From contig DYOR01000003.1 of the NCBI GenBank assembly GCA_020720385.1, forward strand, positions 1,957-65,956: DNA of 64,000 nucleotides, in the 5' to 3' direction. The notes under the pieces are model-generated. The model was given only the letters and a program-made list of their open reading frames with translations. It searched no databases and had not been told where the DNA came from. This document shows positions 1 through 64,000 of the stretch, piece by piece. Numbering within the stretch: position 1 is the first letter of the stretch; each line of letters begins with the position of its first letter. Origin of the DNA: Rubrivivax sp. (GTDB lineage: Bacteria > Pseudomonadota > Gammaproteobacteria > Burkholderiales > Burkholderiaceae_C). Both the position numbers and the translations under genes were made by a program.

Positions 1-43
1 GCGCCATGGGCGCCTCCTGATCAGCGCCATGCGCGCCTCCCGG

Positions 44-976
44 TCAGCGCCACGATGCCGGCGCCGCCAGCGCGACGCGGTCCAGGAAGCGGGCACGGTA
101 GAGCAGGCGCGGCTGCGCGGGGTCGTCTTCGAAGGCGCTGCGGTCGTGCAGCACGTTGTGGCCCACCAGCCCCATGCCGGCCTGCAGCTGCGCGTGCAGC
201 AGGCCGGGCACGGCCCCGCCGAGCACGCACTCGAGGCAGGCCACGGCCGCGCGCGTGGCGGCGTCGGCCTTCCACTCGATGCTGCGCGTGCGCGCGGTGT
301 AGCGCATGTGCAACTGGCCGTCGTGCGGGTCCACCGAGAACACCGGGCCGGACTGCGCCGCGCGCGCCACGCCGTCGTCGTCGGCGCGTGCCGGGATGGT
401 CATGGCGTCGGGCTGCATGAGCGCGTGCACGTGCTCGGGCGAGGCTTCGCGCAGCGCGATGTAGGCGAGCTCGTGGTCGAGCAGGCCGTTGACGCCGCCG
501 CCCCGCGCCGGCCGCACGCAGTGCAGCACCATGCCGCGGATGCGGCGCTCGGCCGGGTGGTAGTAGCCGTCGGTGTGCCAGCGGATCGGGCGGTCGGTGT
601 AGGGGATGAAGCCGCCGCGGCCGTCGCTGGCCGCGCTGACGCGGATCTGCGAGATGCCGTCGTCGTCGGCCAGCCAGTTGGCGTCGAGCCGCCTCAAGCC
701 GAGCTGGGCGCCCAGGGCGCGCGGCAGTTCCTTGTCCTCGGCGACCACGGCCGAGCGGTAGAGCGCCGTGTTGCACTGCGCGATGCGCTGCAGCAGCGCA
801 TCGCGTTCGGCGTGGCTCAGCGCTCGCGGGTCGGCCACGTCGACCACCAGCGCCTCGGCACTCGCCGGCGCGTGGGCCAGCTTCCAGTCGCGCCAGCGGC
901 GGTAGGTGGCGGCGTCGTCCAGGTCGAAGGGGCTGGCCAGGCGCTGCGGCGCGCGGGGGATGAAGGCGGCACCCAT
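44..976 (-). CDS. TauD/TfdA-like Fe(II)/2-oxoglutarate dioxygenase family protein
   Basis: 310 aa; WHTDGYYH (HxD) motif and C-terminal GHNVLHDRSAF region typical of the TauD family; last gene of the operon divergent from dsrA. Confidence 0.75.
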   Translation of the reverse strand: MGAAFIPRAPQRLASPFDLDDAATYRRWRDWKLAHAPASAEALVVDVADPRALSHAERDALLQRIAQCNTALYRSAVVAEDKELPRALGAQLGLRRLDANWLADDDGISQIRVSAASDGRGGFIPYTDRPIRWHTDGYYHPAERRIRGMVLHCVRPARGGGVNGLLDHELAYIALREASPEHVHALMQPDAMTIPARADDDGVARAAQSGPVFSVDPHDGQLHMRYTARTRSIEWKADAATRAAVACLECVLGGAVPGLLHAQLQAGMGLVGHNVLHDRSAFEDDPAQPRLLYRARFLDRVALAAPASWR

Positions 977-980
977 GGCG

Positions 981-1634
981 CTACTCGCCGCTCAGGCGCG
1001 AGCGCCGGGCGGTCCGCGGCGCGGGGTCGAAGAGGTCGCGCATGGAGCGCTGCACGACGGAGACGGCCTCGGGGGCCTCGGCGGCCATGACCTGCTCGAT
1101 GACCCACAGGCGGTCCTTCGCGGGCAGGGTCGGTTCGAGCCGATGGCCGAGGTAGCGCACGAAGGCGAAGTCGGGCTGGAATCCGGCCGCCGGGTCCGCC
1201 GGGCGCGGATCGGCGCCGAACTCGGCATAGTGCTGCGTGAGCTCGTTGACCAGGTCGACGAAGGTGTCGGTGTACGAGGGCGCGCCCGCGGCCACCGGGC
1301 CGAGCAGGTCGATCTCGTTTTCCTCCAGCGTGCGCGCCAGGTGGCGCACCAGCGCCACGGTGAACTCGCTGCGCGCATCGGTCTCCAGCCGCGCATGGGC
1401 GATGCGGTCGGTGACGGCGACGAGGAACACCAGCACCTCGCGCAGGAAGGCAAAGTAGGGCGGGCCGGCATCGATGTCGAACTGCGCGCCGCGCATGCGC
1501 TTGAGCATGTTCTGCGCCACGCGGAACACGATGAAGGCCATGGCGCTGGCTTGATCGGCCGCACTGCGGCCGGCCCCTGGCTTGAACCAGTGGCTCTTGA
1601 TGCGCATCGCCGGCGTGTGCGGCGTGGTGCTCAC
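981..1634 (-). CDS. conserved hypothetical, predicted alpha-helical protein
   Basis: 217 aa ORF tightly packed between the TauD-like and DsrC-like genes; no motif recognised. Confidence 0.6.
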   Translation of the reverse strand: MSTTPHTPAMRIKSHWFKPGAGRSAADQASAMAFIVFRVAQNMLKRMRGAQFDIDAGPPYFAFLREVLVFLVAVTDRIAHARLETDARSEFTVALVRHLARTLEENEIDLLGPVAAGAPSYTDTFVDLVNELTQHYAEFGADPRPADPAAGFQPDFAFVRYLGHRLEPTLPAKDRLWVIEQVMAAEAPEAVSVVQRSMRDLFDPAPRTARRSRLSGE

Positions 1635-1655
1635 GACAGGGTGCTCGGCGAGGGC

Positions 1656-1985
1656 TCAGTAACCGCCCTTGCCCAGGGGCTGCGGCAGGCCGGCGACCTT
1701 GCAGCCCTGCTTGGCCGGGCCGACGGGGAAGAGGTCGTAGAGCGACTTGCTGTCGCAGCCGGGCAGGATCTCGGCCAGGCCCTTGAGCATGTTGCGGAAG
1801 TTCGGCGTGTGGCCGTGCTCGCGGTACTCGTCGCGCAGGAAGTTCACGACCTTCCAATGGTCGTCGGTGAGGGTGATGCTCTCGGCTGCGGCGATGGCCT
1901 GCACGACCTCGTCGCTGTAGTCGGCCTCGAGCAGGAAGCCCTGGTCGTCGGTTTCGAGTTCCTGGCCGTTGACGGTGTAGCCCAT
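1656..1985 (-). CDS. DsrC/TusE family paralogue lacking the penultimate Cys
   Basis: MGYTVNGQELETDDQGFL...LFPVGPAKQGCKVAGLPQPLGKGGY; start trimmed from the longer ORF. Confidence 0.85.
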   Translation of the reverse strand: MGYTVNGQELETDDQGFLLEADYSDEVVQAIAAAESITLTDDHWKVVNFLRDEYREHGHTPNFRNMLKGLAEILPGCDSKSLYDLFPVGPAKQGCKVAGLPQPLGKGGY

Positions 1986-2037
1986 CTTCAAGATCTCCGT
2001 GGTGGGGGTGGGGATTCGGGTGCCGTGCCTGGCCGCT

Positions 2038-2667
2038 TCAGAAGGGCGTGCCCACGGCGGCGGCGGACTTGTGGCCGACGAACAGGCCGCAGCCCAGGCG
2101 GCGATGGCGGCCCAGGCCGGCTTCGAGCACGCGCAGCGCGCCGGCATGCGACAGGCCATCGAGCATCAGGCTGAAGCCCTGCAGCGCGCCGTCCTCGAGC
2201 ACCTGGTGGCGGCCGCAGATGCTGCGGCAGGGCACGCCCAGCGCCGTCATGGCCTCCTGCGCGCTGCTCAGGAAGGCGGCCTCGTCGGCGTCGTCGGCGG
2301 CGACGAGGTGCGCGTACAGCGTACCGTAGGGCTGCAATTCGCGCGCCTGCGCCGCGCCCAGGGGCAGGCGGTGCGCGCCCAGCTCCAGCGTGCGGCCCGC
2401 CAGGGCGCCGGCCTGCGCGGCGTGCGTGCGCGGCACGCGCAGCGTCAGGCGCGTGCGGCGCGAGAGCAGGACGAAGGGGCCGCCGCCGGCCGAGACCTTG
2501 AGCTGGTGCACGCCAGCCCCGGGGGACTGCGCCAGCCAGGGCAGGGCGTGTTCCAGGGCCTCGGCGAGCAACTGGCGGTGCTGGCGCGGCAGGACGTCGC
2601 GCGCGCCGGCTTCGACGGCAAACGACAGGTCGATCATCGACGACGGCGAGGGCTCCACGTCGCTCAC
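2038..2667 (-). CDS. Cas6/Cmx6-like (type I-MYXAN Cas6 family) protein, stand-alone
   Basis: C-terminal Gly-rich motif GLGRHRRLGCGLFVGHKS and overall RLRVP...LAGRTLELGAHRLPLG...FSLMLDGLS layout recalled as Cas6/Cmx6; GTG start overlaps the upstream stop (GTGA); an internal ATG at 2637 is an alternative start. Confidence 0.65.
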   Translation of the reverse strand: MSDVEPSPSSMIDLSFAVEAGARDVLPRQHRQLLAEALEHALPWLAQSPGAGVHQLKVSAGGGPFVLLSRRTRLTLRVPRTHAAQAGALAGRTLELGAHRLPLGAAQARELQPYGTLYAHLVAADDADEAAFLSSAQEAMTALGVPCRSICGRHQVLEDGALQGFSLMLDGLSHAGALRVLEAGLGRHRRLGCGLFVGHKSAAAVGTPF

Positions 2668-2879
2668 CCCCGGGGCTGCCTTCGCGCCCACAGCAGCAGG
2701 GCCTCGCCCCATTGCTCCGCGGTCTGCGGATCGATGTCGAAGATGGTGAAGCGCGAACCCTCGCGGATGCGCGTGCGCAGCAGGCTCATGCCCTCGCCTT
2801 CGAAGTCGATCTGCTGCAGTTCGATCTCCTGTTTGCCCAGGGGCGCGCGCAGCTTGGCCAGCGGTGTCAGGAGGGTCAT
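2664..2879 (-). CDS. small conserved hypothetical (about 71 aa)
   Basis: MTLLTPLAKLRAPLGKQEIELQQIDFEGEGMSLLRTRIREGSRFTIFDIDPQTAEQW; start trimmed; translationally coupled to the Cas6-like gene. Confidence 0.6.
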   Translation of the reverse strand: MTLLTPLAKLRAPLGKQEIELQQIDFEGEGMSLLRTRIREGSRFTIFDIDPQTAEQWGEALLLWARRQPRG

Positions 2880-2932
2880 CGGGGGGCGTTCTTGCAAAGC
2901 GGCATTGAGCACGCCGCGCCGCGGTGGCGTCC

Positions 2933-2974
2933 ATACCCGGTACGGGTGGCCGCCGGATAACCCTTTCGGGTAAT
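2933..2974. promoter_or_regulatory. dyad cluster in the divergent dsrA / Cas6-like operon promoter region
   Basis: ATACCCGGTACGGGT (2933-2947) and ATAACCCTTTCGGGTAAT (2957-2974). Confidence 0.5.
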
Positions 2975-3109
2975 GGCGCCGCCCCCTCAACGGTCTATCT
3001 TCGCCTACCCAACGAGAGGGATAGCCGACCTGTCCCGCCGCAGCGACGATTCGCCCCAATTCAGCCCGTGGCCAGCGGTGGCAGCGGGCCCGAACCAGGA
3101 GACGCAGAC

Positions 3110-4405
3110 ATGGCCAAGAAGCCGCATGAGACCCCCATGCTCGACCAGCTCGAGTCCGGGCCCTGGCCCAGTTTCGTCACCGGCCTGAAGCGCCTGGCGA
3201 AGGACAAGGACTACATGGTCGACCTCATGGGTCAGCTGGAAACGTCCTACCGCACGAAGAAGGGCTACTGGAAGGGCGGCACGGTCGGCGTGTTCGGCTA
3301 CGGTGGCGGCGTCATCCCTCGCTTCACCGAGCTCAAGGACGAGCAGGGTGCGCCCCTGTTCCCCGACGCGGCCGAGTTCCACACCCTGCGCATTCAGCCG
3401 CCCGCGGGCATGCACTACACCACCGACGTGCTGCGCAAGATGGCCGACATCTGGGAGCGCCACGGCTCGGGTCTGATCGCCTTCCACGGCCAGTCCGGGG
3501 ACATCATGTTCCAGGGCGCCAAGACCGACAAGGTGCAGGACGCCTTCGACGAGCTCAACGAACTCGGCTTCGACCTCGGCGGCGCCGGCCCAGCGGTGCG
3601 CACTTCGATGAGCTGCGTGGGCGCGGCGCGCTGCGAGCAGAGCTGCTACGACGAGGCGCGTGCGCACCGCCAGGTGCTCAACACTTTCCTCGACGACATC
3701 CACCGCCCGGCGCTGCCCTACAAGTTCAAGTTCAAGTTCAGCGGCTGCGCCAACGACTGCATGAACTCGATCCAGCGCTCCGACATGGCCGTCATCGGCA
3801 CCTGGCGCGACAACATGCGCACCGACGAGACCCTGGCGCGCAAGTGGTTCGCCAAGCACGGCATGAACGAGCTGGTCAACGACGTCATCACTCGTTGCCC
3901 GACCAAGACCATCATGCTCAAGGAGATCAAGGACGTCGCCACCGGCGACAGGATCTCCAGCGTCAAGGTCAGCGACACCCACGCGCTGGAGATCGACAAC
4001 AGCAACTGCGTGCGCTGCATGCACTGCATCAACGTCATGACCGGCGCGCTGGCGCACGGTACCGACACCGGCGCCACCATCCTCATCGGCGGCAAGCGCA
4101 CGCTGAAGATCGGCGACCTGATGGGCACGGTGGTCGTGCCCTTCCAGCCGCTGAAGACCGAAGAGGACTACGAGGCACTGGTCGAACTCGGCCAGAAGGT
4201 GATCGACTTCTTCGCCGAGAACGCCCTGGAGCACGAGCGCACCGGCGAGATGATCGAACGCATCGGGCTGGTCAACTTCCTCGAGGGCATCGGCGTGGAC
4301 ATCGACGCCAACATGGTCGCCACGCCGCGCACCAACCCCTACGTGAACACCGCCGGCTGGGACGACGAAGTCGCCCGCATCCAGGCCAAGAAGGCCGCGG
4401 CCTGA
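3110..4405 (+). CDS. dsrA: dissimilatory (reverse-type) sulfite reductase alpha subunit
   Basis: MAKKPHETPMLDQLESGPWPSF; siroheme/Fe-S Cys motifs, ferredoxin insert NCVRCMHCINVM; followed by dsrB. Confidence 0.97.
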   Translation: MAKKPHETPMLDQLESGPWPSFVTGLKRLAKDKDYMVDLMGQLETSYRTKKGYWKGGTVGVFGYGGGVIPRFTELKDEQGAPLFPDAAEFHTLRIQPPAGMHYTTDVLRKMADIWERHGSGLIAFHGQSGDIMFQGAKTDKVQDAFDELNELGFDLGGAGPAVRTSMSCVGAARCEQSCYDEARAHRQVLNTFLDDIHRPALPYKFKFKFSGCANDCMNSIQRSDMAVIGTWRDNMRTDETLARKWFAKHGMNELVNDVITRCPTKTIMLKEIKDVATGDRISSVKVSDTHALEIDNSNCVRCMHCINVMTGALAHGTDTGATILIGGKRTLKIGDLMGTVVVPFQPLKTEEDYEALVELGQKVIDFFAENALEHERTGEMIERIGLVNFLEGIGVDIDANMVATPRTNPYVNTAGWDDEVARIQAKKAAA

Positions 4406-4420
4406 TCAGGAGCAGACAAG

Positions 4421-5488
4421 ATGGCCATGCGTACCCCCATCGAAAGCGGCGTGCCGGACAACAAGCCCTACCTGCACCCCACACTGCTGAAGAACTACGG
4501 CAACTGGAAGTACCACGACCGGCCCCGGCCGGGCGTGCTGCACCACGTCTCGCACAGCGGCGACGAGGTGTGGAGCGTGCGCGCCGGCACGCAGCGGCAG
4601 ATGGACGTCTACACCATCCGCAAGCTCTGCGACATCGCCGACACCTATGCCGAAGGGCATGTGCGCTTCACCATCCGCTCGAACATCGAGTTCATGGTGA
4701 GCGATCCGAACAAGGTCGCGCCGCTGATCTCGGCGCTTACCGAGAGCGGCTTCCCCGTGGGCGGCACGGGCAACTCGGTGTCGATGATCGCGCACACCCA
4801 GGGCTGGCTGCACTGCGACATCCCCGGCACCGACGCCTCGGGCGCGGTGAAGGCGCTGATGGACGACCTGCACGCCGAGTTCATCCGCGAGGACATGCCC
4901 AACCGCGTGCACCTGTCCACCTCCTGCTGCGAGATCAACTGCGGCGGCCAGGCCGACATCGCCATCATCGTGCAGCACACCAAGCCGCCGAAGATCAACC
5001 ACGACCTGGTGGCCAACGTCTGCGAACGGCCCGCGGTGGTGGCGCGCTGCCCGGTGGCGGCCATCCGCCCGGCGCTGGTCAACGGCAAGCCTTCGCTCGA
5101 AGTGGATGAGAAGAAGTGCATCTGCTGCGGCGCCTGCTATCCCCCGTGCCCGCCGATGCAGATCAACGACCCGGAGCACAGCAAGCTGGCGATCTGGGTG
5201 GGTGGGAAGAACTCCAACGCCCGCGGCAAGCCCACCTTCATGAAGATGGTGGCCTCGGGCCTGCCCAACAACCCGCCGCGCTGGCCCGAGGTCTCGGCGA
5301 TGGTGAAGAAGATCCTCTACACCTACAAGGAAGATGCGCGCTCCTGGGAGCGGCTGTCCGACTGGGTGGAGCGCATCGGCTGGCCGCGCTTCTTCGAGAA
5401 GTGCGACCTGCCCTTCACCAAGTACCTCATCGACGACTGGCGTGGCTCGCGGGCCAACCTCAACGCCTCGACCCACATCCGCTTCTGA
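4421..5488 (+). CDS. dsrB: dissimilatory sulfite reductase beta subunit
   Basis: STSCCEINCGGQADIAI and KKCICCGACYPPCPP motifs; adjacent to dsrA. Confidence 0.97.
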   Translation: MAMRTPIESGVPDNKPYLHPTLLKNYGNWKYHDRPRPGVLHHVSHSGDEVWSVRAGTQRQMDVYTIRKLCDIADTYAEGHVRFTIRSNIEFMVSDPNKVAPLISALTESGFPVGGTGNSVSMIAHTQGWLHCDIPGTDASGAVKALMDDLHAEFIREDMPNRVHLSTSCCEINCGGQADIAIIVQHTKPPKINHDLVANVCERPAVVARCPVAAIRPALVNGKPSLEVDEKKCICCGACYPPCPPMQINDPEHSKLAIWVGGKNSNARGKPTFMKMVASGLPNNPPRWPEVSAMVKKILYTYKEDARSWERLSDWVERIGWPRFFEKCDLPFTKYLIDDWRGSRANLNASTHIRF

Positions 5489-5504
5489 TCGCGAACGTCC
5501 CGAC

Positions 5505-5864
5505 ATGAAATTCGGCTTGCTCGTCAGCGAAGGGCCCTACACCCACCAGGCCAGCGACACGGCGTACAACTTCGCCGTCGCCGCGATCGCCAAGGGGCAC
5601 GAGGTGCAGCGCGTCTTCTTCTATCACGACGGTGTCTACAACGCGACCCGGCTCACCGAGCCGCCGCAGGACGACCGCCACGTGGTCAACCGCTGGTCGG
5701 CGCTGAAGGCCGAGCACGACGTCGACCTGGTGGTGTGCGTGGCCGCTGCGCTGCGCCGGGGCATCAAGGACGAGGTGCTGGCCCCGGGATTTCGCATCTC
5801 GGGCCTGGGCCAGCTGGTGGACAGCGGCATCAAGGCCGACCGCTTCGTGACCTTTGGGGATTGA
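5505..5864 (+). CDS. dsrE: sulfurtransferase subunit DsrE
   Basis: MKFGLLVSEGPYTHQASDTAYNFAVAAIAKGHEVQRVFFYHDGV; DsrEFH order. Confidence 0.95.
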   Translation: MKFGLLVSEGPYTHQASDTAYNFAVAAIAKGHEVQRVFFYHDGVYNATRLTEPPQDDRHVVNRWSALKAEHDVDLVVCVAAALRRGIKDEVLAPGFRISGLGQLVDSGIKADRFVTFGD

Positions 5865-5868
5865 TGCC

Positions 5869-6234
5869 ATGGCCGCCGTGAAGAAGTTCATGTTCGTCAA
5901 CCGCAAGGCTCCCTACGGCACGATCTATGCGCTGGAAAGCCTGGAGGTGGTGCTCATCGCGGCCACCTTCGACCAGGACGTGAGCCTGGTCTTCGTCGAC
6001 GATGGCGTCTACGAGCTCGTCAAGGGCCAGGAGACCAAGGGCATAGGCATCAAGAACCACTCCAAGACCTACCGCGCACTGGACGGCTACGACGTCGAGA
6101 AGCTGTATGTCGAACGCGAGTCGATGGATGCCCGTGGCCTCACCGAGGACGACCTGATCGTCGACGTCGAGGTGCTCGCAAGCAGCGAGATGGCCGACCT
6201 GATGGCCGCACAGGACGTGGTCCTTTCCTTCTGA
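5869..6234 (+). CDS. dsrF: sulfurtransferase subunit DsrF
   Basis: MAAVKKFMFVNRKAPYGTIYALESLEVVLIAA; DsrEFH order. Confidence 0.94.
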   Translation: MAAVKKFMFVNRKAPYGTIYALESLEVVLIAATFDQDVSLVFVDDGVYELVKGQETKGIGIKNHSKTYRALDGYDVEKLYVERESMDARGLTEDDLIVDVEVLASSEMADLMAAQDVVLSF

Positions 6235-6246
6235 GGCGAACCGGAC

Positions 6247-6546
6247 ATGCTGCACATCGTCAACAAATCGCACATGCAGACCAATTCGCTGCAGACCTGC
6301 CTGCGCCTGGCCAAGCCCGGCAGCGCGCTGCTGCTCATCGAGGACGCCGTCTTCGCCGCCACCACGGCCGGTGCGGCCTCGTGCAGCATGGCCGAGTGCA
6401 TGCAGCAGCTCGAGGTCTATGCCCTGCAGCCCGATGTCGAGGCGCGCGGCATGGCCGGCAAGCTGGTCCAGGGCGTGACCACGGTGGACTACGCCGGTTT
6501 CGTCGACCTCGTCGCCGAACACCCCAACAACCAGAGCTGGCTGTAA
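6247..6546 (+). CDS. dsrH: sulfurtransferase subunit DsrH
   Basis: MLHIVNKSHMQTNSLQTCLRLAKPGSALLLIEDAV; DsrH/TusB-like. Confidence 0.94.
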   Translation: MLHIVNKSHMQTNSLQTCLRLAKPGSALLLIEDAVFAATTAGAASCSMAECMQQLEVYALQPDVEARGMAGKLVQGVTTVDYAGFVDLVAEHPNNQSWL

Positions 6547-6585
6547 GGCCGGCAACTCGCATCAATTCCCGAAGGAGACAAGAGC

Positions 6586-6918
6586 ATGGGTATCGAAGTC
6601 AACGGCACCACCTACGAGACCGACGAAGAGGGCTATCTGCTCAACCTGGCCGAGTGGAACGAGGACATCGGCAAGATCCTGGCGCAGGGCGAGAACGTCG
6701 AGATGACGCCGAGCCACTGGGAGGTCGTGAACTTCCTGCGCGACTACTACAACGAGTACCAGATCGCCCCGGCGGTGCGTGTCCTCACCAAGGCCATCGG
6801 CAAGCAGCTCGGGCCGGAGAAGGGCAACAGCAAGTACCTCTACGAGCTGTTCCCCTACGGGCCGGCCAAGCAGGCGTGCAAGATCGCCGGACTCCCCAAG
6901 CCCACCGGCTGCGTGTAA
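6586..6918 (+). CDS. dsrC: DsrC, canonical two-cysteine form
   Basis: C-terminus ACKIAGLPKPTGCV carries both conserved Cys. Confidence 0.97.
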   Translation: MGIEVNGTTYETDEEGYLLNLAEWNEDIGKILAQGENVEMTPSHWEVVNFLRDYYNEYQIAPAVRVLTKAIGKQLGPEKGNSKYLYELFPYGPAKQACKIAGLPKPTGCV

Positions 6919-6922
6919 ACGC

Positions 6923-6985
6923 ATCGGTCTTCCTGCTGCGCAGGCCGATCTTGCGCCTGTGATGCTCGCCGTACGGGTGTACGGC
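6923..6985 (+). promoter_or_regulatory. tandem hairpins in the dsrC-dsrM intergenic region
   Basis: ATCGG..CCTGC-TGC-GCAGGCCGAT (6923-6949) and perfect GCCGTAC-GGGT-GTACGGC (6968-6985). Confidence 0.5.
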
Positions 6986-7062
6986 TGCGCTTCTCGCCGC
7001 AACCTCGACCTGCTCGCGACGGAACCCCGACGCGTTTACGGCATGCACCACCAGGACGGGCC

Positions 7063-7794
7063 ATGACTCTGTTGTCGATCGTCTACGCCGCGCTCTTCTA
7101 CGTCGCCACCGCGGTGCTGGTGGTCGGCGTGGCGTTGAAGATCCGCAGCTACGCCGGCACGCCCGCGCCGCTGAAGATCCCCACCACGCCGGCGCCCACC
7201 ACCACCACCGGGGTGGCGCTGCGCATGACGCGCGAGGTGGTGTTCTTCGAGAGCCTGTTCAAGGGCAACAAGTGGACCTGGCTCTTCGGCTGGATGTTCC
7301 ACATGGCGCTGGCCCTGGTGCTGCTGCGCCATGTGCGCTACTTCCAGCAGCCGGTGTGGGCGGTGATCGCCTTCGTCCAGCCCTTCGGCACCTATGCGGC
7401 CTTTGCCATGGTGGCGGGGCTCGGCGGGCTGTGGGCACGGCGCTTCCTCGTCGACCGCGTGCGCTACATCTCCACGCCATCCGACCATCTGCACCTGGCG
7501 CTGCTGCTGGCCATCGCCCTGTCGGGCATGGGCATGCGCTTCGTCAGCCACACCGACATCGTCGCGGTGAAGGCCTTCATGCTCGGACTGATGCGCCTGG
7601 ACATCCAGCCGCTGCCCGCCGACCCGGCGCTGCTGGTGCACCTGGCCCTGGTGGCCTTGCTCATGATCGTCTTCCCCATCAGCAAGCTGCTGCACGCGCC
7701 GGGCCTGTTCTTCAGCCCCACGCGCAACCAGGCCGACACCTCGCGCGAGGCACGCCACGTGGCGGCCTGGGCTTCGGCCCTCGAGAAGAAATAG
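7063..7794 (+). CDS. dsrM: DsrM, membrane cytochrome b-type (NarI-like) subunit
   Basis: Multi-TM protein with His residues, directly upstream of dsrK. Confidence 0.93.
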   Translation: MTLLSIVYAALFYVATAVLVVGVALKIRSYAGTPAPLKIPTTPAPTTTTGVALRMTREVVFFESLFKGNKWTWLFGWMFHMALALVLLRHVRYFQQPVWAVIAFVQPFGTYAAFAMVAGLGGLWARRFLVDRVRYISTPSDHLHLALLLAIALSGMGMRFVSHTDIVAVKAFMLGLMRLDIQPLPADPALLVHLALVALLMIVFPISKLLHAPGLFFSPTRNQADTSREARHVAAWASALEKK

Positions 7795-7809
7795 GACCAT
7801 CGGCACCCC

Positions 7810-9342
7810 ATGGCCACCGCCGCCTTCGACACCCCCAAGCTCAAGCCCTACCCGGTGATCCCGCTGGTCGCCGAGGGGGCGACGGCGCACCTCAAGCCCT
7901 TCGTCGCCTCGGCCGCAATCCAGGCCAACGTCGGCTTCCCGGGGGAGCTGACCGAGGGCTGGGAGCAGCGCGCGGTGGCCAAGATGGGCGACCTGCTCGG
8001 CAAGTACCGCTCGCTGCGCGTGTACATGGACGCCTGCGTGCACTGCGGGGCGTGCTCCGACAAGTGCCACTACTTCCTCGGCACCGGCGACCCGAAGAAC
8101 ATGCCGGTGGCACGCCAGGACCTGATGCGCTCGGTCTACCGGCGCCACTTCACCTTCGCCGGCAAGCACTTCCCCAAGCTCGTCGGTGCGGTGGACATGA
8201 GCAAGGACGTGCTCGACCAGTGGTGGAGCTACTACAACCAGTGCAGCGAGTGCCGCCGCTGCAGCGTCTTCTGCCCCTACGGCATCGACACCGCCGAGGT
8301 CACCATGGCCGCGCGCGAGATCATGGACTCGGTGGGCCTGGGGCAGAAGTACAGCAACGAGATCATCGGCAAGGTGCACAAGATCGGCAACAACCTGGGC
8401 CTGCCCGGTCCGGCGCTGGCCGACACGCTCTCCGGCCTCGAGGAAGACGTGCTCGAGGACACCGGCGTGGCGGTGCGCTACCCGCTGGATGAGAAGGGTG
8501 CCGAGGTGCTGCTCGTCACGCCCAGCGCCGACTTCTTCGCCGAGCCGCATGTCGAAAGCCTGATCGGCTACGGCAAGGTCTTCCACGCGGCGGGCATCAG
8601 CTGGACGCTCTCGAGCAAGGCCAGCGAAGCCGGCAACTTCGGCATGTTCATCGGCAACTACGAGCAGCTGCGCAAGATCGCGCTGCGCATCCGCGAAGCC
8701 GCGCTCGAGCTGGGTGTCAAGCGCATCGTGGTCGGCGAGTGCGGGCATGCCTGGCGCGTCGCCTACAGCTTCTGGAACACGCTGGTGGGCATCGGCGCGG
8801 GCGGCACCGACCCCTTCGCCATCGAGCTGCAGAACCAGCTCGACCACCGCTACAAGCAGCCCTCGCACATCTGCGAGCTGACCTGGGACCTCATCCAGCG
8901 CGGTGCGATCCACTTCGACAAAGAGAAGAACGACGACCGCATCGTCACCTTCCACGACAGCTGCAACGTGGCCCGCGGCTCGGGCATGGGCGACATCCCG
9001 GGCGGGCAGTTCGTCATCCCGCGCAACATCATCAAGGCCTGCGCGAACCGCTTCCACGACATGGCGCCGGGGACGATCCACGAGGCGACGTTCTGCTGCG
9101 GCGGCGGGGGCGGGCTGCTCACCGATGATCTGCTGGAAATCCGCGTCAAGGGTGCGCTGCCGCGCATGGAGGCGTTGAAGAACGTGGTCGACGCCCACGG
9201 TGTCAACTTCATGGCCACGATCTGCGCCATCTGCAAGGCGCAGTTCTCCAAGGTCCTGCCTTATTACGGCTTCGACATGGGCATGGTGGGTGGTGTGCAC
9301 CAGCTCGTGAGCAAGGCCATCCGGCTCGGTGAGCCTCAGTAA
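7810..9342 (+). CDS. dsrK: DsrK, HdrD-like Fe-S protein
   Basis: CVHCGACSDKCHYF, CSECRRCSVFCPYG, CCGGGGG motifs. Confidence 0.96.
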   Translation: MATAAFDTPKLKPYPVIPLVAEGATAHLKPFVASAAIQANVGFPGELTEGWEQRAVAKMGDLLGKYRSLRVYMDACVHCGACSDKCHYFLGTGDPKNMPVARQDLMRSVYRRHFTFAGKHFPKLVGAVDMSKDVLDQWWSYYNQCSECRRCSVFCPYGIDTAEVTMAAREIMDSVGLGQKYSNEIIGKVHKIGNNLGLPGPALADTLSGLEEDVLEDTGVAVRYPLDEKGAEVLLVTPSADFFAEPHVESLIGYGKVFHAAGISWTLSSKASEAGNFGMFIGNYEQLRKIALRIREAALELGVKRIVVGECGHAWRVAYSFWNTLVGIGAGGTDPFAIELQNQLDHRYKQPSHICELTWDLIQRGAIHFDKEKNDDRIVTFHDSCNVARGSGMGDIPGGQFVIPRNIIKACANRFHDMAPGTIHEATFCCGGGGGLLTDDLLEIRVKGALPRMEALKNVVDAHGVNFMATICAICKAQFSKVLPYYGFDMGMVGGVHQLVSKAIRLGEPQ

Positions 9343-10647
<1,305 letters not shown>

Positions 10648-10692
10648 GCCGCCCGACGCTCGCACCCGCCCATCGCCAGAAAGGGATTTCCG

Positions 10693-12663
10693 ATGTCCGA
10701 CGCCTCCACTGCCGCCAGCCCCCAGCCGCTGACCTTCCGCCGCTACCGGGACGGCGACACCAAGCCGCGCGCCTGGCAGGAAGAGATCTTCGACGCCGAC
10801 CACTCGCACAAGTGCCCGACCTACATCCAGAGCACGCCGCCCTGCCAGGGCAGCTGCCCTTCGGGTGAGGACATCCGCGGCTACCTGAACATCGTGCGCG
10901 GCGTGGAGAAGCCGCCCGCCGGCGTGCCCTGGCAGGAGTACGCCTGGCGTCGGCTGACGGAAGCCAACCCGCTGCCCTCGGTGATGGGCCGCGTCTGCCC
11001 GGCGCCTTGCGAATCGGGTTGCAACCGCAACCAGGTGGAAGACTTCGTCGGCATCAACTCGGTCGAGCACTTCCTCGGCGAGTGGGCCATCGAGCACAAG
11101 CTCGCCTTCCCCAAGCCGACGCAGGTCACGGGCAAGAAAGTGGCGGTGATCGGAGCCGGGCCGGCGGGCTTGTCGGCGGCGTACCAGCTGGCGCGCAAGG
11201 GCCACGCGGTGACGATCTTCGACGAGCGCGCCGAGACCGGCGGCATGATGCGCTACGGCATCCCGGGATTCCGCACCCCGCGCGACGTGCTCGACGCCGA
11301 GATCCAGCGCATCCTCGACCTGGGCGTGACGACGCGCATGAACTGCCGCATCGGCACCGATATCACGCTCGAGCAGATCCGCAGCGAGTTCGATGCCGTC
11401 TTCCTCGGACTCGGCGCGCAAGGCGGGCGCCCGCTGCCGGTGGAGGGCAGCGACGCGCCCAACGTGGTCACCGCCACGTCGTTCCTGAAGGCCTTCAACG
11501 ATGGCCGCATGCAGCACGTGGGCAAACGCGTGGTCGTCGTCGGCGGCGGCGACACCTCGATCGACGTGGCCACCGTGGCGCGCCGCCTGGGGCACATCGA
11601 CCAGGTGCACGAGAGCGAACGGCCGGAGCATGTCATCGCCGGCTACGCGGCGCACGACGCCGCTTCGCTGTCGGCGCGCATGGGCGCCGAGGTCACGCTG
11701 ACCTCGGTCTTCGGCGTCGACAAGATGCAGGCCAACAAGCACGAGATCGAGCAGGCGCTGGCCGAGGGCATCGCCATCCGCGGCGGCATGGCGCCCGTGG
11801 CCGTCGTGCGCGACGCCAGCGGTCGCGCCACGGCGCTGCGCGTGGCGCGTTGCGAGGCCAAGTTCATCGGCACGCGCCTGGAGATCAAGCAGATCCCGGG
11901 CACCGAAGAGGACATCGAGGCCGACCTCATCGTCTCGGCCATCGGCCAGGCGGTGGACTTCACCGGGCTGGAGGTGCTGAACAACGGCAAGGGCGGCATC
12001 AGCGCCGACAAGAACTACGAAGTGCAGGGCAAGGACGGCAAGCCCAGCGGCATGTTCGTGGGCGGCGACGTGGTGCGCCCGCACCTGCTCACCACGGCCA
12101 TCGGGCACGGCGCGATCGCCGCCGACGGCATCGACCGCCACCTGCGCGGCGAGGGGCTGGACAGGCGGCCCAAGGTGGACGTGCACAGCTTCGACCTGAT
12201 GCGCAAGATGGTCGAGAAGGGCCTCAAGGTCACGACCCTCCAGGGCGCCGTGCACGGCACGGACGCCAGCAGCGGCGCGGTGCACAACTACGACAACCGC
12301 TCCGACCGCTACGTCATCCCGCACGGCGAACTGTTCCTCGGTCACTTCGCCTACACGCCACGCAACCGGCGCAACATCGTCACGCTCAACGCCAAGGAGG
12401 CGCTGAACAACTTCGAGGAGCGCCTGCTGCCCTTGCTGGAAGCGCAGGCGCAGGCCGAGGCCAAGCGTTGCATGAGCTGCGGGCAGTGCTTCGAGTGCGA
12501 CAACTGCGTCGTCTACTGTCCGCAGACGGCGGTGTTCAAGGTGCCCAAGGCCAAGGCCACCACCGGCCGCTATGTCGACACCGACTACACCAAGTGCATC
12601 GGCTGCCACATCTGCAAGGACGTCTGCCCCACCGGCTACATCCAGATGGGACTCGGGGAATAA
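10693..12663 (+). CDS. dsrL: DsrL, NAD(P)H-linked flavin oxidoreductase with C-terminal ferredoxin domain
   Basis: GltD-like (GAGPAGLSAAYQLARKGH, GGGDTSIDVA) plus C-terminal CMSCGQCFECDNC...CIGCHICKDVCPTG. Confidence 0.95.
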   Translation: MSDASTAASPQPLTFRRYRDGDTKPRAWQEEIFDADHSHKCPTYIQSTPPCQGSCPSGEDIRGYLNIVRGVEKPPAGVPWQEYAWRRLTEANPLPSVMGRVCPAPCESGCNRNQVEDFVGINSVEHFLGEWAIEHKLAFPKPTQVTGKKVAVIGAGPAGLSAAYQLARKGHAVTIFDERAETGGMMRYGIPGFRTPRDVLDAEIQRILDLGVTTRMNCRIGTDITLEQIRSEFDAVFLGLGAQGGRPLPVEGSDAPNVVTATSFLKAFNDGRMQHVGKRVVVVGGGDTSIDVATVARRLGHIDQVHESERPEHVIAGYAAHDAASLSARMGAEVTLTSVFGVDKMQANKHEIEQALAEGIAIRGGMAPVAVVRDASGRATALRVARCEAKFIGTRLEIKQIPGTEEDIEADLIVSAIGQAVDFTGLEVLNNGKGGISADKNYEVQGKDGKPSGMFVGGDVVRPHLLTTAIGHGAIAADGIDRHLRGEGLDRRPKVDVHSFDLMRKMVEKGLKVTTLQGAVHGTDASSGAVHNYDNRSDRYVIPHGELFLGHFAYTPRNRRNIVTLNAKEALNNFEERLLPLLEAQAQAEAKRCMSCGQCFECDNCVVYCPQTAVFKVPKAKATTGRYVDTDYTKCIGCHICKDVCPTGYIQMGLGE

Positions 12664-13128
12664 ATGGCCCCCCCCCGAAACGCCTTCGGCGCCTCCCCCC
12701 CGGGGGGGCGACCCCAGCGGACCGGCAAAGCCGGATCCGCGGCGTCCGCTTGGTCACGGTGCGCGCTGTTGTGTGGGTTGGTGGCGCTGGCCTTTCCGGC
12801 CGCCGGCGGAGGCCGCACACCGCAACCGGTGATCGAGCGCGCCGCGCCGGGAACGCAGTGCGTGGAGCCGCCGGCGGTGATGCGGCGCACGCACATGGAC
12901 CTGCTGCGCCACCAGCGCGACGAGACCGTGCACGGGGGCATCCGCGGCAGCAAGTACAGCCTGAAGGACTGCATCGACTGCCATGCCAGCCGCAGCACCA
13001 TGAGCGTGAGCCAAGGTGAAACGAACTTCTGCGTCAGCTGCCACAGCTACGCGGCGGTGAAGATCGACTGCTTCGAGTGCCACAGCAGCCGGCCGCGCAG
13101 CGTCGCCCGGCAGGGGGCGCCGAAGTGA
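12664..13128 (+). CDS. dsrJ: DsrJ, triheme cytochrome c
   Basis: Three CxxCH motifs (CIDCH, CVSCH, CFECH); true start uncertain because the 5' end lies in repeat DNA. Confidence 0.9.
   Translation: MAPPRNAFGASPPGGRPQRTGKAGSAASAWSRCALLCGLVALAFPAAGGGRTPQPVIERAAPGTQCVEPPAVMRRTHMDLLRHQRDETVHGGIRGSKYSLKDCIDCHASRSTMSVSQGETNFCVSCHSYAAVKIDCFECHSSRPRSVARQGAPK
12668..12744 (+). repeat. G/C-rich palindromic dispersed repeat, divergent copy, dsrL/dsrJ junction
   Basis: CCCCCCGAAACGCCTTCGGCGCCTCCCCCCCGGGGGGGCG...GGACCGGCAAAGCCGGATCC. Confidence 0.6.
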
Positions 13129-13856
13129 GCCGCCGTGGTTTTCTCGGCGTGGCCGCCGCGGCGGTGGGCGGCATCATGCTCGCGCCGGGCATCCAGCTCA
13201 TCGAGATCGCCCAGGCCGCGGCACCCGGCGGCACCGGCGCCGGGGCCAACCCCAAGGTGCGCTGGGGCATGCTCATCGACACCACCAAGTGCGCCAGCGG
13301 CTGCACCGACTGCGTCACCGCCTGCAACACCGAGAACGGCCTCGGCGGCGGGCCCGACGCCACGCGGCCGCAATGGATCCGCAAGGTCGAGATCAAGGAG
13401 ATCAAGACCGGCCGCCAGGCTTCGGCCCCGGTGATGTGCCAGCACTGCGCCGAGCCGCCCTGCGTCGACGTGTGTCCCACCGGCGCCTCGTTCAAGCGCG
13501 CCGACGGCATCGTGCTGGTGGACCGCCACATCTGCATCGGTTGCCGCTACTGCATGATGGCCTGCCCCTACAAGGCGCGCTCCTTCGTGCACGAAGAGCT
13601 CACGGCGCAAACGCCCGACGTGCCACGCGGCAAGGGCTGCGTGGAGAGCTGCACGATGTGCGTGCACCGCATCGACAAGGGCGAGAAGACCACCGCCTGC
13701 GCCGAGGCCTGCACCAAGGCCGGCCACGGCGCCATCGTCTTCGGCGACCTCAACGACGCCCACAGCGAGATCTCGCAGCGCGTGCGCGCGGTGCGCAGCA
13801 CGCAATTGCGCGCCGACCTGATGCTCGACCCGGGCGTGCGCTACCAGGGCCTGTAG
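13125..13856 (+). CDS. dsrO: DsrO, periplasmic Fe-S protein with TAT signal
   Basis: VSRRGFLGVAAAAVGG TAT signal; multiple 4Fe-4S clusters; GTGA overlap with dsrJ. Confidence 0.95.
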   Translation: MSRRGFLGVAAAAVGGIMLAPGIQLIEIAQAAAPGGTGAGANPKVRWGMLIDTTKCASGCTDCVTACNTENGLGGGPDATRPQWIRKVEIKEIKTGRQASAPVMCQHCAEPPCVDVCPTGASFKRADGIVLVDRHICIGCRYCMMACPYKARSFVHEELTAQTPDVPRGKGCVESCTMCVHRIDKGEKTTACAEACTKAGHGAIVFGDLNDAHSEISQRVRAVRSTQLRADLMLDPGVRYQGL

Positions 13857-13859
13857 ACC

Positions 13860-15032
13860 ATGAAAGCACCTGCGGAAACCCGCCAGTTCTGGCTCCTCGT
13901 GGTCCTCGCCGGCGCGGTCACGGCCATCGGCCTGGGGGCCGCGCACTACATGGAGTTGCACGGGCACGTCGTCACCGGCATGAACAACCAGGTGGTCTGG
14001 GGCCTGCCGCATGTGTTCGCCATCTTCATGGTCGTGGCCGCCTCGGGCGTGCTCAACGTGGCCTCCATCGGCTCGGTCTTCGGCCAGCCCGTGTACAAGC
14101 CGCGCGCGCCGCTCTCGGGCCTGCTGTGCGTGGCCCTGCTCATGGGCGGCCTGATGGTGCTCATGCTCGACCTCGGGCGCCCCGAGCGCCTCGTCGTCGC
14201 CGCCACGCATTACAACTTCAAGTCGGTGTTCGCCTGGAACGTGTTCCTCTATTCGGGCATGACCGGCATCGTCGCGGTGTACCTGTGGACGATGTTCGAG
14301 CGCCGCTACAACGCCTGGTCCAAGCCCGCCGGGCTGGCGGCGCTGGTGTGGCGTTTCGTGCTCACCACCGGCACCGGTTCGATCTTCGCCTTCCTCGTGG
14401 CGCGCCAGGCCTACGGGTCGGCATTGCTGGCGCCGCTGTTCATCGTGCTCTCCTTCGGCTGGGGGCTGGCGGTGTTCCTCATCGTGCAGTCCACCATGTA
14501 CGCCTGGAACGACCGCCATCTCACGCCCGCGATCCAGCGCCGCATGGCGCGACTGCTGGGCGTGTTCATCGCTGCGGCGCTGTTCCTCGTCGCCGTCTAC
14601 CACCTGACCCACCTGTACTTCGCGCGCCAGGGGGCGTTCGAGGCCTTCATCCTGCGCGACGGCGGGCTGTTCCCGCTGCTCTTCTGGGGCGGCTACGTCC
14701 TGCTCGGTTCGGTGGCGCCGCTGGTGCTGCTCTTCCACCCGAAGTTCGCCGGCGAGCGCGGCACCTTTGCCGCCGCGGCGCTGGTGGTGCTGGGTGCCTT
14801 CGCCTGGCTCTTCGTCTTCATCATCGGCGGGCAGGTCTTTCCGCTGGAGATCTTCCCCGGCCATGTGGTGAGCAGCAGCTTTGGTGACGGCGCCGTGGCG
14901 CGCTACTCGCCTTCGCTGCCCGAGTTGCTGCTCGGGGTGGGCGGACTGGGCGCGGCCTTCCTGCTCACGGTGGTGGGCGTGCGCGTGCTCGACTTCATGC
15001 CACAGGACGACTTCGCCCTGGCGAAACCTTAG
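13860..15032 (+). CDS. dsrP: DsrP, NrfD-type integral membrane protein
   Basis: Multi-TM NrfD family; follows dsrO. Confidence 0.95.
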   Translation: MKAPAETRQFWLLVVLAGAVTAIGLGAAHYMELHGHVVTGMNNQVVWGLPHVFAIFMVVAASGVLNVASIGSVFGQPVYKPRAPLSGLLCVALLMGGLMVLMLDLGRPERLVVAATHYNFKSVFAWNVFLYSGMTGIVAVYLWTMFERRYNAWSKPAGLAALVWRFVLTTGTGSIFAFLVARQAYGSALLAPLFIVLSFGWGLAVFLIVQSTMYAWNDRHLTPAIQRRMARLLGVFIAAALFLVAVYHLTHLYFARQGAFEAFILRDGGLFPLLFWGGYVLLGSVAPLVLLFHPKFAGERGTFAAAALVVLGAFAWLFVFIIGGQVFPLEIFPGHVVSSSFGDGAVARYSPSLPELLLGVGGLGAAFLLTVVGVRVLDFMPQDDFALAKP

Positions 15033-15041
15033 GATGAAGCG

Positions 15042-15115
15042 TCCCCCACGCTCGCTGCGCTCGCTGCCCCCCGGGGGGGCGCGTCAGTACCTTCGGCCGG
15101 CCGGGCGGTACTGAC
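15042..15115 (+). repeat. palindromic dispersed repeat, dsrP/dsrN junction
   Basis: CCCCCACGCTCGCTGCGCTCGCTGCCCCCCGGGGGGGCGC then GTCAGTAC...GTACTGAC dyad. Confidence 0.7.
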
Positions 15116-16537
15116 ATGGACCGCCTGCTCGTCTCCGCGGCGCACCGCTCCTCGGGCAAGACCACCGTCACGCTGGGCCTGTGTGCGGCCTACGCCGCGC
15201 AGGGGCTGGCGGTGCAGCCTTTCAAGAAGGGGCCCGACTACATCGACCCGATGTGGCTCGCCCAGGCGGCGGGTCGGCCCTGCCTGAACCTCGACCCGCA
15301 GCTCATGGACCGCGCGTCCCTGCGGCGCTGTTTCAGCGAGGGCGTGCGCGGCGCCGAGCTGGCCATCGTCGAGGGCAACATGGGCCTGTACGACGGCCTG
15401 GCGCTGGACGGCAGCAACAGCAACGCGGCCCTGGCACATGAATTTGGCCTGCCGGTGCTGCTGGTGATCGATGCGCGCGGCATGTCGCGTGGCGTCGCCC
15501 CGCTGATCCTCGGCTACCAGGCCTTCGACCGCGGCCTGCGCATCGGCGGCGTGATCCTGAATCGCGTCGGCGGCTCGCGCCACGAGGCCAAGCTGCGCGC
15601 GGTGATCGAGCACTACACCGACCTGCCGGTGCTCGGCGCGCTGGGGCAGGACGAGCGCCTGGCGCTGCTGGAGCGCCACCTCGGCTTGATGCCTTGCGCC
15701 GAGGTCGACGATGCCGTCGCGCGCGTGCAGGCCATCGGCCGCATCGTCGCGGCGCAGGTGGACCTGCCCCGGGTGCGCGCGCTCGCCGCCTCGGCCCCCG
15801 TGTTCGAGCCGCTGCCGCCGCTCCCCGCCCCCGGGCCGCACGGCGAGACACTGCGCATCGGCATTGCGCGCGACCGCGCCTTCGGTTTCTACTATGCCGA
15901 CGACCTGGCGGCCTTCGACGCCGCCGGCGCGCAGCTCGTTCCCATCGACACCTTGCACGACACGTGCCTGCCGGCGATCGACGGCCTGTTCATCGGCGGC
16001 GGATTCCCCGAGACCTGCATCGATGCGCTGCACGCCAACGCGGCCCTGCGCGGCGCCTTGCGCCAGGCCATCGCGGACGGCCTGCCCACCTATGCCGAAT
16101 GCGGCGGCTTGATGTACCTGGCGCGCAGCATCGCCTGGCAGGGGCGCAAGGCGGAGATGGTGGGCGCGATTCCCGGCGATGCGGTGATGCAGGCGCGCTC
16201 GGTGGGCCGCGGCTACGTGCAGTTGCAGGAAACGGCGGCGCACCCCTGGGCCGCGCCGGCGGGGCGCGTGCTGCGCGGCCACGAGTTCCACCACTCCAGC
16301 CTGGAAGGCCTAGCCCCGGGCACGCGCTTCGCCTACGCCGTGCAGCGCGGCCATGGGGTCGACGGCGAACACGATGGCGTCGTTGTGCACAACCTGCTTG
16401 CCTCGTACGCACATCTGCGCAGCAGCGCGGGCACCGAGTGGGTCGCCCGCTTCGTCGACTTCGTGCGCCGGCAGCGCAACGCCCGGCCGCAACCCACTGC
16501 ACTTCAGTCTTTGGAGACCGCCCCATGTTCAGCATGA
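15116..16537 (+). CDS. dsrN: DsrN, siroheme amidase / cobyrinic acid a,c-diamide synthase-like
   Basis: VSAAHRSSGKTTVTLGLCAAY P-loop; GGGFPE and YAECGGLMYL amidotransferase motifs. Confidence 0.94.
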   Translation: MDRLLVSAAHRSSGKTTVTLGLCAAYAAQGLAVQPFKKGPDYIDPMWLAQAAGRPCLNLDPQLMDRASLRRCFSEGVRGAELAIVEGNMGLYDGLALDGSNSNAALAHEFGLPVLLVIDARGMSRGVAPLILGYQAFDRGLRIGGVILNRVGGSRHEAKLRAVIEHYTDLPVLGALGQDERLALLERHLGLMPCAEVDDAVARVQAIGRIVAAQVDLPRVRALAASAPVFEPLPPLPAPGPHGETLRIGIARDRAFGFYYADDLAAFDAAGAQLVPIDTLHDTCLPAIDGLFIGGGFPETCIDALHANAALRGALRQAIADGLPTYAECGGLMYLARSIAWQGRKAEMVGAIPGDAVMQARSVGRGYVQLQETAAHPWAAPAGRVLRGHEFHHSSLEGLAPGTRFAYAVQRGHGVDGEHDGVVVHNLLASYAHLRSSAGTEWVARFVDFVRRQRNARPQPTALQSLETAPCSA

Positions 16538-16893
16538 CCCCCGGTGCCTTGCAGGAGATCCAGGCCGCGGCCGAGCGCAGCGACGCCGCGGGCATGGCCT
16601 TGCGCGTGGCCGCGCGCAAGACGGACGACGGCTCGATCGAGTACGGCATGGGCTTCGACGAGGAGCGCGTCGACGACCAGCCCGCCGATTTCCAGGGGCT
16701 GACGGTGCTCGTCGGCGCCTCGAGCCGGGCCTTGCTCGAGCGCACGGTGCTCGACTATGCGGAAGTGGAACCTGGCCACTTCGCCTTCGTCTTCGTCCCG
16801 GAGCGTGAAGCGTCAGCGGGCGGCTGTGGCCCGGCGGCGCCGGCCGCGCGCGGGGGCTGTGGCAGCGGCAGCTGTGGCAGTTGTGGAGGCTGA
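16525..16893 (+). CDS. dsrR: DsrR, A-type (IscA-like) protein with Gly/Cys-rich C-terminal tail
   Basis: MFSMTPGALQEIQAAAERS...; position after dsrN; tail GGCGPAAPAARGGCGSGSCGSCGG. Confidence 0.88.
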   Translation: MFSMTPGALQEIQAAAERSDAAGMALRVAARKTDDGSIEYGMGFDEERVDDQPADFQGLTVLVGASSRALLERTVLDYAEVEPGHFAFVFVPEREASAGGCGPAAPAARGGCGSGSCGSCGG

Positions 16894-16900
16894 GATGAAA

Positions 16901-16996
16901 CCCCCAAGCTCACTTCGTTCGCTGCCCCCATGGCCCGCCCGGGGCCCCTTCGTGACCCTTGGGGCGGTCAGCACCTTCGGAACGGCCGGGCGGAGA
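16901..16996 (+). repeat. palindromic dispersed repeat, dsrR/cobA junction
   Basis: CCCCCAAGCTCACTTCGTTCGCTGCCCCC...CCTTGGGGCGGTCAGCACCTTCGG..CGGCCGGGCGG, collinear with the dsrP/dsrN copy. Confidence 0.65.
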
Positions 16997-17025
16997 TGGC
17001 ATCCAGCGCCCCATTGGAGCAACGC

Positions 17026-17862
17026 ATGAATTCCTTCGTCGATATTCCCGCCATGCTCGCGGCGTGTCGTGCCCGCTGCGGCACCGTGTATCTCGTCGGT
17101 GCCGGCCCGGGCGACCCGGAACTGCTCACGCTGCGCGCGGCGCGCCTGCTGGCGCAGGCCGATGTCGTGGTCTACGACAACCTCGTCGGTTCCGGTGTAC
17201 TCGACCTCATCGGGCCGGACGTGGAACGCCTCTACGTGGGCAAGGAGCGCAGCCACCACAGCATGGTGCAGGAGGACATCAACACTCTGCTCGTGCGCCT
17301 GGCGCGCGAAGGCCGGCAGGTGGTGCGCCTGAAGGGCGGCGACCCCTTCGTCTTCGGGCGCGGTGGCGAGGAACTGCAGGTGCTGGCGGCCGAAGGGGTG
17401 CCCTTCGAGGTGGTGCCGGGCATCACCGCGGCCTGCGGCGTGGCCAGCTACGCCGGCATTCCGCTGACGCACCGCGACTACGCGCAAAGCTGCACCTTCG
17501 TCACCGGCCACCTCAAGGACGGCAGCTGCAAGCTCGACTGGCCCGCCCTGGCGCGGCCGCGGCAGACGGTGGTCATCTACATGGGCCTGTCCGGCCTGGC
17601 GTCCATCTGCAACGAACTCGTGGCGCACGGGTTGCCGCGCGACTGGCCCGCCGCGGTGGTGTCGCACGGCACCCAGGCCTGCCAGCAGGTGGTGTGCGCG
17701 ACGCTCGCCACGCTGGCCGAGGCGGTGGCCCGCGCCGGGCTCGCCTCGCCCTGCCTGACCATCGTCGGCGAGGTCGTGCGCCTGCGCGACGAACTGGCCT
17801 GGTTCGAGAGCCAAGGTGCCGCTGCCGGCGTTGGCGCCCCTTTGTCCACTGCACAGGCCTGA
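17026..17862 (+). CDS. cobA: uroporphyrinogen-III C-methyltransferase
   Basis: [44 protein letters not shown]; siroheme synthesis. Confidence 0.93.
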
Positions 17863-17865
17863 ACG

Positions 17866-18399
17866 ATGAAACTCCACCCTTTCGCCTCCGCCCTGATCAC
17901 CGTCGTGGCGGCCCACGGGGCGTGGGCGCAGACCCCGGCACCGAGCGCGCCTGCACCGGCCATGTCGGCGCCCTGGGCGCAGGCCATGTGCGAGGCCTGG
18001 AATGCCGACACCACGCTCACCGACAAGCTCGTCGAATCCGGCTGGGTGAAGAATGACGGCGGGCGTGGCTTCAAGGCGATGCAGATCTACCGTGCGGACT
18101 GCCCGAAGAGCCCGCGCATCGAGCTGCAGATCGCGCTCAAGGAGAACAAGGCGCAATGCGTCTATGGCGGCGTGGCGAAGACCGACAAGCTCGACGGCGG
18201 CGCAGACTACCTGATGTGGGCCGAGACGCCGCGCTGGCGCGAGATGGGCGCCGGCGACTACGGCCCGATGAAGGCGATGATGTTCAGCCGCCTGAACTTC
18301 GAGGGCCCGAAGATGGAGGCCATGGGCAACATGGGCCCCTTCGGCGGCTTCCTGCTCCTCGTCGGCAAGGTGCCCGGCGAGTGGAGCGCCTGCCCCTGA
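17866..18399 (+). CDS. exported protein, possibly SCP2-like
   Basis: Signal peptide MKLHPFASALITVVAAHGAWAQ; family assignment weak. Confidence 0.55.
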   Translation: MKLHPFASALITVVAAHGAWAQTPAPSAPAPAMSAPWAQAMCEAWNADTTLTDKLVESGWVKNDGGRGFKAMQIYRADCPKSPRIELQIALKENKAQCVYGGVAKTDKLDGGADYLMWAETPRWREMGAGDYGPMKAMMFSRLNFEGPKMEAMGNMGPFGGFLLLVGKVPGEWSACP

Positions 18400-18509
18400 T
18401 CCCTCACGGGCCGCGCAGGGCAGGGCAGCTGCTGAGGCCGCCCTGAGGCCGCTGTCTTTGCGCTGACGGCACAATCGCGCTCCACACCGGCCCCTGGCCG
18501 AGGAGCGCG

Positions 18510-18956
18510 ATGGACACCACCGACACGGCCGGCAGCGGCAGCGACGACGAGCACGACCTGGAGATCAGCCTGGCCAGCGCCACCGAGCTGTGCCGGCTCG
18601 GCCTGGGCACCATGGTCGACATCCGCCAGGCCTTCGAGATCGAGATGAAGGGCGCCGTCCCGGGCGCCGTGCACATCCCGCTGTTCGAGGTCAAGCTCCT
18701 GCTCGGACACACCCTGAGCGAGGACGAGCAGGACGTGCTCGATGCCGGACAGCCCACGGACATCGACGTGCAGGGCTTCTTCACCACCTTGAACCGCCTG
18801 CACCACGGGCACGACAACATCGTGCTGTGCCTGTGCAACAGCGGCCGGCGCAGCCTCTACGCCGCGCGCCTGCTGCGCTCGCTGGGCTATGGCAAGGCCT
18901 TGTCGGTGGCCGGCGGATTCCAGGCCTGGAAGAAGCAGCTGCCGCCGGCCGGCTGA
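18510..18956 (+). CDS. rhodanese-like single-domain sulfurtransferase
   Basis: VDIRQAFEIEMKGAVPGAVHIPL... and CNSGRRS active-site loop. Confidence 0.85.
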   Translation: MDTTDTAGSGSDDEHDLEISLASATELCRLGLGTMVDIRQAFEIEMKGAVPGAVHIPLFEVKLLLGHTLSEDEQDVLDAGQPTDIDVQGFFTTLNRLHHGHDNIVLCLCNSGRRSLYAARLLRSLGYGKALSVAGGFQAWKKQLPPAG

Positions 18957-18960
18957 AGGC

Positions 18961-19629
18961 TCAGCGGCCGGTGCTGCCGGCAGCGCTGAAGCGCTGCTCC
19001 ACGGCGAACACGGCGGCCTCCACGCGGGAGGTGAGGTTGAGCTTGGTGAGGATGTGCCGCACGTGCAGCTTCACCGTGTCGTGGCTGATGTCCAGCGCGC
19101 GCCCGATGGTCTTGTTGCTCTCGCCGCGCGCCAGGTGCTCCAGGATCTGGCGCTCGCGCTCGGTGAGCGAGGCGAGCATGCCGCGCCGGTCGCTCTCCTT
19201 CGAGCCGGATTGCAGCAGCTGCGCGAGCTTGAGGGTCATCGCCGGCGCCACCGTGAGCTCGCCGCGCGCGGCGTGGCCGATCGCCGCGACCACGTCCTCG
19301 GGCTCCATGTCCTTGAGCAGGTAGCCGCGCACGCCGGCGCGCAGCGCGGCGGAGAGGTCGTTCTCCGAGTCGCTCATCGTCAGGATCAGCGCCGGGGTGT
19401 CGATGCCCTCGGCGCGCAGCCGCCGCAGCAGGGTCAGGCCGTCGGTGGCCGGCATGCGCAGGTCCAGCACCACCAGGTCGGGCCGGCTCTCGCGCAGGAC
19501 GGTGATGAGCTGGTCGGGGTCGGCCAGCGCGGCCACCACTTCCATCCCCCCGCGGTGGGTGAGCAGGTCCGACAGGCCGTTGCGACACAGCGCGTGGTCG
19601 TCGACGAGAACGATGCGCGGTGCGGGCAT
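18961..19629 (-). CDS. NarL/LuxR-family response regulator
   Basis: REC domain (VLVDDH, VLDLRMP) and HTH LTERERQILEHLARGESNKTIGRAL. Confidence 0.92.
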   Translation of the reverse strand: MPAPRIVLVDDHALCRNGLSDLLTHRGGMEVVAALADPDQLITVLRESRPDLVVLDLRMPATDGLTLLRRLRAEGIDTPALILTMSDSENDLSAALRAGVRGYLLKDMEPEDVVAAIGHAARGELTVAPAMTLKLAQLLQSGSKESDRRGMLASLTERERQILEHLARGESNKTIGRALDISHDTVKLHVRHILTKLNLTSRVEAAVFAVEQRFSAAGSTGR

Positions 19630-20834
19630 CAGTGGGCCTCCGATGCCGTCGACTGGGCGGCGGCCTGCGCCGGGAAGGCCAGCCGCACGCGCGTGCCGCC
19701 GCCTTCGCGCGCGCCGACGTCCAGGGTGCCGCCGATGCGCCGCGCGCGCTCGGCCATGATCTCCATGCCGTAGTGCGTGCCACCGCCCGCGGCGCTGGGC
19801 AGGCCGGCACCGTCGTCCTCGACGACGATCTCCACCGCGTCGGGCGGTGCGGCCGCCAGGCGCAGCTGCGCATGCCGGGCCGCGGCGTGCTTGGCCACGT
19901 TGCTGAGTGCCTCTTGCACGATGTGGAAGACCTGGGTCTCCTGCTCGGATGTCAGGCGCAGGCCGGGCAGGCCGTTGACGAAATCCAGCTCGGCGCCGCT
20001 GGTACGGCGGAAGTTTGCCACCGTCGCGTGCAGCGCATGCTCCAGTCCCTGCGGGTCCATGGGCGCGCGGAAGTGGGTGAGGATGCCGCGCAGGGCACCG
20101 TGGGCCTGGTTCACCGCCCGGCGCACGTCGTCGCAATAGCCCTGCGCGCGCGGCGCGTCCTGGGCCAGCACGGCGTCGCTGAGCAGGGGCAGGCGCATCT
20201 TCACGAAGGCCAGCGACTGGGCCAGCGAATCGTGCACCTCGGCGGCCATCATCTGCCGCTCGTGCAGCAGCGTGGCCTGCAGCTCGGCCTGTTCCAGGCG
20301 CGCGTGGTTGAGTGCCAGGCCGAGCAGTTCACCCACCGAGCGCAGCAGGGCGACGACCTCGGCGGAGGGTTCGTCCGCGCTGGTGAAGAGCAGGTTGCAC
20401 ACGCCCAGCACGCGGCCGCGGTGCTGCAGCGGCACGACGAGCAGGCGCTGGTAGGCGCCGTCGCGGAAGACGCTGCTGCACAGGGTGGAGCAGGCGCTCA
20501 GGTCGGCCGCCCAGATGACTTCGTGTCCATCCGCCGCGGCGCCGCAGTGGCCGCAATGCCGCCCCACGCTGTGCCCGCTGCCGCAGGCGCCGCGCGGCAA
20601 GCCCAGGGTGCTCACGACCTGGAACTCCTCGCCGCTGGCCGAGAGCAGGCGCACCGCCCCGGCCTGGGCGCCCGCCTGCCGCACGATGGGTGTGAGCAGG
20701 CGTTGCAGCAAGGCATCCAGGTCGTCCCCGGTGGCCAGCTCGGCGGTGATCTCGGCGAGGATGCGGGTGTCTGCGGGCTGCGGGCTGCCTGAGTGCTGCG
20801 GCTGCGGCGGCGGTGCAAGCGTGTCTGTGCGCAT
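19629..20834 (-). CDS. NarX/NarQ-type soluble sensor histidine kinase with GAF domain
   Basis: HisKA_3 motif EVHDSLAQSLAFVKMRL, HATPase motifs; no TM segment; overlaps the response regulator start. Confidence 0.9.
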   Translation of the reverse strand: MRTDTLAPPPQPQHSGSPQPADTRILAEITAELATGDDLDALLQRLLTPIVRQAGAQAGAVRLLSASGEEFQVVSTLGLPRGACGSGHSVGRHCGHCGAAADGHEVIWAADLSACSTLCSSVFRDGAYQRLLVVPLQHRGRVLGVCNLLFTSADEPSAEVVALLRSVGELLGLALNHARLEQAELQATLLHERQMMAAEVHDSLAQSLAFVKMRLPLLSDAVLAQDAPRAQGYCDDVRRAVNQAHGALRGILTHFRAPMDPQGLEHALHATVANFRRTSGAELDFVNGLPGLRLTSEQETQVFHIVQEALSNVAKHAAARHAQLRLAAAPPDAVEIVVEDDGAGLPSAAGGGTHYGMEIMAERARRIGGTLDVGAREGGGTRVRLAFPAQAAAQSTASEAH

Positions 20835-21041
20835 GTCTCAGTGGGCCTGGCGGGCGGGCGGGACTCCATGTCCTGCAACCGTCCATTGGAACCGCTCCGC
20901 CAGCGAAGTGCCATAGGCCCTCACCCTGATACAGGGCGGGGTATGCAGCCGGCGGCGCGCTGCGGGCGATGTTGCGCGCCGGGGCGGGATGCCGGCGTCG
21001 CCAAGGCGATATCCTGACTCCCCCATATGGATTAGACGGTC

Positions 21042-21059
21042 ATTACCCGTCCCGGTGAT
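21042..21059. promoter_or_regulatory. dyad upstream of soeA resembling the one upstream of dsrA
   Basis: ATTACCCGTCCCGGTGAT, 18-bp imperfect dyad. Confidence 0.45.
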
Positions 21060-21144
21060 AGACGCCCGAGCAGTGCGTTGCGCCTAATAGCACCCAGAGA
21101 CACGTCAGGCTGCTCCCTGCGGCCGCGCACCCAAGAACCATCCG

Positions 21145-24100
21145 ATGCCGGCCACACCGCTGCACGATCCGACGGCCCCGCCCCTGCCCGGAGCGAGCAC
21201 CGAAACCCGCAACACCACATGCTACATGTGCGCCTGCCGCTGCGGCATTCGCGTGCATCTGCGCGATGGCGAGGTGCGCTACATCGAGGGCAACCCCGAG
21301 CACCCGCTGAACCAGGGCGTGATCTGCGCCAAGGGCTCCAGCGGCATCATGAAGCAGTACTCGCCGGCGCGGCTGACGCAGCCGCTCAAGCGCAAGGCGG
21401 GCAGCGAGCGCGGCGCGGGTGAGTTCGAGCCGATCTCCTGGGACGAGGCCTTCAAGACGCTGGAAGAGCGCTTGCGCCACCTGCGCGCCACCGACCCGAA
21501 GAAGTTCGCCCTGTTCACCGGGCGCGACCAGATGCAGGCGCTGACGGGCCTCTTCGCACGCCAGTTCGGCACGCCCAACTACGCCGCGCACGGCGGCTTC
21601 TGCTCGGTGAACATGGCCGCCGGCATGATCTACACGATCGGCGGCAGCTTCTGGGAGTTCGGCGGCCCCGATCTGGACCGCGCCAAGCTCTTCGTCATGA
21701 TCGGCACGGCGGAGGACCATCACTCCAACCCGATGAAGATCGCGCTGAGCAAGTTCAAGCGCGCGGGCGGCCGCTTCATCAGCATCAACCCGGTGCGCAC
21801 GGGCTACTCGGCGATTGCCGACGAGTGGATCCCGATCAAGCCCGGCACCGACGGCGCGCTGCTGCTGGCGCTGGTGCACGAGCTCATCGCGCTGGGCCTG
21901 TACGACCGCGACTTCCTCGCCCGCTACACCAACGCCGGCCAGCTGGTGAACCAGGACGCGGCCAGCGACGACTTCGGTCTCATGCTGCGCAATGCCGAAG
22001 GCGACATCGTCAACCCGCTGCGGCCGCACAACTTCTACTGGTGGGACCGCCACAGCGGCAAGGCGGTGGCCGACCACGCCGAGGGCGCCGACCCGGCGCT
22101 GCTGGGCAAGTTCAGCCTGCCCGATGGCACGCCGGCAGTGCCCGCTTTCCAACTCCTCGAAGAGCGCGTCAAGCCCTACACCGCGGAGTGGGCCAGCGGC
22201 ATCACCGGCATCCCGGCGGCCACCATCCGGCGCCTGGCGCACGAGATGGGCATCACCGCGCGCGACGAGAAGATCGAGTTGCCCATCGCCTGGACGGACT
22301 CCTGGGGCAAGACGCACGACAGCGTCACCGGCAACCCGGTGGCCTTCCACGCCATGCGCGGCCTGGCGGCGCACAGCAACGGCTTTCACACCATCCGCGC
22401 CCTGGCCATCCTGATGAGCCTGCTGGGCACCATCGACCGGCCCGGGGGCTTTCGCCACAAGGCGCCTTACCCGCGTGCCGTGCCGCCCAATGCGCGCCCG
22501 CCCAAGGGCCCCGAGGCGGTCAAGCCCGACACGCCGCTGAACGGCGCGCCGTTGGGCTGGCCCGAAAGCCCGGACGACCTCTTCGTCGATGCGAACGGCG
22601 AGCCGGTGCGCATCGACAAGGGCTTCAGCTGGGAGCACCCGTTGTCGGCGCACGGGTTGATGCACAACGTCATCACCAACGCCTGGCGCGGCGACCCCTA
22701 CCCGATCGACACGCTGCTCATCTTCATGGCCAACATGGCCTGGAACTCGACGATGAACACGTCCGAGGTGCGGCGCATGCTCAACGACAAGGGCGAAGGC
22801 GGCGAGTACAAGATCCCCTTCCTCGTCGTGTGCGATGCCTTCCAGAGCGAGATGACGGCCTTCGCCGACCTCATCCTGCCCGACACCACCTACCTCGAGC
22901 GCCACGACTGCATGTCGATGCTCGACCGGCCGATCAGCGAGTTCGACGGCCCGGTCGATTCCGTGCGCATCCCGGTGCTGCCGCCCAGCGGGCAGTGCAA
23001 GCCCTTCCAGGACGTGATCGTCGAGCTGGCCAGTCGGCTCGAGCTGCCGGCGTTCACCACGGCCGAGGGCGCGCGCAAGTTCCGCGACTACCCCGACTTC
23101 GTCGTCAACTACGAAACCGCGCCCGGCTCGGGCATCGGCTTCCTCGCCGGCTGGCGCGGCAAGGGCGGCGAGAAAAGCATGCGCGGCGAGCCCAATCCCA
23201 AGCAGTGGGAGATGTACGAGAAGAACAACTGCGTCTTCCAGCAGCACATGGCGCCCGAGCACCAGTACATGCGCAACTGGAACGACGGCTACATGCGCTG
23301 GGCGCAGGGCGCCGGCCTCAGGCGCGACCGCGACCCCATCGTCATCCACATCTACAGCGAGTTCCTGCAGCGCTTTCGCCTCGCCGCGCAGGGCAAGCGG
23401 CCTGGTGGAAAGGCGGGCAAGCAGCCACCGGATCGCCTGCGCCAGCGCGTGGCGACCTACTTCGACCCGCTGCCTTTCTACTACGCGCCGCTGGAAGAGC
23501 AGGCCACCGACCTGGCGAAGTTCCCGCTCAACGCGGTGACGCAGCGGCCGATGGCGATGTACCACTCGTGGGACTCGCAGAACGCCTGGCTGCGCCAGAT
23601 CCACACGCACAACTACCTGATGGTTAACCCCAAGACCGCCGGCGCCGAGGGCATCGCGGACGGCGGCTGGATGTGGGTCGAATCGCCCTGGGGCAAGGTG
23701 CGCTGCATGTGCCGCTACAGCGAAGCGGTGGAGCCCGGCACGGTGTGGACCTGGAACGCCATCGGCAAGGCCGCCGGCGCCTGGAACCTCAGCCCCGACG
23801 CCAACGAGTCGCAGCGCGGCTTCCTCCTCAACCACCTCATCAGCGAGGAACTGCCGGGCGGGCAGGGTGGCACGGGCGCCGTCGCCGGGCCGCCCCAAGG
23901 CGGCGCTGCGCCCCCCCGGGGGGCAGGTGCCGCAGGCACCGTGGGGGCCACGATTTCCAACAGCGACCCCATCACCGGCCAGGCCGCCTGGTACGACGTG
24001 CGCGTGCGCATCTACAAGGCCCAGGCCGACGAACCGGGCCAGACCTGGCCGCAGGCCGTGGCCGTGCAGGCCGTGCCCGGCATGGGCACCGCACCCAAGC

Positions 24101-24153
24101 GCCGTGGCTGGATGGCGGGCCTGGGCATGGGCAGGAAGAAGGCCGCGCCATGA
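21145..24153 (+). CDS. soeA: cytoplasmic sulfite:quinone oxidoreductase molybdopterin subunit SoeA
   Basis: CYMCACRCGIRVH N-terminal Fe-S motif, CISM family, followed by soeB and soeC; no TAT signal. Confidence 0.92.
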   Translation: MPATPLHDPTAPPLPGASTETRNTTCYMCACRCGIRVHLRDGEVRYIEGNPEHPLNQGVICAKGSSGIMKQYSPARLTQPLKRKAGSERGAGEFEPISWDEAFKTLEERLRHLRATDPKKFALFTGRDQMQALTGLFARQFGTPNYAAHGGFCSVNMAAGMIYTIGGSFWEFGGPDLDRAKLFVMIGTAEDHHSNPMKIALSKFKRAGGRFISINPVRTGYSAIADEWIPIKPGTDGALLLALVHELIALGLYDRDFLARYTNAGQLVNQDAASDDFGLMLRNAEGDIVNPLRPHNFYWWDRHSGKAVADHAEGADPALLGKFSLPDGTPAVPAFQLLEERVKPYTAEWASGITGIPAATIRRLAHEMGITARDEKIELPIAWTDSWGKTHDSVTGNPVAFHAMRGLAAHSNGFHTIRALAILMSLLGTIDRPGGFRHKAPYPRAVPPNARPPKGPEAVKPDTPLNGAPLGWPESPDDLFVDANGEPVRIDKGFSWEHPLSAHGLMHNVITNAWRGDPYPIDTLLIFMANMAWNSTMNTSEVRRMLNDKGEGGEYKIPFLVVCDAFQSEMTAFADLILPDTTYLERHDCMSMLDRPISEFDGPVDSVRIPVLPPSGQCKPFQDVIVELASRLELPAFTTAEGARKFRDYPDFVVNYETAPGSGIGFLAGWRGKGGEKSMRGEPNPKQWEMYEKNNCVFQQHMAPEHQYMRNWNDGYMRWAQGAGLRRDRDPIVIHIYSEFLQRFRLAAQGKRPGGKAGKQPPDRLRQRVATYFDPLPFYYAPLEEQATDLAKFPLNAVTQRPMAMYHSWDSQNAWLRQIHTHNYLMVNPKTAGAEGIADGGWMWVESPWGKVRCMCRYSEAVEPGTVWTWNAIGKAAGAWNLSPDANESQRGFLLNHLISEELPGGQGGTGAVAGPPQGGAAPPRGAGAAGTVGATISNSDPITGQAAWYDVRVRIYKAQADEPGQTWPQAVAVQAVPGMGTAPKRRGWMAGLGMGRKKAAP
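23886..23950 (-). repeat. palindromic dispersed repeat inside the soeA coding sequence (reverse orientation)
   Basis: Reverse complement CCCCCACGGTGCCTGCGGCACCTGCCCCCCGGGGGGGCGC matches the flanks of the 15042 copy. Confidence 0.7.
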
Positions 24154-24878
24154 CCCAATTGGCCCTGGTCATCGACCTCAACGTCTGCGTCGGCTGCCAC
24201 GCCTGCGTGACGAGCTGCAAGCAGTGGAACACCTCGGGCGCGGCCGGCCCGCTGGTGGACGACAACCCCTACGGCAAGGACCCCAGCGGCACCTTTTTCA
24301 ACCGCGTGCAGACTTTCGAGGTGGGCGAGTACCCGCACACGCAGACGGTGCACTTCCCCAAGAGCTGCCTGCACTGCGAGGAGCCGCCCTGCGTGCCGGT
24401 GTGCCCCACCGGCGCGTCGTACAAGCGCAAGGAGGACGGCATCGTCCTCGTCGACGTCGACAAGTGCATCGGCTGCAAGTACTGCAGCTGGGCCTGCCCC
24501 TACGGCGCGCGCGAGTTCGACGAAGAGCGCCGTGTGATGACCAAGTGCACGCTGTGCGTGGACCGCGTGCACAGCACCACGCTGCCCGTGGCCGAACGCA
24601 AGCCCGCCTGCGTGCTCGCCTGCCCGGCCAATGCGCGGTTGTTCGGTGACGTGCACGACAGCGACTCGGAGGTCTCGGTGGCCATCCGCGAGCGCGGCGG
24701 CTACGCACTCATGCCCGAGTGGAACACGCGCCCGGCCAATCATTACCTGCCGCGCCGGCGCACCGGCATGACGATCCACGCCGAAGACCTGGTGCGTGCC
24801 GACAACCCGCTGAAGATCGACGGCAAGCAGCCCGAGATGCCGCAGCAAGGTGCCGGCCGCGAAGACTTCGCCACCTGA
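24150..24878 (+). CDS. soeB: SoeB, Fe-S subunit
   Basis: Four 4Fe-4S Cys clusters (CVGCHACVTSC, CLHCEEPPC, CIGCKYCSWAC, CTLC); ATGA overlap with soeA. Confidence 0.93.
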   Translation: MTQLALVIDLNVCVGCHACVTSCKQWNTSGAAGPLVDDNPYGKDPSGTFFNRVQTFEVGEYPHTQTVHFPKSCLHCEEPPCVPVCPTGASYKRKEDGIVLVDVDKCIGCKYCSWACPYGAREFDEERRVMTKCTLCVDRVHSTTLPVAERKPACVLACPANARLFGDVHDSDSEVSVAIRERGGYALMPEWNTRPANHYLPRRRTGMTIHAEDLVRADNPLKIDGKQPEMPQQGAGREDFAT

Positions 24879-24900
24879 CCTCGACAGCGCAGCGCACGAC

Positions 24901-25821
24901 ATGAACCCGGCGTTTTCCGTCATCTTCCTCACCACCCTCATCGGGGCGGGGCAGGGCCTGTACCTGGCGCTGTTCGCCGCCCAGCTCTCGGGCAGGGCCG
25001 AGGGCCCATTCCTCGCACTGGGCGGGGTGGTCGCCCTGGCCCTGGCCGCGGGCGGGCTCGTCGCCTCGTTCTTCCACCTCGGCCGGCCCGAGCGCGCCTG
25101 GCGCTCGGCGTCGATGTGGCGCACCTCCTGGCTGTCGCGCGAGGTCATCGCCTTGCCGCTGTTCATGGGCACGGTCTTCCTCTGGACGCTGGCCCATGGC
25201 CTGGGCACGGGCGGGACGCTGGCGCTGGGCGTGGCAGCGGCGCTGGCCTGCCTGACGCTGTTCGTGTGCACGGCGATGGTGTATGCGTCGGTGCGCTTCC
25301 TGCAAGAGTGGGCGAGCGTGTACACCCTGGTCAACTATGCGCTGCTCGGGCTGGCTTCGGGCAGCACCCTGGCCACCGTGCTGGCGGCCTATGGCGCCCC
25401 GGCGCTGGCACCGGGCTGCGGCGGCGCGGCGCTGTGCCTCACGCTGCTGGCCGCCGTCAGCCGCGGGTTGTCGCTGCGGCGCAATGCACGGCTCAAGCCC
25501 AGGTCCACGCTGCAGACGGCCATCGGCATCCGCCATCCGCAGATCGCCCAGCGGGCGATGGGTTTCATGGGTGGATCGTTCAATACGCGCGAGTTCTTCC
25601 ACGGCAAGGGCCCGGGGGCGCTGCGCCAGGTGAAGTGGGCCTTCGTGCTCGGCGCCTTCGTGCTGCCGCTGCTCCTGCTCGCGCTGGGCCTGTCCTCGCC
25701 TTCGGCCGGCCTGCTCGCACTGGCTTTCGTCGTGCAGTACCTGGGGCTGCTGGCCGAGCGCTGGTTCTTCCTTGCGCAGGCCAATCACCCGCAGAACCTC
25801 TACTACCAGGCGGTGTCGTGA
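24901..25821 (+). CDS. soeC: SoeC, membrane anchor (DmsC/NrfD-like)
   Basis: Multi-TM protein directly after soeB. Confidence 0.92.
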   Translation: MNPAFSVIFLTTLIGAGQGLYLALFAAQLSGRAEGPFLALGGVVALALAAGGLVASFFHLGRPERAWRSASMWRTSWLSREVIALPLFMGTVFLWTLAHGLGTGGTLALGVAAALACLTLFVCTAMVYASVRFLQEWASVYTLVNYALLGLASGSTLATVLAAYGAPALAPGCGGAALCLTLLAAVSRGLSLRRNARLKPRSTLQTAIGIRHPQIAQRAMGFMGGSFNTREFFHGKGPGALRQVKWAFVLGAFVLPLLLLALGLSSPSAGLLALAFVVQYLGLLAERWFFLAQANHPQNLYYQAVS

Positions 25822-26756
25822 CGCGGGGGCTGCGCGCGGCCGCGGTGGCTGGCGGTCTGCTGCTGGCAGCCGCGTCGGCACACGCAACAGCCGCCGGCGG
25901 AGCCGAAGCGGTGGCTTGGTGGGTGTGGCCGATCGGGCTGTTCCTGGCCTGCTTCCTGATGGGCATCGTGGCGGTGCCGGCGGGCATCGGCGGCGGCACG
26001 CTGTTCGTGCCCATCATCGGCAGCTTCTTTCCTTTCCACCTGGACTTCGTGCGCGGCGCCGGGCTCCTGGTGGCGCTGGCCAGCGCGCTGGCGGCCGGGC
26101 CCACGCTCATGCGCGGAGGACTCGGCAGCCTGCGCCTGGCGCTGCCGCTGGCGGTGCTGGCCTCGGCCAGCTCGATCGGCGGCGCGATGCTCGGCCTGGC
26201 GATGCCGGCCAACGTGGTGCAGATGCTGCTGGGTGGCGTGGTGCTGGGCATCGTGGTGCTGATGTTTGTGTCGAAGAAGTCCGAATTCCCGCACGTGGCG
26301 CGGCCGGACGCGCTGTCGCAGTCACTGGCGCTGCACGGCGTATTTCTCGACCGCGCCTCGGGCCAGGCAATGCAGTGGCAGGTGCATCGCACGGTGCCGG
26401 GGCTGGTGACCTTCCTGGGCATAGGCGTGCTGGCCGGCATGTTCGGCATTGGTGCCGGCTGGGCCAATGTGCCGGCGCTGAACCTGCTGATGGGTGCGCC
26501 GCTGAAGGTCGCCGCGGGCACCTCCAGCGTGGTGCTGTCGCTGGTGGATTCATCGGCGGCCTGGGTCTACATCAACAAGGGTGCCGTGCTGCCGATGGTG
26601 GCCGTGCCTTCGGTGGTGGGCATGATGCTGGGCGCGCGCATCGGCGCCCGACTGTTGAATGTGCTCAAGGGCTCGGTGATCCGCCGCATGGTCATCGGTG
26701 TGCTGTTGTTCGCCGGCTTGCGCGCCATGCTCAAAGGCACGGGGATCTGGCCATGA
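25818..26756 (+). CDS. TauE/SafE-family sulfite/anion exporter
   Basis: Multi-TM, duplicated Gly-rich motifs (VPAGIGGGTLFVP, GMFGIGAGWANVPALNLLM); GTG start overlapping soeC stop. Confidence 0.88.
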   Translation: MTRGLRAAAVAGGLLLAAASAHATAAGGAEAVAWWVWPIGLFLACFLMGIVAVPAGIGGGTLFVPIIGSFFPFHLDFVRGAGLLVALASALAAGPTLMRGGLGSLRLALPLAVLASASSIGGAMLGLAMPANVVQMLLGGVVLGIVVLMFVSKKSEFPHVARPDALSQSLALHGVFLDRASGQAMQWQVHRTVPGLVTFLGIGVLAGMFGIGAGWANVPALNLLMGAPLKVAAGTSSVVLSLVDSSAAWVYINKGAVLPMVAVPSVVGMMLGARIGARLLNVLKGSVIRRMVIGVLLFAGLRAMLKGTGIWP

Positions 26757-27178
26757 AGCCGACAAACGCCGAGCGCACCGAACAGCCACCCGAGCAACTG
26801 CTGTACGCCAAGTTGCTGGACTGGGGCACGCGCGTCGGCCTGGTGGTGCTGCTGCTGAGCTTTGCCGCCTACGTCACCGGGCTGATGGAATCGCATGTGC
26901 CGCCGCAAAAGCTGCCCGAGCTGTGGGTGCACCCGGTGGGCCGCTTTCTCGAGCTCACCGGCTCGCCCACCGGCTGGGGTTGGATGGCCTTGCTGCACAA
27001 GGGCGACATCGCCGGGCTGCTGGGCATTGCCATCCTGTCGGGCAGCTCGGTGCTGTGCCTGCTGGCGCTGGTGCCGCTGTACCGGGCACGCCGCGACACC
27101 GCCTTCGTTCTGATCTGCCTGGCCGAGGTGGCCGTGGTGGTGCTGGCGGCCTCGGGCCTGCTCACCGGGGGGCATTGA
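26753..27178 (+). CDS. small integral membrane protein
   Basis: 141 aa with about three hydrophobic segments; ATGA overlap with the TauE/SafE gene. Confidence 0.75.
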   Translation: MKPTNAERTEQPPEQLLYAKLLDWGTRVGLVVLLLSFAAYVTGLMESHVPPQKLPELWVHPVGRFLELTGSPTGWGWMALLHKGDIAGLLGIAILSGSSVLCLLALVPLYRARRDTAFVLICLAEVAVVVLAASGLLTGGH

Positions 27179-27179
27179 G

Positions 27180-28022
27180 GTGGCGGCACTGTTCAACCGT
27201 CTGCTGCTGGCCACCGAGCATTCCGAGTTCGACACGGGCAGCGAAGCCCTGGCCTTGATCCTGGCGCGCGATGCCGGTATACCGCTGCAGGCCGTGCTGC
27301 CGGTGCTCAGCAACCCCGAGTTCGAGATGGCCGCACCGCAACTGGCCGCACAGGCCGACGCCGCCGCGGCGCGCCGCCGTGAAGCCCTGCAGGCCCTGGC
27401 GCGGGCGCAGGGCGTGGCGCTGAGCGTCAACGTGCGCCATGGTGCAGAGCCCTCGGCCGAGATCGTGCAGGTGGCGCAAGAGCAAGCGACCGACTGGATC
27501 GTCATCCGCCGTCGTGGGAAGCGCGGCCTGCTCGCCAACTTGCTGGTCGGCGAGATGGTCAGCAAGGTGGTGGCCCACGCTCCGTGCAGCGTCCTCGTGG
27601 CGCCGCGCGGTGCCCGCTTGTGGCAGCGCCGCGTGCTCGTGGGCGTGGACCCGCTGGCCGCCGACCCGGCCACGCTGGCCCAGGCTTGTGCCTTGGCCGC
27701 GCAATGGCAATTGCCCCTGCAACTGGTGTGCGTGGCCAGCAGCGAAGAGGCGCGCGCCGCGGCACAGCAGGCGCTGCAGGCCGCGCTGCTGCAGGCCCGT
27801 CAGCACGTGGCCGCGGCCGAGGGCGAAGTGCGCGTCGGCCGCCCTTTCCAGGAGCTCCTGGGCGCTGCAAAGCACTGCGGCGCCGACCTCATCGTGCTCG
27901 CCCGCCACCGGCCGGAGGCGCCGCTGCGCGCCTGGATCGGCGGCGTCGCACAGAAGGTCATCGGCCTGGCCGAATGCCCGGTCTTCGTTCAGGTCCATCC
28001 CACTGCATCCACCTCAGCATGA
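27180..28022 (+). CDS. universal stress protein family (two USP-like halves)
   Basis: Repeated USP-like fold signatures; GTG start. Confidence 0.8.
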   Translation: MAALFNRLLLATEHSEFDTGSEALALILARDAGIPLQAVLPVLSNPEFEMAAPQLAAQADAAAARRREALQALARAQGVALSVNVRHGAEPSAEIVQVAQEQATDWIVIRRRGKRGLLANLLVGEMVSKVVAHAPCSVLVAPRGARLWQRRVLVGVDPLAADPATLAQACALAAQWQLPLQLVCVASSEEARAAAQQALQAALLQARQHVAAAEGEVRVGRPFQELLGAAKHCGADLIVLARHRPEAPLRAWIGGVAQKVIGLAECPVFVQVHPTASTSA

Positions 28023-28645
28023 GCGACGCACTCAACTACCTCGTCAAGGCCCGCGGCGACGCGCTGGGCCACTACTTCGCCTTCCTCAAGGAATGCGGCA
28101 AGCACCTCGACCCGAAGACGCGCAACCTGATCAGCGTCATCACCAAGGTCGACGCCCAGACCGAGCGCGGCTTCAAGCAGTACCTGGGCCGCGCGCTGCG
28201 CGAGGGCTGCACGCCGCTGGAGGTGCTGGACGCGCTGCTCATGGCCTTCCCCACGCTGGGCCTGGCCAAGATCGTCTGGGCCACGGACATCATCCTGGCG
28301 CTGGACCTGCCCGAATTCCAGCCCGGCGCGTTGGGCGCCAAGGGCGAGTGGCACGATGTGATGGCGACCAAGGGCTTCAAGGTCGGCGACACGCAGCGCG
28401 TCGAATGCGACGGCCGTGGCCTGTTCGTGCATCGCGCCGATGAGGGGTGGCGCGTCTACGACAGCCGCTGCCCGCACCAGACCACCGACATCCCGCACCT
28501 GGCGCTCGAGGGCTGCACGCTCACCTGTCCCAAGCACGAGTGGCAGTTCGACGTGCGCAGCGGCGCGTGCATCGCCAAGGGCACGAGCCCGCTCAAGCTC
28601 TGGCCCAGCAAGGTCGCCCGGGGGCGGCTGCTGGCCCAGTGGTGA
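28019..28645 (+). CDS. N-terminal AhpD/CMD-like helical domain fused to Rieske [2Fe-2S] domain
   Basis: Rieske motif CPHQ...CPKHEW; N-terminal helical half recalls CMD; overlaps the USP stop. Confidence 0.75.
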   Translation: MSDALNYLVKARGDALGHYFAFLKECGKHLDPKTRNLISVITKVDAQTERGFKQYLGRALREGCTPLEVLDALLMAFPTLGLAKIVWATDIILALDLPEFQPGALGAKGEWHDVMATKGFKVGDTQRVECDGRGLFVHRADEGWRVYDSRCPHQTTDIPHLALEGCTLTCPKHEWQFDVRSGACIAKGTSPLKLWPSKVARGRLLAQW

Positions 28646-28708
28646 CCCCCCGTTCCTGAAGCGGACATCGACCGCGGCCTTTCGCAACCCCACCCACGGA
28701 GACATTCC

Positions 28709-30031
28709 ATGCGCACACCGACCCGCGTCCTCAAGCTCACCCCCCTGGCTGCGTTGTGCGCAGCCGCCTTGCCGGCCCTGGCCACCAACGGCATGAACAT
28801 GGAAGGCTACGGCCCCATTTCCAGCGCGATGGGTGGCGCCTCGCAGGCCATCGAGCACGGCACTGCCGCGATGGCGCAAAACCCCGCCACCCTGGCGCTG
28901 ATGACGCCTGGCGCGCGGCTCGACGTGGCGCTGGGTCTGCTCGGCCCCAAGATCGCCAGTTCGATGGAGGGCATGCCCACCGCCGACTCGGGCGGCACCT
29001 CCTACATCATGCCGGCCTTCGGCTACGCGCGCCGCCAGGGTGCGTTGACCTACGGCCTGGGCATCTTCGCCCAGGGGGGCATGGGCACCGAGTACAGCGC
29101 CGATACCTTCCTTGCCGCGGGCTCGGGCGCCCCGGTGCGCTCGGAGCTGGGCGTGGGCCGGCTGCTGCTGCCCGTGGCCTACCAGGTGACGCCCGAGCTG
29201 GCCATAGGGGCCACGCTGGACTTCGTCTGGGCGGGGCTGGACATGCGCATGGCCGCCAGCGGCGCCCAGCTCGGCCAGATGGTCACGGCGGCCTCGGGCA
29301 ACCTGGGTGCGGCGCTGCCGGCGCTGGGCGGGGCGCCCTGGGCGCGCATCGACTTCTCCAACGGCAGCGACTTCACCGGCGAGGCCACCTCCACCGGCTG
29401 GGCGGCCAAGCTCGGCGCGGTCTACAAGGCCAGCGAGACCGTCATGCTCGGCCTCTCGTACCAGAACAAGACCGCGCTCAAGGACATGAAGACCGGGGGC
29501 AGCGGCGCGACGATCAGCGCCACCGGCGGCTTCACCGACAGCGGCCGCATCACGGTGGTGGATTTCCAGTGGCCCACCACCACGGCCATTGGCGCGAGCT
29601 GGCAGGCCACGCCCGACCTGTTGATCGCCGCCGACCTGAAGAGCCTGGCCTGGTCCAAGGTGATGAAGGACTTCCGTCTGCGCTACGACAGTGCCGGCAT
29701 GGGTGGCTCGGTGAGCTTTGCCCTGCCGCAGAACTGGAGCGACCAGACCGTGACCAACCTGGGGCTGGCCTACGCCGTGAACGGGCAGCTCACGCTGCGC
29801 GCGGGCTACAACCATGCCAGCAACCCGATCCCCGAGGCCGACGTCAACCCGCTCTTCCCGGCCACCGTGGAGAAGCACTACACCTTCGGCGTGGGCTACG
29901 CGTTCTCGCCCACCAGCGCTTTCAACGGCTCGCTGACCATTGCGCCCACGAGCACCGTGACCACGGGCACGGGCGTGGTGGTGACGCACAAGCAGACCAA
30001 CGCCCAGCTCATGTACACGGCGCGCTTCTGA
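28709..30031 (+). CDS. FadL/OmpP1-type outer-membrane transporter
   Basis: Signal peptide, TNGMNMEGYGPISSAMGGASQAI...MAQNPATLAL, C-terminal aromatic YTARF. Confidence 0.85.
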   Translation: MRTPTRVLKLTPLAALCAAALPALATNGMNMEGYGPISSAMGGASQAIEHGTAAMAQNPATLALMTPGARLDVALGLLGPKIASSMEGMPTADSGGTSYIMPAFGYARRQGALTYGLGIFAQGGMGTEYSADTFLAAGSGAPVRSELGVGRLLLPVAYQVTPELAIGATLDFVWAGLDMRMAASGAQLGQMVTAASGNLGAALPALGGAPWARIDFSNGSDFTGEATSTGWAAKLGAVYKASETVMLGLSYQNKTALKDMKTGGSGATISATGGFTDSGRITVVDFQWPTTTAIGASWQATPDLLIAADLKSLAWSKVMKDFRLRYDSAGMGGSVSFALPQNWSDQTVTNLGLAYAVNGQLTLRAGYNHASNPIPEADVNPLFPATVEKHYTFGVGYAFSPTSAFNGSLTIAPTSTVTTGTGVVVTHKQTNAQLMYTARF

Positions 30032-30039
30032 GCGCCGCA

Positions 30040-30059
30040 GGGCCGGCCCGAGCCGGCCC
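30040..30059 (+). terminator. hairpin downstream of the FadL-type gene
   Basis: GGGCCGGC-CCGA-GCCGGCCC perfect 8-bp stem; no T-tract. Confidence 0.35.
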
Positions 30060-30164
30060 GCCCCCCGTGGGGGTATGAGCAAAGTGGCGGAGCCACATTT
30101 GCCCATGACCGAAACGCGAGCGGGCGCCCGCAGCGCCCGCTCATGATCGTTGAGCTGCTGTCGC

Positions 30165-31550
30165 TCAGCCGTCGATCGACACCTTGCCCTTCTTGTCGAA
30201 CTCGATGTCGGCCTTGACGAAGCCGGCGTTGTAGCCGGCGGCCTTGAGCTTGTGGTACGCCATCTCGGCGCGCACGCCCGTGGAGCAGTGGGCAATGATG
30301 CGCTTGCCCTTGGGCACTTCGGCCAGGCGCTCGGCGAGTTCCTCGTCGGGAATGAGCATCGCGCCGGGGATCGTGCCGAGGTTGGCTTCGCTCTTGCTGC
30401 GCACGTCGAGGATGAGCACATCCGCCGGCGTGGCCGCGGCCAGCTTCTTGAACTCGGCCGCCGGGATCTGGCCCGGCAGGGGCTTGGGCGTGTAGCTCGC
30501 GGTCATCGCCGGCACGCCGCCGGGGGCCGCGTAGCCGGCCTTGGTCCACGCGGCCAGGCCACCGGGCACGACGGAGACGAAGGGGTAGCCCGCGGCCGTG
30601 ATCTGCCGCGCCACGGCCATCGCCGCCTGGTCGTCACCCGCGTCGTACACCATGATGGGCGCCTTGAGCGACTTGTCGACGAAGGTCTTCAGCGCCGCCT
30701 TGGTGCGCTCCGCCGTCATCGACACGGCGCCGGGGATGTGGCCACGTGCCACCTCCAGCGGCGCGCGCGCGTCGATGAGCACGTGCGGCACGTCCTTGTC
30801 GAGCCAGGCCGCCTTGAGGCCCTGTGCCGACAGCACGCTGACGTTCTTCTTCGTCCACTCGGGCCAACCCTCGCGGTACACCTTCACCTTGGTGTAGCCC
30901 ATGGCCTCGGCGCGGCGCAGTGAGCTCGGGCTCATCATGCAGGTCTCGCCCTGGCAATAGAAGACGAGCAGCTTGTCCTTGGCCTTGGGCAGGCGATCGA
31001 GGAACTTGTCGAAGGCCGGGAAGGGCAGGTTCACCGAGGTCGGGATGGTGCCCATCTGGAAGCGGATCAGCGGGCGCGAGTCGATCAGCGTGTACTGGCC
31101 GCGTTCGGGCCCCTGTGCGACGAGCTTCTCGATCTCGTCGTATCCGATGAGCTTCTCAGGGGGAAGGGTAAGCGGCGGCTTGAACTCGATCGAACTGGCC
31201 GTCTTCACACCGTTTGTCTCGGTGTAGACGATGAGCGCCTCGTGACCCCTCTTCGCCTCCTTGAGGAAATCGGCCGGCTTGTCGGCGCGCTCGGCGCGCA
31301 CTTTCAACACCTTCGGATCGAAGCGCACGATCTCCTTGGAACTGCCCATTTCGAGCTGGATCGACTGCGACTTGAACGCCGCGCCTTCGAAGTAGCCGCG
31401 CACCGCGCTTTCCACGGGCTTGTGGCAACTCGTGCACATCGTGTGCATGCTGGCCTTGGCGGGAGCGCCGGCCGGTTGGGCCTGGGCGGCGGGCACGGCC
31501 GCCGCGAGCAGCGCGCCGACCAAGGCGAGACCTTCGAACCTGAATTTCAT
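30165..31550 (-). CDS. exported cytochrome c-type protein with three rhodanese domains
   Basis: Signal peptide; CTSCH heme motif; three rhodanese repeats (IDSRPLIRF..CQGETC; IDARAPLEV..YDAGDDQ; LDVRSKSEA..HCSTGVR). Confidence 0.85.
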   Translation of the reverse strand: MKFRFEGLALVGALLAAAVPAAQAQPAGAPAKASMHTMCTSCHKPVESAVRGYFEGAAFKSQSIQLEMGSSKEIVRFDPKVLKVRAERADKPADFLKEAKRGHEALIVYTETNGVKTASSIEFKPPLTLPPEKLIGYDEIEKLVAQGPERGQYTLIDSRPLIRFQMGTIPTSVNLPFPAFDKFLDRLPKAKDKLLVFYCQGETCMMSPSSLRRAEAMGYTKVKVYREGWPEWTKKNVSVLSAQGLKAAWLDKDVPHVLIDARAPLEVARGHIPGAVSMTAERTKAALKTFVDKSLKAPIMVYDAGDDQAAMAVARQITAAGYPFVSVVPGGLAAWTKAGYAAPGGVPAMTASYTPKPLPGQIPAAEFKKLAAATPADVLILDVRSKSEANLGTIPGAMLIPDEELAERLAEVPKGKRIIAHCSTGVRAEMAYHKLKAAGYNAGFVKADIEFDKKGKVSIDG

Positions 31551-31692
31551 CGTCGTTCCCTCGTAGGCAGACGCCTGCAGAGAGATCCCCGCACATCGGG
31601 GCCTGGGCTCGACAGGGTCGCCGCCATTGAACGCCGGTGCCAGAAAGGGGAGCTTGATCCAGAACAAGGTGCTTGCGGAGATGGGCCCGGCA

Positions 31693-31720
31693 AGCAAAAC
31701 GGCCGCCCTCTCGGGCGGCC
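31693..31720 (-). terminator. Rho-independent terminator
   Basis: GGCCGCCC-GAGA-GGGCGGCC stem followed by GTTTTGCTT on the minus strand, 3' of the small peptide gene. Confidence 0.75.
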
Positions 31721-31747
31721 GTGTCAAGTCGGGAAAGCGCCGAACGC

Positions 31748-31936
31748 TTAGCAGCCGCCCTTCTTTTCCTTCTTCGGCTTTTGCGCGTCCGCCTTCATGC
31801 CCTTCGTCGCGTCGGCCTTCTTGGCGGCGGAGGCAGCCGAAGCGGCAGGAGCGGCTGTCGGCGTGGCGGCCTGCGCCTGTGCAACGACGAAAGTACCCAG
31901 GGTCAGAATGGCGAGCAGTTTGATCATCGGAGTCAT
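31748..31936 (-). CDS. small exported Ala/Lys-rich peptide with C-terminal Cys
   Basis: MTPMIKLLAILTLGTFVVAQAQAATPTAAPAASAASAAKKADATKGMKADAQKPKKEKKGGC; signal peptide; terminator downstream. Confidence 0.65.
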   Translation of the reverse strand: MTPMIKLLAILTLGTFVVAQAQAATPTAAPAASAASAAKKADATKGMKADAQKPKKEKKGGC

Positions 31937-32309
31937 CCTTCAGGTCGGTGGGAACACAAATGCGCCGGGGATTGGCGCTCTCCGGACGAGTGCGGCAGGC
32001 CGGACAGGGGTGAATCGTGAGTCCGCCTGCGGCGCGTGGCAAGTGCAGCGGGCCATGGGCCGGGCTGCATTGCCGCTGGCGTCGCGAGAAGGCAACAGTG
32101 GCTGGACCCCTGGAGGCGGATGAGCGGCCCCGGCCGCCGCGCGGCGCAGCCTGCGCCCTTGCCTGCATCGACTTTCGCCGCCGCTCCCTGGCCAGCGCAC
32201 GCATTGCTTGAGTCAGATCAACGATTCATGCCCTCGCGGGTATCCAATACGGACACCGTCGCGTCCAGGCGCCCCGTGTGTCACCTGGACCGGTTTTGAA
32301 GGAGTGTCG

Positions 32310-32876
32310 ATGGCCCGTACGTCCAGTTCCAGCGTCTCACCGGTGACCCAGCCCTCGGCAGGGCTGGCCGGGGCGCTTCCCTACTGGAATCCGTATGTGG
32401 CCGGCTTTGCCCTCGGTCTGGTGCTGCTCGTCACGTTCATGGTCACCGGGCGCGGGCTGGGAGCGTCGTCGGGCTTTGCCGCCGTGGCGACGTGGTTCGC
32501 CTCGCTCGGATCGGTGGCGCATGTCGAGGCCAATGCGGTCCACGCGCGCTACTGGAACGGCGGCGCACCGCTGCAGTCGTGGACCCTCTTGCTGCTCATC
32601 GGCGCCGCGCTGGGGGCGATCCTCTCGGCGTGGCAGGGGCGCCGGCTGTCTTTCCATGTCGAGCGCGGCCCCCGGGTCTCCGACGGCACCCGCCTGCTGC
32701 TGGCCTTCGTCGGCGGCGTGATCGTCGCCTTCGGCTCGAAGATCGCCAAGGGCTGCACCAGCGGCCAGGCCCTGAGCGGGGGTTCGATGCTCAACGTCGG
32801 CAGCCTGGTCTTCATGCTCTCGGTCTTCGCCTCGGCGTACGCGCTGGCGTATCTCGTCAGAAAGCAGTGGCTGTGA
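32310..32876 (+). CDS. YeeE/YedE family sulfur-transport-like membrane protein (half 1)
   Basis: FGSKIAKGCTSGQALSGGSML motif. Confidence 0.88.
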   Translation: MARTSSSSVSPVTQPSAGLAGALPYWNPYVAGFALGLVLLVTFMVTGRGLGASSGFAAVATWFASLGSVAHVEANAVHARYWNGGAPLQSWTLLLLIGAALGAILSAWQGRRLSFHVERGPRVSDGTRLLLAFVGGVIVAFGSKIAKGCTSGQALSGGSMLNVGSLVFMLSVFASAYALAYLVRKQWL

Positions 32877-33481
32877 TGCTGCCCCTGTCCTCGGGCATCG
32901 AATTCGGTGTCGCCGCCGAGCTGGGCATCGCCCTCGTGCTGGGCCTGGGATTCGGCGGCGCGCTGGAGCGCGCCGGATTCGGCGGTGCGCGCAAGCTCAC
33001 GGCGGTGTTCTACCTCTACGACATGGCCGTGGTGAAGGTCATGTTCACGGCCATCGTCACCGCCATGGTGGGCCTGTTCGTGCTTTCGGCGGCGGGCTGG
33101 ATGGACCTGGCCGACCTCTACATCGAGCCCACGAACTACGCCGCCCAGATTCTCGGCGGGCTGCTCTTCGGCGCAGGCTTCATCGTCGGCGGTCACTGCC
33201 CTGGCACCTCGGTGGTGGCGATGGCTTGCGGACGCAAGGATGGCATGGTCTTCGCGCTGGGCATGCTCGCTGGCGTGTGGGCCTACGCCGAGTTCACCCC
33301 GGGCATCGAGGCCTGGATCAAGGCCGGCAGCGTGGGCGAGTTGACGCTGCCCGTGCTGACGGGCATAGGCATGGGCTGGTGGACCCTGGCCTTCGTCGCC
33401 TTCCTGGCCTTTGCCGGCTGGGGCATGGGCCGACTCGAGAAGAGCTTCGCGCGGCTGCGGCCCACGCCACGCGCCGATTGA
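32876..33481 (+). CDS. YeeE/YedE family membrane protein (half 2)
   Basis: GFGGALERAGFGGARKL and GGHCPGTSVVAMACGRKDG; TGATG overlap with half 1. Confidence 0.88.
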   Translation: MLPLSSGIEFGVAAELGIALVLGLGFGGALERAGFGGARKLTAVFYLYDMAVVKVMFTAIVTAMVGLFVLSAAGWMDLADLYIEPTNYAAQILGGLLFGAGFIVGGHCPGTSVVAMACGRKDGMVFALGMLAGVWAYAEFTPGIEAWIKAGSVGELTLPVLTGIGMGWWTLAFVAFLAFAGWGMGRLEKSFARLRPTPRAD

Positions 33482-33519
33482 TTTCAAAACCAAGCCACTC
33501 TCCTTTGGACAGGCAAACC

Positions 33520-35724
33520 ATGACCAGTGAAGTCTCGAGAAGACGATTCCTCAAGATCTCGGCCACCACCTTCGGCGCAAGTGCGGCCGCAGTCAGTTGG
33601 GATGGCTGGCTGCCCGATGCCAGCGCGGCGGCCGAAGTCTCGACCAAGGGCGTCACCACGATCCCGACGTTCTGCGAGATGTGCTTCTGGCGCTGCGGCG
33701 GCATCGCCCACATCCGCGACGGCAAACTGTGGAAGTTCGAGGGCAACCCGCTCGACCCGCAGAGCGAAGGCCGGCTGTGCCCGCGCGGCACCGGCGCCGT
33801 GGGCGCGCACTACGACCCCGACCGCTTGCGCCAGCCGCTGATCCGCAGCGGCCCGCGCGGCAAGGAGGAATGGAAGACGGCGAGCTGGGATGAGGCGCTC
33901 ACCTACATCGCCACGCGCATGAACAAGATCAAGGGCGAATACGGGCCCGAGTCCGTGGCCCTGTTCAACCATGGTTTCGGCCAGCGCTTCTTCCAGCACG
34001 TGCTCAAGAGCTGGGGCCTGGTGAACTACGCCGGGGCCTCCTTTGCGCAGTGCCGTGGCCCGCGCGACGTCGGCTTCAACCTGACCTTTGGCAGCAGCGT
34101 CGGCTCGCCCGAGGCCACCGACATCCGCAACACCGAATGCCTGGTGCTCATCGGCTCGCACATCGGCGAGAACATGCACAACTCGCAGGTGCGTGAGCTG
34201 GCCGAGGCGGTGGAGCGGCGCGTCCCCATCATCGTCGTCGATCCGCGTTTCTCGGTGGCGGCGAGCAAGGCCAAGTACTGGTTGCCGATCAAGCCCGGCA
34301 CCGACCTCGCGCTGCTGCTGGCGTGGTGCAACGTGCTCGTCACCGAGGGGCTCTACGACGCCAGCTTCGTGAAGAACCACGGGCATGGTTTCGACGAGTT
34401 CGTCGAGGCCATCAAGGACAACACGCCGGAATGGGCTGCAGGCCACACGGGCATAGACGCGGCGATGATCCGCACCACGGCGCGCGAGTTCGCGAGCCAC
34501 AAGCCGGCGACCATCATCCACCCCGGACGGCGAGTCAACTGGAACGGCGACGACACGCAGCGCAGCCGCGCCATCGCGCTGCTCTCGGCGCTGCTCGGCA
34601 ACTGGGCGCGCAAGGGCGGCCTGTTCATCGCCTCGGGCACGGGCATCGCGGGCTACCCGCTGCCCAAGTACCCGAAGTCGGACAAGCCCAAGGCCGACAA
34701 CCCGAACAACGAGAAGTACCCCTTTGCCGACGAAGCCGTCACCACCGGCATCCGCGAGGCGACGATCACGGGCAAGCCCTATCCAATCAAGGGCTGGTTC
34801 GTCTACTCGACGAACATCATGCAGTGCCTGCCCAACCAGGCCGAGACCCTGGCAGCGATCGACAAGCTCGACTTGCTGGTGGTCGTCGAGACGGTGCCCA
34901 GCGAGATCGCCGGCTACGCCGACGTGGTGCTGCCCGAGTCGATCTTCCTCGAGCGGCACGACGACCTGTTGCTGGGCTTTGGGCGACAGGGCTGGGCGGC
35001 ACTGCGCCAGCCCGTGATCGCCTCGCCGCACGACCAGAAGCCGAGCTGGTGGATCGCCAAGGAACTGGCCGGCAAGCTCGGCATTCCCGAGTGCATGCCT
35101 TTCAAGGACATGGACGAGTACCTCAAGTTCCGCATCGAGAAGTCGGGCATGAACTGGGAAGAGTTCAAGCGCGTCGGCATCAAGATGGGCAAGAAGGCGC
35201 CCATCTACGTCGAGGAAGGCATTGAGCTGACGTTCGACACGCCCTCGGGCAAGGTCGAGTTTTATTCCGAGCAGCTCAAGGAGAAGGGTTTCGACCCGGT
35301 ACCCAAGTACACACCACCGGACAAGGCGCCACCGGGCTTCTTCCCGCTCATCACCGGGCGCGCCCCGGTGCATACCTTCACGCGCACGCAAAGCAACCCG
35401 CTGCTGCACGACCTGATGCCCGAGAACGAGCTCTGGATCAACGGCGCCACGGCCGCGCAGGCCGGGGTGAAGGCGGGCCAGTACGTGAAGCTGAAGAACC
35501 AGGACGGCATCACCAGCAGCCGCATTCGCGTCAAGGTGACCCAGCGCATCCGTCCTGAGTGTCTCTACATGGTCTACGGCTTCGGTCTATCCAACAAAAT
35601 GCTCAAGACTGCCTACCTCAAGGGCGCCAGCGCGGGCCAGCTCAACACGAAGTACCGAACCGACCCGATCATGGGCGGGACGAGCCTCCACGCCAACTTC
35701 GTCACTCTCGTGAAGGAGGCCTGA
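33520..35724 (+). CDS. TAT-exported molybdopterin oxidoreductase, PsrA/PhsA/SreA type
   Basis: TAT signal SRRRFLKISATTFGASAAAVS; CEMCFWRCGG Fe-S motif. Confidence 0.88.
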   Translation: MTSEVSRRRFLKISATTFGASAAAVSWDGWLPDASAAAEVSTKGVTTIPTFCEMCFWRCGGIAHIRDGKLWKFEGNPLDPQSEGRLCPRGTGAVGAHYDPDRLRQPLIRSGPRGKEEWKTASWDEALTYIATRMNKIKGEYGPESVALFNHGFGQRFFQHVLKSWGLVNYAGASFAQCRGPRDVGFNLTFGSSVGSPEATDIRNTECLVLIGSHIGENMHNSQVRELAEAVERRVPIIVVDPRFSVAASKAKYWLPIKPGTDLALLLAWCNVLVTEGLYDASFVKNHGHGFDEFVEAIKDNTPEWAAGHTGIDAAMIRTTAREFASHKPATIIHPGRRVNWNGDDTQRSRAIALLSALLGNWARKGGLFIASGTGIAGYPLPKYPKSDKPKADNPNNEKYPFADEAVTTGIREATITGKPYPIKGWFVYSTNIMQCLPNQAETLAAIDKLDLLVVVETVPSEIAGYADVVLPESIFLERHDDLLLGFGRQGWAALRQPVIASPHDQKPSWWIAKELAGKLGIPECMPFKDMDEYLKFRIEKSGMNWEEFKRVGIKMGKKAPIYVEEGIELTFDTPSGKVEFYSEQLKEKGFDPVPKYTPPDKAPPGFFPLITGRAPVHTFTRTQSNPLLHDLMPENELWINGATAAQAGVKAGQYVKLKNQDGITSSRIRVKVTQRIRPECLYMVYGFGLSNKMLKTAYLKGASAGQLNTKYRTDPIMGGTSLHANFVTLVKEA

Positions 35725-35725
35725 G

Positions 35726-36265
35726 ATGCCACGCTTTGGAATGGTCATCGACACGCGCAAGTGCGTGGGATGCATGGACTGTGTGGTCGCCTGCCAGACC
35801 GAGAACGACGTTCCGGTGGGTTTCTGCCGCGACTGGATCAAGACCGAGGTGCGCGGCGAGTTCCCCAACCTCACCGCGGAGATCCGCTCGGAGCGCTGCA
35901 ACCATTGCGACAACCCACCCTGCGTGCAGTGCTGCCCCACCGGCGCCAGCCACGTCGAGGACTTCGGCAAGGTCGTGCTCGTCACCGCCAACATGTGCAT
36001 CGGCTGCAAGGCCTGCATCGCCTCGTGCCCCTACGACGCACGCTACGTTCACCCCGACGGCTATGTCGACAAGTGCACCTTCTGCTACCACCGCACCAAG
36101 GACGGCAAGGATCCGGCCTGCGTCTCGGTGTGCCCCACGCACTGCATGTACTTCGGCGATCTGGACGACCCCGCCAGCACGGTGAGCAAGCTGCTGAGAA
36201 CCCGGCAGCACCACACGCTGCTGCCCGAAGCCGGCACCAAGCCGCGCATCTTCTACATGACCTGA
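35726..36265 (+). CDS. PsrB/PhsB-type 4Fe-4S ferredoxin subunit
   Basis: CVGCMDCVVAC, CNHCDNPPC, CIGCKACIASC clusters. Confidence 0.9.
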   Translation: MPRFGMVIDTRKCVGCMDCVVACQTENDVPVGFCRDWIKTEVRGEFPNLTAEIRSERCNHCDNPPCVQCCPTGASHVEDFGKVVLVTANMCIGCKACIASCPYDARYVHPDGYVDKCTFCYHRTKDGKDPACVSVCPTHCMYFGDLDDPASTVSKLLRTRQHHTLLPEAGTKPRIFYMT

Positions 36266-36269
36266 CGGT

Positions 36270-37331
36270 GTGAACGCGATGTTTGAAACCACCACGACAC
36301 GACACAACCACCTGATCGACCCGATGCTCCACGCCTGGAGCTGGGAGATCCCGCTGTACCTGTTCTTCGGCGGCATCGTCGCCGGGATGATGATCATCGG
36401 CGGCCTGGCCATGCTGCGCACCGCCAAGGGCGAAGACACACGCGGCTTCTTCTCGATGCAGACGCCGCTCCTGGGCTTCATCCTGATGAACATCGGCATG
36501 CTCGCGCTGCTGCTGGACCTCACGCACCGGCTCTATGTCTGGCGCATCTACCTGACCTTCGAGGTCACCTCGCCGATGTCCTGGGGCTCGTGGGTGCTGC
36601 TCATCGTCTATGGCGTGCTCATGGTCTCGGCACTCATGCGCCTGCCCGATGCCTGGCCCTGGCTGGCCCGCGTCTTCCCGCCGATCAAGGCCTTGTCCGA
36701 CAGCATCGTGGCCAAACCGCAATGGATCGCCGCGCTGGGCTGGGCCAATATCGTGCTCGGTATCGGCCTGGGCATCTACACCGGCATCCTGCTCAACACC
36801 ATGGTTGCGCGGCCGCTGTGGAACAGCGCCATCCTCGGCCCCTTGTTCCTGGTTTCGGGGCTGTCGGCCGGCGTCGCGGTGATGCACATCACGGCCGTGC
36901 TGCTGCAGGGACGCAAGGCCGGCCCGGGCATGATCGGAGGTGCCATCTCGGCGATGCTGCAACCCTTGGGCGCGCAGCACCCAGAGAAGAGGACGTCCGA
37001 CGCGCTGATCCGCTACGACCAGATCTTCCTGATCGCCGAACTGATCTTCATCGGCCTGTTCATCGCCAACCTGCTCACCAGCTCGGCGTCGCACGCAGCG
37101 GCAGCCTCGCTGATCATGACCGGCGCCTATGCGCTGCCCTTCTGGGGCATCGTGGTCGGCGTCGGCGTGGTGCTGCCCTTGCTGTGGCAGGCGGCTGAGT
37201 TGTCGCACAAGGTTCCGCACACGGTGTTGCCGGCGCTGCTGGTGTTGGTGGGCGGCTATACGCTGCGCTGGATCATGGTCAACGCGGGCCAGGCGAGCCA
37301 CATCATCGCATCATCGGCCGGCGGGCTCTGA
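36270..37331 (+). CDS. NrfD/PsrC-type membrane anchor
   Basis: Multi-TM NrfD-like; GTG at 36270 or ATG at 36279. Confidence 0.88.
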   Translation: MNAMFETTTTRHNHLIDPMLHAWSWEIPLYLFFGGIVAGMMIIGGLAMLRTAKGEDTRGFFSMQTPLLGFILMNIGMLALLLDLTHRLYVWRIYLTFEVTSPMSWGSWVLLIVYGVLMVSALMRLPDAWPWLARVFPPIKALSDSIVAKPQWIAALGWANIVLGIGLGIYTGILLNTMVARPLWNSAILGPLFLVSGLSAGVAVMHITAVLLQGRKAGPGMIGGAISAMLQPLGAQHPEKRTSDALIRYDQIFLIAELIFIGLFIANLLTSSASHAAAASLIMTGAYALPFWGIVVGVGVVLPLLWQAAELSHKVPHTVLPALLVLVGGYTLRWIMVNAGQASHIIASSAGGL

Positions 37332-37365
37332 AGGCGGCGCGCGGCGTGGCCGCGCGGCCCGAACG

Positions 37366-37412
37366 AAAAGGCCGCTTCACCGCATCTCGCGGCGAAGCGG
37401 CCTTTGTCTTGG
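37366..37412. terminator. bidirectional terminator between convergent genes
   Basis: AAAAGGCCGCTTCaCCGC-atctc-GCGGcGAAGCGGCCTTTGTCTT long stem. Confidence 0.8.
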
Positions 37413-37422
37413 CCGCCCGGAG

Positions 37423-37782
37423 CTACTGGCCCGCGGCGAGGGCGGCGAATTCGTCGAACGAGGCCACCGCGCTGGCGGCGTACATCAGCGCAGGACCGCC
37501 GCCCATGTAGATGGCGATGCCCAGGGTCTCGTCGAGTTCCTGGCGCGTCGCGCCGAGCTTGACCAGCGTCTGGGTGTGGTAGCCGATGCAGGGGTCGCAC
37601 TGCGCCGCCACGCTCAGCGCCGTGGCGATGAGCTCCTTGGTTTTCATGTCCAGCGCGCCGTGGGCCATGGCGTTGCGGCTGAGGTCGCCGAAGCCCTTCA
37701 TGGTGTCCGGAATGTTCGCCCGCAGCGTGGTCAGGCGGGCCGAGGTCTGCTTGGTCAGTGCGCGAAAGCTCTCTGTGCTCAT
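37423..37782 (-). CDS. carboxymuconolactone decarboxylase (AhpD-like) family protein
   Basis: AAQCDPCIGYHTQTLVKLGATRQEL; CxxC plus His. Confidence 0.9.
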   Translation of the reverse strand: MSTESFRALTKQTSARLTTLRANIPDTMKGFGDLSRNAMAHGALDMKTKELIATALSVAAQCDPCIGYHTQTLVKLGATRQELDETLGIAIYMGGGPALMYAASAVASFDEFAALAAGQ

Positions 37783-37813
37783 GGGGGACTCCGTCGTTGC
37801 AGCGGCAGGCCGG

Positions 37814-38260
37814 TCACTTCAGGCGCGCACCGAGCGCATCGAAGACCTGCGCCTCGATCTCGATGGAACCCTTCACGCTCTGCGTCACCGTGCAGTAGGC
37901 CTCGAACGAGCCGAGCACGCGCTCCAGGTGCTCGAGCGACGCGGCGGGGACGCCCAAGGTCAGCGTGGCCGTGATCTTCAGCACGCGCAGCCGGCCCTCG
38001 GCGTTGCGCCCGGACTCGGCCTGCAGCTCGCAGCGGATGGGGGCCGGGTCCTGCTTGAACTTGCGCAGCGCGAAGAGCAGCGACGCGCTCAGGCAGTCGC
38101 CCACGGCGGTGGCGAGCATCTGCACCGGCGAGGGGCCGCTGCCCTGGCCCAGCGGGGCCGGCTCGTCGGTGCGCAGCCGGGGCTTGCCGGCGCCGAAGTC
38201 GACTTCGAACTGGTAATCCTGCACCTGCGTCAGGTGCACGGTCTGGACGGGAGAACTCAC
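37814..38260 (-). CDS. OsmC family protein
   Basis: GPSPVQMLATAVGDCLSASLLFAL. Confidence 0.9.
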   Translation of the reverse strand: MSSPVQTVHLTQVQDYQFEVDFGAGKPRLRTDEPAPLGQGSGPSPVQMLATAVGDCLSASLLFALRKFKQDPAPIRCELQAESGRNAEGRLRVLKITATLTLGVPAASLEHLERVLGSFEAYCTVTQSVKGSIEIEAQVFDALGARLK

Positions 38261-38264
38261 TTCA

Positions 38265-38594
38265 TCACCTCACTTTTCCCAACAGGGTCTGCACATCATC
38301 GAGCACCGCCCCCAGCGCCGCCTGCTGGGCTTCGCTCACGCCCAGGCGCGACTGCAGCTCCTGCTGCATGAAGCACACCGTCATCTGCACGTAGGTGCTG
38401 TCCAGCGCCTTGCGCACGGCGGCCATCTGGCTGGCGATGTCGACGCAGGCCTGGTCTTCCTCGATCATGCGCTGCACGCCGCGCAACTGACCCTCGGCGC
38501 GGCGCAGGCGGTTGAGCAGGTCGACGCGGTCGGCCTCGGCGGTGAGCTTGGACATCGAGCAATGCTGGATGCCTGACCGCTCGGGGGTATTCAT
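38265..38594 (-). CDS. CsoR/FrmR/CstR (DUF156) family repressor
   Basis: LLNRLRRAEGQLRGVQRMIEEDQACVDIASQMAAVRKAL. Confidence 0.9.
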   Translation of the reverse strand: MNTPERSGIQHCSMSKLTAEADRVDLLNRLRRAEGQLRGVQRMIEEDQACVDIASQMAAVRKALDSTYVQMTVCFMQQELQSRLGVSEAQQAALGAVLDDVQTLLGKVR

Positions 38595-38596
38595 GC

Positions 38597-38821
38597 CTAC
38601 CTCGTGCAGGCCGCGGGCGCGTCGGGAACGCCCAGCTTGCGCAGCATCCAGCCCAGCGGGCAGACGTTGGTGAAGCCGAACTGCAGCAGGTTGGCGCCGA
38701 CGAAGGCGGTGAACGCCAGCCACCAGCTCGACAGGTAGAGCGGGCTGCCTTGCACGCCCAGGGCGAGCGAGAGGAGGATGGCGCTGCCGGCAAAGACGTG
38801 GATGAGTCGGTCGACGGTCAT
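38597..38821 (-). CDS. DUF2892-like (YgaP TM) inner-membrane protein
   Basis: MTVDRLIHVFAGSAILLSLALG...NLLQFGFTNVCPLGWMLRKLG. Confidence 0.88.
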   Translation of the reverse strand: MTVDRLIHVFAGSAILLSLALGVQGSPLYLSSWWLAFTAFVGANLLQFGFTNVCPLGWMLRKLGVPDAPAACTR

Positions 38822-41800
38822 GGGGTGTTCCTTTCGGGTTGGTCGTAGCGTTTACGGTAGAGCGCGTAATAGAGGACGGGAATGACCACCAGCGTGAGCA
38901 GCGTGGACACGGCAATGCCGAAGATCAGCGCGATGGCCAGGCCGTTGAAGATCGGGTCGTCGAGGATGAAGAGCGCGCCGATCATCGCCGCCAGCCCGGT
39001 CAGCGCGATGGGCTGCGCGCGCACCGCGGCGGAACTCACCACCGCGGCCTTGAAGTCCATGCCCCGGGCCAGCTGCAGCTCGATGAAGTCGACCAGCAGG
39101 ATGGAGTTGCGCACGATGATGCCGGCCAGGGCGATCATGCCGATCATCGACGTGGCGGTGAACGGCGCGCCCAGCAGCGCGTGGCCGGGCATCACGCCGA
39201 TGATGGTCAGTGGGATCGGCGCCATGATCACCAGCGGCGTGAGGTAGCTCTTGAACTGCGCCACCACCAGCAGGTAGATGAGGATCAGGCCCACGCCGTA
39301 GGCCGCTCCCATGTCGCGGAAGGTCTCGTAGGTGATCTGCGATTCACCGTCCCACTTCACGGCGTACTGGCGGAAGGGGTCGGCGGGCTGGTGGATCCAG
39401 TACTCGGCCACCGCACCGGTGCCGGGCAGGGCGGCCTTCTGCAGGTGGTCGCGGATGGCGAACAGGCCGTACAGCGGCGAGTCCGGCAGCGGCGTGTGCG
39501 GGCCCGCCCGGCGGCCGACGTCGCCGAAGACGTAGCTCACGTTCTGCAGGTCCTTGGTGTAGAGCGTCTTGTCGATCACGCCACGCTCCACGCGCACCAG
39601 TTCGCTCAGCGGCACGAGGGCGCCGTTGGCCGCACGCAAGGGCAGGGCGAGCAGGGCGTCGAGCCCCACCTGTTGCTCGCGCGCCAGCTGCAGGCGCACG
39701 GGCACGGGGTACTTGCTCTGCGCGTCGTGCAGCCAGGCCGCATCCATGCCCGACAGGGCGCCTTGCACGGTGGCGGCCACGGCGGCCACCGGAATGCCCA
39801 GCGACTCGGCGCGCTGGCGCTTCACGCGCAGGAAGGCGCGCGGCGCGTCGATCTGCAGCGTGCTGTCGATGGCGGCGATGTCGGGCGTGGCGGCAAAGGC
39901 CTTCTCGATGCGCCCGGCGAGTTGCTGGCGCCCGGCCTCGTCGGGGCCATAGACCTCGGCCACCAGCGGGCTCATCACCGGCGGGCCCGGGGGCACCTCC
40001 ACCACCTTGAGCTTGGCGCCGTGGCGCACCGCGATCGCTTCCAGTGCCGGGCGCAGCCGCTGGGCGATGGCGTGGCTCTGCTCGTGGCGGTGCGCCTTGT
40101 CGACGAGGTTGACCTGCAGGTCGCCCTGCTCGGCGTCGGCGCGCAGGTAGTACTGGCGCACCAGTCCGTTGAAGGTGATGGGGCTGGCCGTGCCCGCGTA
40201 GCCCTGCATGTTCTGCACTTCGGGCTGGAGCGCGAGGAAGGCGCTCATCTCGTGCAGCGCCGCGGCGGTGTCCTCCAGCGGCGTGCCCGCGGGCATGTCC
40301 ACGACGAGCTGGAACTCGCTCTTGTTGTCGAAGGGCAGCATCTTCAGCACCACGCCCACGGCCCAGGTCGGCACCAGCGCCAGCGCCACCGACAGGGCCA
40401 GCGCAGCGATGATGCCGGCGAGCAGGAACCAGCGTGCACGGGCGCTGTCCAGGAAGGGCTCGAGCAGGCGTGAGAAGCCGCGCGCCATGATGCGGCTGAC
40501 GGCGCTGGGTGCGTGCTGTCCGTGCGGGTGCTCGCCCAGCGCATCGTGCGGCTTCATCAGCTTGAGCGCGAGCCAGGGCGTGACCGTGAAGGCGATGCCC
40601 AGCGACAAGGCCATGCCCAGGCTGGAGTTGATCGGGATGGGGCTCATGTACGGGCCCATCAGCCCGGTGACGAAAGCCATCGGCAGGAGCGCGGCGATGA
40701 CCGTGAAGGTGGCCAGGATGGTCGGTCCGCCGACCTCGTCGACGGCGCGCGGAATGATCTGCCACAAGGGCTTGCCGGGTTCGAGCAACTGGTGGCGATG
40801 GATGTTCTCCACCACCACGATGGCGTCGTCGACGAGGATGCCGATGGAGAAGATGAGCGCGAAGAGCGAGACGCGGTTGAGCGTGAAACCCCAGGCCCAC
40901 GAGGCGAAGAGCGTGGCGGTGAGGGTCAGGATCACCGCGCCGCCGACGATGACGGCTTCGCGCCGGCCCAGTGCCAGCCCGACGAGCAGGATCACCGCGC
41001 CGGTGGCGAAGGCGAGCTTCTGGATGAGCTTGTTGGCCTTCTCCGCCGCCGTCTGCCCGTAGTTGCGCGTGACCGTGGCTTCGACGCCCGCCGGGATCAC
41101 GGTATTGCGCAGCTCTTCGATGCGCTGGCTGGCGGCGCGCGCCACGTCGACGGCGTTCTCGCCGGGCTTCTTGCTCAGGCTGAGGGTCACGGCGGGGTAG
41201 ACCGCGCCGGCGGCATCGCCCGCCGTGGCCTGCGCCCCCGACGCGGCGTGTGCTGCCGCGCCCGGGGTGAACCAGACGTAGTGCTGCGCTTGCGCCGGGG
41301 CCGCTTCGACCCGCGCCACCTCGCGCAGGTAGACCGGCCGACCGGCGTTCACGCCGACGATGAGGTCGCCCACGTCCTGGGCGCTGCGCAGGAACTCGCC
41401 CGTCTCCACCGTGAGCATGCGCGAGCCGGCCGGGTCGGCGGTCTGGCCGGCGGGCATGGCAAAACTGGCGCCGGCCAGCGTCTGCTTCAGGCCGAGCACG
41501 TCGATGCCGCGCTCGCGCAGGCGGCCCGGCTCCAGGGTCACCTGGACCACGCGGCCGGGGCCGCCGATGGTCTGCACCTCGCGCGCGCCGGGCACGCGCT
41601 TGAGCTCGGCTTCCACGGTGTGGGCCACGCGCTCGAGCTCGACCGCGGCGGTGCCGTCGCGGCTCCACAGCGTGACGCCGAGCACCGGCACGTCGTCGAT
41701 GCCCTTGGGCTTGACGATGGGGGCGAGCGTGCCGACGTCGCGTGGCAGCCAGTTCTGGTTGGCGTTGAGCACGTCGAACACGCGCACCAGCGCTTCGGTG

Positions 41801-42141
41801 CGCGGCACGCCGACCTTGAACTGCACGGTGAGCACGGCCATCCCGGGGCGCGACACCGAGTACGTGTGCTCGATGCCGGCGATCTGGCCGAGCACCTGCT
41901 CGGCCGGTCGGGCGACCATGTTCTGCACGTCGGCGCTGCTTGCCCCGGGGAAGGGGATGAGCACGTTGGCCATGGTGACGTTGATCTGCGGCTCTTCCTC
42001 GCGCGGCGTGACGAGGACCGCAAAGAGGCCGAGCAGCAGCGCCACCAGCGCCAGCAGCGGCGTCAGCGGGTTGCTCTGGAAGGCCGCGGCCAGGCGGCCG
42101 GAGACGCCCAGTGCAGCGGCGGGGGCGTGGGGATCGCTCAC
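38818..42141 (-). CDS. RND efflux transporter permease
   Basis: 1107 aa, RND/AcrB-like; overlaps the DUF2892 gene. Confidence 0.93.
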   Translation of the reverse strand: MSDPHAPAAALGVSGRLAAAFQSNPLTPLLALVALLLGLFAVLVTPREEEPQINVTMANVLIPFPGASSADVQNMVARPAEQVLGQIAGIEHTYSVSRPGMAVLTVQFKVGVPRTEALVRVFDVLNANQNWLPRDVGTLAPIVKPKGIDDVPVLGVTLWSRDGTAAVELERVAHTVEAELKRVPGAREVQTIGGPGRVVQVTLEPGRLRERGIDVLGLKQTLAGASFAMPAGQTADPAGSRMLTVETGEFLRSAQDVGDLIVGVNAGRPVYLREVARVEAAPAQAQHYVWFTPGAAAHAASGAQATAGDAAGAVYPAVTLSLSKKPGENAVDVARAASQRIEELRNTVIPAGVEATVTRNYGQTAAEKANKLIQKLAFATGAVILLVGLALGRREAVIVGGAVILTLTATLFASWAWGFTLNRVSLFALIFSIGILVDDAIVVVENIHRHQLLEPGKPLWQIIPRAVDEVGGPTILATFTVIAALLPMAFVTGLMGPYMSPIPINSSLGMALSLGIAFTVTPWLALKLMKPHDALGEHPHGQHAPSAVSRIMARGFSRLLEPFLDSARARWFLLAGIIAALALSVALALVPTWAVGVVLKMLPFDNKSEFQLVVDMPAGTPLEDTAAALHEMSAFLALQPEVQNMQGYAGTASPITFNGLVRQYYLRADAEQGDLQVNLVDKAHRHEQSHAIAQRLRPALEAIAVRHGAKLKVVEVPPGPPVMSPLVAEVYGPDEAGRQQLAGRIEKAFAATPDIAAIDSTLQIDAPRAFLRVKRQRAESLGIPVAAVAATVQGALSGMDAAWLHDAQSKYPVPVRLQLAREQQVGLDALLALPLRAANGALVPLSELVRVERGVIDKTLYTKDLQNVSYVFGDVGRRAGPHTPLPDSPLYGLFAIRDHLQKAALPGTGAVAEYWIHQPADPFRQYAVKWDGESQITYETFRDMGAAYGVGLILIYLLVVAQFKSYLTPLVIMAPIPLTIIGVMPGHALLGAPFTATSMIGMIALAGIIVRNSILLVDFIELQLARGMDFKAAVVSSAAVRAQPIALTGLAAMIGALFILDDPIFNGLAIALIFGIAVSTLLTLVVIPVLYYALYRKRYDQPERNTP

Positions 42142-42148
42142 CGGCGTC

Positions 42149-43207
42149 TCACTTCGCCGGCCGGGCGTCGACCAGCCCGGCCTTCAAGGCGTCCACGGCG
42201 ATGCGCTCCCCGGGTTGCAGGCCGGCGAGCACGGCCACGCCTTGCGCGCCCTGGTCGGCGCCCAGGCGCACGGCGCGCAGCACGTAGCCGTTGCCCTGGG
42301 CCACGTACACGGCCGTGAGCTCGCCGCGGCGCAGCACGGCCGCTAGCGGCACGACCAGCGGCCCCGCTGCCGCAGCCGCTGCGGCGGCGGTCGCTGCCGC
42401 ACCACCGAAGTGCACGCGCACCACCTGTCCGGGCGTCGCCCCTTCGGTGGCCACGGGTGGCAGGTCGAGCCGCCATTCGATGGTCTGCGATACGGGGTCG
42501 GTGGTCGCCAGTTCGGTGCGCCGCATCGGCGTCACCGCCTTGCCATTGGGCAGGTCGACGTCGATGTGCTGGGCGGCGCGGGCGGCCGCGGCCCGCGACA
42601 CGCCCACCTGCACCACCGCGCGCAGCGCGCCCGGCGCATACACGGTGGCCACCGGCCGCCCGGGTGTGGCGAGGTCACCGGTGTCCAGGTGCGTGGCCAG
42701 CACGATGCCGTCGAAAGGCGCCGTCACGCTGGCGAAGCCGCGTGCCAGCAGCGCCTGTGCGCGGCCTGCCTGGGCCTGCTGCAGGCCGGCCTGCACGGCC
42801 TTCCACTGCGTCTCGGCGACGTCCAGCGCGGCCTGGCTGACGAAGCCCTGGGCACGCAGTTCGCGCGTGCGCTCGGCGTTGATGCGCGCATTGCTCGCCT
42901 CCGCCTGTGCCTGCACCACCGCCGCTTCGCTGCGCTGCAGGCCCGCGGCCGCGTCGCGCTCGTCGATGCGCGCCAGCAGCTGTCCGGCCTTGACGCGGTC
43001 GCCCGCCTTCACCGCCAGTTGCAGCACGCTGCCACCGACCTGCGCGGCCACCGTGGCCTGGCGCAGCGCCTGCAAGCTGCCGTCGATCTCGAAGCCACCG
43101 GAGCCCGCCCCGCGCTGGACGGTCATCGTGGCCACGTCGGCAGCCAGCGCCAGCGCGGGCAGGAGGGCCAGCGCAGCCCACAGGAAGGAATGATGTTTGA
43201 TACCCAT
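42149..43207 (-). CDS. RND periplasmic adaptor (MFP) subunit
   Basis: HlyD-like biotinyl-lipoyl halves, signal peptide; upstream of the RND permease. Confidence 0.9.
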   Translation of the reverse strand: MGIKHHSFLWAALALLPALALAADVATMTVQRGAGSGGFEIDGSLQALRQATVAAQVGGSVLQLAVKAGDRVKAGQLLARIDERDAAAGLQRSEAAVVQAQAEASNARINAERTRELRAQGFVSQAALDVAETQWKAVQAGLQQAQAGRAQALLARGFASVTAPFDGIVLATHLDTGDLATPGRPVATVYAPGALRAVVQVGVSRAAAARAAQHIDVDLPNGKAVTPMRRTELATTDPVSQTIEWRLDLPPVATEGATPGQVVRVHFGGAAATAAAAAAAAGPLVVPLAAVLRRGELTAVYVAQGNGYVLRAVRLGADQGAQGVAVLAGLQPGERIAVDALKAGLVDARPAK

Positions 43208-43239
43208 TTGGGTATGTTAGCAGATACGGTGCAGGGTAT
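43200..43239. promoter_or_regulatory. two adjacent 16-bp dyads, candidate CsoR-family operator
   Basis: ATACCCATTTGGGTAT (43200-43215) and ATACGGTGCAGGGTAT (43224-43239). Confidence 0.55.
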
Positions 43240-43356
43240 GCATAGGGAGCGTGTGACGTGCCCCTGGCGGCGCCCCAACGGCGCTCGCAAGCCAGGGATT
43301 GCACGTATTCCGAATTTGATCTATGTCATTAGCATGCGCCGGCCAAGGAGATACCC

Positions 43357-43824
43357 ATGCAAACTCGTCGGGAACTACTGAACCAGTCGGCCAAGGTGGC
43401 TGGCATGCTCGCGGCACTCGGGCTGCTGCCCTCGTGGGCGCAGGCCCAGGCGGCGGGCTACCAGAGCGCGGCCTTCGAGGCCAAGCACATGGCCGACGTG
43501 ATGAAGGCCCTGGGCGCGGGAGCGCCGGCCGAAAGCAAGGGCGTCATCGTCACCGGCCCGGACATCGCCGAGAACGGCGCCGTGGTGCCGGTCGGTGCCT
43601 CGTCCTCCCTGCCCGGCGTGAAGCGGCTGCTGCTGCTCGTGGAGAAGAACCCCACCATGCTCTCGGCGATGTTCGACGTCACCGATGCCGTGGACGCGAA
43701 CTTCATCACCCGCGTGAAGATGGGCCAGTCGTCCAACGTCTTCGCCGTGGCGCTGATGGCCGACGGCAAGGCGCTGTACGCGGTCAAGGAAGTCAAGGTC
43801 ACGCTGGGCGGCTGCGGCGGCTGA
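43357..43824 (+). CDS. soxY: SoxY sulfur-carrier protein
   Basis: C-terminal VTLGGCGG swinging-arm motif. Confidence 0.96.
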   Translation: MQTRRELLNQSAKVAGMLAALGLLPSWAQAQAAGYQSAAFEAKHMADVMKALGAGAPAESKGVIVTGPDIAENGAVVPVGASSSLPGVKRLLLLVEKNPTMLSAMFDVTDAVDANFITRVKMGQSSNVFAVALMADGKALYAVKEVKVTLGGCGG

Positions 43825-43865
43825 ACGCACGGCCCTCCACGCACACCGCTTCAAGGAGATACACC

Positions 43866-44177
43866 ATGGCAGATCCGATGCGCATCCGCGCGCAAGTTGC
43901 AGGCGACCAGGCCACCGTTCGCGTCCTCATGGGCCACGAGATGGAGACCGGGCAGCGCAAGGACTCCTCCGGCAAGGTCATTCCGGCCTGGTACATCCAG
44001 ACCGTCAGCGCGCAGCTCAACGGCAAGACGGTGATGTCGGCGCAGTGGGGCCCTTCGGTCTCGAAGAACCCGTTCCTGCAGTTCAACATCAAGGGGGCCA
44101 AGACCGGCGACAAGGTCAGCGTCACCTGGGTCGACAACAAGGGCGACAAGCGCACCGACGAGGCGTCCGTCGCCTGA
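43866..44177 (+). CDS. soxZ: SoxZ
   Basis: Ig-like SoxZ, follows soxY. Confidence 0.95.
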   Translation: MADPMRIRAQVAGDQATVRVLMGHEMETGQRKDSSGKVIPAWYIQTVSAQLNGKTVMSAQWGPSVSKNPFLQFNIKGAKTGDKVSVTWVDNKGDKRTDEASVA

Positions 44178-44201
44178 AGCCGCCAACACGCGAGGACGAC
44201 G

Positions 44202-44999
44202 ATGCGCTTCATTCCCCTCCTGGCCCTGGCCTTGATTTCGACCGGCGCGGCGCAGGCGCAGACCAAGACCGCGCTCGACGCCATTGCCGAGTACCGCGCC
44301 ATGCTTGCCGACGGCAATCCCGCCGAGCTCTTCGAGGCCAAGGGCGAAGACCTCTGGAAGACCCGACGCGGGGCGAAGAACGCGACGCTCGAGCAGTGCG
44401 ACCTGGGCAAGGGCCCGGGCGTGGTGAAGGGCGTGTTCGTCGAGCTGCCGCGGCGCTTTGCCGACACCGGCAAGGTGCAGGACCTGGAGTCACGTCTGCT
44501 CACCTGCATGGAGACGCTGCAGGGCTTCGATGCGGCGGCGATCGCCCGCACGCCCTTCGGCAAGGGCGAGCAGGTGAATCTGGAGGCGCTTGCGGCCTGG
44601 ATCTCCGCCGAGTCCCGCGGCCAGCGCTTCAACCTGCCGCAGGTCCATGCCGAAGAGCGCACGATGTTCGAGCTGGGCAAGCGGGCCTTTTTCTTCCGCG
44701 CCGGGCCGCACGACTTCGCCTGCGCCTCGTGCCACGGCCAGCCCGGCAAGCGCATCCGCATGCAGGACCTGCCCGACCTGACGCGCAACCCGGGCGACGG
44801 CATCGGCTTTGCCGCCTGGCCTGCGTACCGCGTGAGCAGCGGCGAGATGTGGGGCATGCAGCGCCGGCTCAACGACTGCTACCGCCAGCAGCGTTTCCCG
44901 TACCCGGGCTACGCCTCCGACGTGACCATCGCCCTGGCGGTGTACATGGGGGTCAACGCCAAGGGCGCCGAGTCCATTGCCCCTGCGCTCAAGCGCTGA
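44202..44999 (+). CDS. soxA: SoxA, c-type cytochrome
   Basis: CASCHGQPGKRIRMQDLPDLTRNPG, PYPGYASDVTIALA. Confidence 0.95.
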   Translation: MRFIPLLALALISTGAAQAQTKTALDAIAEYRAMLADGNPAELFEAKGEDLWKTRRGAKNATLEQCDLGKGPGVVKGVFVELPRRFADTGKVQDLESRLLTCMETLQGFDAAAIARTPFGKGEQVNLEALAAWISAESRGQRFNLPQVHAEERTMFELGKRAFFFRAGPHDFACASCHGQPGKRIRMQDLPDLTRNPGDGIGFAAWPAYRVSSGEMWGMQRRLNDCYRQQRFPYPGYASDVTIALAVYMGVNAKGAESIAPALKR

Positions 45000-45015
45000 A
45001 CGGGAGCCAGCCCGC

Positions 45016-45669
45016 ATGAAGATCATCACCCCTGCCGCGGCCCTGGGCGCGGCGATCCTCCTGGCCGGCTGCGCCACGCCGGCCTCCGCGCCCAAGCCGG
45101 ACTACGACGCCATGCTGGCGTCGATGCTGCACGCTTCGTTCCGCGACCAGGGCATCGCCAAGGCGCAGCGCTTGCAGCAGGACGCGGCCAACGCCGCCTG
45201 TTCCAAGGCCATGGGTGCGGCCTTGCCCGAGGCACAGGCGCAGGCCCTGCGCGAGGCGGCGGCAAAGAGCGTGCGCTGGCCTGCCGACGGCAAGTTTCTC
45301 GGTGACTGGCGTGCGGGGGAGAAGCTCGCGCAGAACGGCCGTGGCATGACCTGGAGCGACAAGTCCGCCGCGCCCGACGCCAACGGCGGCAACTGCTACA
45401 ACTGCCACCAGATCACGCCGGGCGAGATCTCCTTCGGCACCATCGGGCCGAGCCTGCTGCACTACGGCCGCCAGCGCGGGGTCAGCGACCCGGACAGCCC
45501 GACATCGCGGGCGATCGTCGAGTTCACCTGGACCAAGCTCTACAACTCGCGCGCCTTCAGCGCCTGCTCCGAGATGCCGCGCTTCGGCCACGCCGGCGTC
45601 CTCGACGAGGCCCAGCTGAAGAACCTGATGGCCCTGCTGCTCGACCCGAAGTCGCCGGTCAACCAGTAG
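45016..45669 (+). CDS. soxX: SoxX, c-type cytochrome, putative lipoprotein
   Basis: CYNCHQI heme motif; lipobox LLAGC. Confidence 0.94.
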   Translation: MKIITPAAALGAAILLAGCATPASAPKPDYDAMLASMLHASFRDQGIAKAQRLQQDAANAACSKAMGAALPEAQAQALREAAAKSVRWPADGKFLGDWRAGEKLAQNGRGMTWSDKSAAPDANGGNCYNCHQITPGEISFGTIGPSLLHYGRQRGVSDPDSPTSRAIVEFTWTKLYNSRAFSACSEMPRFGHAGVLDEAQLKNLMALLLDPKSPVNQ

Positions 45670-45671
45670 GC

Positions 45672-47408
45672 ATGAACCTCTCCAAGCGCGAGTTCCTGCA
45701 GGTGCTCGGCGCGGCTTCGGCTGCGGGCCTCAACCTGGGCCGCCACGCGCAAGCCAGCGCGGCCAGCGCGCAGCAGGGTCTGTACGACTTGCCGCGCTTC
45801 GGCAACGTCTCGCTGCTGCACATGACGGATTGCCACGCGCAACTGCTGCCCGTGCACTTCCGCGAACCCAGCGTGAACATCGGCGTGGGTGCCATGCGGG
45901 GCCAGCTGCCCCACCTGGTGGGTGAAGCGCTGCTCGAGGCCGCGGGCTTGAAGCCGGGTTCGGCGCAGGCGCACGCCTTCACGTACATCGATTTCGAGAC
46001 CGCCGCACGGCGCTATGGACGCATCGGGGGTTTCGCCCACCTGGCCACGCTGGTCAAGCAGCTCAGGGCCAGCCGGCCGGGCGCGTTGCTGCTCGACGGC
46101 GGCGACACCTGGCAGGGCTCGGCCACCGCGCTGTGGACGAACGCGCAGGACATGGTCGATGCCGGCAAGCTGCTCGGCGTGGACGTGATGACCGGCCACT
46201 GGGAGTTCACCTACGGCATGGAGCGGGTGAAGGCCATCGTCGACGGCGACTTCAAGGGCCAGGTCGAGTTCGTCGCCCAGAACGTCACCACCAGCGACTT
46301 CGGCGACCCGGTGTTCAAGCCCTACGTGATGCGCGCCATCAACGGCGTGCCGGTGGCGATCATCGGCCAGGCCTTCCCCTACACGCCCATTGCCAACCCG
46401 CGCTACATGGTGGCCGACTGGAGCTTCGGCATCCAGGACGAGAACCTGCAGAAGATCGTCGACGAAGCCCGCGGCAAGGGCGCGCAGGTGGTCGTCGTGC
46501 TCTCGCACAACGGCATGGACGTGGACCTGAAGATGGCCCGCCGCGTGCGCGGCATCGACGCCATCTTCGGCGGCCACACGCACGACGGCGTTCCCGTCGC
46601 CGTGCCGGTGGCCAACGCGGGGGGCAAGACGCTTGTCACCAACGCCGGCAGCAACGGCAAGTTCCTCGGCGTGATGGATTTCGAGGTCAAGGCCGGCAAG
46701 GTGGCCGACTTCCGCTACCGGCTGCTGCCGGTGTTCGCCGACCAGTTGCCGGCCGACCCGGCCATGGCCGCACTCATCACCAGGGTGCGCGCTCCCTACG
46801 AGACCCAGCTGGCGGAGAAGCTCGCCGTCACCGACGGCCTGCTCTACCGCCGCGGCAACTTCAACGGCAGCTGGGATCAACTGGTGTGCGATGCGCTCAT
46901 CGATGTGCAGGGCGCCGACATCGCCTTCTCGCCGGGCTTCCGCTGGGGCACGACCCTGCTCCCGGGCGACACCATCACGCGCGAACTGATGATGGACCAG
47001 CTGGCCATCACCTACCCCTACGCCACGCTCGCGCCGATGAGCGGCGCGATGATCAAGACCGTCCTCGAAGACGTGGCCGACAACCTCTTCAACCCCGACC
47101 CGTACTACCAGCAGGGCGGCGACATGGTGCGCGTGGGCGGCATGCAGTACACGATGACGCCGGGCGAGAAGATGGGCGCGCGCATCTCCGACATGCGCCT
47201 GGGCGGCAAGCCCATCGAGGCGGACAAGACCTACAAGGTGGCGGGCTGGGCGCCGGTGTCCGAGCAGGCGCGCAGCGCCCCCGGAAACAAGCCGGTGTGG
47301 GAGCTCGTCGAGACCTGGATCGAGTCGCAACCCGGTGGCCGCGTCAAGGCGCGTCGCATCAACACCCCCCGTCTCGTCGCCACCCAGGGCAATCCTGGCC
47401 TGGCCTGA
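45672..47408 (+). CDS. soxB: SoxB, thiosulfohydrolase
   Basis: LLHMTDCHAQLLPVHFREPS; HWEFTYG; GGHTHDGVP. Confidence 0.97.
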   Translation: MNLSKREFLQVLGAASAAGLNLGRHAQASAASAQQGLYDLPRFGNVSLLHMTDCHAQLLPVHFREPSVNIGVGAMRGQLPHLVGEALLEAAGLKPGSAQAHAFTYIDFETAARRYGRIGGFAHLATLVKQLRASRPGALLLDGGDTWQGSATALWTNAQDMVDAGKLLGVDVMTGHWEFTYGMERVKAIVDGDFKGQVEFVAQNVTTSDFGDPVFKPYVMRAINGVPVAIIGQAFPYTPIANPRYMVADWSFGIQDENLQKIVDEARGKGAQVVVVLSHNGMDVDLKMARRVRGIDAIFGGHTHDGVPVAVPVANAGGKTLVTNAGSNGKFLGVMDFEVKAGKVADFRYRLLPVFADQLPADPAMAALITRVRAPYETQLAEKLAVTDGLLYRRGNFNGSWDQLVCDALIDVQGADIAFSPGFRWGTTLLPGDTITRELMMDQLAITYPYATLAPMSGAMIKTVLEDVADNLFNPDPYYQQGGDMVRVGGMQYTMTPGEKMGARISDMRLGGKPIEADKTYKVAGWAPVSEQARSAPGNKPVWELVETWIESQPGGRVKARRINTPRLVATQGNPGLA

Positions 47409-47441
47409 TCGACCCGCCCGATGCACCCCAGGAGACCCACC

Positions 47442-47858
47442 ATGCGCAGCTTCCGCCAGATCCTCGCCGCCGTCCTGCTTGCCGCCTGTGCCGCATCGGC
47501 CTGGGCGCAGGACATGGTCGTGTACCACATCGACGACATGTCCGTGCAGGCGCTCAAGGGCCTGCGCAACATCCGCAACCACCTCGATGTGGACCCCGCC
47601 GCGAAGATCACCGTGGTGACGCATGCGCTGGGCGTGGACTTCCTCCTCGAAGGGGCGAAGGACGTCAACGGCGGCGTCTTCGCCGGCCCGGTGGCCGCAC
47701 TGGTCGGGCGTGGGGTGAAGTTCGAGGTCTGCGAGATCACCCTGAAGAACCGCAACCTGAAGAAGGAGCAGTTCATCCAGGAGGCCGACTTCACGCCCTC
47801 GGGCGTGGTGCGCCTGGCCAAGCTGCAGAAGCAGGGAGCGGCCTACATCAAACCGTGA
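47442..47858 (+). CDS. exported DsrE-like family protein
   Basis: Signal peptide; MVVYHIDDMSVQALKGLRNIRNHLDVDP...KITVVTHALGVDFLL. Confidence 0.8.
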   Translation: MRSFRQILAAVLLAACAASAWAQDMVVYHIDDMSVQALKGLRNIRNHLDVDPAAKITVVTHALGVDFLLEGAKDVNGGVFAGPVAALVGRGVKFEVCEITLKNRNLKKEQFIQEADFTPSGVVRLAKLQKQGAAYIKP

Positions 47859-47877
47859 GCACGCCGCGCGCCACGCC

Positions 47878-48504
47878 ATGAGTGCACGCCCAGCCCCCAT
47901 GCGACTGGACCGGATGCTGCTCGGCCTGGGCTGCACCTGGGTGGCGCTCGGGCTGCCGGTGCAGGCCTCCGACCTGGCTCGCGCCGAGGAGATCGTGCAG
48001 GGCAAGTGCTTCATCTGCCATGGGGTCTCGGGCGAGAGCTCGAGCCCCGTCTTCCCGCGCCTGGCCGGCCAGAACGAGGCCTACGTCGCACGCCAGCTGG
48101 CCGACTACAAGAGCGGCAAGCGACGCAGCACGACGATGCAGCCCATGGTCGAGGACATGTCCGGCGACGACTTCCGGGCACTCGGGGCCTACTTCGCTTC
48201 GCGCCAGCCGCAGGTGCACGCCGTGGACGACGCCGATCTGGCGCAGGTCGGGCGCTTCGTCTTTCAGCGCGGCAACCCGTATTCCGGCGTGGCCGCTTGC
48301 GCCGGCTGCCATGGCGTCAATGGCCACGGCAGCGCGAGCCTGCCGCGCTTGGCGGGCCAGCATGCGCAGTACACCGAGAGCCAGCTCAAGCTGTTCGACC
48401 GGCGCGAACGCACCAACGACAACGCCGTGATGCACGGCATTGCCAGCAAGCTCACCGAGCTGGAGATGAAGGCCGTATCGGCCTACATCAGCGGCCTGCA
48501 GTGA
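47878..48504 (+). CDS. diheme cytochrome c (cytochrome c4-like)
   Basis: Two CxxCH motifs CFICHG and CAGCHG. Confidence 0.9.
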   Translation: MSARPAPMRLDRMLLGLGCTWVALGLPVQASDLARAEEIVQGKCFICHGVSGESSSPVFPRLAGQNEAYVARQLADYKSGKRRSTTMQPMVEDMSGDDFRALGAYFASRQPQVHAVDDADLAQVGRFVFQRGNPYSGVAACAGCHGVNGHGSASLPRLAGQHAQYTESQLKLFDRRERTNDNAVMHGIASKLTELEMKAVSAYISGLQ

Positions 48505-48571
48505 GCTTGCCCGGGGCGCCACGCAGCGGGGCCGCGGAGCCTGTGCGGGTCAGGCTCCGGGCCGGGCGGGT

Positions 48572-49855
48572 TCAAGCCAGCATGTCGTTCCAGATGTTCG
48601 CCGCCCAGGCCAGCGCGTAGCGTCCCTCGATCTGGTTGGCGGCGGCCGACACGCCGCCCGAGCCTGGCACCGTCTTGAAGGTCTTCTCGGCGTCGCTGTA
48701 CTGGTGCACCGAGGCCACGTGGACCACGTCGCGCGCGGTGACGAAGCTGTAGCAGGTGTTCATCACCACGGGCGAGGCGTTCACCGGCAGGCCCTGGAGC
48801 AACTGGATGATGGCTGCCGCCGCGACCTTGGCGTGCTGGTTGGCCATGTGGCCGGACTTGGGCATCAGCGGCGCCGGGAACGTGGCATCGCCCAGCACGT
48901 GGATGCCCGGTGCGGCGGTGGACTCCATGGTCAGCCAGTTGACGCCCACCCAACGGTTGTTGAGGTTCACCAGCCCGGCCTTGCGCGCAATCTCGCCTGC
49001 ACGCTGCGGCGGCACGACGTTCAGCAGGTCGGCCTTCACGTCCTCGAACTCGAGCTTGGCCACGTTGCCGGCCAGCTCCTTGAGCTCGGCATTCGGCCGG
49101 TACTCGACGATGCCCGCGTAGTGCTGCGCGAAGGCCTTCTCGAACAAGGCCTTCTTCGACTGGATCTCGGGGTTGGCGTCGAGCACCAGCACCTTGGACC
49201 TGGGTTTGGCGCTCTTGAAGTAGGCGGCCACCATGCAGGCGCGCTCGTACGGCCCGGGTGGACAGCGGTACGGCGACTTCGGGATCGACAGCGCGAAGAC
49301 TCCGCCGTCGGGCATGGACTCGAGCTGCTTGCGCAGGGCCACGGTCTGCGCTCCCGCCTTCCAGGCATGCGTGACGCGGCCGCTGTCCACCGCCTGTTGC
49401 AGGCCACCCACCTGCTCGAACATGAAATCGATGCCCGGTGACAGCACCAGCCGGTCGTAGCTGAGTTCCTGGCCATCGGCCAGTCGCAGCTTCCTGGCTG
49501 CCACGTCGATGCCCGTGACCTCGCCTTGCACGACCTTCACGCCCAGCGCCCTGAGGCCGCCATAGCCACGCGTCAGGTCGGCGATCTGCTTGTAGCCGCC
49601 GAGGACGAGATTCGAAATCGGGCAGGAGACGAAGCTGGCGTTGCGTTCGACCAGCGTCACGTCCACGTTGCCGCCCCAGAGCTTGAGGTAGCGCGCGGCG
49701 GTGCTGCCGCCGAAGCCGCCGCCGACCACGACCACGCGGCCGATCGACGGGCCGGCGCCGATGTTGGCGCAACCGGCCAGCGCCAGCGTGCCCAGGGCGG
49801 CACCGGCGCCGATCAGGCGGCGGCGGGAGATTTCAGTGTGGTGAAGGGGATGCAT
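48572..49855 (-). CDS. fccB: flavocytochrome c sulfide dehydrogenase flavoprotein subunit
   Basis: TAT-like signal SRRRLIGAGAALGTLALAGC; VVVVGGGFGGSTAARYL; FVSCPISNLVLGG. Confidence 0.92.
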   Translation of the reverse strand: MHPLHHTEISRRRLIGAGAALGTLALAGCANIGAGPSIGRVVVVGGGFGGSTAARYLKLWGGNVDVTLVERNASFVSCPISNLVLGGYKQIADLTRGYGGLRALGVKVVQGEVTGIDVAARKLRLADGQELSYDRLVLSPGIDFMFEQVGGLQQAVDSGRVTHAWKAGAQTVALRKQLESMPDGGVFALSIPKSPYRCPPGPYERACMVAAYFKSAKPRSKVLVLDANPEIQSKKALFEKAFAQHYAGIVEYRPNAELKELAGNVAKLEFEDVKADLLNVVPPQRAGEIARKAGLVNLNNRWVGVNWLTMESTAAPGIHVLGDATFPAPLMPKSGHMANQHAKVAAAAIIQLLQGLPVNASPVVMNTCYSFVTARDVVHVASVHQYSDAEKTFKTVPGSGGVSAAANQIEGRYALAWAANIWNDMLA

Positions 49856-49865
49856 GGCGGTTCCT

Positions 49866-50189
49866 TCAGGGCTTGGGTTGCTGCGCGGCGAAGTGCCCGG
49901 CAATCAGCTCGAGCTGCTCGGCGGTGTAGCCCTTGGCGATCTGGTGCATGACGGTGGCCGGCTGCGCCCCGCTCTTGAAGTCCTCGACCATGGCGAGCAA
50001 CTTCCCGGCCGGCATGCCGGCCAGAGACTTCATGTCGCCGACGGCCTGACCGGTGGTGCCGTGGCAGTTGGCGCAGGTGGCCGCCAGGCTGCGCGCGCGC
50101 AGGGCGTCCTGGGCGGTGGCGGGCATGGCGGCAGCCGCCAGCCCCGTCAGCATGGCAAGACGGGCGGGCCAGTGGGAGGGTGAGTGCAT
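49866..50189 (-). CDS. fccA: flavocytochrome c cytochrome subunit
   Basis: CANCHGTTG heme motif; signal peptide; upstream of fccB. Confidence 0.9.
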   Translation of the reverse strand: MHSPSHWPARLAMLTGLAAAAMPATAQDALRARSLAATCANCHGTTGQAVGDMKSLAGMPAGKLLAMVEDFKSGAQPATVMHQIAKGYTAEQLELIAGHFAAQQPKP

Positions 50190-50335
50190 GTCGCGTCTCC
50201 TGGTCGGTTGGCTGTCTTGCGTGGACACCGGGCCCTGGTGGCGCCCTCGTGGCCTCGGCCATCGGCCCGGTGCAGCCGCCATGGTCGAGGGGAGGAGCCG
50301 AGCGCCCGGCAGAAAATTCTGGCCTATATTCGTGC

Positions 50336-51373
50336 ATGCCAATCGAGCGTATTCCCCGGGTTCCGCGTGCTCGCGTGTGCGCGATGCCCACCTTCGCGGC
50401 ATGGGCATGCCGCTGCGGGCGCAGCCTCTTGTTGCAAGCGAGCGTGGGTCTGGCCGCGGGTCTGGGCCTGGGTCTGCCCGCGATGGCCCAGGGGCCCTCG
50501 CCGCTGACCGCGCGTGAGGTGGCCCCGGGCGTGTGGTTCGTCCAGGGCGAGGCGGCGCTGGGCAGCAGCGCCAACCGCAACTTCATCTCCAACGCCGGTT
50601 TCGTCGTCACCGAGGATGGCGTGCTGGTGGTCGACGCGCTCGGCTCTCCGGTCCTTGCCCGGGAGTTGCTGGCCGAGATCCGGCGCGTGACGCATCAGCC
50701 CGTGCGCTACGTCGTCGCGACCCACTACCACGCGGACCACATCTATGGCCTGCAGGTGTTCCAGGAGGCGGGTGCGCAGGTGCTCGCGCACCGCGAGGCG
50801 CGTGAGTACCTCGGCTCCGAGACCGCGCAACGCCGGCTCGAGGCGAGCCGCCGGGACGTGGCACCCTGGGTCGACCGCGAGACCCGGCTCGTGCATGCCG
50901 ACCGCTGGCTCGACGAGCCCGAGACGCGGCTGCGCATGGGTGCACTCGACATCGTCGTGCGCCATGTGGGCGCCGCGCACACGCCCGAGGACCTGGTCGT
51001 CGTCGTGCCGCAGCGCGGCGTGCTGTTCGCCGGCGACCTCGTCTTCCGTGGCCGCATTCCCTTCGTCGGCCAGGCCGACAGCGGCAAGTGGATCGCCTCG
51101 CTCGAGCGCATCATCGGCGATCACCCGCGCTGGGTGCTTCCCGGCCACGGCCCGGTGTCCGGTGACCCACGGGCCGACCTGGAGCTGACGCGCGACTACC
51201 TGGTCCACCTGCGCCGCAGCATGGGCGAAGCAGCGCAGAACATGGAGCCCTTCGACGAGGCCTACGCGCGCACCGACTGGTCGCGCTTCGAGGCGCTGCC
51301 CCTGTTCCGTGCCGCCAACCGCATGAATGCCTACAACACCTACCTGCTGATGGAGCGGCTGGGCGAGCGCTGA
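50336..51373 (+). CDS. exported metallo-beta-lactamase fold hydrolase (SoxH-like)
   Basis: THYHADH motif; HTPEDL; GHGPVSG; start uncertain. Confidence 0.82.
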   Translation: MPIERIPRVPRARVCAMPTFAAWACRCGRSLLLQASVGLAAGLGLGLPAMAQGPSPLTAREVAPGVWFVQGEAALGSSANRNFISNAGFVVTEDGVLVVDALGSPVLARELLAEIRRVTHQPVRYVVATHYHADHIYGLQVFQEAGAQVLAHREAREYLGSETAQRRLEASRRDVAPWVDRETRLVHADRWLDEPETRLRMGALDIVVRHVGAAHTPEDLVVVVPQRGVLFAGDLVFRGRIPFVGQADSGKWIASLERIIGDHPRWVLPGHGPVSGDPRADLELTRDYLVHLRRSMGEAAQNMEPFDEAYARTDWSRFEALPLFRAANRMNAYNTYLLMERLGER

Positions 51374-51513
51374 GTGCACGCCGCGGTGCCGGGGGGCTGT
51401 CTCGCACCGACCGGACGCTGCTGAGGCCGCGTCCCCGCCGGAAGTGCGGCTGCGGCCGGAATTTGCCCGGGCACGGCACTTTCGCCGTGCCGGAGGGGCA
51501 AAATCGGGGCACC

Positions 51514-52980
51514 ATGAACATCTCCAAGCCCACGCCACCCGTCCCGCCCCAGGGCGACCCTGCGGCCGCCGCCGACAGCACGGCCACGGTGTCGCTGTAC
51601 CAGGCGCATCGCAAGATCTACGCGCGCTCCGTCACCGGCACCTTCGCTGCCTGGCGCTGGGGTCTGGTGTGGGCGACCCAGCTGCTCTTCTACGGCCTGC
51701 CGTGGCTCATGTGGAACGACCGCCAGGCGCTGCTCTTCGATCTCACCGCGCGGCGCTTCTACGTCTTCGGGCTGGTGCTCTACCCGCAGGACCTGATCTT
51801 CCTCTCCGCCTTGCTCATGATTTCGGCCTACGTGCTGTTCCTGTTCACGGCCGTGGCCGGGCGCCTGTGGTGCGGCTACGCCTGTCCGCAGACCGTGTAC
51901 ACCGAGATCTTCATGTGGTTCGAGCGCATGCTCGAGGGCGACCGCAGCCAGCGCATGAAGCTCGACGCCGGCCCGTGGGACGCCAACAAGATCTGGCGCA
52001 AGGGTTCCAAGCAGGCCGTGTGGCTGCTCTTCGGGCTGTTCACCGGCTTCACCTTCGTCGGCTATTTCACGCCCATCAGGTCGCTCGCTGCCGAGGCGCT
52101 GACGCTGGGTTTCGGCCCCTGGGAGTGGTTCTGGATCCTGTTCTACGGCCTGGCCACCTACGGCAATGCCGGGTTCATGCGCGAGCAGGTGTGCAAGTAC
52201 ATCTGCCCGTACGCGCGTTTCCAGAGCGCGATGTTCGACAAGGACACGCTCATCATCAGCTACGACCCCGAGCGTGGCGAACCACGCGGCGCACGCTCGC
52301 GCAAGGCCGACCCGGCCGCGCTCGGGTTGGGGACTTGCGTCGACTGCAACCTGTGCGTCCAGGTCTGCCCCACGGGCATCGACATCCGCCAAGGCCTGCA
52401 GTACGAATGCATCGGCTGCGCCGCCTGCATCGACGTCTGCGACGGGGTGATGGACCGCATGAGCTACCCGCGCGGCCTGATCCGCTACGCCACCCAGAAC
52501 AGCCTGGCGCAACACCTGGATCGTGGCCAGATGATCAAGCGCGTCCTGCGCCCGCGGGTGATCGTCTATACCGCCATCCTCGTCCTCATCTGCACGGCCT
52601 TCGCCGTCGCCGTGACCCTGCGCGACCCCTTCCGCGTGAACGTGGTGCGCGATCGCGGCTCGCTGGCGCGCATCGTCGAGAACGGCCAGATCGAGAACGT
52701 CTACCGGCTGCAGGTGATGAACAACCAGGAGCAGCCGCAGACCTACCGCGTGGGCGTCACGGGTATGCCGAGCATCGCGCTGACCGCGCCGGTCGAGTTC
52801 ACCCTGGCCCCGGCCGAAGCGCGCTGGATCACGCTGGGCGTGCGCGTGCCCTATGAAATCGGGCAGTCGGCCGGGGGAGGTGCCCACCCCATCCGCTTCG
52901 AGATCGACCGCCTGGCGTCGGCCGGTCAACACGGCTCCGTGAAGGCGAGGGAGAAGTCGACCTTCGTCGTCCCGCGCTGA
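51514..52980 (+). CDS. ccoG: cytochrome c oxidase accessory protein CcoG
   Basis: FixG/RdxA family; WCGYACPQTVYTEIF, CVDCNLCVQVCPTGIDIRQGLQYECIGCAACIDVCD. Confidence 0.95.
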   Translation: MNISKPTPPVPPQGDPAAAADSTATVSLYQAHRKIYARSVTGTFAAWRWGLVWATQLLFYGLPWLMWNDRQALLFDLTARRFYVFGLVLYPQDLIFLSALLMISAYVLFLFTAVAGRLWCGYACPQTVYTEIFMWFERMLEGDRSQRMKLDAGPWDANKIWRKGSKQAVWLLFGLFTGFTFVGYFTPIRSLAAEALTLGFGPWEWFWILFYGLATYGNAGFMREQVCKYICPYARFQSAMFDKDTLIISYDPERGEPRGARSRKADPAALGLGTCVDCNLCVQVCPTGIDIRQGLQYECIGCAACIDVCDGVMDRMSYPRGLIRYATQNSLAQHLDRGQMIKRVLRPRVIVYTAILVLICTAFAVAVTLRDPFRVNVVRDRGSLARIVENGQIENVYRLQVMNNQEQPQTYRVGVTGMPSIALTAPVEFTLAPAEARWITLGVRVPYEIGQSAGGGAHPIRFEIDRLASAGQHGSVKAREKSTFVVPR

Positions 52981-53005
52981 GCTTCCCCGGCCACCGAGCC
53001 CCGAC

Positions 53006-54127
53006 TTGGAGCGCATCGACACCCTGGTCATCGGGGCGGGCGTGGTCGGCCTGGCGGTTGGCCGGGCACTGGCCCGGGCGGGGCACGAGACCATCGTCGT
53101 CGACGCCATGGACGGCATCGGTCAAGGGGCGAGCTCGCGCAACAGCGAAGTGGTGCACTCCGGCCTGTACTACGTGCCGGGCTCGCTCAAGGCGCGCCTG
53201 TGCGTGCGCGGCAAGGAACTGCTCTACGCCTTCGCCGCCCGCCACGGCGTACCGCATGCTCTGTGCGGCAAGCTGCTCGTGGCCACTCTGCCCGACCAGC
53301 ACGCGGCCTTGCAGCAGTTCGAGCAGCGCGCCGCGGCCAATGGCGTCGAGGTGCAGGCCCTCACGGCGGCGCAGGCCCGCGCCCTGGAACCCGAGCTGCA
53401 GTGCAGCGCGGCGCTGCTCTCGCCCAGCACCGGCATCGTCGACAGCCACGCGCTGATGCTGGCGTTGCAGGGCGATCTGGAGCAGGCCGGAGGTGCGCTT
53501 GCCCTGCGCTCGCGCGTGCACGCCGGCCACCTCGATGGTCCGGGCCCGGCATGCGTCCAGGTGGCCTCGCCCGACGGTGACATGGAAATCGAGGCCGCGC
53601 GCGTGGTCAATGCCGCGGGCCTATACGCCTGCCAGGTGGCGCGCGGCTTGCGCGGACTGGCCGCGTCGCATGTGCCCACGCCGCATTACGCCAAGGGCAG
53701 CTATTTCACGCTGGCCGGGCGTGCGCCGTTCAAGCGCCTGGTCTATCCGGCGCCTACCGACGCCTGGCTGGGCGTGCATGTGACCCTCGACCTGGGCGGG
53801 CAGGCTCGTTTCGGGCCCGACCTGGAGTGGTTGGCGGTGGACTCCCCGCAGGACATCGACTACGCCGTCGACCCGGCGCGTGCCCTGGGTTTCGAGGAGG
53901 CCATCCGCCGTTACTGGCCGGGCCTGCCGGCCGGCGCGCTGCAGCCGGGCTACAGCGGCGTGCGGCCGAAGATCCACGGCCCGGGCGAGGCGGCGCCCGA
54001 CTTCCGCATCGACGGGCCGCGGGTGCATGGCGTGGCCGGCCTGGTCAACCTCTTCGGCATCGAGTCCCCCGGCCTCACCGCGGCGCTGGCGATCGGCGAG
54101 CATGTCGCGCACTTGCTCGCCGCGTGA
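53006..54127 (+). CDS. LhgO-like FAD-dependent 2-hydroxyacid oxidase/dehydrogenase
   Basis: IDTLVIGAGVVGLAVGRALA; SSRNSEVVHSGLYY; TTG start. Confidence 0.85.
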   Translation: MERIDTLVIGAGVVGLAVGRALARAGHETIVVDAMDGIGQGASSRNSEVVHSGLYYVPGSLKARLCVRGKELLYAFAARHGVPHALCGKLLVATLPDQHAALQQFEQRAAANGVEVQALTAAQARALEPELQCSAALLSPSTGIVDSHALMLALQGDLEQAGGALALRSRVHAGHLDGPGPACVQVASPDGDMEIEAARVVNAAGLYACQVARGLRGLAASHVPTPHYAKGSYFTLAGRAPFKRLVYPAPTDAWLGVHVTLDLGGQARFGPDLEWLAVDSPQDIDYAVDPARALGFEEAIRRYWPGLPAGALQPGYSGVRPKIHGPGEAAPDFRIDGPRVHGVAGLVNLFGIESPGLTAALAIGEHVAHLLAA

Positions 54128-54160
54128 ACAAGCGCTGCGAGCGGCTGGCTGGATCATGAG

Positions 54161-54181
54161 AAAGGGCCCCTCGCGGGGCCC
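54161..54181 (-). terminator. Rho-independent terminator
   Basis: GGGCCCC-GCGA-GGGGCCC followed by TTTCTC on the minus strand, 3' of HiPIP. Confidence 0.6.
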
Positions 54182-54228
54182 TCGTGGCCGGACCGGGCGC
54201 GTCGCGCCGGTTCAGGATGTTGCGGCTT

Positions 54229-54540
54229 TCAGGCCTTCTTGGCCCAGGCGCTGCACCAGCCGCCCGGGGTGACATGCTTGGTGCCGAAGAGCGGGCAGCC
54301 GCCGCTGGCGTCGGCCGGCTTGCCTAGGTACAGGGCGCAGTTGACGCACTTCTGATCCTTGTTGTGCTTGGGGAACTTCTTTGCGTCGACCTTGGCGGTA
54401 TCCGTGGCATAGCCCAAGCCAATGGCCTGAGGATCCTTCGGGTCGACCATGACCGGGGCGGCGTGTCCCTGGCTGGTGGCCAGGGCGGTACCGGCGGCGG
54501 CGACCTGGATCAGGAAAGTACGGCGGTTGGTTTGCGACAT
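54229..54540 (-). CDS. high-potential iron-sulfur protein (HiPIP)
   Basis: TAT-like signal NRRTFLIQVAAAG; CVNCALYLG...GGCPLFGTKHVTPGGWCSAW. Confidence 0.93.
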   Translation of the reverse strand: MSQTNRRTFLIQVAAAGTALATSQGHAAPVMVDPKDPQAIGLGYATDTAKVDAKKFPKHNKDQKCVNCALYLGKPADASGGCPLFGTKHVTPGGWCSAWAKKA

Positions 54541-54587
54541 GGGAAACGATCTCCGTGAGTGGCGAATGAAGGAAGGGAACAAGGGGA

Positions 54588-54839
54588 TCAGGGTGCCGGG
54601 ACGGTGATGCCCAGACAAGCATTGCAACGGCCCAGCCCGCGCAGCCGTGGATCGGGTTTTCCATCACCCGTCTTGAAGTTGGCGTGGCAGCGGATGCACA
54701 CGTACATCTTCGAGCTGGACATCATGGGCCGCACGCCGGGCTCGGCATTCGGGCGGGCGGCCGTGTATTCGGCCTGCGTCTGACGCAGCTTCGGACCGGG
54801 TACGGATTCGGGGGCAGGGGGCGTGCGGCGGGTCGTCAT
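54588..54839 (-). CDS. small zinc-ribbon-like protein
   Basis: YVCIRCHANFKTG...GRCNACLG; upstream of HiPIP in the same orientation. Confidence 0.5.
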   Translation of the reverse strand: MTTRRTPPAPESVPGPKLRQTQAEYTAARPNAEPGVRPMMSSSKMYVCIRCHANFKTGDGKPDPRLRGLGRCNACLGITVPAP

Positions 54840-54970
54840 GGCGGGCGGATGCCAGGGTGAGCTGCCCTGGAAGTCACGAATAACGTATTGTCCTCCGAAA
54901 TCCGTACCCTTTGCACCGGGCAATCTCGGACCCGACCCGCTCGCACACCGGGCGGGTGGTTTCTTGCGCC

Positions 54971-57169
54971 TCACGCCGTGGCGGCGAAGTCCACCACGCG
55001 CACGGCGCAGACGATGCCGCGCGGCCCGTTCTCGCGCCAGTGCACCTCGCCGCCGAGCAGCTTCACGCGCTTGCGCACGCCGCCCATGCCCAGGCCGTGC
55101 GCCCAGGCCTGCGGGGCGCGCCCCCGGCCGTCGTCGGCGACCTCCAGGGTCAGCCGCCCGCCTTCACAGGCCAGGCCCACGTCGATGCGCGTCGCCCCGC
55201 CGTGATACATGGCGTTGGTGACCAGCTCGCGCAGCACGCGGGTCAGCGCCGACCACTGCACCACCGAGAGCTGCAGGTCGCGGTCGTGGCTGAAGGTCCA
55301 GCCCAGTTCCACGTGGGCGAGCGTGAGCCGCTGGGTCAGGTCGGCCTTCCACTCCGCGGCGGCGTGGGAGAGGCGATGCTCGGTGGCGGCCAGCCCGCGC
55401 GTGAGCGTCTTCAGGTCCTGCAGCGTGTGGCGGATGTACTCCTCCATCTCCGGCGACTGGGCCTGGTACATGAGCGTGAGCAAGCGCGCCCCGATGTCGT
55501 CGTGCAGGTCCTGGGCGATGCGCAGCCGTTCCTCGACGCGGCCTTGCTCCACCGCCTGGTCGTAGGCCACGGCGCGCCCGAGTTGCTCGACAACGCGGTC
55601 GGCGAGCACGGCGTCGTCGTTGGTGAACAGACGGCGCCCACGCTGCGCGAAGCGCAGGGCGAGCGCGAAGGCCGGAGCGCCCGCCGCGTTGAGCGGTCGC
55701 AGCGGCACGACCAGGGCGGCCCCTGCGCTGACGACCAGCGAACGCGTGGGCACGCGCTCCAGCGAGCGCATCTCGAGGGGGTCGAAAAGCTCGCGCAGCA
55801 ACTGGCCGAGCATCTGCGCATGGCGCGACGGCCGCGCCTGCACCTCGCGCGCCGCGCGGTAGAGCTGGTCGAAGGTGCGCTCGGTGGACATCGCGGTGCT
55901 GCCGGCGAAGTGATGCAGGATCCACTGGCGCGCCCCCGCGTACAGCCCCAGCGCGATGAACGCCGCCACCGCCAGCGAGGCAAGGGGGCCCAGCGCGAAC
56001 AGCGCCACGCAGAGCAGACCGACCGCGGTGGCCACCGTGCCGATGCCCGCGAGCAGGGCGAACTCGCGCAGCAGCTGGCGGCTGCGCCCGAGCAGCGGCG
56101 TGAGCAAGAGCAGGCAGGCGAGGAGGAGGGACCAGGCCATCGAGGCGCCCATGGCCAGCCCGGGAGTGGCCTCTTGATCGCCGGCGATCAGCGCCACGGC
56201 CAGCGTGGCCAGCACCAGCGTGCCCAGGGCGATGGCGGCGAAGCGACGCATCACCACGGCGTAGGGGTTGGGCTGGAGGCGCTGCGAGCGATGGATCACG
56301 GCCAGCGCCGCCGTGGCCAGGGCGACGCAGCCGGCCTGTGCCCACCACCACAGCGGCGCCGGCTGTGCGAAATGCAAGTGCGCCAGCCACGCCGCCGCGC
56401 CGCTCCAGGCGAGCGCGGCGATGGCCCGGGCGTGCACCAGGCGGTTGGGGGTGAGCGCGAAGGCATGCACGGCAGCAGCGCCCGTGCACAGGTCCAGGCC
56501 CATGCGCACGGGCCCGGAGGCGGCCAGTGCGCCCGGCGGCAGCCCGAGGCCGGGCAGGTTCTCCAGGGCGATGACGAGCAGGTTGCCCGCCTGGCACAAG
56601 GACATGATGGCGTAGAGGACGTTGCTCGGGCGCGGATGGGCCACGAGCACGACGGCGGCGAAGAGGTAGAGCAGCAAGGCCAGGCCGGCCAGAGGCCAGA
56701 ACGCGCCGCCCAGGCCGGTGAAACCGCGCGGTCCGGCCCGCACCGTGAGCGCGTCGCCGCCGGCAAAGTGCAGGCCGACGGACCCGGCGACGAGCTGTGC
56801 CGCCAGGGCTTCGTGCTGCGTCAGCAGGCGCAGCCGCAGCGCGTCGTCAACCTGCCAGCGCGGCGAGCGCTGCAGCAGGGCGCCATCCACCGCCACGGGT
56901 GGGCGGCCCGGGGCGCCCAGGGCCACCAGCGCCTGGCCGCGGTGGGCATCGAGCGTGGCGTGCGGGCTGGCGCGCAGCACCAGCTCGCCCGCGGGGCCCG
57001 CGTCCCAGCTGGCGTCGAGTCGCGGGGCCGCGGCAAGCCAGCGGGCCAGCGCAAAGAGGGCCACGCAGCCCACCAGGCCCGCCAGCACGAGGGTGCGGCG
57101 CCACGAGCCGATCAACGGGGGCGGACCTTGGCCGCCCAGGCTGCGCTCGAAGGTGCTGGCCTCGAACAT
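54971..57169 (-). CDS. membrane sensor histidine kinase (HisKA_3 type)
   Basis: Multiple TM segments; RIAQDLHDDIGARLLTLMYQ; HATPase; upstream alternative start at 57292. Confidence 0.88.
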   Translation of the reverse strand: MFEASTFERSLGGQGPPPLIGSWRRTLVLAGLVGCVALFALARWLAAAPRLDASWDAGPAGELVLRASPHATLDAHRGQALVALGAPGRPPVAVDGALLQRSPRWQVDDALRLRLLTQHEALAAQLVAGSVGLHFAGGDALTVRAGPRGFTGLGGAFWPLAGLALLLYLFAAVVLVAHPRPSNVLYAIMSLCQAGNLLVIALENLPGLGLPPGALAASGPVRMGLDLCTGAAAVHAFALTPNRLVHARAIAALAWSGAAAWLAHLHFAQPAPLWWWAQAGCVALATAALAVIHRSQRLQPNPYAVVMRRFAAIALGTLVLATLAVALIAGDQEATPGLAMGASMAWSLLLACLLLLTPLLGRSRQLLREFALLAGIGTVATAVGLLCVALFALGPLASLAVAAFIALGLYAGARQWILHHFAGSTAMSTERTFDQLYRAAREVQARPSRHAQMLGQLLRELFDPLEMRSLERVPTRSLVVSAGAALVVPLRPLNAAGAPAFALALRFAQRGRRLFTNDDAVLADRVVEQLGRAVAYDQAVEQGRVEERLRIAQDLHDDIGARLLTLMYQAQSPEMEEYIRHTLQDLKTLTRGLAATEHRLSHAAAEWKADLTQRLTLAHVELGWTFSHDRDLQLSVVQWSALTRVLRELVTNAMYHGGATRIDVGLACEGGRLTLEVADDGRGRAPQAWAHGLGMGGVRKRVKLLGGEVHWRENGPRGIVCAVRVVDFAATA

Positions 57170-57304
57170 CGAATCGGCCCCCGCGCCGTGCGCACGAGCT
57201 GGGCGCGGCGTGCCGCGTCGCTCGGTGGCGAAGGGCCTCGCCACGGCGCTGGTCTCAGCGCCGCTCGCTTGCGCGGCGCGCCGGCCGGGCAAGCCTGCCG
57301 GCGT

Positions 57305-58060
57305 TCACACCAGGCCCTGCTTGCTCGCCAGCACGGCGGCCTCGGCGCGGCTGGAGACGTTGAGCTTCTTGTAGATGGACTTGATGTGGTCGTTGACGGT
57401 GAACCACTTGATGCCCATCAGGCTGGCGATCTCCTTGATCGTGAAGCCCTTGCTCAGGTAGGTGAGGACCTCGGTCTCGCGCGGCGTGAGCCGTTCGTGG
57501 TCCAGCGGCTTGTCGATGGGGACCGGCCTGCTGGTGCTGAACTGGGTGGTGAAGCTCGTCGCCGGCATGAACCCCGAATCGGGCACGCGCGCGCTGCCGC
57601 CGGTGCTGCTGCCCTGGCGGAAGTGCGTGAGCAGCCTTCGCGCGATCGCCGGCGACAGCGGCGGCTGGCCGCGCACGATCTTCTGCAGCTCTTCCACGAG
57701 CACCTCGAACCGGTCCTCCTTGAGCAGGTAGCCGTCGGCGCCGCACTGCAGGGCCGGGAAGAGGTGGTCGTCGTCCGAATACAGCGTGGTGACGATCTTC
57801 GTCGCCGGGTAGTGGCTGAGTTCGGCGAGCAGCTCCATGCCGTTGCCGTCGGGCAGTTCGAGGTCGACGAGCACCAGCTTGAACGGGTCGACGCCGTGCA
57901 GTCCCTGCGAACCGCCGGTGAGCGAGATGTGGCGGCGTGCCGTCTCCAGGTCGCCCGCCTCGGTGATGACGATGGCGTCGCTGAAGCTCTCGCGGACGAC
58001 GCGGCACAGGAAGCTGCGCGCGACCGGGTTGTCTTCGAGGATCAGGACCTTCACAGCCAT
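57305..58060 (-). CDS. LuxR-family response regulator
   Basis: REC plus HTH LTPRETEVLTYLSKGFTIKEIASLMGIKWFTVNDHIKSIYKKLNV. Confidence 0.9.
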   Translation of the reverse strand: MAVKVLILEDNPVARSFLCRVVRESFSDAIVITEAGDLETARRHISLTGGSQGLHGVDPFKLVLVDLELPDGNGMELLAELSHYPATKIVTTLYSDDDHLFPALQCGADGYLLKEDRFEVLVEELQKIVRGQPPLSPAIARRLLTHFRQGSSTGGSARVPDSGFMPATSFTTQFSTSRPVPIDKPLDHERLTPRETEVLTYLSKGFTIKEIASLMGIKWFTVNDHIKSIYKKLNVSSRAEAAVLASKQGLV

Positions 58061-58136
58061 CGCGGGCGGCCTCCTTGCAGTCGCCGCGATGCTAGCGCGG
58101 AAAGGCCACCGTGCCGCAACGCTGTGTGTGTGGCTC

Positions 58137-59114
58137 TCAGGGGTTGACGAGCACCACCTTGCCCACCACCTGGCGCGAACCCATGCGCGCGTAGGCGGCC
58201 TTGAGCTCGCGCATGGGCAGCTGGCAGTCGATCACCGGCTTGACCGCCCCGCTGGCGTACCAACGCGCGAGCTGTGCCATGGCCGCGGCGTGTGCCTGCG
58301 GCTCGCGCTTGACGAACTCGCCCCAGAACACGCCGACGATGGAGGCCCCCTTGAGCAGGGGCAGGTTCCACGGCAGCGCCGGGATGGCGCCGCCGGCGAA
58401 GCCCACCACCAGGTAGCGCCCGCGCCAGGCGATGGCGCGCAGCACGGGCTCGGCCAGATCGCCCCCCACGGGGTCGTAGACCACGTCCGGGCCCTTGCCG
58501 CCGGTGAGCGCCTCGAGCGCATCGCGCACGTTCTCGCGGCCGTAGTTCAGCGTGGCATCGGCGCCGAGTTCGCGGCAACGCGCGCACTTCTCGTCGCTCG
58601 ATGCCGCCGCGATGACACGCGCGCCGGCCGCCTTGGCGATCTGCAGCGCCGCCGTGCCCACGCCGCCGGCGGCGCCGACGACGAGCACCGTCTCGCCGGC
58701 GCGCAGCTGTGCCCGGTCGACCAGCGCGTGGTACGAGGTGCCATAGGTGAAGGCGAATGCCGCCGCGTCGGCGACGGCGAAACCGGCCGGCAGGGGCAGC
58801 ACATGCGCGGCGCTGACGCAGGCATGGGTGGCAAAGCCGCCGGTGACACCGATCGCCGCGACCGTGTCGCCCAGCTTCAGCTGCGTCACGCCCTCGCCCA
58901 GTGCGTCGACGCGACCGGCGAACTCGGCGCCCGGGACGAAGGGCAGCGGTGGCTTGGCCTGGTACTTGCCTTCGACGACGAGCAGGTCGGGGAAATTCAG
59001 GCTCGCCGCCTGCACCGCGATGCGCACTTCGCCCGGCCTTGGCTCGGGCGTGGGCAGCTCGCGCCAGTGCAGGGCATCAAAGCCCTCCAGGGTTTCGCAG
59101 AGCCAGGCATGCAT
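58137..59114 (-). CDS. NADPH:quinone oxidoreductase (MDR/zeta-crystallin type)
   Basis: VLVVGAAGGVGTAALQIAKAAGARVIA. Confidence 0.93.
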   Translation of the reverse strand: MHAWLCETLEGFDALHWRELPTPEPRPGEVRIAVQAASLNFPDLLVVEGKYQAKPPLPFVPGAEFAGRVDALGEGVTQLKLGDTVAAIGVTGGFATHACVSAAHVLPLPAGFAVADAAAFAFTYGTSYHALVDRAQLRAGETVLVVGAAGGVGTAALQIAKAAGARVIAAASSDEKCARCRELGADATLNYGRENVRDALEALTGGKGPDVVYDPVGGDLAEPVLRAIAWRGRYLVVGFAGGAIPALPWNLPLLKGASIVGVFWGEFVKREPQAHAAAMAQLARWYASGAVKPVIDCQLPMRELKAAYARMGSRQVVGKVVLVNP

Positions 59115-59163
59115 GGCGTTGTCTCCTCGGTGTGGACGGGTGGGTTGCGCCGCGCATCGCGCG

Positions 59164-60303
59164 TCAATCGATGGTCTGGCGGTAGCGCAGCATGGAGATC
59201 AGCGCCATCACGGCGATGAAGGCGGCGATGGCCGCCGCCTCGGGCCACAGCGCGCCGAAGCTCGAGCCCTTGAGCATGATGGCGCGCACGATGCGCAGGA
59301 AATGCGTCAGCGGCAGGACCTCGCCGATCACCTGCGCCCAGCGCGGCATGCCGCGGAAGGGGAACATGAAGCCCGAGAGCAGGACGTTGGGCAGGAAGTA
59401 GAACACCGTCATCTGCATGCTCTGCAGCTGCGAGCGCGCGACGGTGGAGAAGGCGAAGCCCACGGCCAGCGTGGCGGTGATGAAGAGCAGCACCATCGCC
59501 GTGAGCAGGCCGAAGCTGCCCGCCATGGGCACGCCGAAGAGCCAGCGCGAGGTGGCATAGATGAGCAGCACCTGGCCGTAGCCGAAGATGACGTAGGGCA
59601 GGATCTTGCCGGCCATCATTTCCAGCGGGCGCACGGGGGTGGCGAGCAGGTTTTCCAGCGTGCCGCGCTCGCGCTCGCGCGTCATTGCCATGGCCGTCAT
59701 CATCACCAGCGTCATCGTCAGGATCACGCCCATCAGTCCCGGCACCACGTTGTACGCGGTCAGGCCCTCGGGGTTGTAGCGCCGGTGCAGCCGCACTTCG
59801 AACGGCGCCGCGCCGGCGCGCCGCTGGGCGGTGGCGCCCTGCAGGTCGTGCGACAGCGCCAGGCCGGGCAGGGCGAGCAGGGCGGCCACGGCGGGCCCGG
59901 TGGCGGCGGGGTCGCTGGCGTCGGCATAGACCACCAGCGGCGGTTGCTCGCCGCGCAGCAGCCGGCGCGAGAAGTCCGCCGGGAAGACGAGGGCGAACTG
60001 CACCTTGCCGCTGGCCAGGAGCTGCTCGGCCTGGCTGTCGGAGACGCTGCCCAGGAGGTGGAAGTAGTCGGTGTTCTCCGCCGCGCGCACGATGCTGCGC
60101 ACGAGCGGCGAGTCGTCCAGCGCGACGACCACCGTGGGCAGCTGGCGCGGGTCGCCGTTGATGGCGTAGCCGAAGAGCACCAGCTGCATGATGGGCACGC
60201 CGATGAGCATGGCGAAGGTGAGCCGCTCGCGGCGCAACTGCACCAGCTCCTTGAGCAGCACCGCCAGGATGCGGCCCCAGCTACGCGAAATTGTCCTGAG
60301 CAT
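59164..60303 (-). CDS. ABC-2 type transporter permease
   Basis: YhhJ/YbhR-like TM architecture; follows the ATPase gene. Confidence 0.9.
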   Translation of the reverse strand: MLRTISRSWGRILAVLLKELVQLRRERLTFAMLIGVPIMQLVLFGYAINGDPRQLPTVVVALDDSPLVRSIVRAAENTDYFHLLGSVSDSQAEQLLASGKVQFALVFPADFSRRLLRGEQPPLVVYADASDPAATGPAVAALLALPGLALSHDLQGATAQRRAGAAPFEVRLHRRYNPEGLTAYNVVPGLMGVILTMTLVMMTAMAMTRERERGTLENLLATPVRPLEMMAGKILPYVIFGYGQVLLIYATSRWLFGVPMAGSFGLLTAMVLLFITATLAVGFAFSTVARSQLQSMQMTVFYFLPNVLLSGFMFPFRGMPRWAQVIGEVLPLTHFLRIVRAIMLKGSSFGALWPEAAAIAAFIAVMALISMLRYRQTID

Positions 60304-61204
60304 GCTGCGTCAGCGCGATGAAGACGTCCTCGAGCCCGGTGGCGATGGGCGTGACGCGCCAGGCATGGCCGCTCGCGCGTTCGGCGAGCCACGCGGGCAG
60401 GTCCTCGCCGCGCGGGGCACTCACGTGCACGGCACTGCCGAAGGGCACGACCATCCAGCGCGCGTCGGACTGCAGCAGCGTGCTCGCGGCGCCGAGCTGC
60501 TCGCCGCGCAGCTCCCAGGTGTGCAGGCCGGCGTGCGCGATCACCTCCTCGGCGGTGCCGGCGGCGAGCAGCTTGCCGTAGGAGATGTAGGCCAGCCGGT
60601 GGCAGCGCTCGGCCTCGTCCATGTAGTGCGTGGAGACGAGCACCGTGAGGCCCTGCGCGGCCAGGCTGTGGATCTGCTGCCAGAAGTCGCGCCGCGCCTT
60701 GGGGTCGACGCCGGCGGTGGGCTCGTCCAGCAGCAGCAGTTCGGGCTCGTGGAGCATGCAGGTGGCCAGGGCCAGGCGCTGCTTCCAGCCGCCCGACAAG
60801 GTGCCCGCCAGCTGCCTGCGCCGACCCTGCAGCCCAAGTTGCACCAGGGCCTCGTCGACGACGCGGCGGCGCGCGGACATGCCGTAGGCGCGTGCGACGA
60901 AGTCCAGGTTCTCCTCGATCGACAGGTCCTCGTACAGGCCGAAGCGCTGTGTCATGTAGCCCACCCGGCGCTTGATGCGCCGCGCTTCGCGGCGGATGTC
61001 GTGGCCCAGGCAGGAGCCTTCGCCGGCATCGGCATCGAGCAGCCCGCAGAGCATGCGGATGGTGGTCGTCTTGCCGCTGCCGTTGGGGCCGAGAAAGCCA
61101 CAGATCTCGCCGCGGCGCACGCGGATGTCCAGCGCGTCGACCACGGCACGGCCGGCGAAGCGCTTGGTCAGCCCGCGCACGTCGATGGCGAACTCCTCGC
61201 TCAC
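60281..61204 (-). CDS. ABC transporter ATP-binding protein
   Basis: GPNGSGKTTTIRMLCGLL; LSGGWKQRLALA; LLLLDEPTAGVDP; GTG start. Confidence 0.92.
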   Translation of the reverse strand: MSEEFAIDVRGLTKRFAGRAVVDALDIRVRRGEICGFLGPNGSGKTTTIRMLCGLLDADAGEGSCLGHDIRREARRIKRRVGYMTQRFGLYEDLSIEENLDFVARAYGMSARRRVVDEALVQLGLQGRRRQLAGTLSGGWKQRLALATCMLHEPELLLLDEPTAGVDPKARRDFWQQIHSLAAQGLTVLVSTHYMDEAERCHRLAYISYGKLLAAGTAEEVIAHAGLHTWELRGEQLGAASTLLQSDARWMVVPFGSAVHVSAPRGEDLPAWLAERASGHAWRVTPIATGLEDVFIALTQHAQDNFA

Positions 61205-62187
61205 GGCACGGCCTTGGCCAGGCGCACGTCCACGGGTTGCCCGGGCTTGAGCGCGCCGGGGTCGGCGGGGTCGGCCTCGACCATGAAGACGAGCTTGCTG
61301 CGGCTGCCGATGCTGTAGATCACCGGCGGGGTGAACTCGGCCTGCGGCGAGATGAAACGCACGCGCGCGGTCAGACCCGGGGCGCAGCCGTCGCAGGCCA
61401 CCGAGACCACCTGGCCCACCGCCACGCGCGGCAACTCGGGCTCGGGCACGAAGAAGCGCAGCTTCACCGCGCCCGGCGGCAGCAGGGCGAGCACCGGCGC
61501 ACCGGCCGGGACCCATTCGCCGACGCGGTACAGGGTGTCGTAGACCAGCGCGGCGGTGGGGGCGCTGCGCTGCCTCTGGCCCGCTCGCCACTGCGCCAGC
61601 GCCAGGTCGGCCTGCGCGCCGCGCGCGGCGGCGGCGGCCGCGGCGATGGCGTCGCGCCGTGCGGCCTCGGCGGCAAACGCGCGCTGGGCCTGCAGCTCGC
61701 CCACGCGTGCGGCATCGCGCTCGCGTGCCGCCACCAGGGTGTCGAGCTGCAGCGCGGCGATGAAGCCTTGTGCGACGAGCAGCCGGTTGCGCTCCAGCGT
61801 CGCCGTCGACGCCGCCAGGGTGGCGCGGGCCTGCGCCAGCTGCTGCTCGATCTGCTGCAGCTCCAGCGGCCGGCGGCCCTTGCGCAGGTCGGCTTCCTGC
61901 GCCGCGGCCTGCTCGCTGCGCGCGCGCGCGCCGTCGCGGGCCAGCACCTCGGCCTCGGGGTCGAGCACGTAGAGCAGTTGGCCGACCTTGACCTGGTCGC
62001 CGCGCTTCACGGCCAGGGAGCGCAGCTCGCCAGCGCTGCCGGCGGCGATGTAGACGAGCTCGGCCTCGGCGTAGCCGGCCAGCGCGCCGTCCGGTGCCGA
62101 GGCGCTGCAGCCGGCCAGTGCCAGGCCGAGGGAGAAGAGCAGGGCGAGGGGGCGGACGAGAAGGCGGGTGACGGGCGGATGGCGCAT
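61201..62187 (-). CDS. HlyD-family secretion/adaptor protein
   Basis: Lipobox LALAGCSA; biotinyl-lipoyl-like halves and coiled coil. Confidence 0.88.
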   Translation of the reverse strand: MRHPPVTRLLVRPLALLFSLGLALAGCSASAPDGALAGYAEAELVYIAAGSAGELRSLAVKRGDQVKVGQLLYVLDPEAEVLARDGARARSEQAAAQEADLRKGRRPLELQQIEQQLAQARATLAASTATLERNRLLVAQGFIAALQLDTLVAARERDAARVGELQAQRAFAAEAARRDAIAAAAAAARGAQADLALAQWRAGQRQRSAPTAALVYDTLYRVGEWVPAGAPVLALLPPGAVKLRFFVPEPELPRVAVGQVVSVACDGCAPGLTARVRFISPQAEFTPPVIYSIGSRSKLVFMVEADPADPGALKPGQPVDVRLAKAVP

Positions 62188-62226
62188 GGCGGGATCTCCA
62201 CGCCTATCGTGCCACGCCGCCGTGCC

Positions 62227-63891
<1,665 letters not shown>

Positions 63892-64000
63892 GGCTGGGGG
63901 GAATCCGGTTGCGAGCGCAAAACCCATGATTATCCGGGACGCCCGTACAATCGCCCTCAGCGTCGTGGCATCCAGTCATCGCGGCGCCGTCGATTCCGAC

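Follow-up and report, generated by a model that had tools for sequence, protein, structure and literature searches.

The window analysed here, a stretch of 64,000 nt from Rubrivivax sp., contains a block of five packed genes on the minus strand that is divergent from dsrA. The genes and promoter features of this locus are:

2664..2879, minus strand: 71-aa protein of the DUF6967 family (PF22295; Pfam 102 bits)
2038..2667, minus strand: Cas6/Cmx6-family protein, termed dsr-Cas6 (PF09559 169 bits; TIGR02807 132.6 bits)
1656..1985, minus strand: DsrC paralogue with the C-terminus GKGGY (PF04358 117 bits)
981..1634, minus strand: 217-aa all-helical protein, no family
44..976, minus strand: TauD-like Fe(II)/2OG dioxygenase, equivalent to DsrQ (PF02668 57 bits)
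3110..4405, plus strand: dsrA (TIGR02064 510.9 bits), divergent from the module
6586..6918, plus strand: canonical dsrC of the dsr operon, ending in KPTGCV, used as comparison copy (start inferred)
2935..2947, no strand assigned: dyad 1, ACCCGGTACGGGT, located between the divergent module and dsrA, conserved in relatives
2960..2971, no strand assigned: dyad 2, ACCCTTTCGGGT, 25 bp from dyad 1

All five open reading frames of the initial annotation were found and their spacing is operon-like. A 4-bp GTGA overlap joins the gene of the 71-aa protein to that of dsr-Cas6, whose GTG start overlaps the preceding stop (an alternative ATG is located at 2637), and gaps of approximately 52, 21 and 4 bp separate the successive module genes after Cas6. 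A sixth gene with the same direction, encoding a 491-aa 2Fe-2S/FAD/NAD oxidoreductase, lies on the same contig just beyond the window. The textbook reverse Dsr (rDsr) operon is dsrABEFHCMKLJOPNRS of Allochromatium vinosum. The module adjoins this operon, is transcribed divergently from it and has the promoter region in common with dsrA, but none of its five genes is listed there, which agrees with its initial placement outside the textbook operon. Two of the originally assigned identities required correction: the DsrC paralogue is a Cys-less type with a KGGY tail, and the TauD gene had already been named dsrQ.

Reverse Dsr is a main route of sulfur oxidation and, to our knowledge, its regulation is poorly understood. 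The initial annotation had tentatively coupled the module to reverse dsr, as a possible regulatory or sulfur-sensing unit, and had named co-occurrence with dsrAB beforehand as the test that could refute this link. The link held: among 350 Gammaproteobacteria genomes (in the GTDB sense, betaproteobacteria included), a PF09559 Cas6 was present in 108 of the 114 dsrA-positive genomes compared to 6 of the 236 dsrA-negative genomes (p about 1e-74), and it was divergent from dsrA at a distance of 0.7-4.5 kb in 76/78 same-contig cases. Three genomes have Cas6 distant from dsr. In at least four of the six genomes with Cas6 and no dsrA, part of this module was located at the edge of a contig; a further one of the six contains a divergent DsrC-like gene and small proteins, and another starts near a contig edge. 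In the converse group of six dsrA-positive genomes without Cas6, dsrA was situated at a contig end in three. Within the same family (151 genomes), DUF6967, Cas6 and dsrA were each detected in 13 genomes, and these were the identical 13, with the genes adjacent in all of them, an overlap far above chance expectation. In the wider class DUF6967 is uncommon (7/350 genomes).

Co-occurrence and linkage of the module genes with dsrA extended over about 59 family-level groups, and module-gene distances correlated with DsrA distances (r 0.70-0.86). The module is kept beside dsr in almost all sampled beta- and gammaproteobacterial rDsr genomes, even in those of only 1.0-1.1 Mb, and this near-universal retention implies that it is probably important to the pathway. 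Cas6 was found in none of 46 dsrA-positive genomes sampled from other classes of the phylum, and absence of the module from all of these implies that rDsr can work without it. A mobile origin was considered as well; no Cas6 match was obtained among the phages or plasmids searched.

The AF2 model of dsr-Cas6 (pLDDT 94.3) shows the Cas6 fold of tandem RAMP domains, with a TM score of 0.79 to 8fcj, a type I-B Cas6. Compared to Cas6 of type I-B and I-MYXAN CRISPR systems (Cmx6, TIGR02807), dsr-Cas6 shares the fold, the glycine-rich loop and Arg and Gly positions, and it scores above the NCBIfam and Pfam cut-offs (98.9 bits for TIGR02807). It differs by adjoining dsr instead of cas genes, by lacking the canonical His, by a PHK C-terminal motif specific to dsr-Cas6 and by being less basic, its median pI of 7.3 contrasting with 9.2-10.2 in CRISPR relatives. 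The glycine-rich loop is an RNA-contact feature of Cas6 proteins, and its four Gly positions are kept in 131-133 of the 133 copies; the median pI, however, means that strong RNA binding is not assured. NCBIfam, Pfam and PADLOC each label the protein as Cas6, as would be expected of a remnant or orphan CRISPR locus, yet this interpretation has hardly any probability left and is ruled out as a general explanation by the strict linkage to dsr, the lack of recognised cas genes beside dsr-Cas6 in the mapped loci, the absence of cas1 from 9 of 14 genomes tested and the separate clade formed by the dsr-linked proteins. Altogether, the module is almost certainly conserved, dedicated to rDsr and unrelated to CRISPR function in Gammaproteobacteria, betaproteobacteria included.

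The proposed function of this protein as an RNA endonuclease was not supported as stated, because the canonical catalytic His (LHE/LHD position after helix 1), identified as catalytic from PfuCas6 His46 (PMC3652601) and the alignment, is absent from all 133 dsr-linked copies; it is present in 6 of 8 aligned CRISPR-linked relatives. RNA cleavage by dsr-Cas6 is disfavoured. Since Cas6 of S. solfataricus cuts RNA without a catalytic His (PMC3652601), loss of this residue alone need not abolish cleavage. Members of the Cas6 family are viewed not only as enzymes but equally as RNA chaperones (PMC3652601). Such His-independent cleavage would be the basis for processing of the polycistronic dsr mRNA, with dsr-Cas6 acting as a site-specific endoribonuclease via other residues, e.g. 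the His of a 'GIH' motif, and cutting or capping transcripts to give an excess of dsrC and dsrEFH over dsrA messages. The passage of PMC3397948 that cites Grimm 2010 gives higher transcript levels of dsrEFH and dsrC than of dsrA in A. vinosum, and strong hairpins directly follow dsrC in Thiobacillus. We nevertheless consider mRNA processing improbable: besides the loss of the canonical His from every copy, the 'GIH' His, present in 111/133 dsr-Cas6 proteins, is replaced by Gln, Leu or Phe in 22/133, Thiobacillus among them, and the intergenic dyad does not show compensatory changes. Moreover, no conserved RNA hairpin target was detected in the dsr operon, strong post-dsrC hairpins being confined to Thiobacillus-like loci and not conserved in the clade of the window.

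The DsrC paralogue matches PF04358 and TIGR03342, and forms a separate clade. The KGGY tail was found in 112 of 114 same-strand DsrC-family matches, compared to a GC(V/I) tail in 58 of 61 opposite-strand matches. Its designation as a sulfur carrier could not be maintained in that form, because the penultimate cysteine (CysA) is missing from every same-strand copy (0/114); Lys occupies the place of this sulfur-carrying residue. The window copy retains one upstream Cys. Cys-less members of the DsrC/TusE family, devoid of conserved cysteines, were reportedly grouped as RspA by Venceslau and colleagues in 2014, and a regulatory role is said to have been proposed for them. The KGGY DsrC resembles this group in belonging to the DsrC fold family, in lacking a C-terminal sulfur-carrying Cys and in its gene position near dsr, but differs in its uniform tail and its fixed place beside Cas6, a combination for which no description was found in the open-licence literature. 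Homologues of dsrC without the two conserved cysteines have also been described in a Solemya symbiont (PMC4287430). In A. vinosum, DsrC is stated to bind to the DNA upstream of dsr (PMC5944118), and the DsrC-family gene Alvin_1508 is decreased along with dsr on pyrite (PMC11267869).

Despite the loss of the redox cysteines, the KGGY DsrC retains the DsrC arm, LFP-GPAKQ-KVAGLP. This favours an assembly or maturation module for DsrAB/DsrC, in which the paralogue, with Lys at the CysA position, would occupy the DsrAB channel as a placeholder while the enzyme is assembled or siroheme-amide is inserted. The 217-aa protein and the Cas6-fold protein would then be protein-binding chaperones with no RNA role. 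Lack of the basic charge typical of the nucleic-acid-binding relatives of dsr-Cas6 is consistent with such a function, and near-universal presence in rDsr Gammaproteobacteria, including genomes of 1.0-1.1 Mb, fits a structural need. Other classes, however, make DsrAB without the module, and the RNA-contact loop of dsr-Cas6 is invariant, so that we regard an assembly function as somewhat unlikely.

A tauD gene divergent from dsr has already been named dsrQ (Lenk et al. 2012, as cited in PMC7596348); the published DsrQ and the protein studied here are alike in TauD family, divergence from dsrA and full active site. Here the gene belongs to a larger set with Cas6, the KGGY DsrC and the 217-aa protein, and the published DsrQ has also been reported in dsr clusters outside Gammaproteobacteria. 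Both dsrQ and Cys-less DsrC homologues are known, but no paper linking Cas6 with dsr was found in the open-licence literature. Judged from the alignment, DsrQ keeps the full dioxygenase active site, consisting of the HxD...H iron triad and the 2OG-binding Arg: HxD was present in 106/108 and the distal H and R in 107/108 sequences, the remainder being alignment gaps. Weak similarity to trimethyllysine dioxygenase was also observed (2.4e-6). The complete active site, together with published speculation on dsrQ (PMC7596348), would suit a sulfonate branch in which DsrQ frees sulfite from sulfonates beside rDsr, assisted by the products of the remaining genes. This is decidedly improbable, as eight loci lack TauD and keep Cas6 and the other module genes, and a dioxygenase leaves the Cas6 fold and the Cys-less DsrC unexplained. 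In a further alternative, directed at RNA modification, the Cas6 fold would bind RNA, the DsrC/TusE-like protein would provide a link to tRNA thiolation and the dioxygenase would hydroxylate this RNA. The DsrC family has TusE as its other arm, which acts in tRNA 2-thiolation (PMC3397948), and a TauD-type dioxygenase accompanies an RNA-binding fold, but no module gene carries an RNA-modifying signature and the strict tie is to rDsr, not to tRNA thiolation, which renders this alternative very unlikely.

The 217-aa protein has no Pfam or NCBIfam match. Its AF2 model (pLDDT 92.2) comprises six helices and gave no structural match in the PDB at E<=0.001; of 127 related loci, 92 carry the gene. A shared origin of DUF6967 and a 64-aa protein that occupies a comparable position in core Gammaproteobacteria was not supported (hhalign probability 4.7%).

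A phased ACCC-N4-GGGT dyad characterises the promoter region common to the module and dsrA. An operator-like dyad was detected in 45 of 108 dsrA upstream regions compared to 2.2% of control windows. The extended dyad occurs as a single copy per genome in three genomes, each time at this location; in the genome of the window, its one occurrence is dyad 2. An RNA hairpin was rejected as explanation for the dyad: its arms vary on one side only, and the lack of compensatory changes suggests that it is likelier a DNA site.

A regulatory role is the most likely of the readings considered. An accessory module tuning rDsr would be the best overall explanation, at a probability slightly short of even, and a regulatory mode of action is about equally probable. 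In this regulatory model, the sulfur-blind KGGY DsrC mimic would, without any turnover, bind DsrC partners (DsrAB, DsrEFH, DsrMK or dsr promoter DNA). The Cas6-fold protein would be its companion subunit, which would bind but not cleave and possibly hold a dsr transcript. DNA binding by A. vinosum DsrC and the view of Cas6 proteins as RNA chaperones are precedents for such a model. Expression or activity of dsr would thereby track sulfur and oxygen supply, DsrQ representing the O2/2OG-dependent arm. As a tentative evolutionary scenario, which we would not yet favour over its negation, an ancestor of the rDsr Gammaproteobacteria may have recruited a Cas6-family protein from CRISPR immunity. Changed in its catalysis and paired with the sulfur-blind mimic of DsrC, this protein would have become a subunit of a device that responds to sulfur and controls dissimilatory sulfur oxidation.

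In the sampled Gammaproteobacteria, PF09559 genes are essentially all sulfur genes, though libraries name them CRISPR Cas6. This implies that annotation and defence surveys relying on these models count false CRISPR hits.

All five minus-strand genes listed by the initial annotation, encoding a DUF6967 protein (71 aa), a Cas6/Cmx6-family protein, a DsrC-family protein, a 217-aa protein and a TauD-family dioxygenase, are present. Their spacing (a 4-bp overlap, then gaps of ~52, 21 and 4 bp) is compatible with a predicted single transcript. The window lies on a 71-kb contig of the 3.36-Mb assembly, starting at base 1957, and a sixth co-directional gene, for a 2Fe-2S/FAD/NAD oxidoreductase, is found just beyond the window. 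A search of genome contigs with the Cas6 profile returned 550 confirmed relatives, and the 80 examined included Rubrivivax, Hydrogenophaga, Rhodoferax, Thiobacillus denitrificans, Ideonella, Beggiatoa and many MAGs; by Cas6, the nearest named relatives of the window among the matches listed were Rubrivivax, Burkholderiales and Leptothrix MAGs. With gene calls in related loci taken as open frames backed by homology, nearly all named relatives with long enough contigs carry dsrAB on the opposite strand, followed by DUF6967, Cas6, DsrC-like, 217-aa and TauD genes. In core Gammaproteobacteria, TauD comes first, followed by a 64-aa protein, Cas6 and DsrC-like; a 235-aa protein sometimes precedes Cas6, a 73-aa protein often follows DsrC-like, and the relative of the 217-aa protein is found a few genes further along. 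Core gamma loci (e.g. L103, L108, L128) have more conserved neighbours, namely a DUF6866 protein, a PKHD-type hydroxylase and a second 2OG-Fe(II) oxygenase, and dioxygenases are therefore frequent near them.

Within the GTDB family of the window, DUF6967 and Cas6 (PF09559) each occurred in 13 of 151 genomes, and the same 13 carried dsrA next to both (over the cut-off in 11, as split genes in two). Across the class, Gammaproteobacteria including betaproteobacteria, PF09559 was detected in 114 of 350 genomes, dsrA (E<=1e-35) in 114 and both in 108 (Fisher p ~1.6e-74), the positives spanning ~59 family codes as counted by hand. When Cas6 and dsrA shared a contig they were divergent and 0.66-4.5 kb apart in 76 of 78 genomes. 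Among the six Cas6-only genomes, four (L127, L128, L131, L132) showed the same neighbours at contig edges, L129 had a DsrC-like gene and the small proteins, and the L130 locus began close to a contig edge; dsrA lay at a contig end in 3 of the 6 dsrA-only genomes. The counts rest on even draws of 350 and 234 genomes, and MAG truncation influences these exceptions. The module was retained even in genomes of 1.0-1.1 Mb. Cas6 was absent from all 46 dsrA-positive genomes sampled in the phylum outside the class; the module is therefore a Gammaproteobacteria-wide accessory of the reverse Dsr (rDsr) sulfur-oxidation pathway, not a universal part of it. DUF6967 also occurred with neither dsr nor Cas6 nearby (L223:7347-7658, L224:6755-7018, L225:7003-7287), in L223 adjoining folate-pathway genes and a chorismatase-like gene.

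Same-strand DsrC-family matches ended in KGGY in 112 of 114 cases and never had the penultimate Cys of canonical DsrC (0/114). On the opposite strand this Cys was present in 58 of 61 matches, and two others were inverted KGGY copies. The arm upstream of the C-terminal tail is common to DsrC and the paralogue (arm and tail in betaproteobacteria: LFP-GPAKQGAKVAGLPQP-GKGGY), and the split between the two groups had a support of 0.996, or 0.84 without the C-terminal 20 columns. The KGGY paralogue looks like a DsrC that would still meet DsrC partners yet could not carry sulfur. DsrC homologues without the conserved cysteines were noted earlier in the Solemya symbiont (PMC4287430), as was, in Thiodictyon, a DsrC-like gene whose locus number is near those of the dsr cluster (PMC5944118).

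The AlphaFold2 model of the dsr-linked Cas6 (pLDDT 94.3) retrieved type I-B CAST Cas6 8fcu/8fcj as top Foldseek matches (E 2.7e-15 and 1.0e-14, TM ~0.78), followed by other Cas6 structures. The CRISPR-linked relatives compared with it were copies on cyanobacterial plasmids, mostly beside cas3 and cas8a1/cmx8. The His at the LHE/LHD position, equated by alignment with the active-site histidine in classical Cas6 (PfuCas6 His46, PMC3652601), was present in 6 of 8 aligned CRISPR-linked sequences but in 0 of 133 dsr-linked ones. This is no proof of lost cleavage, since S. solfataricus Cas6 cuts despite having no such His (PMC3652601). A neighbouring 'GIH' His was present in 111 of the 133, with Gln, Leu or Phe in the remainder, including Thiobacillus, and the glycine-rich loop was near-invariant. 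Both sets part on one branch (support 0.996), and the pI is 9.2-10.2 in CRISPR-linked copies versus a median of 7.3 in dsr-linked ones (~9.1 in the window's own copy). No cas1 was found in 9 of 14 genomes tested; the window's genome has a cas1-like gene on another contig (G000:C114:2255-2881). We infer a role of the module in tuning rDsr, in which the KGGY DsrC would act as a DsrC mimic that does not carry sulfur and the Cas6-fold protein as a putative, probably non-cleaving, binding partner. Because dsr-linked Cas6 lost basic charge, the strongest rival is a protein-only role of the module in assembly. Distances of module proteins track DsrA distances (r 0.70-0.86), which fits joint inheritance and is equally compatible with tuning and assembly. 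Since essentially all PF09559 matches in sampled Gammaproteobacteria were dsr-linked genes, CRISPR surveys using PF09559, TIGR02807 or PADLOC Cas6 models will report false Cas6. In L123, L124 and L125 (one family code, 1.4-1.6 Mb genomes) Cas6 lies away from dsr in another gene context, with Phe for the 'GIH' His. The Gloeobacter plasmid pGMOR1 (L233) has a Cmx6-type Cas6 close to genes encoding a PAPS-reductase-family protein and a cupin, with no cas3/cas8 in view, possibly another non-CRISPR use.

The TauD-family dioxygenase retained the HxD...H and Arg residues wherever aligned. This part of the module was already known, since Lenk et al. 2012 gave the name dsrQ to a divergent tauD-like gene next to dsr and guessed that it frees sulfite from sulfonates (both according to the account in PMC7596348). 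No description of the remaining module genes was found in open-licence literature. The 217-aa family gave a confident helical model (pLDDT 92), for which neither a family match nor a solved structural relative was found.

ACCC-N3-5-GGGT dyads occurred upstream of dsrA in 45 of 108 loci compared to 2.2% of control windows drawn from these loci (p ~5e-38, overstated because the loci are related), often repeating 22-25 bp apart. The window contains two:

2935-2947, dyad 1, dsrA upstream region
2960-2971, dyad 2, 25 bp from dyad 1

The extended dyad WWACCCNNNNGGGTAR had a single copy in the window's genome and in each of two relatives, every time in the dsrA upstream region, and was not found in two further relatives. 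As variants carried changes on one arm, none of them compensatory, the dyad is more likely a DNA operator than an RNA hairpin. These results support putative shared regulation of dsr and the module, without pointing to a particular regulator. Strong hairpins directly 3' of dsrC in Thiobacillus-like loci (L187, L190, L193, L194, L199, L214) possibly act as a partial terminator or mRNA stabiliser.
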